From contig OY282441.1 in the NCBI GenBank assembly GCA_958296105.1, forward strand, positions 1,399,800 to 1,463,799: a DNA stretch of 64,000 bases, given 5' to 3'. The first letter of the stretch is position 1. Every line of letters starts with the position of its first letter. Both the position numbers and the translations under genes were made by a program. Shown piece by piece: positions 1 to 64,000 of this stretch. Under the pieces are notes generated by a model. The model did no database searches. It saw only the letters and a program-made list of their open reading frames with translations, and had not been told where the DNA came from. This stretch comes from an uncultured Dehalococcoidia bacterium (GTDB lineage Bacteria > Chloroflexota > Dehalococcoidia > Lucifugimonadales > UBA1123).

Positions 1-335
1 AGGAACACGCGAACGACCCTGAGAAGGGTGTGCGGGATGATGTCCGGAGTCGCCGCCAGCACCACGGGGCCGCGCGATTCGGCCTGCGACGCGGTCTCCG
101 CGAGGCTGTCTATGCCCTCCACGAGCGGCGAAGCAAGCTCGGACAGCCGCCTCCCCGCCAAGGTCAGCTGTATGGGCCGCCGAACGCGGTCGAACAGCAC
201 CGTGTCCATCTCCGACTCCAGCTTCTTGATGTGGGTCGTCACGGTCGGCTGTCCGATTCCAAGCTCCGCCGCCGCCTGTGAGATGCTCTTGAGCCGAGCC
301 GCAGTGCAGAAGCTGCGAAGTTCTCTGATCTCCAC
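1..335 (-). CDS. LysR-family transcriptional regulator, N-terminal part (cut by window edge)
   Basis: Reading the complement from a GTG at 335, preceded by GGAGG, gives a protein beginning MEIRELRSFCTAARLKSI. It continues with a LysR winged helix-turn-helix: SISQAAAELGIGQPTVTTHI (about residues 17-36), then KKLESEM and a TLAGRRL wing. About 111 residues are visible. The effector-binding half lies beyond the left edge, but the start of the inducer domain (GPVVLAATPDI) can be seen. LysR proteins bind near T-N11-A dyads and usually control a divergent or nearby gene. The AT-rich space upstream holds two dyads and a divergent small ORF, so self-control or control of that ORF is plausible. The target is unknown. 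Confidence 0.9.
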   Translation of the reverse strand, partial: MEIRELRSFCTAARLKSISQAAAELGIGQPTVTTHIKKLESEMDTVLFDRVRRPIQLTLAGRRLSELASPLVEGIDSLAETASQAESRGPVVLAATPDIIPHTLLRVVRVF

Positions 336-378
336 CTGTCGCCTCCACCTCAGAACTATCATCTTCATTAATGATAGT

Positions 379-396
379 GGATATTTATAAATATCC
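379..396. promoter_or_regulatory. 18-bp perfect AT-rich palindrome, candidate operator
   Basis: GGATATTTATAAATATCC reads the same on both strands. It lies 44 bp upstream of the LysR-type start and about 90 bp upstream of a divergent small ORF, in an unusually AT-rich stretch for this genome. A position between a regulator and a divergent gene suits an operator. No bound protein can be named. Confidence 0.5.
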
Positions 397-421
397 CTAT
401 TCAAGATGTTGTGTTCGCAGG

Positions 422-447
422 ATAATGTATCGAGTAGAACACATTAT
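422..447. promoter_or_regulatory. Second dyad, ATAATGT-N12-ACATTAT
   Basis: Perfect 7-bp arms (422-428 and 441-447) are separated by 12 bases. The right arm merges into a TATACA-like -10 hexamer (445-450) for the rightward small ORF. The spacing resembles the interrupted dyads bound by LysR-type dimers. Assignment is inference. Confidence 0.4.
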
Positions 448-487
448 ACACTATTCAGATTGAAAGACATGCCGAAGGAGGCATAGC

Positions 488-655
488 ATGATAAACAGAG
501 TGAAGCGGATGCTGGTCAGAGCCGGTGCGTCGTCCGCGATGGACGCCTACTTCAGGAACGTGAGCAAGCACGCCGACCACTACGGCCCGACCTTCGCGGA
601 GGCGCAGAGAGACTTCCGGGACATGTCCCGCAGGTACTCCAAGTTCCCCAACTAG
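488..655 (+). CDS. Small basic protein, 55 residues, unknown function
   Basis: An ATG at 488 sits 6 bases after a strong AAGGAGG. The product starts MINRVKRMLVRAGASSAM and ends RYSKFPN. It is rich in Arg, Ala and Ser, has no Cys, no membrane segment and no signal peptide, and could form one or two amphipathic helices. It is divergent from the LysR regulator and is followed by a 10-bp-stem hairpin. The good ribosome site, dyads upstream and hairpin downstream support a real gene. I do not recognise the family. Confidence 0.55.
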   Translation: MINRVKRMLVRAGASSAMDAYFRNVSKHADHYGPTFAEAQRDFRDMSRRYSKFPN

Positions 656-690
656 CCCGAGGCCTGTCACGGCCTCCCAACCCTTCTCAA

Positions 691-725
691 GACGCCGAGG
701 AGTTCTGAAAAGAGCCCTCGGCGTC
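691..725. terminator. Hairpin with perfect 10-bp stem after the small ORF
   Basis: GACGCCGAGG at 691-700 pairs with CCTCGGCGTC at 716-725 across a 15-base loop. No T-run follows. It lies between the small ORF and the 3' end of the opposing MOSC gene, so it may end transcripts from both sides. Confidence 0.5.
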
Positions 726-754
726 TCTACGAACGAGCCAGCCGCAAGCCACCC

Positions 755-780
755 CCATCCCATCGAGGGAGGGGGACTCC
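755..780. repeat. Dispersed palindromic repeat, partial copy
   Basis: A 21-base stretch (759-779, CCCATCGAGGG then GGGGACTC) is identical to part of the element at 21437-21457. Only the right half of the palindrome is well kept here. It is one of four related C-rich/G-rich elements in the window. Confidence 0.6.
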
Positions 781-790
781 AAGCGCGCGC

Positions 791-1249
791 CTAGACTGCG
801 GCGGCCTCGACCGCGCTCACTGCGTCTCCCACGCTGATCGAGCCGCTGGCGACCACCGTAGCCAGCATACCGCGCTGATCCACCAGCGCGCCCTGAAGCC
901 CATCGCGTATCTCGTCCATTCTGGAACACGGGTCACAGAAGCCCGTTATCTCCACGACGGCGTCTTCGCCCACGGCGAGCCGCGTTCCAGCCTCCAGCGA
1001 GTGAAGGTCTATGCCGGACGTGGTGATGTTCTCGCGCACCTGGCCGCGCTCCAGATCGAACCTGCCGAGCGTCTCCTCGTCCATCAGCAGCACTTGGCGC
1101 GCGGTTCGGAGACCCTCGGATACGGCGTGGCGGTCTCCCTCGATGCCGTATCCTCGCGTCATGTCTGCGGACTCGACTATCTTCATCGGCTCCCTGTGGC
1201 CTACGCACAACTGAATCGAGACGATGGAACCATGCGTCTCACTGTTCAT
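791..1249 (-). CDS. MOSC-domain protein
   Basis: The start at 1249 (MNSETHGSIVSIQ) has AGGAGG 6 bases upstream and is preferred to an in-frame codon farther out. The 152-residue product is close to the size of a free-standing MOSC domain. It shows the family pattern GIEGDRHA near residue 35, then RQVLLMDEE, GQVRENITTSGIDL and a late Cys pair in GFCDPCSRM. MOSC domains, related to the C-terminus of molybdenum-cofactor sulfurases, handle sulfur or Mo-bound thiol ligands, often on N-hydroxylated substrates. The exact substrate is unknown. No molybdenum-cofactor gene is adjacent. The gene converges with the small ORF. Confidence 0.85.
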   Translation of the reverse strand: MNSETHGSIVSIQLCVGHREPMKIVESADMTRGYGIEGDRHAVSEGLRTARQVLLMDEETLGRFDLERGQVRENITTSGIDLHSLEAGTRLAVGEDAVVEITGFCDPCSRMDEIRDGLQGALVDQRGMLATVVASGSISVGDAVSAVEAAAV

Positions 1250-1386
1250 AACATCCTCCTCAGCCTTGATCCTGCGCTCATTGTACACGTTCCGATGAGG
1301 GATGGCGGCGGCGACCAAGCTGATGCGGCAGCGCGCCGAAAGTTGTACACTGGCAGGCGGAAACCATACGACAGGAGGCGCGGAAA

Positions 1387-2334
1387 ATGGCTGGCGCAGT
1401 GAGGCTCGGCAGCGGACAGTTCGAATACGAGGCAGCCGCAGGCTGGGAGAATCTGCCGCCCGGCATCGGCTGGCGCGAGGTGGCAGGGGTCATAACGGAC
1501 GCGGACGACAACGTCTACGCATTCAGCCGCGGAGACCATCCGATGGTGGTGTTCGACAAGGACGGCAACTTCATCAAGAGCTGGGGAGAGGGGCTGTTCA
1601 CCCGCGCGCACGGCATAAGTCTAGGCCCGGATGACACCCTCTACTGCACGGACGACGGAGATCACACGGTCAGGCAGTGTACGCTGGACGGTGAGGTGCT
1701 GATGACCATTGGCGTTCCAAACGAACCCGCCGGCCTGTTCAGCGGAGAGCCGTTCAACCGCTGCACCCACGTAGCCACCGACCCGGCGAATGGCGATCTG
1801 TTCATTTCGGACGGCTACGGCAACAGCCGAGTCCACAAGTACAGCGCGGACGGGGAGCATATCATGTCCTGGGGCAGCCCGGGAACCGACCCGGGCCAGT
1901 TCAACATATCTCACAACATCGCCACCGACCGAGACGGCTACGTCTACGTGTGCGACCGCGAGAACCACCGCATACAGGTATTCGACCGAGACGGCAAGAT
2001 CGAAGACATCTGGGCAAACGTCCATCGTCCCTGCGCCATCTATATAGACGAAGACCAGCGCGTCTACGTAGGCGAGCTGGGATGGGGAATGTCGGTCAAC
2101 AGATACATGCCCAATATCGGCCCGCGCGTCTCGATAATGACCACTTCGGGCAAGGTATTGGAGCGTCTGGGAAACGGCTGGGGACTGGAGACGGGGCAGT
2201 TCATCTCGCCGCACGGGATAGCGGTGGATTCGCGCAAGAGCATCTACGTAGCAGAGGTCGCGCACACGAACATCAGCCACACGGAGACGCCGCCGGACGA
2301 CGTGCGCGCGTTCCAGAAGCTGGTGAAGGTCTAG
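1387..2334 (+). CDS. NHL-repeat six-bladed beta-propeller protein
   Basis: An ATG after AGGAGG gives 315 residues. NHL blades recur as DxxxxVYAFSRG, DDTLYCTDDGDHTVRQC, NGDLFISDGYGNSRVHKYS, DGYVYVCDRENHRIQVF and RKSIYVAEVAHTN. Several blades carry the G-x-F-x-x-P-H-G-I-A type linker. There is no signal peptide, so it is probably cytoplasmic. NHL propellers serve as binding scaffolds or as lactonase or lyase catalysts. This one resembles the peptidyl-glycine lyase-like NHL proteins common in heterotrophic bacteria. The substrate is unknown. The DUF3500 gene follows in the same direction with its own promoter. Confidence 0.85.
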   Translation: MAGAVRLGSGQFEYEAAAGWENLPPGIGWREVAGVITDADDNVYAFSRGDHPMVVFDKDGNFIKSWGEGLFTRAHGISLGPDDTLYCTDDGDHTVRQCTLDGEVLMTIGVPNEPAGLFSGEPFNRCTHVATDPANGDLFISDGYGNSRVHKYSADGEHIMSWGSPGTDPGQFNISHNIATDRDGYVYVCDRENHRIQVFDRDGKIEDIWANVHRPCAIYIDEDQRVYVGELGWGMSVNRYMPNIGPRVSIMTTSGKVLERLGNGWGLETGQFISPHGIAVDSRKSIYVAEVAHTNISHTETPPDDVRAFQKLVKV

Positions 2335-2339
2335 CGCAA

Positions 2340-2368
2340 CTGACACTCGACTTCCGATGTGCTATCCT
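2340..2368 (+). promoter_or_regulatory. Sigma-70-like promoter for the DUF3500 gene
   Basis: CTGACA (2340-2345), a 17-base spacer and TATCCT (2363-2368) lie just after the NHL stop and 27 bases before the DUF3500 start. Confidence 0.5.
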
Positions 2369-2395
2369 CAGCCTACCAAACGAGGAGGAGACCGA

Positions 2396-3385
2396 ATGGC
2401 GACGACCGCACACACTCACGCATCCGCAGCAGGCATGTCGAAGGCGGCGAAGAGATTCGTCGACAGCCTGAGCGACGACCAGCGCGACAAGACCATCTAC
2501 GAGTACATGGACGGAGAGCGCATCTTCTGGTACTACCCGCCAGTGAACAGGCACGGCCTTCCGCTCAGGGACATGGACGACGACCAGCGCCAGCTCGCAT
2601 ACTCTCTCATGGAGACCGGGCTTACCGAAGACTCGTTCGAGAAAGCCAAGCTGATAATCGAACACGAGTCGGTTCTGGGCCCCATCGAGAAGGAGGCGGG
2701 CGTAACCAGCTTCGTCCGCGACCCCGATCTATACTACTGGACGGTGTTCGGCGATCCGTCCAGCGACGCCGAACCCTGGGGATGGAGAGTCGAGGGGCAT
2801 CACGTCTCCCTGAACTTCAGCCTGTGGGGAGACAGGTTCATCTCCATGACGCCGTTCTTCTTCGGCGCCAACCCCGCCGAGGTTCGCAAGGGTCCGAAGA
2901 AGGGGCTGCGCATCCTCGACGACCGTGAGGACCTTGCCTTCGAGCTGATGAACAGCCTGGACAAAGGGCAGGTTTCGACGGCGACCATCTACGGCGAGGC
3001 GCCATACGACATCCTCACCTACAACTCCTCGCGCGTGTCTCTGCCGCCGGAGGAGGGCCTGCCCGCCTCGAAGATGAACGACACGCAGAAGGGGATACTT
3101 CGCGGCTTGGTGAAGACCTACGTGAATCAGGTGCGCTCTGACATGGCTCAAGAGAAGTGGCAGAGGCTGGAAGAAGAGGGGTTCGAGGGCCTGCACTGGG
3201 CTTGGGGCGGACCTGTAGCGGTGGGCAAGGAACACTACTACCGAATCCACGGCGGCAACTTCGTAGTAGAGTTCGACAACCGACAGAACGGCGCCAACCA
3301 CATACACTCCGTGTGGCGCGACGTGGAGAACGACTTCGCCAACGACGTACTGCGCGAACACCTGCTGCTGTACCACGTCCTCTAG
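2396..3385 (+). CDS. DUF3500 family protein
   Basis: The start at 2396 (MATTAHTHASAAGMSKA) follows GAGGAGGAG. The product has 329 residues. DUF3500 hallmarks are visible: FVDSLSDDQRDKTIYEY, a Trp/Tyr/Pro stretch (RIFWYYPP), then WTVFGDP, EGHHVSLNFSLW and the C-terminal HYYRIHGGNFVVEFDN. The block NGANHIHSVWRD near the end is typical. No signal peptide is seen. Members are widespread in Chloroflexota and planctomycetes, but no biochemical role is established. The conserved His residues (EGHH, HIHS) might bind a metal; that is inference. A strong hairpin follows the stop. Confidence 0.85.
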   Translation: MATTAHTHASAAGMSKAAKRFVDSLSDDQRDKTIYEYMDGERIFWYYPPVNRHGLPLRDMDDDQRQLAYSLMETGLTEDSFEKAKLIIEHESVLGPIEKEAGVTSFVRDPDLYYWTVFGDPSSDAEPWGWRVEGHHVSLNFSLWGDRFISMTPFFFGANPAEVRKGPKKGLRILDDREDLAFELMNSLDKGQVSTATIYGEAPYDILTYNSSRVSLPPEEGLPASKMNDTQKGILRGLVKTYVNQVRSDMAQEKWQRLEEEGFEGLHWAWGGPVAVGKEHYYRIHGGNFVVEFDNRQNGANHIHSVWRDVENDFANDVLREHLLLYHVL

Positions 3386-3411
3386 GGGCGAGCGTCCCGC
3401 CCACACCCCAA

Positions 3412-3450
3412 GCGTGAGCGTCACCGTGACAATTCCGGTGGCGCTCACGC
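3412..3450. terminator. 15-bp hairpin after the DUF3500 gene
   Basis: GCGTGAGCGTCACCG (3412-3426) and CGGTGGCGCTCACGC (3436-3450) form a 15-bp stem with one G-U pair and a 9-base loop. It starts 26 bases past the stop. No T-run follows, so it may act as a hairpin-only terminator or an mRNA 3'-end stabiliser. Confidence 0.65.
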
Positions 3451-3511
3451 ATACTCACGACATCAATTACACCTGAAACGGCGTATCTTTCCCCATGCCC
3501 ATCGTCTAGCA

Positions 3512-3898
3512 TTGCTCTTTCGGAAATATCCCGCGCGAAGGACGGATGGAAGCCGTGAGCGCAAAGAACGCAACGTCGAATCGCCCCAAACTCGCAGTCG
3601 TCCTGCGGGTGACGCGCAAGGCGTGAACGGGCTGATTCGGCGAATCTGCGCGGCGGGCGGCGCGGACGTGGTGAGGATCATCTCCTGTACCTCGATGGAT
3701 CAGCCATCGCGCGCAACGGCAGCGTATGGGCGGCGGGCGTTTCTTCATGGGGGCATGGGGGCATGGGGGCGGCGCAGCGCTCCTCGCGCCTTCGACCCCG
3801 TGCAAGACAGAATCGAGGCGATGCGCCCCGTGTTCGAGCGGATAGCCGAGACAGTCGAAATATCGAGCTACTACAGCAAGCTCATTCGCCTGCTATAG
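3512..3898 (+). pseudogene. Probable decayed gene with an in-frame octamer repeat
   Basis: An open frame of 128 codons has no convincing ribosome site. Its first part (MLFRKYPARRTDG) looks non-natural, while a shorter ORF in another frame from 3545 reads MEAVSAKNATSN and LAVVLRVTRKA. The central GLIRRICAAGGADVVRIISC and the end IEAMRPVFERIAETVEISSY look like real protein. Between them lies a triplicated CATGGGGG octamer. The simplest reading is a frameshifted remnant of a larger gene. I cannot name the parent family. It accounts for most of the 555 bases between the DUF3500 gene and the next lipoprotein. Confidence 0.3.
3746..3769 (+). repeat. Octamer CATGGGGG in three tandem copies
   Basis: Three perfect 8-base units sit inside the decayed frame. 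Three units (24 bases) keep the frame. Gain or loss of one unit would shift it. Confidence 0.85.
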
Positions 3899-3940
3899 TT
3901 TAGAGAGACTGCTTTATCCGACCAGAGCAAGGAGCTTTGC

Positions 3941-5695
3941 ATGTCGAGACCCCAGACGTTTCGCAGAACCATCGAGCTGATCGCAGGGCTTGCGATTCTG
4001 CTCACGCTCACGCTGGCTGTGGCGGCGGCATGCGGAGGATCCACTCCCGAGCCGTCTCGGCCGCCCACGCCCGCGCCCATCGCTAGAGCGACTCCAACGG
4101 CGACGGCGCTTCCACCGACTCCCGTTCCGCCCGCAGCGGCAGCGCCGGTTGTCCAGCGCGCGACGGCTGTTCCGCCCGCGCCGCCGGCTACGCCTATGCC
4201 CGCGCTGCCGGTTCCGCCCATGCCCGCGACGCCCGCGCCCGCGACGACACCCACACAGCCCGCTGAAACGCCAACCGCGGCGACACCCACACAGCCCGCC
4301 GAGACGCCGTCCCCCGTCCCGACTTCTGCATCGGCGCGGGACGAGGCTTCCACAGCCGAGCTTATGCGCCAGTCGCTGGCGGCAATGCAGATGACGCAGA
4401 GCTATCACTACACGATCGAAGTTGCCATGACGACGGGGATGGGCGATCTGGAGCTGGATCTGGCCATATCGGCCGAAGGCGACTATCAGCAGCCGAACCG
4501 TTCCGATTCCGCCGTCACGTTCGATCTGGGTCCCATACAGCTCGATACCAAGATCGTCGCCATAGGGGACGATCTGTACATGACCGACCCGGGTACGGGC
4601 ATGTGGACAAAGACCAGCGCAGCAGGCGACTTGGGCGTAGTACCCGGGCAGGATCTGTTTTACAACCCCGCGTACTTGGTCGATCCGGACGACATCGACA
4701 GCCTGAAAGACTTGAAAGATCTCGGAGTAGAGCGGATCGAGGGAATCGACACACGTCATATCTCGTTCCTGCTGGCGAACACCGCATTCACGGACGCCGA
4801 GACGCTCGAGGGCGAAATGAATGTGGAGGTCTGGATCGGAGTCTCCGACCATCTCATATACCGCATAGAGATGGACGGCGAGTTTTCGCTTCCCGATGCG
4901 TCATCCGCGGTCAGCGGCGGCGGCGGCATGGGAGGAGACCTGCTCGGCGGCGACTCCAGCGTCGAGGCTGTGATCGTCCTCTCCAACTTCGATGCGCCGG
5001 TGAATATCGAGCCACCGCAGGACTTCATGGACCTTACAGGCCTAGACCTCGACGCGGAAATCACCGACATCAACCCCGAAGGCGCGCCGCCGTCCACGCG
5101 CGCCGAGGTTCCCGTGTCCATTACACAGCTGGACTCCGGCTGGAGCCGCGTCGATCTGACTGCGGACGGCGTCCGCATAGACACGCCGCCGAACTGGGTT
5201 GCCGTCCCGCTGGACGAGTGGTACATCCAATCTGCCAATCTGCCCCCCAGTGTGGTAGATGCGATGCTCTCACAGGTCGAGGATGCTCAGGCAGCTCTCG
5301 AAGCCAGGCTGAGCGCAATCGAGCTGGACCCGGTGAGCGGCGAGCCGCTGAGTACCGGGTTCAACATAGTCGTGGAAGATACGGGCGCAACGGACCTGCA
5401 AGCGCTCGCCAGTCTGGCGATCCAGTCATTGGTCGCAGTATATGAGGACATGGAATTCGAGCTAAGAAACGTGGACTTGCCAGCGGGCGAGGGCGTGGAG
5501 GTGACCTACATCATAGACGTCCCGCTCGCAGGTTCCGGATCTCTGAGGACGGGGCTGGTACAGTACATCGTCTTGCGTCCGGGCGGCATGGTCGCAGTGA
5601 CGTTCACGACTCCGGAGGACAGACTGGATGAGAAGACGGGGCTGTTCGAGAAGATCATCGACACGCTGGAGCTGTACACGCCGAGCCAGCCATAG
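3941..5695 (+). CDS. Lipoprotein with LppX/LprAFG-like domain and C-terminal PsbP/DcrB-like domain
   Basis: The 584-residue product has a signal peptide (residues 11-30) with lipobox AVAAAC, Cys31 being the lipidated residue. A Pro/Thr/Ala-rich linker (about 35-125) includes a duplicated TPTQPAETP. Residues about 140-300 resemble the LppX/LprAFG (LolA-like) fold: SYHYTIEVAM, DLELDLAISAEGDY, IVAIGDDLYMTDP and MNVEVWIGVSDHLIYRIEM. Residues about 395-580 (GVRIDTPPNWVAVPL to FEKIIDTLEL) look like a PsbP/DcrB-type domain. LppX-type proteins bind lipids in a hydrophobic cavity at the cell envelope; the cargo here is unknown. It is anchored outside the membrane. Cyclophilin follows 34 bases downstream. 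Confidence 0.75.
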   Translation: MSRPQTFRRTIELIAGLAILLTLTLAVAAACGGSTPEPSRPPTPAPIARATPTATALPPTPVPPAAAAPVVQRATAVPPAPPATPMPALPVPPMPATPAPATTPTQPAETPTAATPTQPAETPSPVPTSASARDEASTAELMRQSLAAMQMTQSYHYTIEVAMTTGMGDLELDLAISAEGDYQQPNRSDSAVTFDLGPIQLDTKIVAIGDDLYMTDPGTGMWTKTSAAGDLGVVPGQDLFYNPAYLVDPDDIDSLKDLKDLGVERIEGIDTRHISFLLANTAFTDAETLEGEMNVEVWIGVSDHLIYRIEMDGEFSLPDASSAVSGGGGMGGDLLGGDSSVEAVIVLSNFDAPVNIEPPQDFMDLTGLDLDAEITDINPEGAPPSTRAEVPVSITQLDSGWSRVDLTADGVRIDTPPNWVAVPLDEWYIQSANLPPSVVDAMLSQVEDAQAALEARLSAIELDPVSGEPLSTGFNIVVEDTGATDLQALASLAIQSLVAVYEDMEFELRNVDLPAGEGVEVTYIIDVPLAGSGSLRTGLVQYIVLRPGGMVAVTFTTPEDRLDEKTGLFEKIIDTLELYTPSQP

Positions 5696-5729
5696 GCGCA
5701 GCCGAACCAAGACACTAAAGGAGACTCAA

Positions 5730-6245
5730 ATGGCAAAGCAGTACGCCCGCCCGCCAGCCGTGACGATCGACACTTCCAAGACGTACACCGCCACCTTCCA
5801 GATGGCGAACGGAGACAGCTTCGACGTTCGTCTGTTCGCGGAAGAGGCGCCGAACACGGTGAACAACTTCGTGTTCCTGGCGCGGGACGGCTACTTCGAC
5901 GGGGTCACGTTCCACCGCGTGATCCCCGGATTCATGGCGCAGAGCGGCGACCCCAGCGGCAGCGGGCGCGGCGGGCCGGGATACAGGTTCGCGGACGAGT
6001 TCCACCCCAGTCTGAGGCACGACAAGCCCGGCACTCTGTCTATGGCCAACGCGGGGCCAAACACCAACGGCAGCCAGTTCTTCATAACGTTCGTCCCCAC
6101 TCCGCACTTGGACGACAGGCACGCCGTGTTCGGAGAGGTCACCAGCGGCATGGACGCGGTCAACGCCATCTCGCCGAGAGACCCGATGCGCGCGCGGACG
6201 CCGGGCGACGCCATAGCATCCATAACCGTCTCGGAGTCTGACTGA
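5730..6245 (+). CDS. Cyclophilin-type peptidyl-prolyl cis-trans isomerase
   Basis: The ATG at 5730 follows AAAGGAG. The 171-residue single-domain protein matches bacterial cyclophilins in length. It contains TVNNFVFLARDGYFDG, FHRVIPGFMAQSGDP (catalytic Arg and Phe of FHRVI..F), then GPGYRFADEF, GTLSMANAGPNTNGSQFF and HLDDRHAVFGEV. There is no signal peptide, so it is cytoplasmic and catalyses prolyl bond isomerisation during folding. It lies between a lipoprotein and an aldolase, probably in one transcript. Confidence 0.95.
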   Translation: MAKQYARPPAVTIDTSKTYTATFQMANGDSFDVRLFAEEAPNTVNNFVFLARDGYFDGVTFHRVIPGFMAQSGDPSGSGRGGPGYRFADEFHPSLRHDKPGTLSMANAGPNTNGSQFFITFVPTPHLDDRHAVFGEVTSGMDAVNAISPRDPMRARTPGDAIASITVSESD

Positions 6246-6270
6246 GCGCTGAAGCGCTGGACGCCAAGCC

Positions 6271-7047
6271 ATGAAAGACAATCTGACTCTAAAGAAAATT
6301 CGCGGATGCCAGCCGGCTATCGGCTGCTTTCTCGGGCTTGGCAGCCCCAGCGTGGCAGAGCTCATGGCGCGCGCGGGCATGGACTGGCTCGTTATCGAGA
6401 CGGAACACAACGCGCTCGACTCGGCGGAGATCCAGAGTATGCTGATGGCGATAGACGGCACGGACGCCACGCCAATAGTGCGCGTTCCGAACCGCGACCA
6501 AGTGTTCATACAGCGCGCGCTGGACATGGGGGCGATGGGGATACTCGTTCCCGGAGTCAGAACGGCGGACGAGGCGCGCGCGATCGTCTCCTATACGCGC
6601 TTTCCGCCTGCGGGCATACGAAGCTGGGGGCCGCTGCGCGCCTCCGCCTACACCCTCGACAGCGACGACTACCTCGAACGCGCCAACGACAACATTCTGG
6701 TGAGCCTGATTCTGGAGACCGAACACGCGGTGAAGAACCTCGATGAGATATGCGCCGTGCCGGGCATAGACGTTCTCACGATGGGACCTTGGGACCTGTC
6801 TCTGGAGCTTGGGCTGGACCCTCGGAAGCTGCCTCTGGCGGAGATCGAGGAGATCTCGCGCCGCGCGCTGGAAGTCGGGCGCGGGCGCGGCGTGGAGATC
6901 GGGGTCTCCGCCAGCTCACCCGCCGGACTGCGCGAGCGTCAGAGGCAGGGCTACATATTCATCCAGTACGGGCCTGACTACAACCTGCTGGCGAACGCCG
7001 TGACCGATGGGCTGGCGGCGCTCGACAGGGGCGAGGGCGGCTCCTAG
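6271..7047 (+). CDS. HpcH/HpaI-family aldolase
   Basis: The 258-residue length fits the class II pyruvate-dependent aldolase family (HpaI, GarL, RhmA). Visible motifs are GLGSPSVAELMARAGMDWLV, IETEHNALD, RVPNRDQVFIQRALDMGAMG, GILVPGVRTADEARAIV, and later ILETEHAVKNLDEI (metal-binding Glu) and GPWDLSLELG. These enzymes make or cleave 2-keto-hydroxy acids to pyruvate plus an aldehyde. The aldehyde partner cannot be read from sequence. The start has no clear Shine-Dalgarno site. The downstream TPP enzyme could act on the same oxoacid pool; that is inference. Confidence 0.88.
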   Translation: MKDNLTLKKIRGCQPAIGCFLGLGSPSVAELMARAGMDWLVIETEHNALDSAEIQSMLMAIDGTDATPIVRVPNRDQVFIQRALDMGAMGILVPGVRTADEARAIVSYTRFPPAGIRSWGPLRASAYTLDSDDYLERANDNILVSLILETEHAVKNLDEICAVPGIDVLTMGPWDLSLELGLDPRKLPLAEIEEISRRALEVGRGRGVEIGVSASSPAGLRERQRQGYIFIQYGPDYNLLANAVTDGLAALDRGEGGS

Positions 7048-7088
7048 CAGCCTGCGCGAAGCCTCCCCCACAGCCTCCCCACAGGCGA

Positions 7089-7119
7089 GCGCAATGGGTC
7101 TATACTGTACCCATTGCGC
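7089..7119. terminator. Perfect 11-bp hairpin after the aldolase
   Basis: GCGCAATGGGT (7089-7099) pairs exactly with ACCCATTGCGC (7109-7119) around CTATACTGT. The loop contains TATACT, a good -10 hexamer, so an operator over a promoter is an alternative to a terminator. Confidence 0.55.
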
Positions 7120-7148
7120 GGCTCATCCACCCGCTGCGGAGGCCCAAG

Positions 7149-7340
7149 ATGAAACTCGGACTCTTCCTGATGCCCTCACACCCGGCGGAAAAGCTCGCCG
7201 CGCTCTGCGAGACCGTCGGCGGATTCGGAACGCTGCTGTGGCTGACCTTCGACCACTCCGAGGACAGGGAAGCCTACGAAAAATCCGTCCGCCTGCTTTC
7301 GCAAGAGGTGATGCCGAGACTGTCGGGGCTTGGCGGTTAG
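7149..7340 (+). pseudogene. Remnant of a luciferase-like flavin monooxygenase, internal deletion
   Basis: This 63-codon frame joins the start of a luciferase-like monooxygenase (MKLGLFLMPSHPAEK) directly to the family's C-terminal end (GGFGTLLWLTFDHSEDRE, then VRLLSQEVMPRL). The usual protein has roughly 350-400 residues, so some 300 codons of the TIM barrel are missing, in frame. The remaining peptide cannot hold the flavin site. A ribosome site (GCGGAGG) still precedes the ATG. It may be expressed as a small peptide but cannot be an enzyme. The identity of the two ends rests on motif memory. Confidence 0.7.
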
Positions 7341-7411
7341 CGGCTGCGATCAGCGCAGACGCAGACTCAGCCAGCCACCAGCCACCGACCACAGCCGACG
7401 AGGATATTCAC

Positions 7412-9079
7412 ATGACCATCGACGCAGCAACCGCGATAGCCAGAATCCTGAAGCAGGAGGGGATCGAGTGGGTTTCCACCTTCCCAGTCTGCCGCGTGAA
7501 CAACGCGCTCGGACGCGAGGGCGTGCCTATGGTGATGATGCGAGACGACCGCTACGCCATCGCGCTCGCGGACGGGTTCTCTCGCGCCACCGGCGGCGAG
7601 CGCATCGGCGTATGCACGGTGCAGGGCGGCACGAACGCGGCGGGGATACAGGTCGCCTACGCGGGACTGGCGCAGGCATACGAGGACGGCTCGCCCATCC
7701 TGTGCATCACGGACGGGATCCCGGCGGGCAGCTCGGAGAATACGCAGTTCGACGTCTCCGCCAGCCTGAAGTCCGTCACCAAGTGGTACGGCTACATAGA
7801 CAGGCCGGCGCGCGTCCCGGAGTTCATGCGCCGCGCCTTCACGATGCTCAGGAGCGGCAGGCCGGGGCCAGTCGTCCTGTCCGTCCCAGACCCATCGGGG
7901 GAGTACGACGAGAGCGCGGATCCGTACACGCCAGTCAGGGGGTGGAAGTCCGCCCCAGACCCCGAAGACGTGTCCGCCGCCGTGGATCTGCTGCTGGAAG
8001 CGGTCAGCCCTCTCGTATATGCAGGCGAGGGCGTCATATACGCCGGCGCTTCGGAGGAGCTGAGGGCATTCGTCGAGCTGCTCAACGCGCCCGTCATAAC
8101 GACGCTCAAGTCGAAGGGAGCGTTCCCCGAAGACCATCCGCTGTTCGTCGGAGTTCGGGGCGACCACACAATCGAGTACCTGTCCAAGAGCGACGTCATC
8201 ATCGCCATCGGCTCCAGCCTGTCGCCGGGGCGCTTCAGCCACGCGATCCCGGAAGCGGCGAGCAAGACCATCATCCAGTGCAATCTCGACGAGCTGCACG
8301 TCAACCGCATCTACCCCACCGCGCACGCCGTACTAGGGGACGCGCGCCTGACGCTGCGCGCGCTGTGCGGCGAGGTGTCCGAGCGCACGTCGGGCAAGGG
8401 CAGGAGCGCGGGCGGCGTGACGGAAGAGATAGCGGCGGCGCGCGAGTCGGGTCTCGCTCCGTACCAAAAGCCGATGGCGTCCGAGGAGACGCCCATCAAC
8501 CCGTACCGAGTCTATGGCGACATGATGAAGGTTCTCGACCCGTACAACTCGTTCGTCACTCACGACTCGGGCAACACGCGCGACCAGCTCAGCACCGTGT
8601 ACGACACGCTCATTCCGCGCGGCTTCCTCGGCTGGGGCAACGTCTCCACGCTCGGCTTCAGCTTGGCGTCCACGATGGGCGCGAAGATGGCGTTTCCCGA
8701 GCGCCAGTGCGTGGCGGTCACCGGCGACGCCGGGGTTGGCTACATGCTGGGCAACCTCGAAGTGACGGTGCGCGAGAGCATCGGAATCACCGTGGCGCAC
8801 ATCAGCAACGGCGGCTTCGCGGGGTACGGACCGGGCTTCTGGGGCGCGGGACACGACCCATACACCCACGTTGTGCTAGGCCCGGACGAGGTGGACATGT
8901 CGAAGGTCATCGGCGAGCTTGGGCTTCATTCGGAGCGCGTGACGGAAGCCGACGAAGTGGCCCCTGCGCTCGAACGCGCTCTCGCCGCCAACGGTCAGGG
9001 GCAGCCTGCATACATCGAGTTCATCTGCCGCCAGTATCCGATCTACGGCGGATGGGCGCCGAGCAGCCTGGCGCACTGA
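7412..9079 (+). CDS. Thiamine diphosphate-dependent enzyme, acetolactate synthase-like
   Basis: The start at 7412 (MTIDAATAIARILKQEGI) gives 555 residues with the three-domain layout of the AHAS/benzoylformate decarboxylase superfamily: Pyr domain 1-165, central domain about 185-320 and PP domain about 365-545. The diphosphate/Mg site is GDAGVGYM to NGGFAGYG. Where AHAS has R-H-E-Q before ADGYARATG, this protein has RDDRYAIALADGFSRATG, so the catalytic Glu of most members is Asp or is shifted. Substrate is uncertain: carboligase, decarboxylase or oxalyl-CoA-type are all possible. It is cytoplasmic, likely a dimer or tetramer. Confidence 0.85.
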   Translation: MTIDAATAIARILKQEGIEWVSTFPVCRVNNALGREGVPMVMMRDDRYAIALADGFSRATGGERIGVCTVQGGTNAAGIQVAYAGLAQAYEDGSPILCITDGIPAGSSENTQFDVSASLKSVTKWYGYIDRPARVPEFMRRAFTMLRSGRPGPVVLSVPDPSGEYDESADPYTPVRGWKSAPDPEDVSAAVDLLLEAVSPLVYAGEGVIYAGASEELRAFVELLNAPVITTLKSKGAFPEDHPLFVGVRGDHTIEYLSKSDVIIAIGSSLSPGRFSHAIPEAASKTIIQCNLDELHVNRIYPTAHAVLGDARLTLRALCGEVSERTSGKGRSAGGVTEEIAAARESGLAPYQKPMASEETPINPYRVYGDMMKVLDPYNSFVTHDSGNTRDQLSTVYDTLIPRGFLGWGNVSTLGFSLASTMGAKMAFPERQCVAVTGDAGVGYMLGNLEVTVRESIGITVAHISNGGFAGYGPGFWGAGHDPYTHVVLGPDEVDMSKVIGELGLHSERVTEADEVAPALERALAANGQGQPAYIEFICRQYPIYGGWAPSSLAH

Positions 9080-9119
9080 GGACATGCCGCATGATATCGC
9101 TCCGAGATGGACGAATCAG

Positions 9120-9156
9120 CCGTTCGGACGTCCGCTCTCTGGCGATCTCCGAACGG
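9120..9156 (+). promoter_or_regulatory. 9-bp hairpin abutting the ribosome site of the LRR gene
   Basis: CCGTTCGGA (9120-9128) pairs exactly with TCCGAACGG (9148-9156) across 19 bases. The last two bases of the right arm are the first two of the GGAGGT Shine-Dalgarno site for the TTG start at 9166. It could modulate translation or end upstream transcripts. Confidence 0.4.
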
Positions 9157-9165
9157 AGGTGACTC

Positions 9166-9993
9166 TTGGGCTTCGGGGGTGATTCGTGGTCTCGCAGCTT
9201 CGTCATCGCGCAGGCGGTGATAGTAGTCGCCATCCTGTCGGTCGCGCTGCTGGCCAGATTCGTGGTGGATATATCGCCTGCGCCGCCGACTCGGGAGGCT
9301 CCGACTGCGGGGTTCGCGCTCGCTCCGCGCTCCGACATCGCGCCTGTGGCGTGTCCGGGCGGGCTTTCGGGCGGCTATCCGCTCGCGGGGCGCGATCTCG
9401 GCGCGGACTGCGCGGCTCTGCTGACGGCGAAAGCCGAGCTTGCGGGCGGCGCTGCCCTAAACTGGAGCGCGGACGAGCCGATTACGGAGTGGGACGGAAT
9501 ATCGCTCGGCGGCGACCCGCTCAGGGTGACGGCGATATATCTCACGTCTAAGGGACTCAGCGGCGTCATACCCATGTCTCTGGCGGAGCTTTCGGGCCTG
9601 CGCGGGCTGCATCTGTACGGCAACGATCTGAGCGGTTCGATCCCTGCGGAGCTCGGGCGTCTGGGGAATCTGAGAACGCTGGACGTGGGCGGCAACCGTC
9701 TCGCGGGCGGCATCCCCGCAGAGCTGAGCCGGCTCGAACTCCTGATGTGGCTGGACGTGGGCGACAATCGTCTGGTCGGCCCACTGCCCGCCGCGCTCGC
9801 GGACATGGAGAACATGGAGTGGCTGGTCATAGCCGGAAACGAGCTGGTCGGCTCCGTGACGGAGACGCTCGAAGGGATGTCCAAACTCGCCTACCTCGAC
9901 CTGAGCGACACGCTGCTCACGGGCTGCATCCCCGCCGCGCTGAGAGAGGTGGACGGATTCCTGGGCGGCTTGCCAATCTGCGCCGACAGGTGA
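9166..9993 (+). CDS. Membrane-anchored leucine-rich-repeat protein (plant-type LRR)
   Basis: A TTG start with GGAGGTGA five bases upstream gives 275 residues. Residues about 12-35 are a hydrophobic anchor (VIAQAVIVVAILSVALLARFVV) facing the outside. A Cys-containing cap (VACPGG, DCAALLTAK) precedes about six LRRs of the form L-x-x-L-x-L-x-x-N-x-L-x-G-x-I-P-x-E-L, for example LRGLHLYGNDLSGSIPAEL and LRTLDVGGNRLAGGIPAEL. The pattern ends with GCIPAALREVDGFLGGLPIC. Such proteins are surface binding scaffolds; the ligand is unknown. It converges with the DUF3352 gene with 14 bases between stops. Confidence 0.85.
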   Translation: MGFGGDSWSRSFVIAQAVIVVAILSVALLARFVVDISPAPPTREAPTAGFALAPRSDIAPVACPGGLSGGYPLAGRDLGADCAALLTAKAELAGGAALNWSADEPITEWDGISLGGDPLRVTAIYLTSKGLSGVIPMSLAELSGLRGLHLYGNDLSGSIPAELGRLGNLRTLDVGGNRLAGGIPAELSRLELLMWLDVGDNRLVGPLPAALADMENMEWLVIAGNELVGSVTETLEGMSKLAYLDLSDTLLTGCIPAALREVDGFLGGLPICADR

Positions 9994-10007
9994 GCGAATA
10001 GAAGCGG

Positions 10008-11780
10008 CTAACTGTCCGGGAAGAGCGTTAGGGACAGCGTGATCCTGTCGAAACCGTCCGCCTCGCCGAAGCTGGCGGCGACTGCGCCGGCAACGAGTTT
10101 CAGCGCCGCGTACTGATCTCGGCTCAGCCCCGCGTCGTCTCTGTTGGTGTTCTCCACTATGCGCCGCAGGTCTGCGTACAGCAGCCACTGGCGATCGGCG
10201 GGCAGATGGGAGACGGCGCGGCGGTACTCCGAGTCGGAAGAGAGGCTGTCCCCACCCCCGCTCTGCGCGGCCACTGCGTCTTCCAGCGCGCGCCGCGTGG
10301 TCCCGACTGTCATGTATCCATCATTGAAGACTATGCCCGGCTCGTACTGCGTTCCTTCGAGGGGATACACGAGCGCGGGGCGCTCCGCTCCGACATCGAC
10401 CTCGTCCAAGCGAAATCCCGCCACTTCGGTCAGGTCGTCCACCGTGTCCCGAAGGTCTTGCTCGGCGGCGTCTTTGTAGGACAGCGCGGCTGCGGCGCGG
10501 ATCGGGACTTGTGAAGCGTCTTCGTTCACAGCCCTGAAGTCGAACTCTTCGATGGAGAGTACGAGCTGGCCGCTGAGCAGGTCGAGGAGGTCGGATTCGA
10601 TGTCTATGCCGGTTAGGTCGTCCAGTCCGTCCAGTCCGTAGTCCAGCAGATCGGCGAAGGTGGAGTCTCTGTCCAATCCTCCTATTTCGTCCATGAAGGA
10701 CACTAGCAGCTCGTATTGAGGGCAAGTTTCCAGAAAGTCGTTCAAGTCGTAGTCTGCCAAGATAGACCTGTAGCTGTCTAGGGCGGGGTCGAACGACAGT
10801 GACAGGAAGCCCATCGTGTCGTCTGGCAGGATCGCGGCGGCGTCCGACAGATCGGGCGGGTCGGGCAGATCTAGACTGTCCGAGCTGGGCGAAACAAAGT
10901 CCATGACTATGCCGCGCTCGACCCATCCCAGCGACCCCGCCATCCAATCCGGCGCGGGGAGGAGTTCATCGAGGCAGTTTTCGTAGGAATACGCATCGAC
11001 GAGAAACCATGTTTCGAACAGCTCGCCGATCAGCTCCTCGTAGTCTACGTACACCGACGCGAATCGGCGTGAGGGCATGGCGGCGCGAGCTTCTTGGAAG
11101 CGGTCGTGGGCGGCTAGCGTTCGCTCTGTCTCTCCAGCGACGCGCCTCAGCACGTCGTCCATGGCGTCGCGAGTCGTGGCGAACACCAGCAGGTCTTCGG
11201 ACAGCGCGTATATCTGGTTCGCGCTCTCATCCTCCCAGACGTCGAAATCGCCTTCGGAGTCACGGCGGAAGTCCGCGCCTTCCGTATCTTCCGCGTAGTC
11301 CAGCCAGTCGTCCATGAAGTCGGCGGCGGCGCGGTCACGGACGTCAATCGTCATCGCCACTTCCGCCACTCCGGAGGGTGTGTCGAGATCGAACAGCGCG
11401 AACGACAACTCTTCGCCTATCCAGGGCAGCACGTCATCTTCGAAGTCTATCCCGATCTCGTCTTCGAGATCGTCAAGCGAGTCGTCCATCTGATCCTCGA
11501 AGGCGTCCATCTCGCGGAATCGGCTGAATATGTCGATCATGTCTCCACGCTGGCCTTCTCCGGGGTCGAGTGTCAGCCAGAAGTAGGCGAGAACGCTGGG
11601 AGGATAGTATCTTGCCGAATGTTCCGGTGGGGACGTCGATGAGAATGGACCGATACCGAAATAGACGGACGCTCCAATCGCTATCACCAAGACTACAGCC
11701 GCGAACATGACTCCGACTATCTTTACAATCACCGAATTCATCTCCCGACAGCACAGGCGAAAAGTCCGAACGCGCGCCAT
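10008..11780 (-). CDS. DUF3352 family membrane-anchored protein
   Basis: The 590-residue product has one N-terminal transmembrane segment (about 19-42, IVKIVGVMFAAVVLVIAIGA) and a long outside region. DUF3352 features include YYPPSVLAYFWLTLDPGEGQ, an acidic stretch (DDSLDDLEDEIGIDF), then LPWIGEELSFALFD and a second half with GFLSLSFDPALDSYRSIL. No enzyme motif is visible. DUF3352 proteins occur in cyanobacteria and Chloroflexota without known function. The first ATG lacks a Shine-Dalgarno site. A second ATG at 11741 (MNSVIVKIVG) has GGGAG right against it, so the start is uncertain. It is divergent from the methyltransferase gene. Confidence 0.75.
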   Translation of the reverse strand: MARVRTFRLCCREMNSVIVKIVGVMFAAVVLVIAIGASVYFGIGPFSSTSPPEHSARYYPPSVLAYFWLTLDPGEGQRGDMIDIFSRFREMDAFEDQMDDSLDDLEDEIGIDFEDDVLPWIGEELSFALFDLDTPSGVAEVAMTIDVRDRAAADFMDDWLDYAEDTEGADFRRDSEGDFDVWEDESANQIYALSEDLLVFATTRDAMDDVLRRVAGETERTLAAHDRFQEARAAMPSRRFASVYVDYEELIGELFETWFLVDAYSYENCLDELLPAPDWMAGSLGWVERGIVMDFVSPSSDSLDLPDPPDLSDAAAILPDDTMGFLSLSFDPALDSYRSILADYDLNDFLETCPQYELLVSFMDEIGGLDRDSTFADLLDYGLDGLDDLTGIDIESDLLDLLSGQLVLSIEEFDFRAVNEDASQVPIRAAAALSYKDAAEQDLRDTVDDLTEVAGFRLDEVDVGAERPALVYPLEGTQYEPGIVFNDGYMTVGTTRRALEDAVAAQSGGGDSLSSDSEYRRAVSHLPADRQWLLYADLRRIVENTNRDDAGLSRDQYAALKLVAGAVAASFGEADGFDRITLSLTLFPDS

Positions 11781-11951
11781 GATACCGCATATCGTTGGGG
11801 AATGTCTGCCAAGCGCGCCGCGAGAGGTCTTTCTCCAGAAACTGGCATACCCGGGCGGCGGTCGTTCCTCATGTACGGTTCATGTCTGCTCGGAAGATGC
11901 GCTCTTGCAGGCTGCGCCGCGCGCGATTCTGTGCTTCCTGCGCGCAAATGC

Positions 11952-11957
11952 TATAAT
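11952..11957 (+). promoter_or_regulatory. -10 box TATAAT for the methyltransferase operon
   Basis: A consensus TATAAT lies 45 bases before the ATG at 12003. No good -35 hexamer is seen at 16-18 bases, so an activator or another sigma contact may be needed. AGGAGAGG precedes the start. Confidence 0.5.
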
Positions 11958-12002
11958 GTCTTAAGGGCAGGCAGCACGAACACATATTTTAGGAGAGGCG
12001 AC

Positions 12003-12821
12003 ATGGCATCCAGAGACTTCTCGTTCGCCACATTTTCGCAAAATCCCTTCTACGAGGCGCTCAACGCCAGGCTCGTGGCGATGGCGGAGCCGTCTTCCGG
12101 ACAGCGCATCGTGGATCTTGCCTGTGGAACGGGCGGTGTCACCAAGCTAATCTTGGAGCAGCTCAAAGGCGCGCGCGATTCGGCGATCATCGCCGTGGAT
12201 CACTCCGCCTTCGCGCTCAAGCAGGCTATGGAGGAGCTGAAGGCGCACCGCGACAGCGCCGTCCAGTTCGTCCAGAGCCAGGTCGAGCAGGTGTCGGAAT
12301 CGCTCAAGGAGCGCGCGGACACCGTCATCTTCTGCAACGCCATCCACTACATACCGGACAAGGACAATCTGGTGGTGGAGATATCGAAGGCGCTCAACCC
12401 CGGCGGGAAGTTCGCGTTCAACACCTCGTTCTACGAGGGCGGGCAGGTGCCGGAGTCGCTCCAGTTCTACCGCAAGTGGATGTTCAAGTCGGCGCGCGCG
12501 CTGCGGCGGGAGTACGGCCTATCCCCCCGACGGGCGGACAAGGTCGAATCCAGAAAGCACCTCACGCCAGACGAGTACCGCGAGCTTCTGGAGCGCAACA
12601 ACTTCAAGGTGGTGCGTCAGGTGGAAGATACCGTGATGGTGCCGATCGAGGGCTGGCTGGACATCAGCACCTTCGAGGACTTCATAATCGGCACTATGCC
12701 CGGAGTTCCGCTAAAGGAAGCCAGCGCCTCGCTCCAGACCGGCGTTCAGCAGACGTTCGAGGAGATGAACATTACCCACGTTCCGCGCAACTGGCTGGAT
12801 ATCGTGGCGGTGCGCGTCTAG
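12003..12821 (+). CDS. Class I SAM-dependent methyltransferase
   Basis: The ATG at 12003 follows AGGAGAGG; the frame is open farther upstream but that part overlaps the promoter. The 272-residue product carries motif I RIVDLACGTGGVTKLIL (about 38-54), an acidic residue at IIAVDHSAFAL and motif IV ADTVIFCNAIHYIPD with post-motif LNPGGKFAFNTSF. This is the UbiE/Methyltransf_11 pattern used for small-molecule targets. The C-terminal half (LTPDEYRELLERNNFKVVRQ) is typical. The substrate is unknown. An ornithine cyclodeaminase-like gene starts 3 bases after the stop, so the two are probably translationally coupled. Confidence 0.85.
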   Translation: MASRDFSFATFSQNPFYEALNARLVAMAEPSSGQRIVDLACGTGGVTKLILEQLKGARDSAIIAVDHSAFALKQAMEELKAHRDSAVQFVQSQVEQVSESLKERADTVIFCNAIHYIPDKDNLVVEISKALNPGGKFAFNTSFYEGGQVPESLQFYRKWMFKSARALRREYGLSPRRADKVESRKHLTPDEYRELLERNNFKVVRQVEDTVMVPIEGWLDISTFEDFIIGTMPGVPLKEASASLQTGVQQTFEEMNITHVPRNWLDIVAVRV

Positions 12822-12824
12822 CCG

Positions 12825-13775
12825 TTGGCTCTCTACCTCACCGAACAGGACGTCGGCCGCCTTCTCGACATGGATGCTGCCATGCGCGCGGTGGAGTCTT
12901 CGCTGGTTCATCGCGCGGCGGGGAGCGCGCTGAACCAGCCCCGCCAACGGCTGACCGCCGGCCCGGATACACACGTCAACACCATGATGGCGGCGGACGG
13001 CGATCTGGGCGTCATGGGGTTCAAGACCTACACTCTAGCGGGCGGAGTCTATAGGTTCTTCGTACTTCTCTCGGACAGCCGCAGCGGGGATCTGCTGGCG
13101 ATCGTCGAGGCGAACCGGCTCGGTCAGTTGCGCACGGGCGCTGCCAGTGGAGTCGCAGCCAAGTTCATGGCGCGCGCGGAGTCTTCGAGGGTCGCGGTCA
13201 TAGGAAGCGGATTTCAGGCGCGCGCGCAGCTGGAAGCGGTCTGCAAGGCGCGCGATATCTCTCATGCCAGTGTCTACAGCCGCAGCGAGGCGAACCGAAG
13301 CGCCTACGCGGGGGAGATGACGGAGTATCTGGGCGTCCCAGTGACGCCGGCCGAGTCAGCGCGGCGGGCGGTCGAGGGCGCGGACGTGGTGATCACCATA
13401 ACCAGCTCGCGCGCGCCCGTGCTTATGGGCGAGTGGCTGGAGGCGGGGATGCACGTGACCGCAGCCGGGGGCGCGGATCCTTACGTGAGCGAGCTGGACG
13501 CCGCCGTTGTGGAGCGGGCGGACATCGTGGTCGTGGACGACCGCGAGCAGGCGAAGATCGAAGCGGGCGAGCTTATGATGCCAGCCTCGCGCGGGCTGTT
13601 CCTGTGGGATCATGCGGTCGAGCTTCACGACGTGGTTGGAGGCGATGTCAGCGGACGCGGACGCGCCGAAGACGTGACGCTGTTCAAGTCGCTCGGCATG
13701 GCGCTCTGGGATATCGCCGCCGCCAAGTCGGTCTACGACAGGGCCGCCGCCGAAGGCGTCGGGCGGAGGATGTGA
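12825..13775 (+). CDS. Ornithine cyclodeaminase/mu-crystallin family protein
   Basis: A TTG start 3 bases after the preceding stop gives 316 residues, the normal family length. It starts MALYLTEQDVGRLLDMDAAM. Motifs are PRQRL, NTMMAA, GVMGFKTYT (substrate-binding Lys), LLAIVEANRLGQLRTGAASG and the Rossmann segment VAVIGSGFQARAQLEAV with SVYSRSEAN. Family members deaminate and cyclise ornithine, reduce imines (ketimine reductase) or act as alanine or lysine dehydrogenases. The specific reaction cannot be told. Coupling to a methyltransferase suggests modification of one amino-acid-derived compound; that is inference. Confidence 0.88.
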   Translation: MALYLTEQDVGRLLDMDAAMRAVESSLVHRAAGSALNQPRQRLTAGPDTHVNTMMAADGDLGVMGFKTYTLAGGVYRFFVLLSDSRSGDLLAIVEANRLGQLRTGAASGVAAKFMARAESSRVAVIGSGFQARAQLEAVCKARDISHASVYSRSEANRSAYAGEMTEYLGVPVTPAESARRAVEGADVVITITSSRAPVLMGEWLEAGMHVTAAGGADPYVSELDAAVVERADIVVVDDREQAKIEAGELMMPASRGLFLWDHAVELHDVVGGDVSGRGRAEDVTLFKSLGMALWDIAAAKSVYDRAAAEGVGRRM

Positions 13776-13785
13776 GGAAAGCCGC

Positions 13786-14232
13786 TCACCCCCACAGCGT
13801 GGGCTTGAACACCATGAGGCAGAGCATCGCCAGAGCGGAGAGCGTCAGCGCGATCATCAGGATTCGGCTGCGCCTGTGGCCTGCGGCGTATGCGTCCGAA
13901 TCCGAGTCTCCAATGGCTATCTGACGCTTGAGCAGGCGGCTGTGGAATCCGCCGATTCCCATTACGACGATCCAGAGGAGGATGGACAGCTCTATCCACG
14001 GGGTACTCCACTCTCTGCCGGATTCGACGACTAGCCAAAGCCCGGTCAAGAGCGCTATCACGTAGGCGGGGATGGCGAGGCGCAGCTCCAACATCCTGAC
14101 CGTCTCCAGCGTATAGCCGCGCGATTCGGGGACGAGCGCCGCGCGGCGCAGCCAGAAGAAGTAGGATACGTTGATTCCGACTGCGCCTATCGCCCCGAGT
14201 ACGTGGAAGAACAGCAGTATCTCCCGGAGCAT
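13786..14232 (-). CDS. DUF2269-like integral membrane protein
   Basis: The 148-residue product has four hydrophobic segments: about 4-24 (LLFFHVLGAIGAVGINVSYF), 52-70, 84-101 and 125-142. It begins MLREILLFFHVLGAIGAVG, which fits the DUF2269 family with a conserved His in the first helix. The loop RRAALVPESRGYTLETVR is cytoplasmic or external. Function is unknown; related four-helix proteins carry haem or act in the respiratory membrane, but this is not shown here. It follows the FmdB gene by 3 bases in the same operon and converges with the ornithine cyclodeaminase-like gene. Confidence 0.7.
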   Translation of the reverse strand: MLREILLFFHVLGAIGAVGINVSYFFWLRRAALVPESRGYTLETVRMLELRLAIPAYVIALLTGLWLVVESGREWSTPWIELSILLWIVVMGIGGFHSRLLKRQIAIGDSDSDAYAAGHRRSRILMIALTLSALAMLCLMVFKPTLWG

Positions 14233-14235
14233 CGG

Positions 14236-14472
14236 TCATACCCCCATCGAGCAGGCGCAGCCGCCCGGTCCGCAGCCGCCGCAGCCGCCCGCGCCCGACA
14301 CCGCGCCGACAGCGCCGGATGCGTCCGAGCTGAACGCGGCAAAGACAGAGAGCCGCCGCTCCGAGTCTCCATCGCAGATCGGGCATGGCGCTTCATCGTC
14401 CATTCGGCTCATGGGGCGCAGCTTGTCGAACCTGTGGCTGCACGTGTTGCAGACGTACTCGTAGATGGGCAT
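14236..14472 (-). CDS. FmdB-type zinc-ribbon protein
   Basis: The 78-residue product begins MPIYEYVCNTCSHRFDKL, the classic FmdB/CxxC regulatory protein N-terminus. A second CPIC knuckle lies near residue 30, making a four-Cys zinc ribbon. The C-terminal tail is Gly/Cys-rich (GAGGCGGCGPGGCACSMGV), which may bind extra metal. FmdB-family proteins were named as putative regulators of formamidase; most have no proven function. It is the first gene of a two-gene leftward operon with the DUF2269 protein. Confidence 0.88.
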   Translation of the reverse strand: MPIYEYVCNTCSHRFDKLRPMSRMDDEAPCPICDGDSERRLSVFAAFSSDASGAVGAVSGAGGCGGCGPGGCACSMGV

Positions 14473-14685
14473 TTGGGCTATCCTCGATCAGAACTCTTTC
14501 CAAGACGTGTACACATTCTAGGTTCGGCGCTGCGCGCGGTCAACCAGAAAGTGGAAGGCGCATCGGATCCCAGCGGCGCGCTGGACTGCCGCTCCCGTCA
14601 GCCACGCTTGCCAAGCGGGAATCTCATCAATAAAATGCCCAGATAGAATATCCAAAAGCGCAGGCGCATAGCAGAGAGTCAGGAT

Positions 14686-15279
14686 ATGCCCGATCGGTGG
14701 AAGAAGTTTCATATACATCTGCCCAAGAATCATGGGTGGCGAACGTCCAAGCGCGGCAACAGCGTGTTCGTAGCCGACAGGGGCGCGGTGCAGTTCGAGT
14801 TCCCAAGGCCGTGGATAATCGAGCCGACCGACTGGGGATCCATCATGCTGCGCGACCATCCCCATCCGAACGAGAACGTTCGCATCGAAGTCTCGCTCAT
14901 CCAGCTCTACAACGCAGACGGAGTTCCGATTCGCAAGACCGGAGCCCCGGTGGACTGGGGCATTCCGCTGATCCACATGTACCTGAAAATGGTGCAGAAC
15001 GACCCTCGAGACATAATCGAGCGCGGAAAGCTGAACGAAGCCAACAGCCCCGAATTCGAAGCCGTGTGGCAGCAGATCGCGTATATGGATACTGAGGTGT
15101 GTCGTGAGATCCATTCCCGAACGTGCTTCGCCAGAGCGAACGGGGTGGTTGCAATTCTCACGCTGGACTTCTGGACCGAATACTCTTCTACGGCGTATCG
15201 CGTCTGGCGCGAGATGATGGGAACGCTGAAGGTGGGCGACTATATATCCGATCCGACTCTCTCATCGCGTATGAACTAG
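14686..15279 (+). CDS. Hypothetical protein, 197 residues
   Basis: ATG at 14686 with a modest GAGAGTCAGG site. The product starts MPDRWKKFHIHLPKNHGW and is rich in Trp, Tyr and Ile, with no signal peptide or membrane segment. The alternation in RGNSVFVADRGAVQFEFPRP, VRIEVSLIQLY and NGVVAILTLDFWTEY suggests a mainly beta fold. The pattern is loosely like proteins that assess a stress or damage response (a PsbP/DUF1795-like fold), but no motif fixes this. It stands alone between a leftward operon and a repeat element. Confidence 0.65.
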   Translation: MPDRWKKFHIHLPKNHGWRTSKRGNSVFVADRGAVQFEFPRPWIIEPTDWGSIMLRDHPHPNENVRIEVSLIQLYNADGVPIRKTGAPVDWGIPLIHMYLKMVQNDPRDIIERGKLNEANSPEFEAVWQQIAYMDTEVCREIHSRTCFARANGVVAILTLDFWTEYSSTAYRVWREMMGTLKVGDYISDPTLSSRMN

Positions 15280-15332
15280 GGCGTGTCCAGCTGGTTTTGA
15301 CTGATGGATTGGGGGAGTCACCCTCTCCCTAA

Positions 15333-15355
15333 CCCTCTCCCGTCAAGGGAGAGGG
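15333..15355. repeat. Dispersed palindromic repeat, copy 2
   Basis: CCCTCTCCC (15333-15341) and GGGAGAGGG (15347-15355) form a perfect 9-bp stem with a 5-base loop. A second CCCTCTCCC sits just upstream at 15321-15329. It lies between the 3' ends of two convergent genes, the usual place for REP-like elements. Confidence 0.7.
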
Positions 15356-15391
15356 GATGGCTTGGGGAACATGCCGATGTTCGCGCCTGCG

Positions 15392-17719
15392 CTAGTTCGG
15401 GGCGCCGGGCGTGGGGCTGCTGACGGTGAGGAATCCATCCGATCCGTCTGGGATGCGCGCGTAGCTCGTCCCCTCGTCCGCGTCTCCCTCGGACCAGTCC
15501 ACTGAATCCACCAGAACGCCGTCCGCCGTCCAGACGCCTAGCTCCTCGTCCTTGCCCAGCGCGAAGCCGGGCCAGCCGTCACTGTCCAGCTGGATTTGCA
15601 GATAGCCGCTCGGCTCGATTACCAGATCGGAGGGGAACGGTACGCGCTTGCTCTCGTCCGTCAGGTCGTCTGCCAGCATGAAGTTAGCCAGCGCGATATG
15701 GGAATCCGAGCCGTTGTAAAGCTCGAACCAGTCCAGCGGCTCGCCCTGCGCGGCGACTTCGTTTATGAACAGGCCGATCCCCTCGCTCTGGTCGGGCGCG
15801 GCGGGCGCGGCGTCCTCGCCCGTGATCGGGACTGCGCCCCCAAAGCTGCCGCTGAAGCGCGCTGAGATGGCGGCTCCCGGTTCCGCTCCCGCCTCGATCA
15901 GCTCGAGCCGCGCCGAGATGAACGGCGAGAAGACGTCTGGGGCTTCTGCGCCGGGCGGTATGCTCCAGTAGCCGCCGCCGAGTTCGTCCGCGCCGATCTC
16001 CAGAGTGGAGCCGCCGGACAGCCGAGCGACCGGCAGCCACAGGGAGAACCCCTGTACGCTGCCGCCGTCTCCGAGCCACAGAATGGTTATCGACGCCGCT
16101 TCTTCCGATCCCAGCTCGGCGGCCTCTTCAGGGCTAGGCTCGCCTGCGATTGCGCCCAGTCCGTCGAGCGCTTGCTCCTCGCCGTTCAGCACGAATCGAG
16201 TGACCGTACCGGCTTCGAACGGGTTGGTGGCGCTTTCGCTGGATCCCCACGTGGTCTCGAAGTGCAGCTCTACTTCGCCGGATTCGATATCCAACTCGAC
16301 TCCGGCCGCTGGGGGCGAAGGCCAGTCCGGCGGCTGAGGCGTGAGGTCGTCCAGGATTTCCGCCCGTCGCTCGCGGACGAAATTACGCACCAGCTCGGTG
16401 TCTTTGGATGCGGCTGCCCGCTCTTCGGGCAAGGCGCTCTGCTGGACGATGGCAGCCATCCGCTCGACGCGCTGGAGCAGGTCGGCTTCGTTCCACACGG
16501 TATCCAGCAGCTCGCGCAGGCGGCTGACGTATGCGGCGCGACCGTCCGCGTCTTCGTATATGCGGCTGGCGATTGCGCCGTTCGCAAGCACGGACGGGGG
16601 CGGGTCGGTGACGGCGTCGAACGGGTTGGGGTCGTCGCTGGACGTGAACACCTGATCCACGCCCCAGGGGATGAACACGAAGGGGCCGTCCGATTCGCGG
16701 TAGAACCAGTAGTTGTTGCGGTTGCCCGCGTAGCCGTCCCAGTGGGCGATGATCACCTCGACAGCCCAGAAGGTCAGGAAAGCGTCCATGTCTACGGCGG
16801 CGTTCAGGGCGTTCCGTCCGCTTTCGGATGGGTCTTGCAGGGCGGCGGATACGGCGTCTATGTCCGACCAGTCATCCGCGTCCGCGTTCGTCTTCTTTTC
16901 GAACGTGCCGCGATACTCGGAAGTGAAGTCGCTGACCGTTCCCTCGTACAGGTTGCCCTCGCCGTCGCCGAAGGCGCGCCCGATCATGGATGTCTCGATG
17001 TCCTCTACGTGGACGTACAGCCCCAGATCTTTGCCGTTGACCGTGACGGCGGCGAAGTTGCATCGGGGCGACGGATGCCCGGCGGCGGCGAATATCTGAT
17101 AGGCGAGGCACGAGCGGATCAGCGACTCGTCCTGTACGCCGTTGTTCAACGTCATGCGCTCGATGACGCCGTCGAGTGTCTGATCGTCCACGTACTTGTC
17201 GAAACGTATCTTGAGGGATGGCTTGACGTCGCTCTGCGAGCCGACGAACCCTTTCTTGCGCACTCCAACTTCGGCGCGCGTCTCGCCGTCCACCGTCACG
17301 CGCGCGGGAAACCATGTGTAGATGTCCGCGAATGGGCGGGTGAGACGGTACTTTTCGATCTCCTCGAACACGTCCTCCAGAGTCCGCGTCTGATGGCGCA
17401 GGGTGTCCCAGTCCGCAGAGTCGATTTCGATGTCGACGTCCAGCACGCGATCGAGCGCGAAGTAGTCGCCTTGCGGCGGCGATATGGGCGCGGGCTGCGA
17501 AACTGATGTGGGAGCGGGCATCGCAACGGGCGCGGCGGTCGGCGCGGGCTGCGGAACTGATGTGGGCGCGGGCATCGCAGCGGGAGCGGCGGTCGGCGCG
17601 GGCTGCGGTCTGGGCGCGGGGTCGGGCGTTCTGATGCAGGCGACGGCGATCAGCGCCGCCGCCACTGCGATCGCCGCCGCCGCGCCTGTCCGTCTTCGAT
17701 ACATCTCGATCATGCTCAT
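15392..17719 (-). CDS. CotH-kinase-family lipoprotein with lamin-tail domain
   Basis: The 775-residue product starts after AGGTGA. The signal peptide ends at lipobox LIAVAC (Cys28), followed by a Pro/Ala/Thr linker with 18-residue repeats. Residues about 95-430 form a CotH domain: DIEIDSADWDTLRHQ, GVRKKGFVGSQSDVKPSLKIRFDKY, ERMTLNNGVQD, then EVIIAHWDGYAGNRNNYWFY and FIPWGVDQVF. CotH proteins are atypical kinases that phosphorylate spore-coat or secreted proteins. Residues about 655-775 form a lamin-tail domain (GLFINEVAAQGEPLDWFELYN). The protein is surface-anchored; its target is unknown. It is divergent from trpB. Confidence 0.88.
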   Translation of the reverse strand: MSMIEMYRRRTGAAAAIAVAAALIAVACIRTPDPAPRPQPAPTAAPAAMPAPTSVPQPAPTAAPVAMPAPTSVSQPAPISPPQGDYFALDRVLDVDIEIDSADWDTLRHQTRTLEDVFEEIEKYRLTRPFADIYTWFPARVTVDGETRAEVGVRKKGFVGSQSDVKPSLKIRFDKYVDDQTLDGVIERMTLNNGVQDESLIRSCLAYQIFAAAGHPSPRCNFAAVTVNGKDLGLYVHVEDIETSMIGRAFGDGEGNLYEGTVSDFTSEYRGTFEKKTNADADDWSDIDAVSAALQDPSESGRNALNAAVDMDAFLTFWAVEVIIAHWDGYAGNRNNYWFYRESDGPFVFIPWGVDQVFTSSDDPNPFDAVTDPPPSVLANGAIASRIYEDADGRAAYVSRLRELLDTVWNEADLLQRVERMAAIVQQSALPEERAAASKDTELVRNFVRERRAEILDDLTPQPPDWPSPPAAGVELDIESGEVELHFETTWGSSESATNPFEAGTVTRFVLNGEEQALDGLGAIAGEPSPEEAAELGSEEAASITILWLGDGGSVQGFSLWLPVARLSGGSTLEIGADELGGGYWSIPPGAEAPDVFSPFISARLELIEAGAEPGAAISARFSGSFGGAVPITGEDAAPAAPDQSEGIGLFINEVAAQGEPLDWFELYNGSDSHIALANFMLADDLTDESKRVPFPSDLVIEPSGYLQIQLDSDGWPGFALGKDEELGVWTADGVLVDSVDWSEGDADEGTSYARIPDGSDGFLTVSSPTPGAPN
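17487..17608. repeat. 54-bp coding tandem repeat in the CotH linker
   Basis: Two near-identical 54-base units (17487-17540 and 17541-17594) and the first 14 bases of a third encode the repeated 18-residue Pro/Ala/Thr linker. The period is a multiple of three, so length changes keep the frame. Confidence 0.85.
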
Positions 17720-17823
17720 CCGTCACCTCTTGTTTTGGGAAGCTGTCCGCGCTCGATGCCGACCTCGCTCCAGCATAAACCACAAACGGCGCAGTAAGCG
17801 AGAAGATCGCAATTTCCCATCTC

Positions 17824-17853
17824 GATTCAGACAGTCTCCGAATCTGCTATCAT
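17824..17853 (+). promoter_or_regulatory. Promoter and overlapping dyad upstream of trpB
   Basis: TTCAGA (17826-17831), 16 bases, TATCAT (17848-17853). The -35 lies inside a dyad: GATTC (17824-17828) and GAATC (17840-17844) flank the odd palindrome AGACAGTCT. A repressor could occlude the promoter here. No leader peptide with Trp codons is evident between promoter and trpB. Confidence 0.4.
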
Positions 17854-17887
17854 CTTCCCCACCATATCGAGACTTCAGGAACACGCC

Positions 17888-19090
17888 ATGACCACTACGC
17901 AAACCCTACCCGACGAGCGCGGGCGATTCGGCAAGTTCGGGGGGATGTTCGTCCCCGAGACGCTGATGGGCGCAGTTCACGAGCTGGACATCGAGTACCG
18001 CGCCGCCAGATGGGACGAGGAGTTCCAGTCCAGGCTGCGGCTGCTGGCGCGCGACTACGTGGGCAGGCCGACCAAGCTCTACTACGCCGAGAACCTTACG
18101 CGCAAACTCGGCGGCGCGCGCATCTTCATCAAGCGCGAAGACCTTGCCCATACCGGCGCGCACAAGATCAACAACGCGCTCGGTCAGGGTCTGCTCGCCC
18201 AGCGCATGGGCAAGCGGCGGATCATCGCGGAGACGGGCGCAGGACAGCACGGCGTTGCCAGCGCCACCGTCTGCTCGATGCTAGGGCAGGAGTGCATCGT
18301 CTATATGGGCGAGGAGGACATCCGCCGCCAAGCGCTCAACGTGTTCAGGATGCGGCTGCTGGGCGCGGAGGTGCGCTCCGTCACCAGCGGCAGCCGCACG
18401 CTCAAAGACGCGATCAACGAAGCCATACGCGACTGGGTGACGAACGTCGAAACCACTCACTACCTCATCGGCAGCGTGGTGGGGCCACACCCCTACCCCA
18501 TGATGGTGCGCGACTTTCAAGCCGTCATAGGGCAGGAGGCGCGGGAGCAGCTGCTGGCGACGGTCGGCAGGCTGCCGGACTACGCCATCGCCTGCGTGGG
18601 CGGCGGATCCAACGCGATGGGTCTGTTCCACGACTTCATACGAGACGAGGGAGTCGGGCTTATAGGAGTGGAGGCAGGCGGGCGCGGAATCGAGACGGGC
18701 GAACACTCCTCGACGCTGGTCGCGGGACAGCCGGGCGTGCTGCACGGGAGCATGTCCTATCTGCTTCAGGACGAAGACGGCCAGGTTCACGAGGCGCACA
18801 GCATCTCGGCCGGTCTCGACTACCCGGGAGTCGGTCCAGAACACAGCTGGCTCAAGGACAGCGGGCGCGCCGAGTACGTCAGCGTCACGGACGAGCAGGC
18901 GCTGGAGGGCTTCGAGCTTCTGTGCAGGACAGAGGGCATCATCCCCGCGCTGGAGCCGTCCCACGCCGTCTATCACGTCTCCCGGCTCGCGCCCAAGCTG
19001 GACAGAGACAAGATCATCCTGCTGGGGCTGAGCGGGCGGGGCGACAAGGACATGGACACGGTGGCGGGCGCGCTGGGCGTGGAGGTCTAA
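17888..19090 (+). CDS. trpB: Tryptophan synthase beta chain
   Basis: The 400-residue product matches TrpB in length and motifs. It starts [19 protein letters not shown], with the PLP lysine in [15 protein letters not shown] (Lys93), then [27 protein letters not shown] and the phosphate-cradle [12 protein letters not shown]. It converts indole plus L-serine to L-tryptophan. This is the TrpB1 type that normally pairs with TrpA, yet no trpA or other trp gene is in the window. Instead its TAA is followed at once by the ATG of a sulfatase (zero spacing), so the two share an mRNA. Confidence 0.97.
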
Positions 19091-20551
19091 ATGGCGAGCA
19101 GAGATTCACAGACGCCGAACATCGTATTCATTCTCAGCGACGATCAAGGCGCGTGGGCGATGGGATGCGCTGGCAGCGAGGAGCTGGACACGCCGAACCT
19201 CGACCGTCTGGCATCCAGCGGAATCAGGTTCGAGAACTTCTTCTGCGCCTCGCCCGTCTGCTCTCCGGCGCGCGCCTCTATACTCACCGGGCAGATACCC
19301 TCCCAGCACGGCGTTCAGGATTTCCTGCGAAGGGGCAACTCCGCGCATCTGCCGCAGGACGGGGAGGAGATCGAGTACATGCGCGGCCGCCGCTCGTACA
19401 TCCAGACACTGGCGGAAAACGGCTACGTCTGCGGGCTGAGCGGCAAGTGGCACCTGGGGCGCTCCGCCCTTCCGCAGCTGGGTTTCGACTACTGGAGCGT
19501 ACACGCATCGGGGGGCGGAAGCTACTATCGCGCGCCCATGCTGCGGGAGGGCGAGCTGTACCAGCCGGACGGCTACGTGACGGACGTGATCACCGATCAC
19601 GCGCTCGAATTCCTAGACGCTCAGCTGGACACGAGCGCGCCGTTCTCGCTCAACGTCCACTACACCGCGCCGCACGCGCCCTGGGGACGCGAACACCACC
19701 CGGCGCGGCTGTTCGACGACCACTGGGAGAACACGGCTTTCGACTCCGTGCCTGATGAGGACATCCACTTCGATCAGCTTGCCAAGGAGCCGGGCGCGGC
19801 GACGCTCGGAGACACGCCGGAGAATCGCAGGCTGGCGCTGAGCGGCTACTTCACGGCAATCGAGGAGATGGACAGGAACATCGGCAGGCTGCTGGACTGG
19901 CTGGAGGAGAACGGACTCAGGCGAGACACCCTCGTTATATTCAGCGCGGACAATGGCATGAACATGGGGCATCACGGCATCTGGGGAAAGGGCAACGGCA
20001 CGTATCCCCCCAACATGTTCGATACGGCGGTCAAGGTGCCGACGCTGATTTCGAGGCCCAGCCACGTTCCGCAGGATCTGGTGTGCGACAAGCTGCTAAG
20101 CCAGTACGACTTCATGCCCACTCTGCTCGGATATCTGGCGCTCGATGCCACGTCCGACCAGCCACTGCCGGGCAGAGACTTCTCGGCAGTTCTTCGGGGT
20201 GAATCCATGGCGGACGGCTCGCCCGTGTTCGTTCTGGACGAGTACGGACCCACAAGGATGATCCGAACTCGCTCGTGGAAGTACGTCCATCGCTACTCCG
20301 ACCATCCGAACGAGCTGTACGATCTCACGAACGACCCGCTGGAGACGCGCAATCTGGCGGACGAACCCGGGCACGGCGAGCGAGCGGCGGCGCTGAGATC
20401 AGAGCTGGAAATCTGGTACGAGCGCTACGCAGACCCGCGCATGGACGGCGCGCGGAACGGCGTTACGGGCAGGGGGCAGATAGGGCTTGCAGGATCCGAA
20501 GACTGCGACAAGCCCTTCGCGGACGACGTGGCATTCTTCCACGAGAGGTGA
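19091..20551 (+). CDS. Type I sulfatase
   Basis: The 486-residue product has the alkaline-phosphatase-fold sulfatase signature: metal-binding NIVFILSDDQG (Asp17, Asp18) and the formylglycine motif C-S-P-A-R at residues 57-61, followed by ASILTGQIPSQHG. SGKWHLG supplies the active-site Lys and His, and VIFSADNGMNMGHHGIWGKG the second metal site. It hydrolyses sulfate esters (or phosphonate esters in some relatives). There is no signal peptide, so unlike many glycan sulfatases it looks cytoplasmic. The modifying enzyme that makes formylglycine is not in the window. It starts directly after the trpB stop. Confidence 0.93.
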   Translation: MASRDSQTPNIVFILSDDQGAWAMGCAGSEELDTPNLDRLASSGIRFENFFCASPVCSPARASILTGQIPSQHGVQDFLRRGNSAHLPQDGEEIEYMRGRRSYIQTLAENGYVCGLSGKWHLGRSALPQLGFDYWSVHASGGGSYYRAPMLREGELYQPDGYVTDVITDHALEFLDAQLDTSAPFSLNVHYTAPHAPWGREHHPARLFDDHWENTAFDSVPDEDIHFDQLAKEPGAATLGDTPENRRLALSGYFTAIEEMDRNIGRLLDWLEENGLRRDTLVIFSADNGMNMGHHGIWGKGNGTYPPNMFDTAVKVPTLISRPSHVPQDLVCDKLLSQYDFMPTLLGYLALDATSDQPLPGRDFSAVLRGESMADGSPVFVLDEYGPTRMIRTRSWKYVHRYSDHPNELYDLTNDPLETRNLADEPGHGERAAALRSELEIWYERYADPRMDGARNGVTGRGQIGLAGSEDCDKPFADDVAFFHER

Positions 20552-20702
20552 AGGGAGAGGTGAAGGCGGGATCCCCCCGCCCCGCGTGACCGTCTCAGCC
20601 GCATATTGCCATAAGAGCTGCCAGCTAATACACTCTTGGCTGGCGTCCGTCTCAGCGGATCGGTCGTCTCGATTGCAGACAGTCAGCGGAAGGAGCCATG
20701 AC

Positions 20703-21377
20703 GTGAACCTGCTAGTTATATCCGGCGGAAGACATCCTTACGAAGAGTCCACTCCCGTACTGACCAGATTCCTCATTCAGGCTGGCCACACGATCACGGT
20801 GACGGAAGACGCTTCCATACTCGCCGATTCGGAGCGCATGGGCGGATTCGACGCGCTGATCTTCAACTCCCTGCGCGCGGGCGAAATGACTCTGTCCGAA
20901 GACGAGCAGGCTGGCATGAAGGGCTACATCGGCTCCGGCAACGGCTTCGTGTGCATCCACATATCGGGATGCGTGCCTGACGAGTGGCAGGAGTACCGCG
21001 AGATCACAGGCGGCGGCTGGGTGATGGGCGTCAGCTACCACCCGCCCTACGGTCAGTTCACCGTGAACGTGTCCCAGCCCGGACATCCGGGCGTCGAGGG
21101 CATTTCCGACTTCGTGACCAACGACGAGCTCTACATGGGCTTGGAGTATGCCGACGACAACGATGTCTTTATGACCGGCGACTCCGAGGACGGGACGCAC
21201 GCATGGGGCGGAAAAGAGACGTTCATGGCTGGCGGCACGTTCCCGCTCGGATGGACGCGCAGCTACGGCGAAGGCAAGGTGTTCGTGACGCTGCTGGGCC
21301 ATAATGGACTCAGCTTCGAGACCGCGGAGTTCCAGAAGATGGTGCTGAACGGAATCGAATGGGCCGCCGCCCGGTGA
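20703..21377 (+). CDS. ThuA-domain protein (trehalose-utilisation-like)
   Basis: A GTG start at 20703 after AAGGAGCC gives 224 residues starting MNLLVISGGRHPYEES. The class-I glutamine-amidotransferase-like ThuA fold is indicated by VISGGRHPYEES, the DALIFNSL strand, NGFVCIHISGCVP at the nucleophile-elbow position, GVSYHPPYGQFTV and GEGKVFVTLLGHNGLSFET. ThuA-like proteins act on sugars, probably in oxidation of trehalose-type disaccharides, but the chemistry is not settled. Sugar sulfatase upstream makes a carbohydrate context plausible. The frame is open into the preceding gene; the GTG is preferred because of its ribosome site. Confidence 0.85.
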   Translation: MNLLVISGGRHPYEESTPVLTRFLIQAGHTITVTEDASILADSERMGGFDALIFNSLRAGEMTLSEDEQAGMKGYIGSGNGFVCIHISGCVPDEWQEYREITGGGWVMGVSYHPPYGQFTVNVSQPGHPGVEGISDFVTNDELYMGLEYADDNDVFMTGDSEDGTHAWGGKETFMAGGTFPLGWTRSYGEGKVFVTLLGHNGLSFETAEFQKMVLNGIEWAAAR

Positions 21378-21424
21378 CCTGAAGATCCCCTCTCGCCTCG
21401 TGGGAGAGTGCTGGGATGATGGGG

Positions 21425-21458
21425 CGAGTCCCCTCTCCCATCGAGGGAGGGGGACTCG
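21425..21458. repeat. Dispersed palindromic repeat, copy 3
   Basis: CGAGTCCCCTCTCCC and GGGAGGGGGACTCG form a stem of about 15 pairs with one wobble around ATCGA. The right half is identical over 21 bases to 759-779. A weaker related stem lies just upstream at about 21387-21407. It occupies the space between the ThuA and HAD genes. Confidence 0.7.
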
Positions 21459-21504
21459 TGGGCCGCTCCTCCGCCGACAAGATCTTTCAGCGAAAGGACT
21501 TCAC

Positions 21505-21945
21505 TTGAGCCTAAAGATATTCTTCGACGTAGACTACACCCTGCTGGCGATGGACGGCAGTCTAAGGCCCGGCACGCGGGACACGTTCGAGCGGCTGATC
21601 GAAGACGGACACACGCTCTACATCTGGTCGGGCGTGGGACTCAGAACGTCCGATGTGGAGCGTCACGAGCTGCAAGACCTCGTATCGGGCATCTACAAGA
21701 AGCCCATATACGACTTCGTAAACGGGCTGGAGCTGCTGAAGGTCCCCCACTGGCCGGACTTCGTAATCGACGACTACCCCGAGATAGTGGAAACGTTCGG
21801 CGGCGTGCTTGCGAGGCCGTACTTCTTCAGGTCGCAGTCAGACGACGAGATGGAGCATATCTACGCCATCATCAGCGACTTCGCGGCAACGGGACGCTCC
21901 GGCAGGGTGGGGTACAGGGCCGCGCGCGGCAAGCGCCCCGTCTGA
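21505..21945 (+). CDS. HAD-superfamily-like hydrolase, small
   Basis: A TTG start after GAAAGGA gives 146 residues starting MSLKIFFDVDYTLLAMDG. Motif I is D-V-D-Y-T (nucleophile plus acid Asp), motif II may be YIWSGVG (Ser), and the metal motif is FVIDDYPE. There is no large cap domain. It likely hydrolyses a phosphate ester; the substrate is unknown. It ends 3 bases before the mutL start, so the pair may be coupled. The position directly before mutL may be only operon packing. Confidence 0.75.
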   Translation: MSLKIFFDVDYTLLAMDGSLRPGTRDTFERLIEDGHTLYIWSGVGLRTSDVERHELQDLVSGIYKKPIYDFVNGLELLKVPHWPDFVIDDYPEIVETFGGVLARPYFFRSQSDDEMEHIYAIISDFAATGRSGRVGYRAARGKRPV

Positions 21946-21948
21946 CCG

Positions 21949-23718
21949 TTGCCTATCCAGCTGATGAAACCCGAAGTCTCGTCCAGAATCGCCGCGGGCG
22001 AGGTCATCGAGCGTCCATCGTCCGCAGTAAAGGAGCTGATCGAGAACGCGCTCGACGGCGGCGCGACCCGGGTACAGGTCGAGGTTCGAGGCGGAGGGAT
22101 GGACTACATCCGCGTGACCGACAACGGATGTGGAATTCCGCCCGCGCAGGTCGCGCTGGCATTCCAGCGCTTCGCCACCAGCAAGCTGTCCGGCGCGAGT
22201 GACTTGGAATCGGTATCCACGCTCGGATTCCGAGGCGAGGCGCTGCCGAGCATAGCCGCCACAGCGCGAGTCGAGATGCGAACGCGCACGCCGGACGAGG
22301 ACGCGGGCTATCGTATCGAAATCGCGGACGGCGAGGTGATCGAGGAGGGGGCGGCGGGAGCGCCGATCGGCACTTCGGTGGTCGCGCGCCGTCTGTTCGC
22401 CAGCTTCCCCGTCCGCCGCAAGTTCCTGCGCTCGCCCGCCGCCGAGCAGACGAACATTCAGATGGTCGTATCGCACTACGCTATGGCATACCCCGAGGTC
22501 GGATTCGAGCTGAGCGCAGATCGTGGACGCCCGCTCTCCAGCCCGGGAAACGGCGACCTGCGAGACGCCACAGCCGCAGTGTACGGGCGGCGCATTGCCC
22601 AAGAGATGCTGGAGCTTGCGCCCGAAAGCGGGGACGACCTGGAGCCGATGGTGTGGGGACTGATCGGCCCGCCGTCTATGGACAGAGCCAATCGCAGATA
22701 CGTCAGCCTGTTCGCCAACAGGCGCTGGGTGCGCAACAGATCGCTGTCGTATGCCGTAGAGCAGTCCTACCACGGCTTCATGGCAGAGCGCAGATATCCC
22801 GTAGCCGTTCTCAACATCTCCGTTCCATACGAGGAGGTGGACGTCAACACGCACCCATCGAAGGCGGAAATCCGCTTCAGGCGCGAAAACAGGGTCTTCG
22901 GAGCCGTTCAGCGCGCCGTTCGCAAGACGCTCATGCAGCACGCGCCGATACCGGAAGTCTCCCCAGAGAGGATCAGCCGTCCAGCCGCGCCAGCTGGCCA
23001 GCCGCCAAACCCGTCTTCGTTCTGGCCTACGGCGCCGTTCTCCAACGCCATCGGCCACGGCGCGGGAGCGCGCCACAGTATGATCGAGCCGTCAGCGCCG
23101 CCCGGTCAGCCTCAGCAGGCGGCATCCGCTCCGACTGCGAGGGACGCGCTGCCAATTCTGCGCGTGCTTGGTCAGGTGCAGAACACGTATGTGGTCGCCG
23201 AGGGGCCGGACGGCATGTACCTCATAGACCAGCACGCCGCCCACGAGCGGGTGATGTTCGAGCGGGTCAAGAGCCAAGCCGCAAGGGGCGCGCCCGATAG
23301 CCAAAGCCTGCTGGAACCCGCAGTAGTAGAGCTGGACGCCGCCAAGATGGAGCTGGTCACGCGGCAGTCGGACATCATATCCGCCATGGGCTTCGTCATA
23401 GAGCCGTTCGGCGAGTCAGCCGTGATAGTCAGGGGAGCGCCGGCGCTTCTTCACGAGTCCGATCAGTCCAGAACGCTCGCCGACGTGCTGGAGCTGATGG
23501 AGGAGGGGGGCGGATTCGAGACGTGGGAGGAGCGCGCCGCGTACTCGGTGGCGTGTCACGGCGCTATACGGGCGGGCAAAGCGATGAGCCGCGAGGAGAT
23601 GCAGGAGCTGGCGCGCCAGCTGGAAGCCTGCGTCCAGCCCAACACCTGCCCTCACGGCCGCCCGACGATGATCCACATGAGCTCGGGGCAGCTGGAGCGC
23701 GAATTCCACAGGACATAG
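21949..23718 (+). CDS. mutL: DNA mismatch repair endonuclease MutL
   Basis: The 589-residue product starts at a TTG and has the GHKL ATPase core: KELIENALDGGAT (Glu29 to Asp36), DNGCGI (58-63), FATSKL, and STLGFRGEALPSIA. A Pro-rich linker (about 345-400) joins the C-terminal dimerisation and endonuclease domain. The DQHA-x2-E-x4-E nuclease motif is present as DQHAAHERVMFE (Asp427 on), as is CPHGRPT near residue 567. This is therefore a nicking MutL, as in bacteria without MutH. MutS is not in the window. Confidence 0.97.
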   Translation: MPIQLMKPEVSSRIAAGEVIERPSSAVKELIENALDGGATRVQVEVRGGGMDYIRVTDNGCGIPPAQVALAFQRFATSKLSGASDLESVSTLGFRGEALPSIAATARVEMRTRTPDEDAGYRIEIADGEVIEEGAAGAPIGTSVVARRLFASFPVRRKFLRSPAAEQTNIQMVVSHYAMAYPEVGFELSADRGRPLSSPGNGDLRDATAAVYGRRIAQEMLELAPESGDDLEPMVWGLIGPPSMDRANRRYVSLFANRRWVRNRSLSYAVEQSYHGFMAERRYPVAVLNISVPYEEVDVNTHPSKAEIRFRRENRVFGAVQRAVRKTLMQHAPIPEVSPERISRPAAPAGQPPNPSSFWPTAPFSNAIGHGAGARHSMIEPSAPPGQPQQAASAPTARDALPILRVLGQVQNTYVVAEGPDGMYLIDQHAAHERVMFERVKSQAARGAPDSQSLLEPAVVELDAAKMELVTRQSDIISAMGFVIEPFGESAVIVRGAPALLHESDQSRTLADVLELMEEGGGFETWEERAAYSVACHGAIRAGKAMSREEMQELARQLEACVQPNTCPHGRPTMIHMSSGQLEREFHRT

Positions 23719-23749
23719 CGCCCCCGCCGCGCCGCGCACGACTGGCCGC

Positions 23750-24088
23750 CTACCAGTTCAGAAGGTGCGGCTTCTGATTGCGCCAGCCCTCGTCCGAGGG
23801 GAAGACCGTAGTCATCGAGACCCGCTCGATATCGCCGTCAAACATATGCTCGACAGACGAGCGCCACTTCTTGTAGTGCGCCGCTTCGCGGTGCGCGTCC
23901 AGCGCCGCGTCGTCCGCGTAGACCTCGTACAGGTGGAACAGGCTGGGGTCTTCGGCGTTCGCCAGTATGTCGAACCTGAAGCAGCCCGGCTCGTCCCGCG
24001 TGGATCCCTGGGCGTCTCCGAAGCTCGCCTCTCTGAACTCGTCGGCGAACCCCTCCTTGATGCGGATGGTCACGAAAATGGATATCAT
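23750..24088 (-). CDS. Antibiotic-biosynthesis-monooxygenase (ABM) fold protein
   Basis: The start at 24088 (MISIFVTIRIKEGFADEF) has GGAGG 9 bases upstream; an ATG 15 bases farther out overlaps that site and is rejected. The product has 112 residues. The ABM ferredoxin-like fold is shown by MISIFVTIRIKEG, GCFRFDILANAEDPSLFHLYEVYAD and the AHREAAHYKKW block. Relatives are quinol monooxygenases (YgiN) and LsrG, which work without cofactors. The substrate is unknown. It is divergent from the DAO oxidase and converges with mutL. Confidence 0.85.
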   Translation of the reverse strand: MISIFVTIRIKEGFADEFREASFGDAQGSTRDEPGCFRFDILANAEDPSLFHLYEVYADDAALDAHREAAHYKKWRSSVEHMFDGDIERVSMTTVFPSDEGWRNQKPHLLNW

Positions 24089-24162
24089 TGCGCTTGCCTC
24101 CAATGGGGGTTATTGTGTGATTATACCATTCCGCCCGCTCGGTGGGCTGAGGGGAAGAAGAC

Positions 24163-25266
24163 ATGAGAGTTACGGTTATCGGGGCGGGCATCGTGGGCGG
24201 GGCGATCGCGTTCCACCTAGCCCGCCGGGGCGGGGACGTGACGCTGATCGACTCCGATGAGCCCGGCATGGGCGCGTCCAGCCATTCGTTCGCTTGGATC
24301 AACGCTTTCGGCAAGGAGCCGCGCCACTACAACGAGCTGAACCGCCGCTCGCTGGACTGCTGGGACAGGTTCGCGCGTCTGCTCGATGCAGACATCGGCC
24401 TGCGCTGGGGCGGACATCTCACTTGGGCTTCGGACTGCGAGGGCGGAGAGGCGCTGAAGGCGCAGGTGGCGAAGCTCCAACGCTGGGGATACGCGGCTCG
24501 GCTTCTCGACGAGTCCGAAATGGCGCGCCTCGAACCCGGCCTCAGACCCGGTCGCGTGGCGGCGGCGGCGATCAGCGACAACGACGGCCACGTCCTGCCC
24601 ACGCTCGCAGCCCGGGCGTGCGCCGAGCGCGTGGCGGAGATGGGCGGCAGGGTGATGGCGAACTCCGCCGTCACCGGGCTGGATTCTTCAGGCGGACGCA
24701 TATCTTCGGTACTCGTGGGTGATGAGTGCGTGGAGTGCGACGCCGTCGTGGTGGCGGCCGGCGTGGCTACTACCGAGATCGCGGGGTGGGCTGGGGTCTA
24801 CGTCCCGCAGCAGGAGAGCCCGGGGGTGGTCGTCAGAACGGAGGCAATGCCGCCTACGCTGAAGTCAGTCGCCGCCCTGTACTGCCCTCCGCTGGAAGAC
24901 GGGCAGCCGGAGGTTCACGTTCGGCAGGGCGCGGACGGCGTTCTGATGATCGGCGAGGGCAGTCAGGAAAGTCTGGCGCAAGACGATTCGCAGGCGCACG
25001 CCGATGAGCTGGTGGCTCGCGCCGCCCGCTATCTGCCCGATCTGGCTGGCGCGCGCGCCGTTCCCGTCCCGGTCGGATACAGGCCCATGCCCGAAGACGA
25101 GCTGCCCGTTCTCGGCTATGCCGCCGCCGCGCCCAACGTGTACATCGCGCTGATGCACAGCGGCATCACGCTTGCGCCGCTCGTCGGAGAGCTTGCGGCG
25201 ATGGAAATCCTCGATGGCGCGCGAGTGGATACGCTCGAACCCTATCGTCCCGAACGATTCGCATAA
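24163..25266 (+). CDS. FAD-dependent oxidoreductase, DAO family
   Basis: The 367-residue product begins MRVTVIGAGIVGGAIAFHLA, a GxGxxG FAD site, with an acidic end to strand 2 (VTLIDSDEPGMGASSHS). The DAO-type middle (EMARLEPGLRPG, HVLPTLAARACAERVAEMGG) and C-terminal GYRPMPEDELPVLGYAAA then HSGITLAPLVGELAAMEI support a D-amino-acid oxidase, sarcosine or glycine oxidase-like enzyme. It oxidises a C-N bond of an amine or imino acid; the substrate is unknown. The stop is 30 bases before the next gene, which shares direction. Confidence 0.92.
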   Translation: MRVTVIGAGIVGGAIAFHLARRGGDVTLIDSDEPGMGASSHSFAWINAFGKEPRHYNELNRRSLDCWDRFARLLDADIGLRWGGHLTWASDCEGGEALKAQVAKLQRWGYAARLLDESEMARLEPGLRPGRVAAAAISDNDGHVLPTLAARACAERVAEMGGRVMANSAVTGLDSSGGRISSVLVGDECVECDAVVVAAGVATTEIAGWAGVYVPQQESPGVVVRTEAMPPTLKSVAALYCPPLEDGQPEVHVRQGADGVLMIGEGSQESLAQDDSQAHADELVARAARYLPDLAGARAVPVPVGYRPMPEDELPVLGYAAAAPNVYIALMHSGITLAPLVGELAAMEILDGARVDTLEPYRPERFA

Positions 25267-25296
25267 ACCGACAACATCCACAACGGAGCTTCAGAC

Positions 25297-27039
25297 ATGC
25301 CCGAACAGTACGACCGCCTGCTGGAAGAGACGGACAGGATACGCTCCCGCTCCAACGCGCCCTGGACGAAGGACGGGGCGGGAGTGACCCGCAAGGACAC
25401 TCAGATCGCGGCGCTGGCGCATCAGGACGCCTACGCGGACAGCTCGGACCGACACCGCATACTGCTGATCGGAGGACTCGACGGATCGGAGGCGGACGCG
25501 GCGGCGGCGGTCTCCGTCATGGAGTCCTACGCGCGCAGTCAGCGGCTCAGGAACAGGATCGCCCTGAGCGTCATACCATGCGGCAATCCCGACGGGCTGG
25601 GACTAGGCGCAGGGCGGGGAAACGGATCGGGCGGCGATCCATCCACGGGCTACCCGCCTGAAGGCGGCTTCTTCGATCACGAGACCGACCCAGAATCCCG
25701 CTACCTGTGGAGATACATCGGGTTCATGGCTCCGGACTGCGTTATCGAGATACGAGCGGGCGATTCCGTGCGCTGGGAGTACAGCGGGGATGCGCATATC
25801 CGCGTTGTGTCCGCCCTGAATGCCGCGCCCATGCTCGAAGGCGGCAGCCTTCTGAGCGCGCTGGCTTCCGGACGACCCAACGATCTTGGAAGCGTGCATG
25901 GATTTCGCCTGACGGCCCCGACGGACGCTTGGGGGGCGCAGCTGCGGCGGCTTGCCCACGCGCTGGACGCCGGGCATGGTGTGACTGTATCGCGGGCGAG
26001 AAGCGCGCTCGCCGCGCGCGGAGATCGCTCGCCGCTGGAAGTGGCAGCCGCGCTCGCGCCGCGATACGGCGATACGCTCGACCCCGTAATCTATACGAAG
26101 GGGGTCGCAATCAGCGGACGGCTGAGGCTCGGCGATCTGACGAACAACGTATCTTCGTTCGCCGAGGGAGTCGAAGCGCTGGTCGCGCCGTACCTGTCCG
26201 GAGAGAGGTCATGGTTCGGAGGCTCGGCCGGCGGAGCGAATCACGCGGGTCTGGTATGGTGCGACGAGATGTTCGAAGCCAGCGGCGACGCGCGCTACCG
26301 CGACCTGCTGGTCTCGACCGCCGACCTGTATCTGGGAAACGAGGCCGGCGCTCCGCCGCCGCCGTGCGACCCCGACTACCGCACCGAGGACTTCTTCTTC
26401 TGCGGCGCGCTCATGGGCAGGGCATACGCGCTGACGGGCGAGGTATCGTATCTGGACGTGCAGACCGCCTTTCTGTCGAACGCGGGCATACAGCAGGATG
26501 ACGGGCTGTTCTGGCACTGCCGATCCTCGCCCTACTACTGGGGACGGGGCAACGGCTTCGCGGCGCTGGGATACGCGGAGACGCTGACGCATCTTCCGAA
26601 AGACCACGCGGAGAGGGACGCGCTGATCGAGGCGCACACGCGGCATCTGGACGCGCTCCGTAGGCTTCAGCGCCCGTCTGGGATGCTGTCCCAGCTGCTG
26701 GACTTCAGCGGTTCGTATCAGGAGCTTACCGCAACCTGTATGGCGGGCTACGCCGTCGCGCGAGGTCTGAGGCTCGGCTGGCTGGACGACTCTTATACGG
26801 AGTTCGCAAACAGCCTCTGGCGCGCGGCGTCCGAGCGCGTAGGGCTGGATGGCGGAGTGGTGGACGGATGCACCGGCACGGGCGCAGCCAGAGACAGGCG
26901 GTTCTACCTAGACCGCGCCGCCGAGTTCGGGCAGGACGAGCGCACCGGCAACCTCGCGCTCTGGTTCGCCGTCGAGATGGCGCGTCTGCGCAGGGCTGCA
27001 TCGGGAAACACGGCCCTGTCTGCGCATCTCGAAGGCTAG
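25297..27039 (+). CDS. Two-part protein: M14-peptidase-like N-terminus and GH88/GH105-like C-terminus
   Basis: The 580-residue product starts [19 protein letters not shown] after CGGAGC. Residues about 55-270 resemble an M14 zinc-carboxypeptidase or esterase core ([20 protein letters not shown], then [11 protein letters not shown]), but the metal His of the usual G-x-H-G-x-E is Asp (GLDGSE). Residues about 300-570 look like a GH88/GH105 (alpha/alpha)6 barrel: [24 protein letters not shown] and [21 protein letters not shown]105 enzymes cleave unsaturated uronyl sugars. No signal peptide is seen. Identification is by motif shape only. The stop overlaps the converging Opp gene by 4 bases. Confidence 0.65.
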
Positions 27040-28067
27040 GCGCGGGCGGTCTCCCAGCCCTCGACTCGGATGCAGGATACCCAGTGGCCCGGCGATACCT
27101 CGCGGAGCTCGGGCATCTCCAGCTGGCAGTCTTCGATCGCCACGGGGCAGCGTGTATGGAACACGCACCCCGCCGGGGGGTTCATCGGGCTTGGCACGTC
27201 ACCGGTCAGGATGATGCGCTCCCTCTGCGCCTCTATGAGCGGGTCGGGGATGGGAACCGCCGAGAGCAGCGCCCTCGTGTACGGATGGAGGGGGTTGTCG
27301 TACAGCTCGTTGCGGTCGGCGATCTCGACTATGTGGCCTAGGTACATGACCGCCACGCGGTCCGAGATGTGGCGAACGACGGATAGGTCGTGGGCGATGA
27401 ACAGGTAGGTAAGCCCGAACTGCTGCTGAAGATCCTCCAGCAGGTTGATGACCTGCGCCTGAATGGATACGTCAAGCGCGGATACTGGCTCGTCGCAGAC
27501 GATGAAGCTGGGGTTTACCGCCAGCGCGCGCGCGATTCCGATGCGCTGGCGCTGTCCGCCGCTGAACTCGTGAGGATATCTGTCTGCCATGTACGGGTTG
27601 AGTCCGACCACCTGAAGCAGCTCTGACACCCGGCTTCTGTATTCGCCTCTGGATGACGTCAGCTTGTGGACGATGAGCGGCTCGCCCACGATGTCGCCGC
27701 AGGTCATGCGCGGGTTCAGCGATCCGTATGGGTCTTGGAAGATGATCTGCATCTTGCGGCGCATGGCGCGCATGGCGCCGCCGTCCAGATCGTTGAGGCG
27801 GGTGCCTTCGAACATCACCTCGCCGTCGGTCGGCTTGTAGAGCTGTAGAATTGCTCTGCCCGTCGTGGTCTTTCCGCAGCCGCTCTCGCCCACCAGCCCC
27901 AAGGTCTCCCCTTGGTTGATGGAGAAGGTGACGTCGTCGACCGCCTTGACCTCGGCGACCTTGCGCTGGAATATGATCCCCGATGTGACCGGGAAGTACA
28001 TCTTGAGGTTCTTGACTTCCAGAAGGGGAGTTTGGCCGTTGGAGCCGGAACCGTTGGTGGTTGTCAT
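27036..28067 (-). CDS. Oligopeptide/dipeptide ABC transporter ATPase, OppF/DppF type
   Basis: The 343-residue product has Walker [20 protein letters not shown]-loop [14 protein letters not shown], signature [16 protein letters not shown], Walker [14 protein letters not shown] and switch His in [13 protein letters not shown]. The C-terminal oligo_HPY extension ([15 protein letters not shown]) marks the Opp/Dpp/nickel family and holds conserved Cys residues. It energises import of peptides or other small solutes. The partner OppD-type ATPase lies immediately upstream. No permease or binding protein is in the window. Confidence 0.95.
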
Positions 28068-28083
28068 CGTCCTCTTCTACCTC

Positions 28084-29088
28084 CTAGTAGCCGACTCTCA
28101 CGCCAGCCAGCTCGTCGAGTTCCTTGTGTCTCCAGCAGGCGGAAGTGTGTCCCGCGTTGGTCTCCACCAAGACAGGGGTCTCGTCCAAGCACTGCTCGAA
28201 CACGAACTTGCAGCGCGGAGCGAAAGAGCATCCCTCCGGCAGGTTCACCAAGTCCGGAGGCAAGCCCTCGATGGCGTCCAGCCTGATTCGCTCGTTGGCG
28301 TCCAAGCGGGGAACCGAGTTGAGCAGCGCCAGCGTGTAGGGGTGCTTGGGGTTGTGGTATATCTCTTCTGCCGAGCCTGTCTCGATAATCTTGCCTGCGT
28401 ACATGACGTTTACGTTGTCGGCGTACCGCGCCACCACGCCCAGGTTGTGGGTAATGATGATCATTGCGGTGCCGAAGTCTCGCGCCAGATCCTGCATGAG
28501 CTCCAGTATCTGGGCTTGAATGGTAACGTCCAGCGCGGTGGTAGGCTCGTCCGCGATGATCAGCTTGGGGTTGCAGCTGAGCGCCATGGCGATCATGACG
28601 CGCTGGCGCATTCCGCCGCTGAACTGGTGGGGGTAGTCCACCAGCCTGCGATCGGCGTCCGGTATTCCGACGGTCGAAAGCAGCTCAGCCGCTCTGACCG
28701 ACGCCTGCTGTCTGCTCATGCCCTGATGAAGCTCCAGCGTCTCGGTGAGCTGCCTTCCTATGGTCAGGACCGGATTGAGCGAGGTCATCGGCTCCTGGAA
28801 CACCATGGCGATGCGGTTGCCCCTGATGTGGCGCATCTCGGCGTCGTCCATGTGAAGCAGGTCTTCGCCCTCGAACACCACTTCGCCCGCCACCGTGCGA
28901 CCCGGAGGAGACGGCACGAGGCGCATGATGGACAGGGCATGGACGCTCTTTCCGCAGCCGCTCTCGCCCACTACGCCCAGCACTTCTCCCTCTTCCAAGT
29001 CGTAGGTGATCCCGTCGACCGCTTTGACGACCCCGTCCTGTGTGAAGAAGTGAGTGGTGAGATTGTTTACTTCCAGCAGTTTGGCCAT
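28084..29088 (-). CDS. Oligopeptide/dipeptide ABC transporter ATPase, OppD/DppD type
   Basis: The start at 29088 ([15 protein letters not shown]) has GGAGGGG upstream and is preferred to a codon 60 bases earlier. The product has 334 residues. It shows Walker [18 protein letters not shown], the OppD-typical [30 protein letters not shown], signature [16 protein letters not shown], Walker [14 protein letters not shown] and oligo_HPY tail ([14 protein letters not shown]). It forms a heterodimer with the OppF-type protein encoded 16 bases downstream. Membrane subunits must be encoded elsewhere. Confidence 0.95.
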
Positions 29089-29216
29089 GCGGAATCCCCT
29101 CCGCCAGATGCGTATTCTTTCAAGAGCCATCCGACCAGCGAGCGACATCGGCTTGAAATGACAGGCGACGCTCGCAGCCTCGTCGCAGCTGAATTGATAT
29201 GTTTCGGTTTCGGCTC

Positions 29217-29246
29217 ACGATATGGCATTTGGATCGCCATTGTCAA
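29217..29246 (-). promoter_or_regulatory. Sigma-70-like promoter for the opp ATPase pair
   Basis: On the complement: TTGACA (29246-29241), an 18-base spacer and TATCGT (29222-29217). It is directed to the OppD start at 29088 and implies a leader of about 120 bases. The large inverted repeat ends only 3 bases upstream of the -35. Confidence 0.5.
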
Positions 29247-29249
29247 GCG

Positions 29250-29309
29250 GGTATTCTCGGCTCGCGCTGGTACTACATACTTTCATTAGGCTCACGAGCC
29301 GAGAATACC
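29250..29309. terminator. Perfect 15-bp inverted repeat between clpC and opp
   Basis: GGTATTCTCGGCTCG (29250-29264) and CGAGCCGAGAATACC (29295-29309) match exactly across 30 bases. It starts 32 bases after the clpC stop and ends 3 bases before the opp -35. It can be a terminator for clpC or an operator for opp. It is not a CIRCE or HAIR heat-shock sequence. Confidence 0.55.
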
Positions 29310-29341
29310 ATCGAGCGCGCAGGCGCGCCGCATGGGTTCTG

Positions 29342-31792
29342 CTACGCAGCCGCGACGTCCTCCCGCCTCGACTCGGCTCTTGCGAACGTGAGCGCGGAGC
29401 CGTCGAAGTCCGCGATCACGTGGTCGCCCTCTTGGAACTCGCTCGCCAGTATATGGCGGGAGAGCGGGTTTTCGATGAACTTCTGGATCGCCCGTCTCAG
29501 CGGGCGCGCTCCGTACAGCCTGTCGTATCCCTTTCTCGTCAGCCACTCGCGCGCTTCCTGCGTGAGGCTGAGCGCTACTCCGCGCTCGGCGAGTCTGCCC
29601 CCGACTTCCGCGACGCCGATGTCCACCACCTGCCTGATCTCACTCTCGCTCAGTGGATCGAATACGATCGTCTCGTCTATGCGGTTGAGGAACTCGGGTC
29701 TGAACGTCCGTCTGAGCGCGTCTTCGACAGCCGCCCTGCGCAGAGCGCCGCCGTTCTCGCGCTCTCCCCCTCGCACGAAGCCGACCGCCTCGCGCCCTTC
29801 CGTTCCCGTCCCCAGGTTGCTGGTCATTATGATCAGCGTATTGCGGAAATCCACTGTGCGCCCGTGTCCGTCCGTCAGCCGTCCGTCCTCCAGAATCTGG
29901 AGCAGGGCGTTGAACACGTCCGGGTGCGCCTTCTCTATCTCGTCGAACAGGATGACGCGGAACGGGCGGCGGCGCACGGCTTCGGTGAGCTGTCCGCCCT
30001 CGTCGAATCCGACGTAGCCGGGAGGCGCGCCGACCAGCCGCGACACGGCGTGTTTCTCCATGTATTCGGACATGTCGAGCCGAACCATGTTCTGTTCGTC
30101 GTCGAACAGGAACTCAGCGAGCGCGCGCGCCAGCTCCGTCTTGCCCACGCCCGTAGGTCCTAGGAAGATGAAGCTGCCGATTGGGCGGGCGGGGTCGCTC
30201 AGCCCGGCGCGGGCGCGGCGTATGGCGTCCGAGACCGCCGTTATCGCATCGCGCTGTCCGATGACCCGCTCGTGCAGACGGTCTTCCATGTGAAGCAGCC
30301 TGTCCGCCTCGGTCTCCAGAAGGCGGTCCACGGGGATGCCCGTCCAAGTGGCGATGAGCGCTCCCACGCGCTCCGCCGTGACCACCATGGGCGCGTCTGC
30401 GTGCGGACGCGAGGCGTCGAGCGCGTCGCGCTCGTCCTGGAGCCTGAGCCGCTCGGAGCGGAGGGCGGCGGCGCGTTCGTAGTCCGCGCGCTGGGATGCC
30501 GCCTGCTCCTCGTCTGCCAGCCGCTGCATCCGAGATTCGATCTGGACTACGTCCAAGGGCTTCGACTGCGACTCTATGCGCAGCTTGGACGCGGCTTCGT
30601 CTATGAGGTCGACGGCCTTGTCCGGCAGAAGGCGATCCGAGATGTAGCGCTGGCTCAGTCTGGCTGCGGCTTCGACCGCCTCGTCCTCCACCTTCACCTT
30701 GTGGTGAGCCTCGTACTTCGGGCGCAGCCCCTTCAGCATCTGGATGGCGGTTTCGACGTCCGGCTCCTCGACCAGAATGGGCTGGAAGCGTCTTTCGAGC
30801 GCGGCATCCTTCTCGATGTGTCTGCGGTACTCGTCCTCGGTGGTCGCGCCTATGGTCTGAAGCTCCCCGCGCGCCAGCGCCGGCTTCATCATGTTGGAGG
30901 CGTCTATCGCGCCCTCCGAAGCGCCGGCTCCTACGACGGTGTGAAGCTCGTCGATGAACAGGACGATCTCGCCCTCCGCCTGTTTGATCTCGTCCATGAC
31001 GGATTTGAGGCGCTCCTCGAACTCTCCTCTGAACTTGGCCCCTGCCACCATCGCGCCCATGTCGAGCGCGATGACTCGTCTGCCCCTCAGCTCTTCGGGC
31101 GCGTTGTCCGATGCGATGCGCTGCGCCAGCCCTTCGACTATGGCGGTCTTGCCCACGCCGGCGCCGCCTATCAGTACGGGGTTGTTCTTGGCGCGGCGGA
31201 TGAGCGTCTGCATCACGCGGGACACCTCGACCTCGCGCCCGATCACCGGGTCGAGCCTGCCCTCTGAAGCCAGATGGGTGAGGTCGACGCTGAACCGTTC
31301 GAGCGCGCGGTATCTGCTCTCAGCCCTCTGGTCGGTCACGCGCTGGCTGCCTCGCACCTTCTGGAGCGCGCGGTACACCTTTTCCGTGTCCACTCCGAAC
31401 ACCTTGAGGACGCGAGCCGCCGCGCCCTGCTCCTCGTGTGTCAGCGCGATCAGCAGATGCTCCACGCTGATGAAGTCGTCTCCCAGACGGTCGGACTCTG
31501 CCTTCGCGCGATCGAGAGTCGCCTTCGCTCTCGGTGTCATGAATATCTGGTTCGAGCCGACAGCCGCTCTCGGCGTCTGCCCCATCATGTCGTCGAGTCT
31601 GGCGCGCACAGCCGCCACCGGAACTCCGATCTCCCTGAGCAGATCGGCAGGCGTACCCCGCTCCTGTTCCAGCAGCGCCATCAGGATATGCTCGGCGTCC
31701 CACTGGCTGTGGCGATAGCGACGAACCATCTCCTGAGATTCACGCAGCGCGTCCTGCGCCTGTTCGGTAAAATCGTTCTGGTGCAGTACCAT
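29342..31792 (-). CDS. clpC: Clp ATPase, ClpC type
   Basis: The start at 31792 ([16 protein letters not shown]) has GGAGGAAGG upstream; the GTG 21 bases earlier contains that site and is rejected. The 816-residue hexameric AAA+ unfoldase has two Clp_N repeats (about 10-150), AAA1 with [16 protein letters not shown] and VLFIDELHT, and a short UVR-like middle domain (about 415-450). AAA2 has [28 protein letters not shown] and NRIDE. The short middle domain excludes ClpB, and the V-G-F tripeptide (EAVGFVRGG) is the ClpP-docking loop. It feeds substrates to ClpP. ClpP and McsB are not nearby. Confidence 0.93.
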
Positions 31793-31865
31793 GTCCTTCC
31801 TCCGCAGCTTCACGATAACTTATTACAGAATAACAAATTACTTGATACGACACAACTCAATATAC

Positions 31866-31894
31866 ATGATCTTGAATGCACGGACAGCAGTCAA
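31866..31894 (-). promoter_or_regulatory. Possible promoter for clpC
   Basis: On the complement: TTGACT (31894-31889), 17 bases, GATCAT (31871-31866), followed by an AT-rich leader of about 65 bases with GGAGG before the start. The -10 is a weak match. Confidence 0.35.
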
Positions 31895-31900
31895 CGGATC

Positions 31901-31936
31901 CCCTCTCCCTCGATGTGAGGCTGTCGAGGGAGAGGG
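31901..31936. repeat. Dispersed palindromic repeat, copy 4
   Basis: CCCTCTCCCTCGA (31901-31913) and TCGAGGGAGAGGG (31924-31936) form a perfect 13-bp stem with a 10-base loop. It sits between the divergent clpC and PHP genes. Confidence 0.75.
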
Positions 31937-32022
31937 TGAAGCGGCAGACGGGATGCCAAGCGGCGCTCCCAAGCGGCGGATCTCGCCCCCCTTCCCGAAA
32001 AACTTGACTTGCGCCTTCTCCA

Positions 32023-32751
32023 ATGCCAGACTCTACTACTGACTGGACGCGCGCAGGGAGAGACTCAAAAGACCACTTGATAATAGACATCCACACGCAC
32101 ACCTACCCGACCTCCGTCGACAGCTTCATCGAGGCCGACGATCTCATCGAGGAAGCCAAGCGCATCGGACTCGATGGCGTCTGCATCACCGATCACGATG
32201 GGTTCTGGGACCACCGAGAGGTCGAGACCCTCTCCAAGCGCCACGACTTCCTGGTGCTTCCCGGCTGTGAGGTTACGACCGAGGAGGGTCATCTCTTGGT
32301 CTATGGGCTGCGAAAGTACATCTTCGGAATGCACCGTGCGGGCTTCGTCAAGAACAAGCTCGACGTGGAGCGGGGCGCTATGGTGGTGGCGCATCCGTAC
32401 AGGCGCACGTACCGAAAGGGCGCGCACACCAGCCCGGCGGCGTACCGCGAGATGGTCGAGCGCGCGGCGCGCAACCACGTGTTCGGCATGGTGGACGGCG
32501 TAGAGGTGATGAACAGCCGCGGACTGCCGGAAGAGAACGAGTTCAGCCAAGAGATGGCAAGATGGTTCCAGCTTCCGGGAACCGGCGCCAGCGACGCCCA
32601 TAAGCTGGAGGATCTGGGCAGCTTCGCCACCGAGTTCGAGCGCAGGATAACCTGCCTCGACGACCTGATAGCCGAGCTGCGCGCCGGACGCTTCAGAGCC
32701 ATCGCGCTGGACGAGTCCCGCGTTCCCGCGCTCGCCGCCGCCGCGTCCTAG
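32023..32751 (+). CDS. PHP-domain metal-dependent phosphoesterase
   Basis: The product of up to 242 residues carries DIHTHTYP (metal motif I, His-x-His), GLDGVCITDHDGFWDH (motif II), LVLPGCEVTTEEGHLLVYG (motif III with Glu), AMVVAHPYRR and the late GTGASDAHK. This is the trinuclear PHP fold, acting as a phosphatase or nuclease-type phosphoesterase on an unknown substrate. The ATG at 32023 lacks a ribosome site. An in-frame TTG at 32077, just before I-I-D-I-H-T-H, would remove an unconserved tail and follows AGGGAG, though at long spacing. An ABC ATPase gene follows 14 bases after the stop. Confidence 0.85.
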   Translation: MPDSTTDWTRAGRDSKDHLIIDIHTHTYPTSVDSFIEADDLIEEAKRIGLDGVCITDHDGFWDHREVETLSKRHDFLVLPGCEVTTEEGHLLVYGLRKYIFGMHRAGFVKNKLDVERGAMVVAHPYRRTYRKGAHTSPAAYREMVERAARNHVFGMVDGVEVMNSRGLPEENEFSQEMARWFQLPGTGASDAHKLEDLGSFATEFERRITCLDDLIAELRAGRFRAIALDESRVPALAAAAS

Positions 32752-32765
32752 AGGATGACGCCGCC

Positions 32766-33740
32766 ATGCCTCCTCTGCTGGAGATCGACAATCTGCACAC
32801 CTACTTCCCCACGCGAGAGGGGATAATCAAGGCGGTAAACGGCGTCTCGCTGTCGCTCGAAGCCGACTCGATACTCGGCGTGATGGGGGAGAGCGGGTCG
32901 GGCAAGACGATGACCGCGCTATCCGTTCTGAAGCTGGTGCCGTTTCCCGGTCAGATAGTGAGCGGACGCATCGAGTTCGACGGCCGCGATATGGTGAAGA
33001 TGGGCGATGACGAGATGCGCCACATCCGCGGCCGGCAGATCTCGCTGATCTTTCAGGACGCGGCATCCGCGCTCAATCCGGTCATAACCGTGGGAAAGCA
33101 GGTAGAGGAGCTCATGCTGGAACACACCGGCATGAGCAAGCGCCAAGCGCAAGAGTTCACGACGGAGCTCCTGGCGAGCATGGGAATTCCGGACGCGCGC
33201 CAGATGCTGAATCGCTACCCCTTTCAGCTGAGCGGCGGCATGGCGCAGCGGGTGATGATGGCCATTGGCGTCGCGCTCCAGCCCAGAGTGCTAATCGCAG
33301 ACGAGCCGACTTCCAACCTAGACGTCACCCTTCAGGCGGAGATGCTCCATCGGCTGAGGGTTCTGCGCGAGGAGAGCCAGACCGCCATCATGCTCATCAC
33401 TCACGACCTCGGCGTGATCGCGCAGATGGCGGAGAGGGTGGCGGTGATGTACGGCGGCTACGTGGTGGAGTCGGCGGACACGCGCGCGCTGTACAGCAAG
33501 CCGATGCACCCCTACACATGGGGGCTGTTCCAGTCTCTCCCAAGGCTGGACGCCGCAGGCCAGAGGCTGCGTCCCCTCACGGGCGCGCCGCCGCAGATGC
33601 TCGACCCACCCGACCAGTGTCCCTTCCTGCATCGCTGCTCCAAGGCGACCGTCGAGTGCCGCACCAGCCCCAGGCCGCACCTCCAAACCGTCGAGCCGGG
33701 CCACGCCCTAGCCTGCTATAACCCGGTGGAGATGGACTAG
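32766..33740 (+). CDS. Opp/Dpp-family ABC transporter ATPase (second OppD-type)
   Basis: The 324-residue product starts MPPLLEIDNLHTYFPTREG. It has Walker A GVMGESGSGKTMTALSV, MVKMGDDEMRHIRGRQISLIFQD, signature LSGGMAQRVMMAIGVA, Walker B VLIADEPTSNLDV and the oligo_HPY tail (CPFLHRCSKATVEC). The signature has M-A-Q instead of the common M-R-Q. It is a paralogue of the 28084 gene, not a copy. It lies 14 bases after the PHP gene without permeases or an OppF partner nearby. Confidence 0.93.
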   Translation: MPPLLEIDNLHTYFPTREGIIKAVNGVSLSLEADSILGVMGESGSGKTMTALSVLKLVPFPGQIVSGRIEFDGRDMVKMGDDEMRHIRGRQISLIFQDAASALNPVITVGKQVEELMLEHTGMSKRQAQEFTTELLASMGIPDARQMLNRYPFQLSGGMAQRVMMAIGVALQPRVLIADEPTSNLDVTLQAEMLHRLRVLREESQTAIMLITHDLGVIAQMAERVAVMYGGYVVESADTRALYSKPMHPYTWGLFQSLPRLDAAGQRLRPLTGAPPQMLDPPDQCPFLHRCSKATVECRTSPRPHLQTVEPGHALACYNPVEMD

Positions 33741-33812
33741 GGCGCAGGGGCGAGGGCGCGCTGGACTCCGACAGGGCTGGGCGTCTGCTGCGACCCGGTG
33801 GAGATGGACTAG
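33721..33812. repeat. Short direct duplication of the gene's 3' end
   Basis: The last 20 bases of the ABC gene including its TAG (33721-33740) recur exactly at 33793-33812, 72 bases on, with partly similar flanks (CTGCTA and CTGCTG). The second copy's CTAG also supplies the stop codon of the opposing HAD-IIA gene. Confidence 0.85.
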
Positions 33813-34654
33813 AGCGCCAGCGAGCGCATTCGGTAAGTCGGCATGTCGGAGCGTGGCAGCGCAGACACGTCGACCGCTGCCACGCCGGTGGCGACCAGAA
33901 CGGACGCGATGCCGAAGGCGTTCGCCCCCCGTATGTCCGTGTCGGGCGTGTCTCCGATCATCACCATGTCTCGCGTCCCGCTTCGGCGCGCCGCCTCCTC
34001 GAACATGGCGGGATGGGGCTTGCCCAGTCGGGTGAATCTCAGGTCATGCCTATGGGGATAGCGCAGCGCCAGAGCCGCCTCGAACATCGCGGCAACGCTC
34101 CCGCTCGCAAAGCCGAACCCGTCGCCATCGGGGTATATCAGGTCTGGATTCGGCAGAACGAGCCGAACCTCCAGCCCTGTGTCTATCCTCCTGAACAGCG
34201 CGCTCAGCACGGCGTCAGATGCTTCCAGGAAGGGAAAGCCCGCCTGATCTCCGATCACCAGCGTATCGAACTCGTCGTGAAAGCGCGCGACCTCGCCGCC
34301 GGCAGCCTCTACGTAGCGCGCGCTGTCCTCGGTTCCAAGCACTACGCACCTGGAACCCGCCAGTCCGCGCTGCGCGAAGTGGCTCTTCAGAAGGCTGCCG
34401 GACGTGATTATCCGACTCGCGTCTATGGAGAGGCCGAGCGCGGCGTACCGCGCCGCCCGCGTCTGCGGCAGCGCAGATGCGTCGTTCGTAAGGACGAAGT
34501 AGGGCTTGCCCATCGCGTTCAGCCGCTCGATTGCCGCCCGCGCCCCTGGGACCGCGTGCCGAGAACCGGCAAGAACCCCATAGGCGTCGAACAGTATGGC
34601 AGAGTATCTGCCAAGCAGATACTCGAAGGCGACGCTCTCGGTCTCGTCTCTCAT
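33809..34654 (-). CDS. HAD-IIA (NagD-like) sugar phosphatase
   Basis: The 281-residue product has motif I AILFDAYGVLAGSRHAVPGA (D-x-Y-G-V, replacing the usual D-x-D-G-V), motif II VLTNDAS, and motif IV MVMIGDTPDTDIRGANAFG with GKPHPAMFEEA. The C2a-type cap lies between (VVLGTEDSARYVEA to EVRLVLPNPDLIYP). The second Asp of motif I is Tyr, seen in some HAD-IIA members but likely to weaken phosphatase turnover. The substrate is a phosphorylated sugar or nucleotide, unknown. The stop lies in the duplicated sequence shared with the ABC gene. Confidence 0.85.
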   Translation of the reverse strand: MRDETESVAFEYLLGRYSAILFDAYGVLAGSRHAVPGARAAIERLNAMGKPYFVLTNDASALPQTRAARYAALGLSIDASRIITSGSLLKSHFAQRGLAGSRCVVLGTEDSARYVEAAGGEVARFHDEFDTLVIGDQAGFPFLEASDAVLSALFRRIDTGLEVRLVLPNPDLIYPDGDGFGFASGSVAAMFEAALALRYPHRHDLRFTRLGKPHPAMFEEAARRSGTRDMVMIGDTPDTDIRGANAFGIASVLVATGVAAVDVSALPRSDMPTYRMRSLAL

Positions 34655-34693
34655 CTGACGTGTCGCATCTCCCGGCGCCGTCTGGACGGGGCG

Positions 34694-35455
34694 CTAGGTG
34701 GCGGTGTACCCGCCATCTATCACCAGCTCCGCGCCAGTAACATACGAGGATTCGTCAGACGCCAGATACAATGCTCCGTATGCCACCTCCTCCGGCTTGC
34801 CGTACCGTCCCATCGGCGTGTCGCTCGACACGACGAAGTCGCCCACGCGCTCGGCGTCTTCCCAGCCTGCCTGCGTCATGGGCGTCTGAATCGGCCCCGG
34901 ATGGATCGAGTTGACTCGGATCCCGTCCCTCGCGTACTGCACGGCGGCGGCCTTCGTGAATATCCGCACCGCGCCCTTGGAGGCGTTGTAGCCTGCGTTC
35001 ACCACGTCCTGCCCGATCATGCCGCTGATGGACGATATGTTGACGATCGAGCCGCCGTCTCCCTGCCGCTTCATCTGCTGGATTGCCGCCTTCGTGCCGA
35101 GAAAGACTCCCTTGGCGTTGATATCCATCACCCGATCCCACTGCTCGAGAGTCGTCTCCTCGATAGACCCTCGGGCGCTGATCCCAGCGTTGTTGACGAT
35201 GACATCCAGCCTGCCGAACCGCTCGACCGTCCTGCTGATCGCGGCGTCCCAATCCGCCTGCTGGGTGACGTCCAGGCTGACGAAGATCGCGTCTCCGCCG
35301 GTCTCGTTGATCTGCGCCTCCGTCCGCCGCCCTTCGTCTTCGAGAACGTCTGCGATCACCACCTTCGCGCCCTCGCGCGCGAACATCCTCGCCTCAGCCG
35401 CGCCCATGCCCCTGGCTCCACCCGTAATCAGCGCCACTTTCCCTTCGAGTCTCAT
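34694..35455 (-). CDS. Short-chain dehydrogenase/reductase
   Basis: ATG after AAAGGAGGG gives 253 residues, the classical SDR size. Seen: cofactor loop [18 protein letters not shown], acidic [12 protein letters not shown] (NAD rather than NADP favoured), N-N-A-G ([10 protein letters not shown]), catalytic Ser in [20 protein letters not shown] (Tyr-x3-Lys) and HPGPIQTPM. It resembles FabG/glucose or 3-alpha-hydroxysteroid dehydrogenase-like enzymes. Substrate unknown. It is probably co-transcribed with the HAD-IIA gene 39 bases downstream. Confidence 0.95.
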
Positions 35456-35614
35456 GCCATCCCTCCTTTGGCGGTATCGCGTAGTATCGCAAGACCAATG
35501 CGTGAACTATAGAGTACATCACAATCGAACAATCGAGGGATCCAAGAAGCGTCGCATCCATCGAGGAGCTTGAGCTTGGCCCCCATCATGGCACTCATCG
35601 GATTCGACGTCCGC

Positions 35615-36043
35615 TTATCGCCGTCTCTTGTAGCTCACAGTGACCACCGTGTGCAGTCCGCCGCGAACCTTGTAGTCTAGCATGACCGTCATTCGGCGAG
35701 GGTCGCACAGCGCCACGAGGTCGTTCAGAATGCGGTTGGCGGCGTGTTCCTGAACGATGCCCACTCTGGTGTAGCTCATCAGGTAGTACTTCAGCGACTT
35801 CAGCTCGATGCACGCGCGATCCGGCACGTAGCTGATCATGAGCGTGCCGAAGTCTGGCAGGCTGGTCCACGGGCATATGGCGGTGAACTCGTCGGTGTCC
35901 ACCACCACCTCCGCGCCGCTGTCCGGGTAGTCGTAGTCGAACGCCAGCAGACAGCTGGGGTCGATCTCCTCCTGGCTCTGCGGCAGCGTGTGGGTCTGGT
36001 TCAGGTTTTCGTACTGTCTCTGAAGATGCTCGATCGTCGCCAT
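35615..36043 (-). CDS. queF: NADPH-dependent 7-cyano-7-deazaguanine reductase QueF
   Basis: The start at 36043 (MATIEHLQRQYENLN) has GGAAGGA upstream; 54 bases of farther open frame are not conserved-looking. The 142-residue product is the unimodular type I QueF. Seen are the nucleophile Cys in TAICPWTSLPDFG, the NADPH motif ELKSLKYYLMSY (E-S/L-K-S-x-K-x-Y), a late substrate-binding Glu-His pair (VQEHAANRIL) and DPRRMTVMLDY. It reduces preQ0 to preQ1 for queuosine in tRNA. Other que genes are not in the window. A palindrome overlaps its promoter. Confidence 0.95.
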   Translation of the reverse strand: MATIEHLQRQYENLNQTHTLPQSQEEIDPSCLLAFDYDYPDSGAEVVVDTDEFTAICPWTSLPDFGTLMISYVPDRACIELKSLKYYLMSYTRVGIVQEHAANRILNDLVALCDPRRMTVMLDYKVRGGLHTVVTVSYKRRR

Positions 36044-36108
36044 GTCGTCCTTCCCTGTGCGCCTCTGCGGTCGTGTCATGGGGCGTCGGTTGCTCAACAG
36101 CGTCCCAC

Positions 36109-36145
36109 TGTGGAATTATATCCACATACTCGATGCGGGGGTCAA
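36109..36145 (-). promoter_or_regulatory. queF promoter overlapped by an 18-bp dyad
   Basis: On the complement: TTGACC (36145-36140), 19 bases, TATAAT (36120-36115). The TATAAT is the centre of TGTGGA-N6-TCCACA (36109-36126). A repressor bound there would block queF and might also affect the divergent GNAT gene at 36150. No preQ1 riboswitch is obvious in the 70-base leader. Confidence 0.5.
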
Positions 36146-36149
36146 TTCC

Positions 36150-36722
36150 ATGACCAAGCCGACTACGCTCAGGACGGACCGGCTCGTGCTGCGTCCGTAC
36201 AGGCTTTCGGACGTGGTCGAGGTCTATGGGTACGCGCAAGATCCGGAGTGGGGGCGCTACCTGCCTATCCCCAAGCCCTACGAGCTCAGGCACGCCGAGG
36301 AGTTCGTAGCCAGATCGGTGCTGACCGAATGGAACACGCGCCCGGTGTTCGCCGTCTGCTCGGGCGGATCCGTCATCGGCGGAATCAACGTCAGAGTCGA
36401 CGCGCGCAGCTCGACGGCTGAAATGGGCTACGGCATCGCGCGCGAGCATTGGGGAAAGGGGCTGGCGAGGGAGGCAGCCAGAGCGGTCATCGAGTGGGCG
36501 TTCTCGGAGTTCGCGCTCGCCAAGATCAGCGCAAGGGCAGACCTGTCGAATACGCAGTCCTGGAGGGTGATGGAGAAGCTGGGTATGCGCCGCGAGGGTA
36601 TTCTGAGAAGCGAGCTTCCGAACCCCAGCGTCCCCGACAGCCGCGTGGACATGGTCGTCTATGCCATCCTGCGCGAGGAGTGGCTGTGGTGGGCGACAGA
36701 GTGGGCCGATGCCAGAAGCTGA
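36150..36722 (+). CDS. GNAT N-acetyltransferase, RimJ/RimL type
   Basis: The start at 36150 (MTKPTTLRTDRLVLRPYRL) is the typical RimJ/RimL opening; the frame is open upstream into the promoter. The product has 190 residues. The acetyl-CoA site is MGYGIAREHWGKGLAREAARAVIEWAF and the C-terminal ISARADLSNTQSWRVMEKLGMRREGILRS is diagnostic. It transfers acetyl from acetyl-CoA to an amine, either a ribosomal protein N-terminus or a small molecule. It overlaps the next gene (ccmA) by 14 bases. Confidence 0.9.
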   Translation: MTKPTTLRTDRLVLRPYRLSDVVEVYGYAQDPEWGRYLPIPKPYELRHAEEFVARSVLTEWNTRPVFAVCSGGSVIGGINVRVDARSSTAEMGYGIAREHWGKGLAREAARAVIEWAFSEFALAKISARADLSNTQSWRVMEKLGMRREGILRSELPNPSVPDSRVDMVVYAILREEWLWWATEWADARS

Positions 36723-37434
36723 TACGGCGGTCTACGCCGTCCGTCTGAAGGGAGTGACGAAGGCGTTCGGGCGCGCGCCTGCGCTGCGCGGGGTCGACCT
36801 CGATCTGCCGTGGGGCAAGACGCTCAGCCTGCTCGGACCGAACGGCTCCGGCAAGACCACCATCATCAAGATCATCGCCACACTCACCAGAGCCGACTCG
36901 GGAGACGTCCACATCGCAGGCGCGCGCGTCGGGCGAGACGGCGCGCGGGCGCGCCGCATGATCGGCGTGGTCACGCATGATCCTCTGCTGTACGAAGACC
37001 TCACTGCGCGGGAGAATCTGCGCTTCTTCTGCCGCATGTTCAGTCTGGACGACATCGAAGACAGGATCGAGCGCGTCGCCGAGACGATGGGGACGACTGC
37101 CAGACTGGATCAGCGAATCGGCGCGATGTCTCACGGAATGAAGAAGCGATTCGGCATCGCGCGCGCGCTGCTGCACGAGCCGCCCATTCTGCTGCTGGAC
37201 GAACCCGACAGCGGGCTGGATCAGGAGGCGCTGGGGCTGCTGGACGAGGTGATCGGGGGCGGAGACAACCCGCGCCGCGCCGTGATAATGACCACCCACA
37301 ACTTGGAGCGCGCCATTGCGCTGGGCGACGTGATGGCCATTATCGCAGGCGGGCGCGTGGCGCATCGGCAGACGCTGGACGCGGCGGACGCGGACGCGGC
37401 GCGCGAGGCGTACGAAAGGCTGGCGTCGAGATGA
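36709..37434 (+). CDS. ccmA: Cytochrome c maturation ABC ATPase CcmA-like
   Basis: The ATG at 36709 overlaps the GNAT end. The 241-residue product has Walker A LLGPNGSGKTTIIKIIATL, signature MSHGMKKRFGIARALL (S-H-G-M, a variant of LSGGQ), Walker B ILLLDEPDSGLDQ and switch His VIMTTHNLERA. The fold fits CcmA, and the next gene is a clear CcmB, with a 4-base ATGA overlap. With CcmB it would form the exporter/haem-release ATPase of cytochrome c maturation system I. CcmC, CcmE and CcmF are not in the window. Confidence 0.82.
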   Translation: MPEADTAVYAVRLKGVTKAFGRAPALRGVDLDLPWGKTLSLLGPNGSGKTTIIKIIATLTRADSGDVHIAGARVGRDGARARRMIGVVTHDPLLYEDLTARENLRFFCRMFSLDDIEDRIERVAETMGTTARLDQRIGAMSHGMKKRFGIARALLHEPPILLLDEPDSGLDQEALGLLDEVIGGGDNPRRAVIMTTHNLERAIALGDVMAIIAGGRVAHRQTLDAADADAAREAYERLASR

Positions 37435-38105
37435 GGGGCTACTTCGGCCCGATATTCGCGGTAGTGGCGAAGGACATGCTTCTGGAGCTTCGCACCAAGG
37501 ATATACTCGTATCCACGCTGGTGTTCGGTCTGCTGGTGATCATCGTGTTCGACATCGCCATAGACCCCACGCCGAGCGCGGTCGCCACGGTCGGACCCGG
37601 CATACTCTGGGTGTCGTTCACCTTCGGCGGCGTGATGGGGCTGAACCGCTCGTTCGGGGTGGAGAAGGACGGGGGCGGCCTTCGCGGTCTGATGCTCGCG
37701 CCGGTCGGACGGGACGCCATCTACTTCGGCAAGGTTCTCGGCAGCTTCATGTTCATGGCGCTGGTGGAGGCGATCATCTACCCGGCGTTCGCGGTCATGT
37801 TCGATCTGCCGCTGCTCGCGCCGGGCATGGTTCCGGTGGCGCTTCTGGCGACGCTGGCCATAGTGGCGGTTGGAACGGTGTTCAGCGCGATGTCCGTCAA
37901 CACCCGGTCGCGCGAGGTGATGCTGCCCATACTCTTCTTGCCTGTGGCGGTACCTGTCATAATAGCGGCGGTGGAGGCTACCGGAGCGCTGATCGGGTCT
38001 GGCGAGGCGTCCGAGCTTGCCAGATGGGTTCCCTTTCTTGCCGCCTACGATGCGATCTTTCTGGCAGTCTGCCCTGTGGCGTTCAGTTTCGTGATAGAAG
38101 AGTGA
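37431..38105 (+). CDS. ccmB: Cytochrome c maturation permease CcmB-like
   Basis: The 224-residue product has six predicted membrane segments and the CcmB opening VVAKDMLLELRTKDIL (conserved K-D-L-x-x-E-x-R). Next comes ILWVSFTFGGVMGLNRSFGVEKDGG, which matches the W-x-F-x-x-x-x-x-L-x-R-x-F family core, and a C-terminal AAYDAIFLAVCPVAFSFVIEE. It forms the membrane half of the CcmAB complex. Start codon overlaps ccmA. The JAMM gene starts 10 bases after the stop. Confidence 0.9.
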   Translation: MRGYFGPIFAVVAKDMLLELRTKDILVSTLVFGLLVIIVFDIAIDPTPSAVATVGPGILWVSFTFGGVMGLNRSFGVEKDGGGLRGLMLAPVGRDAIYFGKVLGSFMFMALVEAIIYPAFAVMFDLPLLAPGMVPVALLATLAIVAVGTVFSAMSVNTRSREVMLPILFLPVAVPVIIAAVEATGALIGSGEASELARWVPFLAAYDAIFLAVCPVAFSFVIEE

Positions 38106-38115
38106 GGAGCGAAGA

Positions 38116-38586
38116 TTGAAGATACCGGCTGAGATACTGGGCGAGGTGTACAGACACGCGCGAGAGGAGTACCCGAACGAGTGCTGCGGCTGGCTGACGG
38201 GGACGAGGGACGGCGACGAGGCGGATCGAGTGAGGAGGGCGACCAACGCCTACACGCCCGCATCGCATCCCACCGCCGCGGACCGCTCAGCCGAGAGCGC
38301 ATACGTCATAGACGGCGAAGACCTGCTGGAGCTGAATCGAGGTCTCGACGAATCCAATCCCACCCCCCCGCGCGTCATATACCACTCGCACCCCAACGGG
38401 CGCGCCTACTTCTCGGAGACCGACCGACGAGTCGCCACCGACCCATGGGGCGAAGGCCCTGTGTATCCGGTGCGGCAGCTGGTGGTCGGCATCGACGAGC
38501 GGCGCGTAGTGGAGGCGCGGCTGTACGAGTGGGACGAGTCTAAGGCGGATTTCGTAGAAGCGGCGCGCTTCGACGGGCAGGATTAA
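38116..38586 (+). CDS. JAMM/MPN+ metalloprotease-like protein
   Basis: A TTG start after GAGGAG gives 156 residues. The JAMM zinc motif is complete: Glu22 (NECCGWLTG), then His90-x-His92-x7-Ser100-x2-Asp103 in HSHPNGRAYFSETD. This is the M67 family of zinc isopeptidases, including bacterial Mec+/CysM-partner proteins that release a C-terminal residue from a sulfur-carrier protein, and deubiquitinase relatives. The CC pair after the Glu is typical of the bacterial members. No ubiquitin-like sulfur carrier gene is adjacent. It lies in the ccmAB operon, so a thiol or cytochrome link is possible. Its end overlaps the converging thioredoxin-like gene by 4 bases. Confidence 0.88.
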   Translation: MKIPAEILGEVYRHAREEYPNECCGWLTGTRDGDEADRVRRATNAYTPASHPTAADRSAESAYVIDGEDLLELNRGLDESNPTPPRVIYHSHPNGRAYFSETDRRVATDPWGEGPVYPVRQLVVGIDERRVVEARLYEWDESKADFVEAARFDGQD

Positions 38587-39509
38587 GACTCCAGCGCCTG
38601 CGTCAGGGACTGTCGAAGCTCTTCCAGCGTGGCGAAGCCCTCGAACCGTTCCAACACCACCCCGCTCTTGTCTATGACGAAAGACCACTCCGAGCTGGGC
38701 AGCCCCCACTCCAACACGGTGGGGGATACGATGGCGCGGGACAGATCGCCCTGTATCTCTTCAGGGTTGTCGTAGTAGTCGACGTGAATGAAGTTCGCCT
38801 CGTCTTCGAACTCATCTTTCAGGTCTCGCAAGACCTCCACCTGCGGGCCGCAGACGGCGTTCGTGCAGAAGGCCGGACTCGCCATGACTATCACAGTGGG
38901 CAGATCGTTCTCCAGGGCTTGGGCGATGGTCAGGCGGTACAGATCGGCGTCCTGCATCGAGCCTGTCGTCAGCTGCGACAGGCTCGCCACGTCGTCCAGC
39001 GTCCTGTTCGCGCTCGGAAGCGCGCGACTTCCCGCCGCCGGCGCGCGAGTCTCTCGCGGCACGTCGAAGAATAGCCGCGCCGTCTTGGGCTGCCCATCCT
39101 CGCCCAGAACGGCTGCCTGTATCCCCCATCGGCCCGGGCGGTCGAACGTCAGCCTAGTGGAGTACAAGCCGCGCTCCACCAGCGGAAACGGTCTGAAGAT
39201 GGCGAGCGCGGTCTGAGTCGGCTCGCCCAGCGCGTCGTCGTCAGGTTCGTAGAACGACTGCACGGCGGCTGACGGGGCGTCCACCAGCCCTGTCTTGGAG
39301 GTGAGCGCGAAAGCCACGCGGTGCTTTCCAACGCCGAGGTCCGGGGTGGCGAATATAGCCTGAAGCCCGTCTTCGGAGAGTGGGCCGCGAATTAGCTCTA
39401 TGGATTCGGCGGATTCGGCGGACTCGGCCGGGGCTGGCCCCTCATCCGCCATCGCGCAAGACGTGGCTGCGAGTATGGCGAGTGCAATTATGGCAGTCTT
39501 GAAGATCAC
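38583..39509 (-). CDS. Lipoprotein with thioredoxin-like domain (C-x4-C)
   Basis: The 308-residue product has a signal peptide with lipobox AATSC (Cys18), a short Ala/Glu linker, and a beta-rich middle (about 35-150, GVGKHRVAFALTSKTG to PGRWGIQAAVL). The C-terminal thioredoxin-like domain spans about 180-305. The expected CxxC is replaced by C-T-N-A-V-C (Cys215, Cys220) in ASPAFCTNAVCGPQVEVL. SPTVLEWGLPSSEWSFVID supplies the cis-Pro region. It is anchored outside the membrane and could reduce or oxidise exported thiols, perhaps of apocytochrome c. The spacing of six is unlike thioredoxin, so redox activity is inferred. Confidence 0.75.
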   Translation of the reverse strand: MIFKTAIIALAILAATSCAMADEGPAPAESAESAESIELIRGPLSEDGLQAIFATPDLGVGKHRVAFALTSKTGLVDAPSAAVQSFYEPDDDALGEPTQTALAIFRPFPLVERGLYSTRLTFDRPGRWGIQAAVLGEDGQPKTARLFFDVPRETRAPAAGSRALPSANRTLDDVASLSQLTTGSMQDADLYRLTIAQALENDLPTVIVMASPAFCTNAVCGPQVEVLRDLKDEFEDEANFIHVDYYDNPEEIQGDLSRAIVSPTVLEWGLPSSEWSFVIDKSGVVLERFEGFATLEELRQSLTQALES

Positions 39510-39565
39510 TGTGATGTTTCGCTCTCTCGAGGGTGGTGTGGACGGCGGGGCTGAGTATCGACCTC

Positions 39566-40852
39566 TCAGGACTCCTTCACCGGCTCGCCGCCCTCGTATG
39601 ATCCGAACGTGAAGGCGAACACCGAGAAGTCGGACGAGTTCGACGTCAGCCGCAGACTGCCGCCGCCGAACGTGTCCTTGTCTATCAGGTAGTACATTCT
39701 CGACGTGTCCACGACAACATAGCTGTTGCCGTCGTCGTCGTACATGATGTCGCTGCCCGCCTGATCTTCGGGAATGGGCGCGTCATCCAAGAACACCCTC
39801 ACCTCGTAGGGTCCGTCCGCGCCCGGAGACATGACCACGTTGGCGCTGGTGCCGAAGAACTTGAGCGCCATATAGTCCTCGAAGTCCGTCGTCTCGCGGG
39901 CGTGAATCAGGCTCTCGAACGTGTTGAGCCACAGGCCGTTCAGGTAGAGAAAGTGGTTCTGGTGTTCGCCCGGGTCCTGATACAGCACCTCAGTGTTGGG
40001 CGCTTCGTAGTATTCCACGTGGCGCACGTAGGGCGGCGTCACCATGGACTGAAGCGCGCCGACGTTGCGCTCGAAGCCCGCGTACAGCTCCCTAGTCTGC
40101 CCCTCTCCCTGTTCGGCGGTCATCGCGCCCGCCGAAATGCGGCTACCCGGATCCGAGCTTGCCGCTATCTCCTCCACGTCGTACCCCGCCTCAGTCAGAA
40201 GCTCTCTGATCTTCTGCTCGGTCTCGTCATACGCGCCCTCTCCGAAGTGGCTGTAGCGAATGCTGCCGTTGTGGTCGATCAGGTACTTCGCAGGCCAGTA
40301 GCGGTTGTTGAAAGCCCTCCACGTCCCGAAGTCGTTGTCCTGAACTATGGGATATTCGAGATCGAACTTGCCCGCCGCCTCGACGACGTTCTCGTATATC
40401 TTCTCGAACTCGAACTCCGGCGTGTGTACGCCCAAGATCACCAGCCCGTGATCGGCGTACTTGTCGTGCCACTGCTTGACGTATGGCAGCGTGCGGATGC
40501 AGTTGATGCACGTGTACGTCCAGAAGTCGATCAGCACCACCTTGCCCTCCGCCTGCTGGCCGGCGAGTGTGAAGGGTTCGGAGTTGATCCAGCCGCCGGT
40601 CTTGTCCAGCTCCGGCGCGGGGATGTAGTCGAAGGCGACGCTGGTCGGCTCGGGTGCGGGGGGCGGCTCAGGGATGGGAGTCGGGTCTGGCGGTCGCGGC
40701 GTGGGCGGCTCGGCGGTCGGCGCGGGCGGCGCGGGCGCCTGCGCCACAGGCGATGATCTCTGCGAGCCGGTGTCTGCGGAAACGCAGGCGGCGAGCAGAA
40801 CAGCCGTCGCCGCTATCAGGGAAGCTATGGAGAGACGGGCGAATATGCGCAT
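39566..40852 (-). CDS. TlpA/DipZ-like thioredoxin-fold lipoprotein
   Basis: The 428-residue product has lipobox LLAAC (Cys23) and a Pro-rich linker (30-72). A thioredoxin domain (about 85-215) has W-T-Y-T-C-I-N-C at 111-118, the redox pair being Cys115 and Cys118. Then follow LVILGVHTPEFEFEK and the cis-Pro region RYWPAKYLIDHNG. The remaining 220 residues match the extra C-terminal domain of DipZ-type proteins (GGGSLRLTSNSSDFSVFAF, a carbohydrate-binding-like fold). It is an extracytoplasmic thiol reductase or oxidase. With the preceding lipoprotein and ccmAB it suggests cytochrome c or disulfide maturation. Confidence 0.88.
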   Translation of the reverse strand: MRIFARLSIASLIAATAVLLAACVSADTGSQRSSPVAQAPAPPAPTAEPPTPRPPDPTPIPEPPPAPEPTSVAFDYIPAPELDKTGGWINSEPFTLAGQQAEGKVVLIDFWTYTCINCIRTLPYVKQWHDKYADHGLVILGVHTPEFEFEKIYENVVEAAGKFDLEYPIVQDNDFGTWRAFNNRYWPAKYLIDHNGSIRYSHFGEGAYDETEQKIRELLTEAGYDVEEIAASSDPGSRISAGAMTAEQGEGQTRELYAGFERNVGALQSMVTPPYVRHVEYYEAPNTEVLYQDPGEHQNHFLYLNGLWLNTFESLIHARETTDFEDYMALKFFGTSANVVMSPGADGPYEVRVFLDDAPIPEDQAGSDIMYDDDGNSYVVVDTSRMYYLIDKDTFGGGSLRLTSNSSDFSVFAFTFGSYEGGEPVKES

Positions 40853-41022
40853 GGTGATTGCCTCGAAAGCGCTGTGTATCGAGCGTTGCGAACGCGGTAT
40901 CGGATTTGTACGGAAAGGTTCACGATAGTTGGATGCGTCGGAGCGCGAAGATGATTCGACTTCTGGTACGATCTACGATGCTGAAGAGGCGCTCCGCACA
41001 ACTCGACAGGAGGGATTTTAAC

Positions 41023-41916
41023 ATGAAGGTCGGATTCGTTGGCGTAGGGTTCATGGGCAGGCACATGGCGCGCAACGTGCTGAACGGCGGTCACGAGATG
41101 AAGGTGTTCGACGCGAACAGGGGGGCGGCGGACGAGCTGCTGTCGCTCGGCGCGGAGTGGACGAACAGCCCGCGCGAGGCAGCCGAAGGCGTCGAGGCGA
41201 TCTTCACGTCTCTGCCGACGCCGCAGATCGTAGAGGAGGTGGCTTCGGGCGAGGGCGGGATTCTGAGCGGAATGAGGCGCGGCGCGGCTTACTTCGACCT
41301 CAGCACCACGGACCCCGGCACGATAAGCCGCATCGCAGCCAGAGGCGAGGCGGCCGGGGTTCACGTGCTGGACGCGCCCGTATCCGGCGGCACAGCCGGA
41401 GCCGATGCCGCCACCCTGTGCGTCATGGTGGGCGGCGACCGCGCCGCCTACGACAGCTTCAAGCCCGTTCTCGACCTGATTGGGGACAAGGTGATGTACT
41501 GCGGCGGTCTGGGATCCGGCGCGGTGTGCAAGATCGTAAACAATCTGATAGGGCTGAGCGTGGGCGTGCTGCTGTCCGAGGCGTTCAGCATGGGCGTCAA
41601 GTGGGGCGTGGACGCGCAGACGCTGTACGAAGCGGTATCCGGAAGCTCTGGGAACACCAACTCCATGCACGGCTTCCCCACCGGCATCTTCGAGCGCCGC
41701 TTCGAGCCCGGATTCGCGCTCGACCTCGCAGCCAAGGACGTGGGGCTGGCGACTCAGCTTGGGCGCGACCTGCGCGTGCCGATGGAGATGTCCAACTTGG
41801 CGCAGCAGCGCTACATAGACGGACAGAATCGCGGCTACGGGCGAATGGCAGCCGGAGCCGTGGCGCTGGTGCAAGAGGAGCGATCGGGGGTGGAGATAGC
41901 GCCTGCGCGCTCCTGA
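41023..41916 (+). CDS. 3-Hydroxyisobutyrate dehydrogenase-family oxidoreductase
   Basis: The start at 41023 (MKVGFVGVGFMGRHMARNV) follows ACAGGAGGG. The 297-residue beta-hydroxyacid dehydrogenase has a GxGxxG N-terminus, an acidic V-F-D (NAD preferred) and FTSLPTPQIVEEV. The substrate loop LDAPVSGGTAGADAATLCVMVGG and catalytic Lys in GAVCKIVNNLIG are both present, as is GFALDLAAKDVGLA. It oxidises a 3-hydroxyacid such as 3-hydroxyisobutyrate, tartronate semialdehyde or a related compound. Specificity is not readable. It stands alone. Confidence 0.92.
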   Translation: MKVGFVGVGFMGRHMARNVLNGGHEMKVFDANRGAADELLSLGAEWTNSPREAAEGVEAIFTSLPTPQIVEEVASGEGGILSGMRRGAAYFDLSTTDPGTISRIAARGEAAGVHVLDAPVSGGTAGADAATLCVMVGGDRAAYDSFKPVLDLIGDKVMYCGGLGSGAVCKIVNNLIGLSVGVLLSEAFSMGVKWGVDAQTLYEAVSGSSGNTNSMHGFPTGIFERRFEPGFALDLAAKDVGLATQLGRDLRVPMEMSNLAQQRYIDGQNRGYGRMAAGAVALVQEERSGVEIAPARS

Positions 41917-41986
41917 CATCGAGCCAAGCGACGAGCGCGCGGCGGCTGACGATATCAGCGCGCATAATCCTGACCTGAAATTGGCT

Positions 41987-42016
41987 TTGTACAGCAGAGT
42001 CGCAAACATGTAGAAT
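41987..42016 (+). promoter_or_regulatory. Promoter for the M16 peptidase gene
   Basis: TTGTAC (41987-41992), 18 bases, TAGAAT (42011-42016). The ATG is at 42024, about 7-8 bases past the -10, so transcription would start at or just before the start codon. No Shine-Dalgarno site is present, in agreement with a leaderless mRNA. Confidence 0.55.
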
Positions 42017-42023
42017 CATCGCG

Positions 42024-43313
42024 ATGAATACTCCACACATATCGCCACAACACTACGAAAAAACTAACTTGGACAACGGTCTGCGCGTAGTTTCGTGCGA
42101 GATGCCGCACACCAGATCCGTGTCGATCTCGATGTTCGTGGGCGTAGGCTCTCGCTTCGAGAGCGACGCCGAGGCTGGGGTCTCCCACTTCATCGAGCAT
42201 ATGGTGTTCAAGGGCACCGAAGATCGACCGGACCCCGTGCAGATAAGCGCCGCAATCGAAAGCGGCGGCGGCGTCATCAACGCAGGCACCGAGCAGGAGT
42301 TCACAGTCTACTGGTGCAAAGTCGCTCAGCCGCACTTCGCCGACAGCCTCGATCTGCTGTTCGACATGATCCGCAGATCCCTGTACAAACCCGAAGACAT
42401 AGAGCGCGAGCGTCAGGTCATCCACGAAGAGCTGTCCATGATCAACGACTACCCCACCTCGCGCGTGGACTCGCTGATCGACGAGATGCTCTGGCCCGAC
42501 CATCCCCTGGGCCGTGACATCAGCGGCACGCACGAATCCGTTGACGGAATCTCCCGCGACATGATGCTGGAGTACATGGGCGAACACTATACGCCGTCCA
42601 ACATCGTGGTGAGCGTGGCGGGCAACGTGCCGCACAGCGAGGTGGTCGCGCGCGCGGCGAGCCTCTCTCGAGACTGGTCCAACGGAACGCGCGCCGACCC
42701 CGTGCCGGTCATGCACTTGCAGGAGGTATCGCAGCTCAGGCTGGAGTATCGCAAGACGGAACAGCTGCACATGTCGATAGCCCTGCCGGGCTTGGCGCTC
42801 GCGCACCCCGACATCTACACGCTCGACCTGCTGAGCGTGATCTTGGGCGAGGGCATGAGCAGCAGGCTGTTCGTAGAGCTGCGCGAGAAGCGCGGGCTGG
42901 CTTACGACGTCCACAGCGGCGTGTCCCACTTCAGAGACACGGGGGCGTTCGTGATATCGGCGGGTGTGGATCCGTCCAGCGCCTACGAAGCGACGCCGAC
43001 CATCTTGGAGCAGGTGGCATCCGTGCGCGAAGGCGTCCCCGAAGGCGAGATCAGCCGCGCCAAGAGCCTAGTCGCCGGGCGCATGATGCTCAGGATGGAG
43101 GATACGCGCTCCGTCTCCTCGTGGATGGGCAGCCAAGAGCTGATGCTGGGCCGAATGCCCACCGTAGACGACATAGTGGAGCGGATCGACTCCATCACGC
43201 CGCGCGACCTCGAGCGCGTTGCTGGCGAGCATCTCATCAGCAACCGCCTCAACATGGCTGTAGTAGGGCCATGCCGAGGGCGCAAGCGGCTAATGAACTT
43301 GCTGAAGCTGTGA
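42024..43313 (+). CDS. M16-family zinc metallopeptidase
   Basis: The 429-residue product has the inverted zinc motif in GVSHFIEHMVFKGTEDR (H-x-x-E-H) with the distal Glu in the ERERQVIHEELSM helix. The R/Y pair (FVELREKRGLAYDVHSG) of the C-terminal half is present. It is the size of a processing peptidase-like M16B protein. It cleaves peptides or exported protein fragments. No signal peptide, so cytoplasmic or membrane-associated. It converges with the enoyl-CoA hydratase gene. Confidence 0.95.
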   Translation: MNTPHISPQHYEKTNLDNGLRVVSCEMPHTRSVSISMFVGVGSRFESDAEAGVSHFIEHMVFKGTEDRPDPVQISAAIESGGGVINAGTEQEFTVYWCKVAQPHFADSLDLLFDMIRRSLYKPEDIERERQVIHEELSMINDYPTSRVDSLIDEMLWPDHPLGRDISGTHESVDGISRDMMLEYMGEHYTPSNIVVSVAGNVPHSEVVARAASLSRDWSNGTRADPVPVMHLQEVSQLRLEYRKTEQLHMSIALPGLALAHPDIYTLDLLSVILGEGMSSRLFVELREKRGLAYDVHSGVSHFRDTGAFVISAGVDPSSAYEATPTILEQVASVREGVPEGEISRAKSLVAGRMMLRMEDTRSVSSWMGSQELMLGRMPTVDDIVERIDSITPRDLERVAGEHLISNRLNMAVVGPCRGRKRLMNLLKL

Positions 43314-43342
43314 GGGGGGGCGAGGTTTGGTCGGAATCCAGC

Positions 43343-44191
43343 CTACCCGCTCCCGCTCCCGCGATAGTCGCTGAACGGGCTGTCCCGCCACTCCAGGGCC
43401 GCTTTTAGTCCCTGCTCTCGCGCGATTCTGCTGAACTCCTTGACGATGGGCGCCTGGTGGGCTATGGCGTCCGTCTCGGCGGCGATGTACTGGAGGGTAG
43501 ACCGCCCCATGAGGTCCATCGCCTTGTTGACGATGCTCTTGTTGGCAGCCAGCAGCTCCCAGGGGATGCGCGCCATAGTTCGCGCAAGATCATCTACGGC
43601 TGCGTCCAAGCCCTCGCTCGGAACGGATTTCCACACCAGCCCGATCTGCTCGGCGCGCTTGCCCGATACGGACTCGCCCGTCAGCAGGAACCACTTCGCC
43701 CACTGCGGACCCACCATGTACGTCCACATGTGAGTTGGCGGAGCGCCCATCGAGCGCACTGGGGGGAAGCCTATCTGCGCGTCGTCAGCGGCGATGACGA
43801 TGTCGCAGTGCATGGCTAGGTCGGTCCCGCCCGCTATGCAGTAGCCATGAACTCCGGCTATGACCGGCTTGCTCAGGTTGAGTATGCTGCTCATGGTGCT
43901 GGGCGTGCGCTTCATGCGGTGGATGTCGGCGCGTATGTTGTCGCGCTGAAGCTGCGCCGCCGCCTGCGCCTCCGGCGTGGATGGCGGGGTGATGTCGTAG
44001 CCCGCGCAGAACGCCCTGCCGTTGCCCCTGAGCGTGATGACGCGCACGTCAGGGTCGTCGTCCGCATACTCCATGCAGGCGACGAGCTCGTCCTGAAGCG
44101 CGCGGCTGAGCGCGTTCAGCTTCTCCGGCCTGTTCAGCGCAACGCGCGCTATGCCGTCCGATGCTTCGTAGTCTATGAACCGATAAGACAT
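43343..44191 (-). CDS. Enoyl-CoA hydratase/isomerase family protein
   Basis: The second ATG (44191) is chosen because AAGGAG is 8 bases upstream of it but only 2 from the first. The 282-residue product has NRPEKLNALS, the oxyanion-hole GRAFCAGYDI, and KPVIAGVHGYCIAGGTDLAMHCDIVIA. The catalytic Glu position near GAPPTHMWTYMVGPQWAK lacks the standard E of G-x-x-P-x-x-G, so it may not be a hydratase. Residues MSYRFIDYEASDGIARVAL form the first beta motif. It belongs to the crotonase superfamily acting on a CoA thioester. It is the last gene of an operon with ychF and DUF1232. Confidence 0.88.
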   Translation of the reverse strand: MSYRFIDYEASDGIARVALNRPEKLNALSRALQDELVACMEYADDDPDVRVITLRGNGRAFCAGYDITPPSTPEAQAAAQLQRDNIRADIHRMKRTPSTMSSILNLSKPVIAGVHGYCIAGGTDLAMHCDIVIAADDAQIGFPPVRSMGAPPTHMWTYMVGPQWAKWFLLTGESVSGKRAEQIGLVWKSVPSEGLDAAVDDLARTMARIPWELLAANKSIVNKAMDLMGRSTLQYIAAETDAIAHQAPIVKEFSRIAREQGLKAALEWRDSPFSDYRGSGSG

Positions 44192-44209
44192 TCGCATGGC
44201 TCCTTATCG

Positions 44210-45304
44210 CTATACGTTGAACAGGATGTGGAGGACGTCTCCATCGGCTACGGGGTAGGCTTTGCCCTCTTGGCGCATGACGCCCTGTTTGCGCGCTTCT
44301 GATTCCGAGCCGCATCGGACGAGGTCTTCGTATGCCACCACCTCGGCGCGGATGAAGCCGCGCTCCATGTCGGAGTGGATCTTGCCAGCGGCGCGCTGGG
44401 CGGAGTCGCCTCGGCCGATCGTCCACGCGCGCACATCTTTGGGGCCGCCGGTGAAGAAGGTGATCTGGTCGAGGACTTCGTAGGAGGCGCGAACCATCTG
44501 GTCGAGGCCGGACTCTCCCGCGCCAAGCGACTCCCTGAACTCGGCTTCGTCTTCCGTCGACATGCGCGCAAGCTCCATTTCGAGGCTTCCGAACAGAACA
44601 GCGGAGCGTATGCCGCTGTGGGCATACTCCGAATCGAGTCTAGCCTCGATGTCTTGGGTTTTGCCGATCTGATCCTCGCCCGCGTTGACGACCGCTATCA
44701 CGGGCTTCGCAGTCAGGAACTGGAACTCGCTGACTCGCATCGCCTCTTCGCGTCTCAGGCGCTGATCTCGTATTGCGACTCCCGATTCCAGCCCGTCGCG
44801 CAGCTTGGATACGAGGCGCTCTTCCCACCGCACGGCGTCGCGGTCGCCACTTCTGGCGCCCTTGCCGTCTTGCCGGATGCGCTCCAGTCTGCGCTCCAGT
44901 ATCTCCAGATCGGCGAAGACAAGCTCGTAGAGCATCGTATCGAGGTCTCGCAGAGCGTCCACGCCGCCGACGTCCGGCACGGATGGATTCTCGAACGCGC
45001 GCGCGACTATGGCGAACGCGTCGGTGGACTGGAGCTGGTTCATATACTCTCCGGATATGCCCCCAGCGCGGCCCAGTCCGTCGGGCGTGGCGGGTATGTC
45101 CACGTAGGTTATCTCCGCCTGCGTGGTCCTGTCGGGGCGGTAGATGTCGGTCAGGGGCGCGAGCCTGCGATCCGGCACTTTGGCTACGCCGATGTTCGCC
45201 CCGCTCGCGCTGGAGTAGCCGCCGACGGCTGCCGTCCCCCGGGTGGCGGAGTTGAATATGGTGGTCTTGCCGCTGTACGGCAGTCCGATAATGGCTATCT
45301 GCAT
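44210..45304 (-). CDS. ychF: Obg-family P-loop ATPase YchF-like
   Basis: The 364-residue product begins MQIAIIGLPYSGKTTIFNSA, P-loop G-L-P-Y-S-G-K-T; standard YchF has G-x-P-N-V-G-K-S. Further along are the D-I-P region (ITYVDIPATPDGLGRAGG), the helical YchF insert (EILERRLERIRQDGK), ITFFTGGPKDVRAWTIGRGD and the TGS-like DUF933 C-terminus (ESEARKQGVMRQEGKAYPVADGDVLHILFNV). YchF hydrolyses ATP rather than GTP and binds ribosomes in redox stress. Start ATG is 10 bases after the DUF1232 stop. Confidence 0.9.
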   Translation of the reverse strand: MQIAIIGLPYSGKTTIFNSATRGTAAVGGYSSASGANIGVAKVPDRRLAPLTDIYRPDRTTQAEITYVDIPATPDGLGRAGGISGEYMNQLQSTDAFAIVARAFENPSVPDVGGVDALRDLDTMLYELVFADLEILERRLERIRQDGKGARSGDRDAVRWEERLVSKLRDGLESGVAIRDQRLRREEAMRVSEFQFLTAKPVIAVVNAGEDQIGKTQDIEARLDSEYAHSGIRSAVLFGSLEMELARMSTEDEAEFRESLGAGESGLDQMVRASYEVLDQITFFTGGPKDVRAWTIGRGDSAQRAAGKIHSDMERGFIRAEVVAYEDLVRCGSESEARKQGVMRQEGKAYPVADGDVLHILFNV

Positions 45305-45314
45305 GGGCTGAAAG

Positions 45315-45656
45315 CTACTCGTCCAGTTTGCGGTACTCGCCCTCTATCACGGTGGAGCCGTCGTTCGGCTTGCGACTGCCGCCTTGGTATGCGGGCGATC
45401 CTGCCACTTCCATCAGCACGTCTCGCGGCGCGAGCAGTATTAGAAGCAGTCCGGCGGCGATCAGCGCGATCAGATCGTCTATCCTTCCGAGGAAGGCTAG
45501 AAAGTCCGGCACCACGTCTATGGGCGATATGACGTACGCCACGGCGGCGGGCAGCAGCAGCTTCAGCCTGAACGGTACGCGCCTGTCCAGCATCAGCCGC
45601 AGTATCAGGCGCGGAATGCCGGTCATGCTCAGAAGAGTCCAGATTCCCCTCACCAT
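45315..45656 (-). CDS. DUF1232 (YkvA-like) membrane protein
   Basis: The 113-residue product has the family core AVAYVISPIDVVPDFLAFLGRIDDLIAL (about 38-64), with two short hydrophobic segments around it. It follows GAGGAGG at ideal spacing. The function of DUF1232/YkvA proteins is unknown. It heads a leftward operon with ychF and an enoyl-CoA hydratase gene. The C-terminal tail is polar. Confidence 0.88.
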   Translation of the reverse strand: MVRGIWTLLSMTGIPRLILRLMLDRRVPFRLKLLLPAAVAYVISPIDVVPDFLAFLGRIDDLIALIAAGLLLILLAPRDVLMEVAGSPAYQGGSRKPNDGSTVIEGEYRKLDE

Positions 45657-45684
45657 TGCGCCACCTCCTCTGTATCTTGTATGA

Positions 45685-45690
45685 ATTATA
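45685..45690 (-). promoter_or_regulatory. -10 box TATAAT for the DUF1232-ychF operon
   Basis: The complement reads TATAAT ending 29 bases before the DUF1232 start. A TTGACG lies 23 bases upstream, which is too far for a normal spacer, so the -35 is uncertain. Confidence 0.45.
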
Positions 45691-45824
45691 GCTTATTGGC
45701 GGCGGGGAGTGAGCGTCAACACTGAGGGAGTGGCGCGCTGGCAGTCAGCGCATCTGATAGAATCTATGGGCATCGTATCGGGCATCGCATCTTGGAATGC
45801 TGCCAAGTGGAGAGTGGGGTTCAG

Positions 45825-46538
45825 ATGGCGCGAGCTGCAATCGAGCTCAATGGGGTGACCAAGAGCTACGAGGTGGGCGCGGTCACGGTCACGGCGCTTC
45901 ATGCCGTGGACCTGACCATCGCCGAAGGTGAGTTCGTGGTCGTTCTGGGGCCTTCCGGCTCCGGCAAGACGACGCTGCTGAACATGGTGGGCGCGCTGGA
46001 TATCCCCACGGAGGGGACTGTCCACGTGGCAGGGCGCGACATCACCGAATCATCTCGCGGCGAGCTGTTCGAGTTCCGCCGCCAGTCCGTCAGCTTCATA
46101 TTCCAGAGCTTCAACCTGTTTCCGGGGCTGACGGCGCTGGAGAACGTTCAGTTCGGCGCAGACGTGGCAGGGCGGCGCGGCGGCGCAGACGCTCGGGACG
46201 TGCTGGCGAGCGTGGGGCTTGGCGACAGGGTCGGACACTTTCCGCACGAGCTTTCCGGGGGGGAGCAGCAGCGCGTGGCGATTGCGCGCGCGCTGGCGAC
46301 TGGCAACCCGGTTCTGCTGGCGGACGAGCCGACAGGCGAGCTGGACTTCACGACCGGCGCTCAGGTGCTGGAGCTGCTTCAGGCGCAGTCCAAAGCCGGC
46401 AAGACCGCGCTGGTGGTGACTCACAACCGAGAGATCTCTCGGATTGCGGACAGGGTCTTGCAGCTTTCAGGCGGAAGGATAGTGAGCGACGGCCCGCCGC
46501 CGGGCGGAAGGGCGGACATCTCCGCGCTCAGCTGGTGA
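45825..46538 (+). CDS. ABC transporter ATPase, MacB/LolD type
   Basis: The start at 45825 (MARAAIELNGVTKSYEVG) gives 237 residues. Walker A VVLGPSGSGKTTLLNMVGAL, Q-loop SFIFQSFNLFPGLTALENV, signature LSGGEQQRVAIARALA, Walker B VLLADEPTGELDF and switch His LVVTHNREIS are all complete. The FQSFNL and TGELD variants fit the MacB/LolD/FtsE group, which partners FtsX-like permeases. The permease gene follows 46 bases downstream. Confidence 0.95.
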   Translation: MARAAIELNGVTKSYEVGAVTVTALHAVDLTIAEGEFVVVLGPSGSGKTTLLNMVGALDIPTEGTVHVAGRDITESSRGELFEFRRQSVSFIFQSFNLFPGLTALENVQFGADVAGRRGGADARDVLASVGLGDRVGHFPHELSGGEQQRVAIARALATGNPVLLADEPTGELDFTTGAQVLELLQAQSKAGKTALVVTHNREISRIADRVLQLSGGRIVSDGPPPGGRADISALSW

Positions 46539-46584
46539 CGCTCGTCTGGCGACGACAAGGGAGTTGGGGCGATGGTGACGGACG

Positions 46585-49005
46585 ATGATTTGGCTTAGGT
46601 GGTCGTGGCGCGATCTGCGCGCGCGCTGGGTTCAGGTCGTGGCAATAGCAATCGTAATAGCGGTTGGCACGGGGCTGTTCTCCGGGCTGCGGAGCATGAA
46701 CGTCTGGCGCGGTCTTTCCAACGACGCCAGCTACGAGGCAGCCAACACGTTCGACCTTCGGGTCTCCCTCTCGTCAGGCAGCTTCGCCGAGCGCGGCGCG
46801 CTGCTCGACGCGCTCGATGAGGTCGCCTCCGCCTACGTATCCGTGGCGGAGGAGCGGCTGGTACTGCCCACTCAGGTATCCGTAGAGTCGGCGGATGGGG
46901 CGATACTCGTTCCGGGCAGGCTCGTGGGCGTGGACCTGGACGATGGGGGGCCGCACGTCAACTCTCTCCACCCCGCGCTGGGGCGAAACCTAGAGCAGGA
47001 CGACGCCGGCCTCGATCTGGTCGCGCTCGAACACAACTTCGCCCGGTTCTACGACCTGCCCGCAGAGGGCGGCGCATCGCTGTCTGGCGAGATTCCCGTC
47101 TCCTACGTGGGACAGGTTCTGTCGCCTGAGTACTTCTTCGTCATATCTCCCGAAGGCGGGCTGCTGGCGCAGGCGAACTTCGCCGCCGTCTTCACTTCTA
47201 TGGAGACGGCGCAGCGTCTCAGCTCGATGGGCGGGCGCGTGAACGATCTGCTGATCAGGCTGTCGCCCGGCTCGGACGAGGACGCGGTGGCGGCTACGCT
47301 GAGCGCGCGCTTCGAGGGGTTCGGCGGCACGGTGACGCGCAGAATGGACGATCCATCCATCAGGCTGATGATCGAGGACGTGGAGGGGGATCAGCAGTTC
47401 AACACCGTTCTCGCCATCGCCATATTCGGGGGCGCGGTGTTCGCGGCGTTCAATCTGACGAGCCGCATAGTGGATACGCAGCGTCGCGAGATCGGCGTGG
47501 CGATGGCGCTCGGCGTTCCGCCCGCGCGCGTGGCGCTCAGGCCGCTGCTGTTCAGCGCTCAGGTCGCGCTGCTTGGGGTCGTGTTCGGCATAGGCATGGG
47601 CATGGTCATAGCGCAGGCTCTTGGCGCGTATCTCGAAGGCTTTCTGCCGCTTCCGGAGTGGCGAACTCCGTTCCAGCTCGGCGTCTTCAGCGTGGCGGCG
47701 GCGGTCGGATTCTTTGCCCCGTTCTTGGCTGCCGCGCTTCCAGTGTGGTCGGGCGTCAGGACAGCTCCGGTGGACGCCATCAGAACGGGGCATCTTGCCG
47801 CGCGCTCGGGGGGGATGCCGTGGCTGCTGGCAAAGCTGAGGCTTCCGGGAAAGACGGTGATGCAGATACCGCTTCGGAGTGTGGCGCGCGCTCCCCGCCG
47901 CACGCTGCTGACGGGGCTGGGCGTGGGCGTGATCGTGGCGGTCATGGTGACGATGTTCGGCATTCTCGATTCGTTCGTGGACATGCTGGACAGGATCGAA
48001 GCCGAGACGGTCGGGGGCGCGCCGGACAGGGTGGAGGTGTCTTTCGACAGCTTCTACGAGGAGCGCTCGCCCATCGTCCGGAGCGTGGTCGAGGCGGACG
48101 CGGCGGCGGACGCGGAGACGGGCATCAGGCTTGGCGGCAGTATCGCCAGCGGCGAGGCGGAGTTCCCCATACTGCTTCAGCTTACGGATCTGTCGAGCGC
48201 GCTGTGGAGTCCCAGCGCGGTCGAGGGCGAGCTGGGCGCGGCGCGGCCGGGGATGGTCATATCGGAGACCGCCGCAGACGAGCTTGGGGTCGGAGTCGGG
48301 GACGTGGCGACGCTTCGCCACCCGTCCACGTCGGGCGCGGGCATGTTCGAACTGCGCGACACGCCGCTTCCGATAATCGGGATTCACCCGCACCCTATGA
48401 GAACCAACGTCTACGTGGACATCCGACACCGCGAGGCGCTCGGTCTGGACGGGCTGGCGAACTTCGTTCAGGCGAGGCCGGCGGACGGGGCGACGGTGGA
48501 CGATCTCAAGAGGCAGGTGTTCGGACTTCCCGGCGTGGGATCCGTCCAGAGATCGACCGCCTCATCGGACGTGGTCAGAGACCAGTTCGACCAATACACG
48601 GGCATCCTCACGTTCATCGTGGCTGTGGTGATCGCGCTGGCGCTGCTGATCGCGTACAACACGGCGAGCATCAACATGGACGAGCGGCGGCGCGAGTACG
48701 CCACCATGTTCGCATACGGCCTTTCCGTGAGGAGAGCGCTGGGCATGGCGATGATCGAGAGCGCCATACTGGGCGCGCTGTCCACGATTCTGGGGCTGGG
48801 CGGCGGCTACCTGATGCTGAGATGGGTGGTGGACGCTCTGCTGCCCAGAACGTTCCCGGGCATGGGGGTCGAGATCGTGCTGAACCCGACCGCGCTGGCG
48901 CTGGTGGTGGCGGTCGGGGTGCTGTCGGTGGCGGCGGCGCCGGCGCTCACGGTGAGGAGGCTCGTCAAGATGGACGTGCCTTCGACCCTGCGCGTGATGG
49001 AGTGA
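46585..49005 (+). CDS. FtsX/MacB-type ABC permease
   Basis: The 806-residue product has an N-terminal TM helix (about 17-38), a large extracytoplasmic domain (about 40-270), and an FtsX core of three TM helices (about 275-395, AIAIFGGAVFAAFNLTSRIV). A fourth TM (about 430-460) precedes a second extracytoplasmic domain (about 465-670) and a second FtsX core ends the protein (about 675-800, ILTFIVAVVIALALLIAYN). This tandem layout equals the LolC/LolE or lipoprotein-export/peptide-sensing type with two FtsX domains. It works with the preceding ATPase as a mechanotransmission transporter. Substrate is unknown. Confidence 0.9.
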   Translation: MIWLRWSWRDLRARWVQVVAIAIVIAVGTGLFSGLRSMNVWRGLSNDASYEAANTFDLRVSLSSGSFAERGALLDALDEVASAYVSVAEERLVLPTQVSVESADGAILVPGRLVGVDLDDGGPHVNSLHPALGRNLEQDDAGLDLVALEHNFARFYDLPAEGGASLSGEIPVSYVGQVLSPEYFFVISPEGGLLAQANFAAVFTSMETAQRLSSMGGRVNDLLIRLSPGSDEDAVAATLSARFEGFGGTVTRRMDDPSIRLMIEDVEGDQQFNTVLAIAIFGGAVFAAFNLTSRIVDTQRREIGVAMALGVPPARVALRPLLFSAQVALLGVVFGIGMGMVIAQALGAYLEGFLPLPEWRTPFQLGVFSVAAAVGFFAPFLAAALPVWSGVRTAPVDAIRTGHLAARSGGMPWLLAKLRLPGKTVMQIPLRSVARAPRRTLLTGLGVGVIVAVMVTMFGILDSFVDMLDRIEAETVGGAPDRVEVSFDSFYEERSPIVRSVVEADAAADAETGIRLGGSIASGEAEFPILLQLTDLSSALWSPSAVEGELGAARPGMVISETAADELGVGVGDVATLRHPSTSGAGMFELRDTPLPIIGIHPHPMRTNVYVDIRHREALGLDGLANFVQARPADGATVDDLKRQVFGLPGVGSVQRSTASSDVVRDQFDQYTGILTFIVAVVIALALLIAYNTASINMDERRREYATMFAYGLSVRRALGMAMIESAILGALSTILGLGGGYLMLRWVVDALLPRTFPGMGVEIVLNPTALALVVAVGVLSVAAAPALTVRRLVKMDVPSTLRVME

Positions 49006-49009
49006 CCAA

Positions 49010-50011
49010 GTGATAGAGGTCATCTACGGGGAAGACGCGGTGAGCGTGGACGACGCGCTGGCAGAGCTGACGGCGAGCGTGGGAGCGGACGACCTGCGCG
49101 ACATCAACTCGATCACGCTGCGCGCCGAGGACGTCGCGCCGGCCGACCTGATCACGGCGGCGTTCACGATTCCGTTCATGACGGATCTCAGGCTGGTGGC
49201 GGTGAAGGGGCTGCTGTCTAGGTTCGAGCGCGGAGCGCGCAGAGGCGCGGCGGCGCGTGGCGGATCGAGACGCAATCCGCTCGGAGAGTGGGCGGACATG
49301 GTCGAACAGCTGCCGTCTCTGCCGCCGACTACTCATCTGGCGTTCGTGGACGGCAGGCTGGCGCGGAACAACCCGATGCTGCGCAGGCTGGCGGCGGTTG
49401 GCGAGGCGCGCGAGTTTCCGCTTCCGCGAGATCGGGACATGCCGGGCTGGATAGCGAACAGGGCGCGAACGCTGGGAGTGCGCATAGACCCGGCGGCGTG
49501 CTCTGCGCTGGCGGACGCGCTCGGCAGAGAGCCGAGGCTGATAGACTCCGAGCTTCGGAAGCTCGCGCTCTACGTGGACGGCGGCGCGGTGCGCGCAGAG
49601 GACGCGCGCCAGATGGTGGCGTACGTGCGCGAGGCGAACATATTCCAGATGGTGGACGCGGTGACAGACGGGCGAACCGACGTGGCGCTGCGCCTGACGC
49701 GCCGCATCACGGAAGACGGCAGCCCGGCGGCATACGTCATGGCTATGCTCGCGCGTCAGGTCAGGCTGCTGCTGATCGCAAAGGATATGGAATCGAGCGG
49801 AATCTCACGAGAGGAGATCGGCCCGAGGCTGCGGCTGTCCGGCTGGGCGCTGAACAAGACGATTCAGCAGGCGCGGAGGCTGTCGCTCGACTACCTGATC
49901 TTCGCGCACGGACAGCTGACGGAGACGGACTTGACGCTCAAGACCAAGCCAATCGAGGAGCGGCTCGCCCTCGAAATGCTGATAGCCGACTTGACGACGC
50001 GGCGATTTTGA
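49010..50011 (+). CDS. holA: DNA polymerase III delta subunit
   Basis: A GTG start 4 bases after the permease stop gives 333 residues. It starts MIEVIYGEDAVSVDDALAEL, with a delta-type N-terminal domain (TAAFTIPFMTDLRLVAVKG) and the sliding-clamp interaction and AAA+ collar helices (RLIDSELRKLALYVDGG, ANIFQMVDAVTDGRTDVALRL). LLAIAKDM-type late helices end the protein (RLSGWALNKTIQQARRLS). HolA opens the beta clamp during loading. It is co-oriented with the ABC pair but functionally unrelated. Confidence 0.92.
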   Translation: MIEVIYGEDAVSVDDALAELTASVGADDLRDINSITLRAEDVAPADLITAAFTIPFMTDLRLVAVKGLLSRFERGARRGAAARGGSRRNPLGEWADMVEQLPSLPPTTHLAFVDGRLARNNPMLRRLAAVGEAREFPLPRDRDMPGWIANRARTLGVRIDPAACSALADALGREPRLIDSELRKLALYVDGGAVRAEDARQMVAYVREANIFQMVDAVTDGRTDVALRLTRRITEDGSPAAYVMAMLARQVRLLLIAKDMESSGISREEIGPRLRLSGWALNKTIQQARRLSLDYLIFAHGQLTETDLTLKTKPIEERLALEMLIADLTTRRF

Positions 50012-50020
50012 TACGATTAT
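49991..50020 (+). promoter_or_regulatory. Possible promoter for the toxin-antitoxin pair
   Basis: TTGACG (49991-49996), 18 bases, GATTAT (50015-50020), inside the end of holA and 38 bases before the antitoxin ATG. The -10 is weak. Confidence 0.35.
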
Positions 50021-50058
50021 GTGGCACAAGGCGAATCGCCGTTCGAGGAGAAGACTGT

Positions 50059-50331
50059 ATGGCAACGATAAACTTGGAGAACATAGACGACAAAGTAGTG
50101 GAGGGGCTGGAAAAGCGCGCGCGCATGAACAACCGCACGCTGGAAGGCGAAATAGAGGCGATACTGGAACGCGCGTCTGGCGCTGACTACGAGCGCAAGC
50201 GCAAGAGATTCCTCGCAATATCCGACGAGCTTCGCAAGACGACCAAGGGGACGTATCAGGAGCCGTCAGAAATCTTCATCAGCAGAGATCGAGAGCTAGG
50301 CCACCCCAGAGAATGGGAAGAATGGAGCTAG
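50059..50331 (+). CDS. vapB: Ribbon-helix-helix antitoxin, VapB/FitA type
   Basis: ATG after GAGGAG gives 90 residues. The N-terminus MATINLENIDDKVVEGLEKRARMNNRTLEGEIEAILERA is a ribbon-helix-helix DNA-binding unit of the FitA type (beta strand then R-A-x-x-x-N-R-T-L-E-G-E). The rest (RFLAISDELRKTTKGTYQEP) is the toxin-binding tail. It should repress its own promoter as a complex with the toxin. Its end overlaps the toxin start by 19 bases. Confidence 0.88.
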   Translation: MATINLENIDDKVVEGLEKRARMNNRTLEGEIEAILERASGADYERKRKRFLAISDELRKTTKGTYQEPSEIFISRDRELGHPREWEEWS

Positions 50332-50771
50332 TCGTAGATGCCAGCGTGGTCATCAAGTGGCTTGTAGACGAAGATGATTCGGAAATCGCGCGCCAGCTGC
50401 TGGTTGATGATCATGCTCTTCATGCGCCGATGCTGATGGCGGTCGAGGTGGGCAACGCGCTTGTCAACAAGGTGCGTAGGGGGCTGCTCAGTCCGGAGGA
50501 TGCCAGTATGCGCGCATCACGCATACTCGATCTGTCTGTAAACTGGACGGAGGACGTGTCCATTAGCGAGGATGCCGTCCGCATTGCGCTCGAACTGAAC
50601 AGGGGGGTCTATGACTGCCTATACTTGGCGTTGGCGCATCGCGTAGGGGGTCTGTTCGTAACTGCTGACGCGCGGTTCGCCAACGCGGTCGCTTCGACCG
50701 AACACAGCGGCGCTGTCGTCCTGCTGGGGACGTCCGATCTTGGGCAGCCGAGCCAGACAGCGAGAGGGTGA
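50313..50771 (+). CDS. vapC: PIN-domain toxin VapC
   Basis: The 152-residue product begins MGRMELVVDASVVIKWLVD. Catalytic acids of the PIN nuclease are Asp9 (VVDASV), Glu46 (AVEVGNAL), Asp99 region (VYDCLYLALA) and Asp (VTADARF), so the four-acid Mg site is intact. VapC toxins cut tRNA or rRNA when the antitoxin is lost. A second ATG 9 bases in (MELVVDAS) has GGGAAG just upstream and may be the true start. The duplicated glycosyltransferase unit starts inside its last codons. Confidence 0.92.
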   Translation: MGRMELVVDASVVIKWLVDEDDSEIARQLLVDDHALHAPMLMAVEVGNALVNKVRRGLLSPEDASMRASRILDLSVNWTEDVSISEDAVRIALELNRGVYDCLYLALAHRVGGLFVTADARFANAVASTEHSGAVVLLGTSDLGQPSQTARG

Positions 50772-50778
50772 ACCCGGC

Positions 50779-53130
50779 TCACCGACTCACCGGAAACTCT
50801 GTCTCCCATATCTCGCCTTCGCCGCTGGTGTCGCTGGTGATGAACTGCCCCGTCCTGACGCTCTCGATTTCGTAGGCGGGAAGATCGACCATGGCGGCGC
50901 AGGACTCCATGCGCAAGATGATCCTGCGGTCCTCGAATTGGAAGTCGAGGTTATCGAACCCGTACTGCCTTCTGTCTTTGGGAAGGTCATCCGGGTCGGT
51001 CGGGAACACGTGCAGGAAGAAACGGGGACGGGGGCCGCTGGGGCGGACGGGTTCCGAGGCAGAGCTGACCGCCCTGAGCCGATTTCCGCCGTAGGTGTAG
51101 TACACATGCGCCCGCAGCCGATAGCCCACGTCCGCGGCGGTGGGTGTGTACACGTAAGTGGGTGTGCGGGGGCCGGGTATGTTCGCCCAGCCTTCGGCAT
51201 CGCTGCCGCGCTCCCACTGCCAGGCTTCTCGGCTGGTCATATCCGCTCTGATACGACTCTCCAAGGCGACGCCGAACGGCTCGCCCACCACTGGGGTATC
51301 GCATTCCAATAGGGCGCCTTCACCTCCATCCCGTTCCAATAGGGCGCCTTCACCTCCATCCCGCGCGTAGATCAGCGTTTTCCCGCTGAGATAGACATCG
51401 TAATCTCCGCGGAATACGCGCTCGGATTTTCCGAGCGTGTCGTCCAGCAGGAGGAACAACGGATCGACGTTTCCCCGATACAGGAAAATTTCTCGGTTTT
51501 CGGGCGTGAGCAGATCCGAGCCGTCCACTCGCAGGTTCGAGACAAGAAAGTCGTAGTCATGGATATCGCCCCGCCACATCTGGAAAGCTCGAATCACCCT
51601 TCCAGAAAGATAGTACTCCACCGCGTAATCTGCGCCGGCAAACTGAACGGCGCCTGATTGAGTCGGCGCGGAGACGAAAACGGTATCTCCCGGATGCGCT
51701 ATTTCGCGGATGCGCTCGAAGTCCGCCGTCACCGCCTCCTGAAATTCGGACGCATCCGCTCCGTGTCCAATGCGCCCCATCTGGAAGCTGGAAAGAACAA
51801 ATACCAGCATCGCGGCGGCGGAGATGCCAACGATGACGCGGTCGTCGAACTGCCTGCGGATGAGCAGCAACAGCACCGTGAACATAGCCAGCGGGACGCC
51901 AACGTAGAACACGCTCTCGAAATCGTGAAAGGCGGCAGTGGTGCGAAGCGGCAGCGCCCAGAAGAAGCCTGCCAGCGCCAGCGCCGCCAGCGGCATCGCG
52001 CGGCGGCGGACGAACAGCAGCCCGGCAAAGCACGCGCAGAGTGCAAGAGCGCCGCCAGCGACAAAAAGCGTATTGCGGGGGGCGTGCGGCAGCCGAACGT
52101 CCACAAAGCGAGTCAGCGCGTACGGAACTGACGCTCCCCATACGCGGTGAATCTGCTCTCTGAGAAAATATGGCCACGCCAGCTGATCGGCGTACTTGAT
52201 GTTGAAACCCTCGTTCTGCCCGGTTCGCTTCAACATCGACTGGAACGAAGACAGCTCGGTCAGCGGAACTCTGCCCCTCGCCGCGTTGTACTCGTTGAAG
52301 AAGTTGAAGCTCAAGACTGCCACGCCGAACATCAATGCGACCACGCCAAGAATCATGTACCGGCTGAGAAGAACCGCTGCGGCGGCGGAGCGTATTCGGG
52401 CGAGCATTTGCGGGGGTGGGGGGGAGTCAATGAGCTGCCACGCCCTGAGCAGCTCGCGCGCCAGCCCGAAGGCTATGAACGGCAGCAGAAGCGCGTAGAC
52501 GTGCCAGCCCAACAGGAGCGCGGCGCAAGCCTTTATCAGCAGCTGTCGAAATCGACCTTCCTGAACGAATACGACCATCCCATGAAAGACGACCATCACC
52601 GCGAACAGGTCTATGGTGACCTCGTTGGAGATCATGTCGCCGTAGTACAGCATGTAGTAAGACGAGAAGGAGAGGAGCGCTGCCGTCAGCGCGATCCATC
52701 TGTTGGAAGCGATTCGCGCAATCGCATGGTACGCCAGCAGCGCCGCCGCGCTGAACAGCGCCAGCATCAGAATCCGCGCGGCGAGTATCTTCGCAGACAG
52801 GTCGTCTCCGAACGGCAGAGCTGCCAGCTTGACCAGCGCGTATCCGCCGACGGGAAAGCGGTTGTACATTGCATAGGTGGGTGTGCCGTCAGGACCCGGA
52901 TGAAGACCATGGAACAGCAGGAAGTTGTGGGAAGGGGACAGGTTCTCCGCCATCGCCATGCTCTGAGAGGAGTTCCAAGAGTGATGGCTGGGACGGTAGA
53001 AGGCATCTCTATCGCCGCCGAACAGAAACAGCGTGGCGAGCGCCAGCAGGAGCAGCGCAAGCGGCAGCCTGTCGGAAGATCGGGCAATGCGCCGCCGCGC
53101 GGCGTCAAATGGCAGCTGTCTCACGTCCAA
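50779..53130 (-). CDS. Membrane glycosyltransferase-like protein with Ig-like tail, copy 1
   Basis: The 783-residue product starts at TTG 53130 (or GTG 53124, conserved in the paralogue). About ten hydrophobic segments span 20-460, the first being LPLALLLLALATLFLFGG. An early loop with HPGPDGTPTYAMYNRFPVGG and a second-helix pattern RILMLALFSAAALLAYHAIAR suit the GT39/GT83 (PMT/ArnT-like) GT-C class. Residues about 480-620 form a soluble domain. An Ig-like module (about 640-710) carries WQWERGSDAEGWANI, VYTPTAADVGYRLRA and VYYTYGGNRLRAVSSAS. It would move a lipid-linked sugar outside the membrane; this is inference. The 10 residues ERDGGEGALL are duplicated internally. Confidence 0.6.
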   Translation of the reverse strand: MDVRQLPFDAARRRIARSSDRLPLALLLLALATLFLFGGDRDAFYRPSHHSWNSSQSMAMAENLSPSHNFLLFHGLHPGPDGTPTYAMYNRFPVGGYALVKLAALPFGDDLSAKILAARILMLALFSAAALLAYHAIARIASNRWIALTAALLSFSSYYMLYYGDMISNEVTIDLFAVMVVFHGMVVFVQEGRFRQLLIKACAALLLGWHVYALLLPFIAFGLARELLRAWQLIDSPPPPQMLARIRSAAAAVLLSRYMILGVVALMFGVAVLSFNFFNEYNAARGRVPLTELSSFQSMLKRTGQNEGFNIKYADQLAWPYFLREQIHRVWGASVPYALTRFVDVRLPHAPRNTLFVAGGALALCACFAGLLFVRRRAMPLAALALAGFFWALPLRTTAAFHDFESVFYVGVPLAMFTVLLLLIRRQFDDRVIVGISAAAMLVFVLSSFQMGRIGHGADASEFQEAVTADFERIREIAHPGDTVFVSAPTQSGAVQFAGADYAVEYYLSGRVIRAFQMWRGDIHDYDFLVSNLRVDGSDLLTPENREIFLYRGNVDPLFLLLDDTLGKSERVFRGDYDVYLSGKTLIYARDGGEGALLERDGGEGALLECDTPVVGEPFGVALESRIRADMTSREAWQWERGSDAEGWANIPGPRTPTYVYTPTAADVGYRLRAHVYYTYGGNRLRAVSSASEPVRPSGPRPRFFLHVFPTDPDDLPKDRRQYGFDNLDFQFEDRRIILRMESCAAMVDLPAYEIESVRTGQFITSDTSGEGEIWETEFPVSR
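51303..51362. repeat. 30-bp tandem repeat inside copy 1
   Basis: Two adjacent 30-base units (51303-51332 and 51333-51362) differ by one base. They duplicate ten residues in the soluble domain. Copy 2 has a single unit at the same place. Confidence 0.9.
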
Positions 53131-53142
53131 TCACCGAATTGA

Positions 53143-53170
53143 AGTATAGGCTCCGGGCGCGGTTCGTGAA
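53143..53170 (-). promoter_or_regulatory. Promoter of glycosyltransferase copy 1
   Basis: On the complement: TTCACG (53170-53165), 16 bases, TATACT (53148-53143). The TTG start is only 12 bases past the -10, so the mRNA would be nearly leaderless. In copy 2 the -35 is kept but the -10 is lost (GTAGTT). Confidence 0.45.
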
Positions 53171-53237
53171 GCGCGTGTCCGGGAGCGCGGACACCTCGCC
53201 CGCCCCGGACCTGGACTCCAGCCTTCCGTATTGCGTT

Positions 53238-55684
53238 CGAGAGGGTGAATCCGGCTCACCGACTCACCGGAAGCTCTGTCAGCCATATCACGCCTTCGCC
53301 GCCGATGAACTGCCCCGTCCTGACGCTCTCGATTTCGTAGGCGGGAAGATCGACCATGGCGGCGCAGGACTCCATGCGCGAGATGATCCTGCGGTCCTCG
53401 AATCGGAAGTCGAGGTTATCGAACCCGTGCTGCCTTCTGTCTTCGGGAAGGTCGGCCGGGTCGGCCGGGACCACGTGCAGGAAGAAATGGGGACGGGGGC
53501 CGCTGGGGCGGACGGGTTCCGAGGCGGAGCTGACCGCCCTGAGCCGATTTCCGCCGTAGGTGTAGTACACGCGCGCGCGCAGCCGATAGCCCACGTCAGC
53601 GGCGGTGGGTGTGTACACGTAAGTGGGTGTGCGGGGGCCGGGTATGTTCGTCCAGCCTTCGGCATCGCTGCCGCGCTCCCACTGCCAGGCTTCTCGGCTG
53701 GTCATGTCCTCTTTGATACGACTCTCCAAGTCGACGCCGAACGGCTCGCCCACCACTGGGGTATCGCACTCCAATAGGGCGCCTTCACCTCCATCCCGCG
53801 CGTAGATCAGCGTTTTCCCGCTGAGATAGATATCGTAATCTCCGCGGAATACGCGCTCGGATTTTCCGAGCGTGTCGACCAACAGGAGGGACGGATCGAC
53901 GTTTCCCCGATACAGGAAAATTTCTCGGTTTTCGGGCGTGAGCAGATCCGAGCCGTCCACTCGCAGATCCGAGACAAGAAAGTCGTAGTCATGGATATCG
54001 CCCCGCCACATCTGGAAAGCTCGAATCACCCTTCCAGAAAGATAGTATTCCAGCGCGTAAGCTGCGCCGGCAATCCGAACGGCCTCTTCTCGAGTCGGCG
54101 CGGAGACGAAAACGGTATCTCCCGGCTGCGCTATTTCGCGGATGCGCTCGAAGTCCGCCGCCACCGCCTCCTGAAATTCGGCTGCCTCCGCTACGTGTCC
54201 GGTGCGCCCCATCTGGAAGCTGGAAAGAACAAATGCCAGCATCGCGGCGGCGGACACGCCAACGATGACGCGGTCGTCGAACTGCCTGCGGATGAGCAGC
54301 AGCGCCACCGTGAACATAGCCAGCGGGACGCCAACGTAGAACACGCTCTCGAAATCGTGAAAGGCGGCAGTGGTGCGAAGCGGCAGCGCCCAGAAGAAGC
54401 CTGCCAGCGCCAGCGCCGCCAGCGGCATCGCGCGGCGGCGGACGTACAGCAGCCCGGCGAAGCACGCGCAGAGTGCAAGAGCGCCGGCGGCGACAAGAAG
54501 CGTGTGGCGGGGGTCGTTCGGCAGCCGATAGCCCACAAGGCGAGCCAGCCGAACGTCCACAAAGCGAGTCAGCGTGTACGGAACGGACGCTCCCCCTACG
54601 CGGTAAACCTGCTGTCTGAGAAAATACGGCCACGCCAGCTGATCGGCGTACTTGATGTTGAAACCCTCGTTCTGCCCGGTTCGATACAACATCGACTGGA
54701 ACGACGGCAGCTCGGTCAGCGGAACTCTGCCCCTCAGCGCGTTGTACTCATTGAAGAAGTTGAAGCTCAAGACTGCCACGCCGAACATCAACGCGACCAC
54801 GCCAAGAATCATGTACCGGCTGAGAAGAACCGCTGCGGCGGCGGAGCGTATTCGGGCGAGCATCCGCGGGGGTGTGGGGGAGTCAATGAGCTGCCACGCC
54901 CTGAGCAGCTCGCGCGCCAGCCCGAAGGCTATGAACGGCAGCAGAAGCGCGTAGACATGCCAGCCCAACAGGAGCGCGGCGCAAGTCTTTATCAGCAGCT
55001 GCGGAAATCGGCCTTCCTGAACGAATACGACCATCCCATGAAAGACGACCATCACCGCGAACAGGTCCACGGTGGTCTCGTTGAAGATCATGTCGCTGTA
55101 GTACAGCATGTAGTAAGACGAGAAGGAGAGGAGCGCTGCCGTCAGCGCGATCCATCTGTTGGAAGCGATTCGCGCAATCGCATGGTACGCCAGCAGCGCC
55201 GACGCGCTGAAGAGCGCCAGCATCAGAATCCGCGCGGCGAGTATCTTCGCAGACAGGTCGTTTCCGAACGGAAGAATTGCCAGCTTGATTAGCGCGTGTC
55301 CGCCGACGGGAAAGCGGTTGTACACGCTATAGGTGGGTGTGCCGTCAGGACCAGGATGAAGATCATGGAACATCAGGAAGTTGCGGGTAGGAGACAGGTT
55401 CTCCGCAATAGTCAGGATTCTAGAGGAGTTCCAAGGGTGAAGGCCGCCGCGATAGAAGTAATCTCTATCGCCGCCGAACAGAAACAGCGTGGCGAGCGCC
55501 AGCAGGAGCAGCGCAAGCGGCAGGCTGTCGGAAGATGGGGCAATGCGCCGCCGCGCGGCGTCAAATGGCAGCTGGCTCACGTCCAGCCACCGAATTGAAC
55601 TACGGGCGCCAGGCGCGGTTCGTGAAGCGCGTGTCCGGGAGCGCGGACGTCTCGCCCGTCTCCTACGCCTAGACTCCAGCCTTC
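53238..55684. repeat. Tandem duplication, unit 2 (about 2.45 kb)
   Basis: Direct repeat of 50761-53226, same orientation, separated by about 11 bases. The high DNA identity, extending into flanking non-coding bases, points to a fairly recent event. Confidence 0.85.
53256..55580 (-). CDS. Membrane glycosyltransferase-like protein with Ig-like tail, copy 2
   Basis: A GTG at 55580 (VSQLPFDAARRRIAP) corresponds to Val3 of copy 1; the TTG used there is CTG here. The product is 774 residues and closely similar to copy 1. Differences include a 10-residue insertion at RLARLVGYRLPNDPRHTL and a shorter C-terminus (FIGGEGVIWLTELPVSR, missing a Thr-Ser-Asp-Thr-Ser run). It also has a single ERDGGEGALL unit. 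The open frame continues far upstream through non-coding DNA and korB in another frame, which is not real. The promoter -10 seen in copy 1 is absent, so this copy may depend on read-through from korAB upstream. Confidence 0.6.
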   Translation of the reverse strand: MSQLPFDAARRRIAPSSDSLPLALLLLALATLFLFGGDRDYFYRGGLHPWNSSRILTIAENLSPTRNFLMFHDLHPGPDGTPTYSVYNRFPVGGHALIKLAILPFGNDLSAKILAARILMLALFSASALLAYHAIARIASNRWIALTAALLSFSSYYMLYYSDMIFNETTVDLFAVMVVFHGMVVFVQEGRFPQLLIKTCAALLLGWHVYALLLPFIAFGLARELLRAWQLIDSPTPPRMLARIRSAAAAVLLSRYMILGVVALMFGVAVLSFNFFNEYNALRGRVPLTELPSFQSMLYRTGQNEGFNIKYADQLAWPYFLRQQVYRVGGASVPYTLTRFVDVRLARLVGYRLPNDPRHTLLVAAGALALCACFAGLLYVRRRAMPLAALALAGFFWALPLRTTAAFHDFESVFYVGVPLAMFTVALLLIRRQFDDRVIVGVSAAAMLAFVLSSFQMGRTGHVAEAAEFQEAVAADFERIREIAQPGDTVFVSAPTREEAVRIAGAAYALEYYLSGRVIRAFQMWRGDIHDYDFLVSDLRVDGSDLLTPENREIFLYRGNVDPSLLLVDTLGKSERVFRGDYDIYLSGKTLIYARDGGEGALLECDTPVVGEPFGVDLESRIKEDMTSREAWQWERGSDAEGWTNIPGPRTPTYVYTPTAADVGYRLRARVYYTYGGNRLRAVSSASEPVRPSGPRPHFFLHVVPADPADLPEDRRQHGFDNLDFRFEDRRIISRMESCAAMVDLPAYEIESVRTGQFIGGEGVIWLTELPVSR

Positions 55685-55786
55685 GTCGGAAGGACGGAAT
55701 AGGGGCGGCCAGCCCTCGATGGGAGAGCAGGCGCCCCGCATCCATCTGGATTCCGGACTGGGGCTGGAGCATCGGAACAGGAATCT

Positions 55787-56656
55787 CTATATGGAGAAGC
55801 CATCCAGCAGGGCGGATACGCTGCGCGCCGGGGCCTTCTGCGAGATCTCCTCGATTCGCTGGTCGAAGGTGGGGCGGCTGGTGTCTTTGTAGATGACTCC
55901 CAGCGGGACGCCGCTTCCCGAAGCCATATCGAACGCGGATTCGGCGTCCGTCTCGTCGTAGTCGTCGGGGATGTCGAAGGCGAGTCCGGGAATGCCCTTT
56001 CGCGGGTTGCCCTTGAGTACGTCGTAGGTGTTGTTGTACTCGGTGCAGGGCGACTGGACGTGGACGATGGAGAATCCGGGATGATCCATCGCATCTGCCA
56101 TCATCTGCGTCATGGGGCGCACCTGGCTGGATATGGCGGACGCGATGTAGGACACGCCCATCGTCAGGTACGTCTGGAACGGGTTCATCTTGTCCTCGAT
56201 CTTGCCGAAGGGGGTCGAGCTGGTGACCATGCCCAAGTCGGTGGTGGGCGAGCTCTGCCCTTTGGTGAGGCCGTACACGCCGTTGTCCATGACGACGGCG
56301 GTCACGTTGAGGTTGCGCGCAGCCTGCGGGCCGATATGCTCGAAGCCTATGCTCAGGAAGTCCCCGTCTCCTGACACGACCACCACGTTGAGGTCGGGGT
56401 TCGCCATCTTGACGCCCATGGCGATGGGCAGGCTTCTGCCGTGTATGCCGTGGAATCCGTATGGCTGCTCGTCGCTTTCGAGCATATGAACCATGTTGCC
56501 GGAGCATCCGATCCCTGCAACTACGACGTTGTTCTCCATGGGCGTCTCGGTCTCTATGACGCGACGCTGGATTGCCGCTTCCAAGGCGCGCCGGACTCCG
56601 AAGTCGCCGCAGCCGGGGCACCACTTGAAGTCGTACTCGGGGTTCTTGGATGTCAT
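55787..56656 (-). CDS. korB: 2-Oxoacid:ferredoxin oxidoreductase beta subunit
   Basis: The 289-residue product follows AAGGAGAG. It has the TPP-binding beta-subunit pattern: FKWCPGCGDFGVRRAL, GIGCSGNM, HGIHGRSLPIAMGVK, and VSGDGDFLSIGFEHI then MDNGVYGLTKGQSSPTT. Together with the alpha protein it converts a 2-oxoacid plus CoA to acyl-CoA and CO2, reducing ferredoxin. Only one CxxC is seen near the N-terminus; the [4Fe-4S] cluster ligands are Cys residues including the C-P-G-C and later Cys. The substrate (2-oxoglutarate or other) is not determined by sequence alone. Confidence 0.93.
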   Translation of the reverse strand: MTSKNPEYDFKWCPGCGDFGVRRALEAAIQRRVIETETPMENNVVVAGIGCSGNMVHMLESDEQPYGFHGIHGRSLPIAMGVKMANPDLNVVVVSGDGDFLSIGFEHIGPQAARNLNVTAVVMDNGVYGLTKGQSSPTTDLGMVTSSTPFGKIEDKMNPFQTYLTMGVSYIASAISSQVRPMTQMMADAMDHPGFSIVHVQSPCTEYNNTYDVLKGNPRKGIPGLAFDIPDDYDETDAESAFDMASGSGVPLGVIYKDTSRPTFDQRIEEISQKAPARSVSALLDGFSI

Positions 56657-56755
56657 GCTCTTACACTCTCCTTGTTCTGTGGTATGGCGCGCTGGTTGGT
56701 GATTCGTAGTTGGCTTCGTTGACTTCCTGCCCCCGCGAGGGCGCGTATCGGGAGA

Positions 56756-58480
56756 CTACGCTGTCGCCGTCTCCCTCTGGCTGATGCCCGCCTCTTGCAG
56801 CTTTTGCGAAATGGCTTCGAGGAGGAACGATTCCTTGAAGGGCAGCCCGGTTATCTGCGTGATCGCCTGCGCGTTGACGCCTAGCGATCTGAGATGCGAG
56901 GCGAACTGTCCCATGAAGTTCAGCTCCGGCACGAGAACCAGATCCTTGTCCCGCAGCTCCTCCACGAGTCCATCGGGCAGCGGGTTGAGGAACATGGTGT
57001 AGTACCAGCCGATGTCCGCGCCATTGGCGGCAAGCTGCCGCCACGCTCCGAGCGTCGGACCCTTGGATCCGCCCCAAGGCATGACGGCGACGGCGGCGTC
57101 TGTGTTTTCGCTCTCGTAAGAGCCGTCTTTGAGCAGGTCCAGCTTGCTGAAGCGGCGCGTGGTCATCTGGATGTGGCGCTCGGGCCTGTGGGTCGTATCG
57201 CCCATGCCGTCATGTTCCGAGCCGTTGGCGACGTATGCGCCGGGGCTGCCGGGAATGGGCATGGGGGAGACCTCCCAGCTCTCGTATCTGTGGTAGCCGT
57301 TCGTTCCCTTGTACGTCTTGCGCTCCTCCACCGACAGCTTGCCCAGATCGGGCTTGGGGATGTTCTGGTTGCGCTCCGAGAGCATATGCTCGCTGAGTAT
57401 GACGACAGGCCCCTGGTACCTCTCCGCCCAGTTGAAGGCGTGGATGGCGGCGTAGAAGCACTCTTCCACGGTGCCCGGGGCTATGATGGGCAGGCTGATG
57501 TCTCCGTGGCCGGGGTACATTGCGGTCAGGAGGTCGGACTGCTCGGTCTTGGTGGGCAGCCCGGTGGAGGGGCCGCCGCGCTGGATATCGGCGACCACGA
57601 GGGGGATCTCCGCCATCCATGCGAGTCCGAGTCCTTCGCCCATCAGCGAGAAGCCGGGCCCGGCCGTTCCAGTCATGGCTTTCTTGCCGGCGAATCCGGC
57701 GCCTACGATGCTGGTGATGGACTCGATCTCGGACGTTGCCTGATAGACGAACTTGCCCGGCCCAGTGAGGTTGTTTTCGAGCCAGACGAGCAGGGACGTT
57801 GCGGGGGAGATGGGGTATCCCACGTACACGTCCAGGCCGGCTGCGAGCGCGCCCAGCCCGATTGCCTGGTTGCCGTTGATCAGCGACTGATCTATTCCGG
57901 GGGGAATCGGATCTGCCAGCTCACCGAGGCTGAAGCCGCTCTTCTCGGCTTCGGCGCGCCCAAGTCCGAGCGCGACGTGGTTTGACTCGATGATCTGCTG
58001 GTCGTTGGGACGTCCGCGCGTGAAGCGCTTGGTGACGAAGTCTTCGAGTATCTTCTGGTCTATGTTGACGAGGTAGGCGAGCGCGCCCATGACGATCATG
58101 TTGGCGGCGCGGGCGTTGCCTGTGGAGCGCGCAAGCTCGTCGAAGCGCATTCCGAAGCTCTTGCCGTCCGGGTCCAGATCGAACGCCTCGGAGTTGTAGA
58201 CGATGACGCCGGTGTCCGAGACTTCGTCTCTGTGCGCCTGATATGCGTACTCGTTGAAGGCTACCAGCACGTCCAGCTCGTCGCCCGAGCTCAGCACCGG
58301 CTGGTTGGATATGCGCGTCTGAGTCCACGTCGGCCCGCCTCTGATCTGCGACGGGAAGGTGGAGAACGTCTGGACGTGGTATCCAACCTGCGCGTTGGCT
58401 TGGGCGAAACCCTCGGCCGAGGTGACGACGCCCTGCCCGCCCTCTCCTGCGAAGCGGACTACGAAATCGGTCTTCTTCAA
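56756..58480 (-). CDS. korA: 2-Oxoacid:ferredoxin oxidoreductase, fused gamma-alpha subunit
   Basis: A TTG start after AAGGGAG gives 574 residues. The N-terminal gamma domain (about 1-185) has FAGEGGQGVVTSAEGFAQA and FPSQIRGGPTWTQTRIS. The alpha domain (about 200-565) has GNQAIGLGALAAGLDVYVGYPISPATSLL, VGAGFAGKKAMTGTAGPGFSLM, ADIQRGGPSTGLPTKTEQSDL and a C-terminal VVILSEHMLSERN. It is the larger KOR/OOR subunit. korB follows 99 bases downstream in the same direction. No ferredoxin or delta subunit gene is adjacent. Confidence 0.93.
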   Translation of the reverse strand: MKKTDFVVRFAGEGGQGVVTSAEGFAQANAQVGYHVQTFSTFPSQIRGGPTWTQTRISNQPVLSSGDELDVLVAFNEYAYQAHRDEVSDTGVIVYNSEAFDLDPDGKSFGMRFDELARSTGNARAANMIVMGALAYLVNIDQKILEDFVTKRFTRGRPNDQQIIESNHVALGLGRAEAEKSGFSLGELADPIPPGIDQSLINGNQAIGLGALAAGLDVYVGYPISPATSLLVWLENNLTGPGKFVYQATSEIESITSIVGAGFAGKKAMTGTAGPGFSLMGEGLGLAWMAEIPLVVADIQRGGPSTGLPTKTEQSDLLTAMYPGHGDISLPIIAPGTVEECFYAAIHAFNWAERYQGPVVILSEHMLSERNQNIPKPDLGKLSVEERKTYKGTNGYHRYESWEVSPMPIPGSPGAYVANGSEHDGMGDTTHRPERHIQMTTRRFSKLDLLKDGSYESENTDAAVAVMPWGGSKGPTLGAWRQLAANGADIGWYYTMFLNPLPDGLVEELRDKDLVLVPELNFMGQFASHLRSLGVNAQAITQITGLPFKESFLLEAISQKLQEAGISQRETATA

Positions 58481-58605
58481 TTCACTACTCCCTTGCGATG
58501 TGGGCGATTGGCTGCGAGGCGACGCAGTCAGGCTGCTGCTGGAAAATCGGGGGAACGAGATCGTTCGTGCCGCCGTTGGGGGGCGTGGAGTCTCGCAAAC
58601 AGCTC

Positions 58606-58634
58606 GGCCTACCTGAGAACTCTCTGGCTAGGCC
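58606..58634 (-). other. Palindrome in the korA leader
   Basis: GGCCTA (58606-58611) and TAGGCC (58629-58634) enclose GAGA and TCTC, giving a two-step hairpin in the 250-base korA leader. Nothing in the leader matches a known riboswitch class that I can recognise. The remaining leader (58481-58739) shows no gene. Confidence 0.45.
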
Positions 58635-58739
58635 GTTGGGATGATCTTGATGATCGCTGGGCAATTGCTGGTTGCAGGCTTTTCGGGTAGTCGCGCCCTT
58701 GGAGGTCATGCAGCGCTGAGCGTTCTTAGCGCAACACAA

Positions 58740-58769
58740 AATATAGCAGGGGCTATTTTGGGGTGTCAA
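58740..58769 (-). promoter_or_regulatory. Strong sigma-70-like promoter for korAB
   Basis: On the complement: perfect TTGACA (58769-58764), an 18-base spacer and TATATT (58745-58740). It overlaps the stop codon of the preceding multidomain glycosyltransferase gene. The leader to the korA TTG would be about 250 bases. Confidence 0.7.
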
Positions 58770-61700
58770 TTTTGTGAAGGGCTGCACAGACGGGCGTATC
58801 GAGGTCGGGCGACGATGCGGGAGATGTTGGCGTCTCGCGCTCGCTCGTAGTCCTCTGCCCTAGTCGCGGGATCGTAGACGTAGAGAGACTCGGCGATATG
58901 GACGGGATTCGCTGCCATCTCGACGATGGGCAGCATGTATGCCCAGTCGTTCGCGTACTCGATCCACTCGCCATCCAGCTTCAGGTCATCGGCGCGTATC
59001 GCGTCGAACAGATACTTTCTGAAGGTGCGCAGATGCTGCCACACGCTGCCGCCCCGACTGCCCCTGGGGTCGAACAGGTCTGGCGGGTATCGACCCTCCT
59101 TGTCCAGCCGTGTCATAGAACCCACTGTCACATCGGCGCCCGCGTCGTACTCGCGTTCGACTCGCTCCAGCACGCGCGGCCCCGCCAGCAGGTCATCGCC
59201 GTCTAGGGTGATTATGACGCTCTGCGGGTTGTCGCAGAAATGGAATATGGCTTCCCGCATGTTCCGCATTAGCCCTTTGCGCTCGGTGTTGCGTACCAGC
59301 GTGATCCTGTCGGAGTGGGGAACGAGCAGCATCCGCGCATAGTCGCCGCAGCCGTTCGTGGATGCGTCGTCTATGACGATCGCTCCCCAGTCCGACACGG
59401 TTTGGGACAAGACCGAATCCACGCAGCGCTTCAACTGCCCCGGGTCGAGGTTGCGCGCGCATATCAGGAACAGGTACGGCTCGGAGCGCTTCGGCCCTGA
59501 CCAATCGCTCCATGTCCCTGCGAGCTCCGCCGAGTCGTTCTGGATCGCTGGCGCGAAACCCGCTTCGACGCGGTCGATCACGCCGAACAGCTCGTCGGTG
59601 TCCTTTTTCCAGTCGTTGGGAACGTGAATGAAGAACGTGCGCGGGTCTCCGCCTCGATAGGAGTGGCAGTCGCTGCCGGCGATGAACGTGTCGAACGCGC
59701 GGTGCCAGGTCGTCTGCAACGCCCCGTCTATGACCTGATTCCGGATTGGCAGAACGCTCTCCACACGGTCTTTTCTCAACATGCAGCCGCGGACTTCGAC
59801 CCTCCAGTCGCCTCCGGATCCCTCGAAGGTGTACGCGCCGCCCGATGACCCGGCGATGGATAGCGGGACGAACAACGCTTTTGGGTCGGCTTCGAACAGG
59901 TTCTGGATGTCGTGAACGTAGTCATGTTCACTATCTGCGCGACCTATCAGCAGGTCACTGTCCATCTGAAGCACGTATTCCGATTCGCACTGCTCGAATC
60001 CCCAGAGCGCAGCGAAGACGGGCTGCCCGCTCGCGGTGTGCGAAGCGGTCGCGTCGACGCCAAACCATCGCTTCAGCGCAGCCCGTATCGTCTTGGTATC
60101 CTGCGGGGCGTATATCACCCTGTCAACGACGCCGTCTTCGAGCAGCCGCTTCATGGCGTGGCGGTGCGCGACCGGATCCGCGTCCTCGTACTGGCCTGTG
60201 AAGTCGCCGACGCGCTGATCCACGACCACCACTTTCTCGGCAAAGCCGCGCGGCCCTTCCAGTTGGCTAACCTGATGTCTAACCTGCCGCTCGATGGTTC
60301 GCCACTCCATGAAGCAGGTCTTTATGAGCAGCGAGACGCCGGGAGCTTCGGACACGGGCCGCAGACGGAGAATCATGTAGTCCGAGCCCGGCCTCATGTT
60401 CAGCGTGTCGGAGCCTGGAATCTCGTCTACGCTCTCTATGCTCAGCCCCGCGCCGAGCAGGGCGCGGCGATACGCTTCCAGCGGCCTGTGCATCTCCGAC
60501 AGCCACTCTTCCGACGTGGGATCTCGTTCGGCGCAACTGAACGTAGAGTCGTAACGCGCGTCCCCGTTCGGGATGCGCTCGTGGCCTTCCGTCCGCTCGA
60601 TACGGTAGCTGAACGGGTTGCACACTGCGACGAGCGCGATTCCAGTCTCCGCCACCAGCCGCCTGATGTTCCGCAATGCTTCGTCCAGCTCCTGTCGGTG
60701 GTGGATCGCGCAGAGAACGCGGCTGCACACAACCAAATCGAAGGGGCGTTCTCTTTTCAGGAGACCGTGTATGCCGTCCGCGTCTAGGAAATCCACCTCG
60801 GTTCGTTGCGAGTCCCATGCGGCGGCGGCGGCGGGATCCGGGTCGAAACCCGTAACCCGGAAACCCTCCGACGCGAGTCGGCGCGCGAGTCGGCCTCGGC
60901 CGCAACCGTAATCCAGCACGGATTCAGCGCCCGTCTCTTTCGCCATATCCGTCAACACGCCGTCGAGCGCCTCGGACGCATTGCGCGGGTCGAGCGCGGC
61001 GAGGAAATGATCGAAGCCGCTGAGCTCGGGCAGATTATTATGGTTGGTCAGCGCGCTCCTCATCAGCTCTTTCAGATCGCTTCGGAAGTGGAATCTCCAT
61101 GCGAGGAACGCGCGGCGGCACATGTGCAGAAACTCATTGTCGCTGTACGGCATGATGTCCCTGCCGTAGTCTATGAACTTCAGCCCGCCCTGAATGACGA
61201 TGAAGTTGTCCGGGTGAACGTTCCGAGAGACGATCCCCGCCGCTCGACACTCCCGCAAGAAGGCCAGCATGTCGTCGAGGCGTCCGCCTCGATAGGGCTT
61301 CCCCTCCTCGAACGGGTACGAGATGACGAGATCGTTTCCACATCGTCTTACGTCACTGATGGCGCAGAGAGCATTATACCCATCCAGACGCCCGACGAGC
61401 GATTCGATCAAACGTCTTTGAGTGTCGCTGCCATCGAAGTCGAAGTCCAAGATGCACTTGTAGACCGATTCGCCGTCCGTGAACACGACGCCTTCCGCGC
61501 CGTGTCCGAGCGTCCTGAGACGCTCGGCTCCGAACTCGCTCTCGACCACCGCATTTGCCCGCGCAATCATCCCGATCCGGCGCTCGTCGGACGAATCTCG
61601 GTACTCCTCGACCGATTCGCCGAGCCCGGCGTAGAACGCTCTCACGTCTTTCATATTGTAGTCTTGAGCCATGCGGCGAAACTCATCGAGCGCCTCGTCC

Positions 61701-64000
61701 GTATAGCTGCGTCGCATCGTATCCGCCAGAGCGCGAAGCGTCTGAACCGCGTCCGCGCCGTTCTCGCTCGACAGCCACCATGCGCCGCCCTCGCCGGGCT
61801 GTGTGAATTTACTCATAGCGCCGAGCAGCCCGATTATTCTCAAGCAGCTGAGATCGAAGGCGTTCACGCGCTCGGTCACGTACTTCCGGAACAGCTCTTG
61901 TACGCGATCCAAGTCGCTCGATTCGAACTCCATCAGCTCCGTGCCGTAGCCCGATCCGCCCCGCTGTCTCTGTCTTCGCTGAGCCTTGTACAGCAGGATG
62001 TCGCGCAGCGCGGAATAGATCGCGTATCCGTGTACATCCTGCGCCAGTTTCCGGAGGTCGAGAGCCGCGTTCTTGACTAGGCTGCGGTCCTGCCGTATCG
62101 GAATCGGCGCGAATACGACCTTCCGCCCTCCGACGAACCGGTTGAGCAGACTCCATACCATATCGCTGCGTCGAGTATCCAAGCCGCCGATGGCGGGCGC
62201 GGCGTTCGGGAACTCACGGAGCGCCTCGGCGTCGAATATGAAAGTGTTCGGGCCGCGGTTGGCTGATGGGAGCTGGGCGAGAGACGGGTTCTGCGCGGAA
62301 GCGTGGGCGAGCGGTCGAAACACCTGAATTCCCCGCAGCATGTCAGGGGCGCGTTCGACCATCTCCGCGAACACCTGCGCCGCAGTCATGCCGTCAGCGG
62401 AGGGCTGGTACCAGAACGGCGTCTCCAGGTGAGATGCGCCCTGTATGGAGAGGTCGTAGTAGAAATCCGGGCGCGTCGCGCGAGAGAGAGCGTTCTCACG
62501 CTTCCTGTCCGGGAAGATGTCTTCGGGTTTCATGCGAGCGAGCGCTTCGAGGTTGTGGCAGAGATCGACAAGCTGCACCCTGATCGAGCTGCTGAACGGA
62601 AGCGGAGGGTCGCCGGTCACTTCGCCAATGACAACATCGGGGGAAGCTCCGTCCGCAGAGATGGACCGCAGCAGCCCAACTACGTCGGGCTGTTCACGAA
62701 CGACCGCGCCATCTTCACGGAGTACCAGACTGTCAAGTCGGCTGTCGTCGTCCAGTATCCAGACAATTCGCCTGTGGCGAACCGGTTCACTGGCGATCTG
62801 GTAAAGATAATGTTGGAGCATCGTTCGCGCCATTGCTATGGATGCTCTGTCGGGCAGTTTGCGGTATCGGGAGCCGAATTTGCCGGCTGCGAGGTCTTCC
62901 GCCTGCTTCTCGCGGCTGATGCGCGACACGATCAGCCCCCGATCCCCAGCCCGGTCTTCGACATTCGCGAGCCGATTTCCGGCGGCGTCATCCGCGCCGC
63001 CGTTTTCGAGCAGCAGCACGCTCAGGGTTACGTCGTCGCGATGGACGTAAGCGTCCGCAAGGTCGCTCAACAGACCCGCGACGATCTCGACATCAGGCGA
63101 TGTTATGACGCCGACTATCAGATCCAGCGGCTCCGAGTCGGGCGTTTCCGCATTGGCGGGCGCGTTTGCGACGTTCACGGGCTGCGTCAGAGTCGAACCC
63201 GTCCGCTCTTCCTGCGCGGGGTCATATCCGAACAGCCTACTCGCCCTGTCCATGAACCTTTGGCGCTGTTTTTCGGACATCCGAGAGCGATGCTTCCGAT
63301 AGAAGCGACGCAAGCCCTCGCGCTTGACTGCCGAACCGCGCGACGACAGCCGCTCGCGGTCCGGGTCTGCGTAATGCTCGACGAGGCACTCCGGGATCGG
63401 CGTGTAGCGTGTCTGCGCGAGGTCTGCGATTCGGATGCAAAGGTCACGGTCCGTCGTGCTTGGCATCGCTTCATCGAAGCCGCCCGCTTCCAGAAGCGTC
63501 CGCAGTCTGACGAACAGATTCGATCCCTGTATGTTCGGATTGCCGACCAAGAAATCGTCCGCGTCGAGACGGTCAGGCGCGGGCTGGAGCCTGCCGGGAT
63601 CGCCGCTGTACTCGTACCGAACGAGCCCCGCCGCGACCATATCCGCATCCGCCGCCAGCGCGGTCTCTTCACATCGTCGAAGATACGTCGGTCTCCAGGC
63701 GTCGTCATCATCGAGAACGGCGGCGAAGCAGCCCGGATTGGCGCGCTGGAGGTAGGCAAGCGCGGTGTTCCACGCGCCGGACGCGCCCGGAGTCCTGTAA
63801 TTCTCCAGATAGACGACCCGCGCGCGCTGCGCGGAGAAGTCGGCGACAACCTCCGCGTTGACGCGACGAACTCCGGCGTCGGAGTCATCGACTACGACGA
63901 GCAGATCCGGCGTCCGAGTCTGCGCCGCGACGGACGCCAGCGACCTATTGGCGAGATAACCTGGCCGGTTGCGAGTAGCCACCACCGCCGCGATCTGGAG
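58766..64000 (-). CDS. Giant multidomain protein: GT2, GT, kinase-like, methyltransferase, GT, GT2 (cut by right edge)
   Basis: At least 1744 residues; the frame is open to the right edge (the GTG at 63985 is used only for numbering). Domains: GT2 (1-240, CFAAVLDDDDAW, Asp92-95); GT-A-like (about 285-640, VWILDDDSRLDSL, Asp412-414); a helical linker; a kinase-like domain (about 820-1000) with glycine loop LGHGAEGVVF (827 on), Lys843 in YKCILDF, SRNVHPDNFIV and FIDYGRD (Asp939). A SAM methyltransferase (about 1015-1190) has VLDYGCGRGRLARRL, Asp1025. A third GT domain (about 1245-1500, VLQMDSDLLI, Asp1342) and a C-terminal GT2 domain (about 1510-1739, IITLDGDDLLAG, Asp1595) follow. There are no TM helices. 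It likely builds and modifies a surface glycan. The acceptor and sugars are unknown. Confidence 0.8.
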   Translation of the reverse strand, partial: LQIAAVVATRNRPGYLANRSLASVAAQTRTPDLLVVVDDSDAGVRRVNAEVVADFSAQRARVVYLENYRTPGASGAWNTALAYLQRANPGCFAAVLDDDDAWRPTYLRRCEETALAADADMVAAGLVRYEYSGDPGRLQPAPDRLDADDFLVGNPNIQGSNLFVRLRTLLEAGGFDEAMPSTTDRDLCIRIADLAQTRYTPIPECLVEHYADPDRERLSSRGSAVKREGLRRFYRKHRSRMSEKQRQRFMDRASRLFGYDPAQEERTGSTLTQPVNVANAPANAETPDSEPLDLIVGVITSPDVEIVAGLLSDLADAYVHRDDVTLSVLLLENGGADDAAGNRLANVEDRAGDRGLIVSRISREKQAEDLAAGKFGSRYRKLPDRASIAMARTMLQHYLYQIASEPVRHRRIVWILDDDSRLDSLVLREDGAVVREQPDVVGLLRSISADGASPDVVIGEVTGDPPLPFSSSIRVQLVDLCHNLEALARMKPEDIFPDRKRENALSRATRPDFYYDLSIQGASHLETPFWYQPSADGMTAAQVFAEMVERAPDMLRGIQVFRPLAHASAQNPSLAQLPSANRGPNTFIFDAEALREFPNAAPAIGGLDTRRSDMVWSLLNRFVGGRKVVFAPIPIRQDRSLVKNAALDLRKLAQDVHGYAIYSALRDILLYKAQRRQRQRGGSGYGTELMEFESSDLDRVQELFRKYVTERVNAFDLSCLRIIGLLGAMSKFTQPGEGGAWWLSSENGADAVQTLRALADTMRRSYTDEALDEFRRMAQDYNMKDVRAFYAGLGESVEEYRDSSDERRIGMIARANAVVESEFGAERLRTLGHGAEGVVFTDGESVYKCILDFDFDGSDTQRRLIESLVGRLDGYNALCAISDVRRCGNDLVISYPFEEGKPYRGGRLDDMLAFLRECRAAGIVSRNVHPDNFIVIQGGLKFIDYGRDIMPYSDNEFLHMCRRAFLAWRFHFRSDLKELMRSALTNHNNLPELSGFDHFLAALDPRNASEALDGVLTDMAKETGAESVLDYGCGRGRLARRLASEGFRVTGFDPDPAAAAAWDSQRTEVDFLDADGIHGLLKRERPFDLVVCSRVLCAIHHRQELDEALRNIRRLVAETGIALVAVCNPFSYRIERTEGHERIPNGDARYDSTFSCAERDPTSEEWLSEMHRPLEAYRRALLGAGLSIESVDEIPGSDTLNMRPGSDYMILRLRPVSEAPGVSLLIKTCFMEWRTIERQVRHQVSQLEGPRGFAEKVVVVDQRVGDFTGQYEDADPVAHRHAMKRLLEDGVVDRVIYAPQDTKTIRAALKRWFGVDATASHTASGQPVFAALWGFEQCESEYVLQMDSDLLIGRADSEHDYVHDIQNLFEADPKALFVPLSIAGSSGGAYTFEGSGGDWRVEVRGCMLRKDRVESVLPIRNQVIDGALQTTWHRAFDTFIAGSDCHSYRGGDPRTFFIHVPNDWKKDTDELFGVIDRVEAGFAPAIQNDSAELAGTWSDWSGPKRSEPYLFLICARNLDPGQLKRCVDSVLSQTVSDWGAIVIDDASTNGCGDYARMLLVPHSDRITLVRNTERKGLMRNMREAIFHFCDNPQSVIITLDGDDLLAGPRVLERVEREYDAGADVTVGSMTRLDKEGRYPPDLFDPRGSRGGSVWQHLRTFRKYLFDAIRADDLKLDGEWIEYANDWAYMLPIVEMAANPVHIAESLYVYDPATRAEDYERARDANISRIVARPRYARLCSPSQN

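Follow-up and report, generated by a model that had tools for sequence, protein, structure and literature searches.

A multi-module glycosyltransferase chain with a probable pseudokinase, from a horizontally spread family that pairs with nucleotide N-glycosidases

A chain of up to 1,772 amino acids, which joins three sugar-transferase modules to a sugar-mutase-like, a kinase-like, and a methyltransferase module, was identified at the end of the window (the whole 64,000-nt stretch of DNA analyzed, from an uncultured Dehalococcoidia bacterium). It belongs to a horizontally spread family, previously undescribed in the literature searched, and in two types of gene cassettes found elsewhere the chain is paired with a nucleotide N-glycosidase family. 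This pairing with nucleotide-cleaving enzymes points to a pathway for a nucleotide-derived sugar compound and not to the capping of a surface polysaccharide. Tentatively, with a probability of about 0.4, the chain is read as a soluble assembly enzyme whose product would be a small methylated glycoside, put together from nucleotide-derived and NDP-sugar precursors.

Module architecture of the chain

The chain gene is a single open frame on the minus strand, with its 5' end 85 nt past the window (L003:1566-6884 in the host genome G000, which is one 3.18 Mb contig). The length of the predicted protein (P0001) is a maximum counted from a TTG codon, and an alternative in-frame ATG is found at residue 14. 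The modules follow one another in the order A-B-H-K-M-C-D:

58766..64000 (-): multi-module chain gene; intact frame, full-length homologues
63218..64000 (-): module A, GT2 glycosyltransferase; residues 29-289, conserved DDDD and TDRD motifs
61994..63136 (-): module B, GT-A fold; residues 317-697, DDD and RRxD motifs, MtdL fold jointly with module H
61577..61990 (-): module H, helical domain; residues 699-836, inside the range superposed on MtdL
60980..61573 (-): module K, protein-kinase fold; residues 838-1035, invariant Lys876, Asn960, and Asp972
61220..61222 (-): codon of Asn955, placed by alignment at the catalytic-Asp position of kinases
60347..60976 (-): module M, class I SAM methyltransferase; residues 1037-1246, intact DxGxG motif
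59531..60343 (-): module C, divergent GT2-type glycosyltransferase; residues 1248-1518, conserved DSD
58784..59488 (-): module D, GT2 glycosyltransferase; residues 1533-1767, DGDD/DADD motif, Pfam match
58761..58794 (no strand): 34-nt direct repeat, one of its two copies, lying across the stop codon of the chain gene

The intact frame bears out the single chain of more than 1,740 residues described in the initial annotation. The search it proposed for proteins of the same domain order found an identical order in ~25 genomes of many phyla, and full-length homologues were present in two independent assemblies at 47-50% identity; together, these results rule out an assembly chimera. The one-chain arrangement was observed in Chloroflexota, Planctomycetota, Proteobacteria, Myxococcota, Firmicutes, and archaea, and the acidic glycosyltransferase motifs, the kinase Lys/Asn/Asp, and the SAM motif are retained across the family. 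Both AlphaFold2 models of the chain were confident (mean pLDDT of 88.8 and 89.7). As had been stated earlier, no transmembrane segment was found in the chain (best 19-residue Kyte-Doolittle mean of 1.67). The lipid- or membrane-tethered partners deduced from this were not indicated, the conserved partners elsewhere being soluble nucleotide enzymes.

Pfam searches of the window copy identified a methyltransferase (residues 1044-1163) and, towards the two ends of the chain, GT2 domains (31-151 and 1541-1663). With the window sequence alone, Pfam gave no match for the kinase-like, second GT-A-like, or third glycosyltransferase segments, and these were accepted because family profiles and AlphaFold2 back them. 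The GT2 assignment of modules A and D holds at 108 bits against a cut-off of 23.3, with the acidic motifs present. The best solved match to module A, both in the profile search and in the fold comparison, was the Streptomyces GT2 enzyme AvpGT (PMC11959488), a nucleoside 3'-O-glucosyltransferase (profile against PDB, E 3e-14; model, Z 22.6); it differs from module A in being a stand-alone enzyme, and the two share 22% identity. For module C, Pfam GT2 matched 10 of 24 family members (best E 2e-4) and left the window copy unmatched; its DSD positions are invariant, and a solved sequence relative was not found. Module M was identified by Pfam at E 3.9e-15, and its model superposed on ToxA with Z 21.8. 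The acceptors and substrates of GT2 enzymes are not readable from the fold.

Modules B and H together adopt the predicted fold of MtdL, namely the GT-A, core, and helix-domain arrangement of GT75 mutases. MtdL represents the GT75 class of NDP-sugar pyranose/furanose mutases, of which RGP/UAM are further members. In the A201A antibiotic pathway, it serves as a GDP-sugar pyranose/furanose mutase (PMC9937993). The model of residues 290-808 superposed on it with Z 21.8 and an rmsd of 3.4 over 303 of 371 residues. DDD445-447 is kept in all 46 members, and R638-x-x-D641 is spaced as R257/D260 of MtdL (PMC9937993), an equivalence of motif and spacing and not of residue-level superposition. The invariant R502 is a candidate for the autoglycosylated Arg (R159 in MtdL), its placement being uncertain. 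In contrast to MtdL, module B sits inside a larger chain, the Mn-binding His of GT75 is Gln in the window protein, and sequence similarity between the two was undetectable: the GT75 model PF03214 matched neither the chain in Pfam scans nor the host genome in the family search, an hhalign comparison of module B with a shallow two-sequence GT75 profile gave no signal, and a module B profile search of PDB sequences did not find MtdL. MtdL-type mutase activity is proposed for modules B and H as a prediction from the model and motifs. The module order given by the initial annotation stood, and its count of four glycosyltransferases did not, module B having the MtdL fold.

A profile of module K built from 34 members matched solved Ser/Thr kinases (E 9e-7). 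No kinase was among the matches listed in searches where other domains filled the lists, which is not evidence against the fold. Conserved kinase features included the G-loop (G860/G862), K876, the catalytic-loop N960, and the DFG Asp D972. However, the HRD Asp required of catalytically competent protein kinases is replaced by Asn (Asn955) in 42 of 42 members, as positioned by alignment to the catalytic Asp of CK2, TTK, and CDKL5, and for this reason module K is probably a pseudokinase. The first row of alignment A6 is displaced by ~25 residues, which leaves the quoted motifs unaffected.

Gene cassettes and the solo window copy

An alignment search of genome contigs with module B recovered 43 loci, where a single-protein search had recovered none. 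Two types of cassettes were observed. In 20 loci, a few of them near-identical, the long chain adjoins or is fused to a LOG-like (SLOG) protein with an intact GGGxGTxxE motif. In 17 loci, a rearranged short chain of the order A-K-B is grouped with RibA-NADAR, asparagine-synthase-like (AsnB-like), and N-acetyltransferase-like (NAT-like) genes, all with intact catalytic motifs. Some loci also include UDP-glucose-dehydrogenase-like, histidine-phosphatase-like, or deacetylase-like genes or fusions, which fit a sugar-compound pathway. In most other genomes, the chain is thus accompanied by a partner (LOG-like SLOG, or RibA plus NADAR) from a family that cleaves nucleotides to yield the base and ribose phosphate; SLOG and NADAR domains are also found in signalling and conflict systems, and their presence is therefore no proof of biosynthesis. 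The partners belong to the same families as the LOG/SLOG proteins and RibA-COG3236 (NADAR) fusions already described (PMC5312566). Known RibA-COG3236 fusions are located in riboflavin operons, for example in V. cholerae (PMC5312566), whereas here they are grouped with the glycosyltransferase chain and the AsnB-like and NAT-like genes. No account of the cassette was retrieved in the literature searched.

The window copy has neither SLOG, RibA-NADAR, nor any other cassette gene beside it, no close SLOG was found in the host genome, and six Chloroflexota loci have no partner genes. The solo window copy presumably does the same job with unlinked partners or none. The chain gene was present in four of 98 genomes searched in the host's order (its own included), was absent from congeners, and occurred in its own genome only in a sample of 400 across the phylum. 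The gene and the window have similar G+C contents (62% and 63%, respectively), so composition shows no sign of transfer. Immediately upstream of the gene, ~104 nt past the end of the window, is the second copy of the 34-nt repeat, the two copies being 94% identical. Since the repeat bounds the gene and occurs nowhere else in the genome, an insertion between direct repeats is suggested. An empty insertion site was not found: the congeners G002 and G003 diverge from the korA gene onward, and G001 has no copy of the repeat.

The window copy follows a DrmD/BrxHI-like (SNF2) helicase. This helicase and a 398-aa upstream protein were considered as partners and rejected, as neither adjoins the chain gene in homologous loci, and no operon is claimed. 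In congener G001, the helicase homologue is unlinked and an unrelated gene comes next.

Proposed pathway and alternative explanations

In the assembly pathway that we favor, modules B and H would convert an NDP-pyranose to the NDP-furanose, as MtdL does, and modules A, C, and D would transfer sugars sequentially, with A acting perhaps onto a nucleoside or base. Module M would methylate the product. Module K may bind ATP, with a structural or regulatory role as a pseudokinase, or carry out a non-classical chemistry, and would not perform ordinary phosphorylation. The LOG-like SLOG partner of the long-chain cassette would split a nucleotide into base and ribose phosphate, and the RibA and NADAR partner would take the nucleotide-splitting role in the short-chain cassette.

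The initial annotation had proposed a machine for surface-glycan assembly and termination with the two activities of WbdD of E. coli O9a. In a polymerase-terminator of this kind, the glycosyltransferases would extend a lipid-linked surface glycan, to which a methyl phosphate cap would be added by the kinase and methyltransferase. The likeness lies in a kinase-fold module beside a class I methyltransferase in a glycan-related protein, and catalytic domains of these kinds are already known from a single polypeptide: the proven precedent, and the closest published architecture found, is O7 ORF6 of K. pneumoniae, with the order MTase-kinase-CBM-coiled coil-GT2-GT2 (PMC11231755). PgaB-like deacetylase pieces in some long-form relatives and a nucleotide-sugar dehydrogenase-like gene in some loci would also agree with this explanation. 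However, the order of kinase and methyltransferase is reversed here, with the kinase first, and the pair is fused to three glycosyltransferases and a mutase-like module, the last of which is not reported for O7 ORF6. The catalytic Asp absent from the family also matters in both systems, as D351 of WbdD, the residue at the Asn955 position, has an implied part in the binding of substrate and Mg (PMC3482155) and D441 of the AmiN-like O7 ORF6 kinase is essential (PMC11231755), which argues against shared activities. Both proteins contain a coiled coil, a ruler in WbdD, whereas the AlphaFold2 models showed no extended coiled coil but a helical bundle with helices of up to ~41 residues, and the longest stretch of the chain without Pro or Gly is 43 residues. 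In place of the ABC-exporter O-antigen context of WbdD or the O-antigen locus and CBM-like domain of O7 ORF6, no polysaccharide gene cluster was found around the window gene, Wzt_C (PF14524) was absent from the host genome and three related host genomes with positive controls, and the conserved partners are nucleotide enzymes. A polymerase-terminator is accordingly held to be improbable.

Unlikely, if to a lesser degree, is a conflict system, in which the cassettes, as mobile cargo of defence islands, would produce an alarm nucleotide or a small molecule active against viruses or bacteria. The patchy spread over phyla is consistent with such cargo, as are the unique repeat and the helicase next to the window copy, HsdR, McrBC, or PD-T4-4-like genes adjoining three loci (L062, L064, and L070), a large serine recombinase at L080, a phage integrase at L078, the plasmid location of L027, and some loci in viral-labelled contigs. 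However, the helicase is not a conserved neighbor, the chain and its specific partners correspond to no PADLOC model apart from generic domain matches, and the defence association was sampled by eye with no count against background. As improbable as the polymerase-terminator is a decay or repurposing of the solo SAR202 copies as imports with no coherent pathway. The lack of partner genes in the six Chloroflexota loci, the absence from congeners, and a copy without modules C and D (L036 in G028) would fit decay, but all catalytic motifs and the 1770-aa frame are kept at ~50% identity between genera and the Chloroflexota copies form one clade, which indicates long-term selection.

The assembly-enzyme reading could be extended, as a rather doubtful speculation, to an undescribed class of mobile single-chain natural-product machines of bacteria and archaea, in which a nucleotide would be salvaged or opened by LOG or RibA-NADAR, an NDP-furanose made, and a methylated glycosyl-nucleobase compound produced under an obligate HRN pseudokinase serving, midway along the chain, as an ATP-sensing gate, the compound acting in conflict between microbes or against phages. 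While multi-module glycan enzymes are already known, the module order, the mutase-like module, and the Asp-less kinase of this family were not described in the literature searched, and the two cassettes, each with a nucleotide N-glycosidase family, are a lead to a new nucleotide-derived compound. The short cassette is carried by cultured marine bacteria of the genera Psychrobacter, Photobacterium, Vibrio, Shewanella, and Pseudoalteromonas, which make the pathway testable.

Module organization and distribution of the chain

The single long frame noted in the initial annotation is a real gene, located at 58766-64000 on the minus strand of the window, with the frame stopping 85 nt outside. The whole gene occupies L003:1566-6884 (L003 is the locus of the window gene) and encodes at most 1772 aa (P0001, whose residue numbering is used throughout). 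Two calls in the original list of modules needed correction.

Modules of P0001, bounded by homologue alignments
29-289: A, GT2
317-697: B, mutase-like GT-A
699-836: H, helical
838-1035: K, kinase-like
1037-1246: M, class I methyltransferase with SAM motif
1248-1518: C, divergent GT2-like domain
1533-1767: D, GT2

Pfam placed GT2 at both chain ends and a methyltransferase mid-chain. The AlphaFold2 models of A-B-H-K and H-K-M-C-D were confident (mean pLDDT 88.8 and 89.7, respectively), and no transmembrane segment was found in the chain.

The architecture is conserved and spread more widely than the initial annotation could have known. Scanning with the module B alignment gave 43 loci from sequenced genomes plus three contigs labelled as viral, and a search with module K added one more such contig. 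Two architectures were resolved by per-module HMMs. The long chain (A-B-H-K-M-C-D, 1.6-2.0 kaa) was found in Chloroflexota, Planctomycetota, Myxococcota, several Proteobacteria, Clostridia, and Bacilli, as well as in the archaeal Methanobacteriota and Thermoplasmatota. In the second architecture, a short chain of about 1120 aa (A-x-K-B-H), K is shifted ahead of B; its carriers are Psychrobacter, Vibrio, Photobacterium, Shewanella, some uncultured bacteria, and a plasmid of Pseudoalteromonas. An A-B form, shorter again, was also present, and a Salinivibrio plasmid encodes A as a separate gene followed by GT-K-C-D as the next gene. In the module B tree, the Chloroflexota formed one clade with a single archaeon as sister, the short form was nested within one clade (100/99), and at least four changes were needed for Pseudomonadota.

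Within the same order, two other genomes encode full-length homologues (50% and 47% identity), while a third (G028) encodes a homologue at L036:8152-11802 whose end coincides exactly with the M-C junction, and no nearby frame encodes module C or D. The gene was absent from the same-genus genomes searched, and the window copy was the sole match at E 1e-40 in a 400-genome sample of the phylum, which makes its occurrence both rare and patchy.

Kinase-like and mutase-like modules

Module K matched solved Ser/Thr kinases in a profile comparison (best E 9e-7) and retains the Gly-loop, Lys876, the catalytic-loop Asn960, and Asp972 at the DFG position. The HRD Asp position is instead occupied by Asn955, which HMMER alignments placed on the Asp of CK2 (HRDVKPHN), TTK, and CDKL5, and which is Asn in 42 of 42 distinct bacterial and archaeal members. 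In WbdD, the corresponding residue D351 has been linked to the binding of substrate and Mg (PMC3482155), and the D441A mutant of Klebsiella pneumoniae O7 ORF6 is inactive (PMC11231755). That this Asn never varies among the members suggests selection for binding ATP, putatively without ordinary phosphotransfer.

The proposal that kinase and methyltransferase cap a surface glycan, as WbdD does in E. coli O9a, is unsupported: the HRD Asp is missing, the AlphaFold2 models contain no extended coiled coil, Wzt_C was absent from the four host genomes searched, no polysaccharide locus surrounds the window gene, and the chain has no transmembrane segment. The closest published single-chain architecture is O7 ORF6, ordered MTase-kinase-CBM-coiled coil-GT2-GT2 (PMC11231755), and hence a fusion of methyltransferase, kinase, and glycosyltransferase is not new as such.

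The predicted fold of B+H matched MtdL (Z 21.8, rmsd 3.4; 303 of 371 residues aligned), while none of the sequence methods tried connected module B to MtdL or GT75. MtdL, which acts in the pathway to the antibiotic A201A, is a GT75 NDP-sugar mutase that requires a DDD motif, R159, D195, R257, D260, and the Mn-binding H287 (PMC9937993). In module B, DDD is invariant, an R-x-x-D pair is present, and there are invariant arginines at similar spacing; unlike MtdL, the window protein has Gln at the Mn-binding His position, where short-form members have His. Judged by fold and motifs, B+H probably works like a GT75 mutase; GT75 membership is not claimed. Module A was nearest to AvpGT (profile E 3e-14; fold Z 22.6, 22% identity), a GT2 enzyme from Streptomyces that adds glucose to the 3'-O of nucleosides (PMC11959488).

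Partner cassettes and proposed function

The two architectures are accompanied by different genes. In 20 long-form loci, a few of them near-identical, an LDcluster4-type SLOG (a LOG-like family) with an invariant GGGxGTxxE motif directly adjoins or is fused to the chain. Further members include proteins resembling UDP-glucose dehydrogenase, histidine phosphatase, and the deacetylase PgaB, some of them chain-fused. The short chain or A-B form occurs in 17 loci with RibA-NADAR fusion (split in L064), asparagine-synthase-like, and arylamine-NAT-like genes, all with intact catalytic motifs.

Cassette features by locus
L042, L065, L068, L072, L073, L074, L078-L080, L084: LDcluster4 SLOG with intact LOG motif, neighbouring or fused to the long chain
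L060, L066, L069, L071, L073, L079, L080, L084: extra C-terminal domains of the chain, histidine phosphatase at some loci and PgaB-like polysaccharide deacetylase at others
L046, L047-L052, L057, L062, L063, L027: A-K-B chain, RibA-NADAR, AsnB-like, and NAT-like genes, about 7-14 kb in most

The spacing of this four-gene cassette is near-identical across Psychrobacter, Photobacterium, Vibrio, Shewanella, and the Pseudoalteromonas plasmid, and the cassette is a biosynthetic or defence candidate by itself. No description of it was found in the open-access literature; RibA-COG3236 fusions are known in riboflavin operons (PMC5312566).

Both cassettes pair a glycosyltransferase chain with a family that splits nucleotide N-glycosidic bonds, as LOG and COG3236 (NADAR) enzymes do. 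Mainly for this reason, the assembly of a nucleotide-derived glycoside is proposed, with low to moderate confidence, as the most likely function of the chain. A rival reading, a role in defence, draws on restriction neighbours (HsdR at L062, L064, and L070, joined by McrBC at L062 and by a PD-T4-4-like ATPase at L064) and mobility neighbours (a large serine recombinase in L080, a phage integrase in L078, plasmid transfer genes in L027). These loci are examples chosen by eye rather than a count against a background, so defence stays a rival.

Surroundings of the window copy

No SLOG or other cassette gene lies beside the window copy or at the five other Chloroflexota loci, and the window genome contains no close SLOG. 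Two genes lie upstream of the chain gene, just right of the window:

L003:6942-9845: SNF2 helicase, best PADLOC matches BrxHI/DrmD, below NCBI curated cut-offs
L003:9839-11035: 398-aa protein without any family match, overlapping the helicase gene

Neither was linked to the chain at other loci, and together they may form an undescribed two-gene unit.

A 34-nt direct repeat (25 nt exact) bounds the chain gene, with one copy past the helicase stop and the other across the chain gene's stop codon; only these two copies occur genome-wide at up to 3 mismatches. Starting with korA next door, the gene order no longer agrees with that of two congeners. Repeat and break fit an insertion of the chain gene; the leftover of a tandem copy would give the same picture, and an empty insertion site was looked for and not found.

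Elsewhere in the window, two adjacent and very similar genes for large multi-pass membrane proteins (50779-53130 and 53256-about 55600, minus strand) are apparently a tandem duplication. About 30 kb from the chain gene, L004:18125-19000 encodes a protein with a match to PDC-S11, one of the candidate families in PADLOC.
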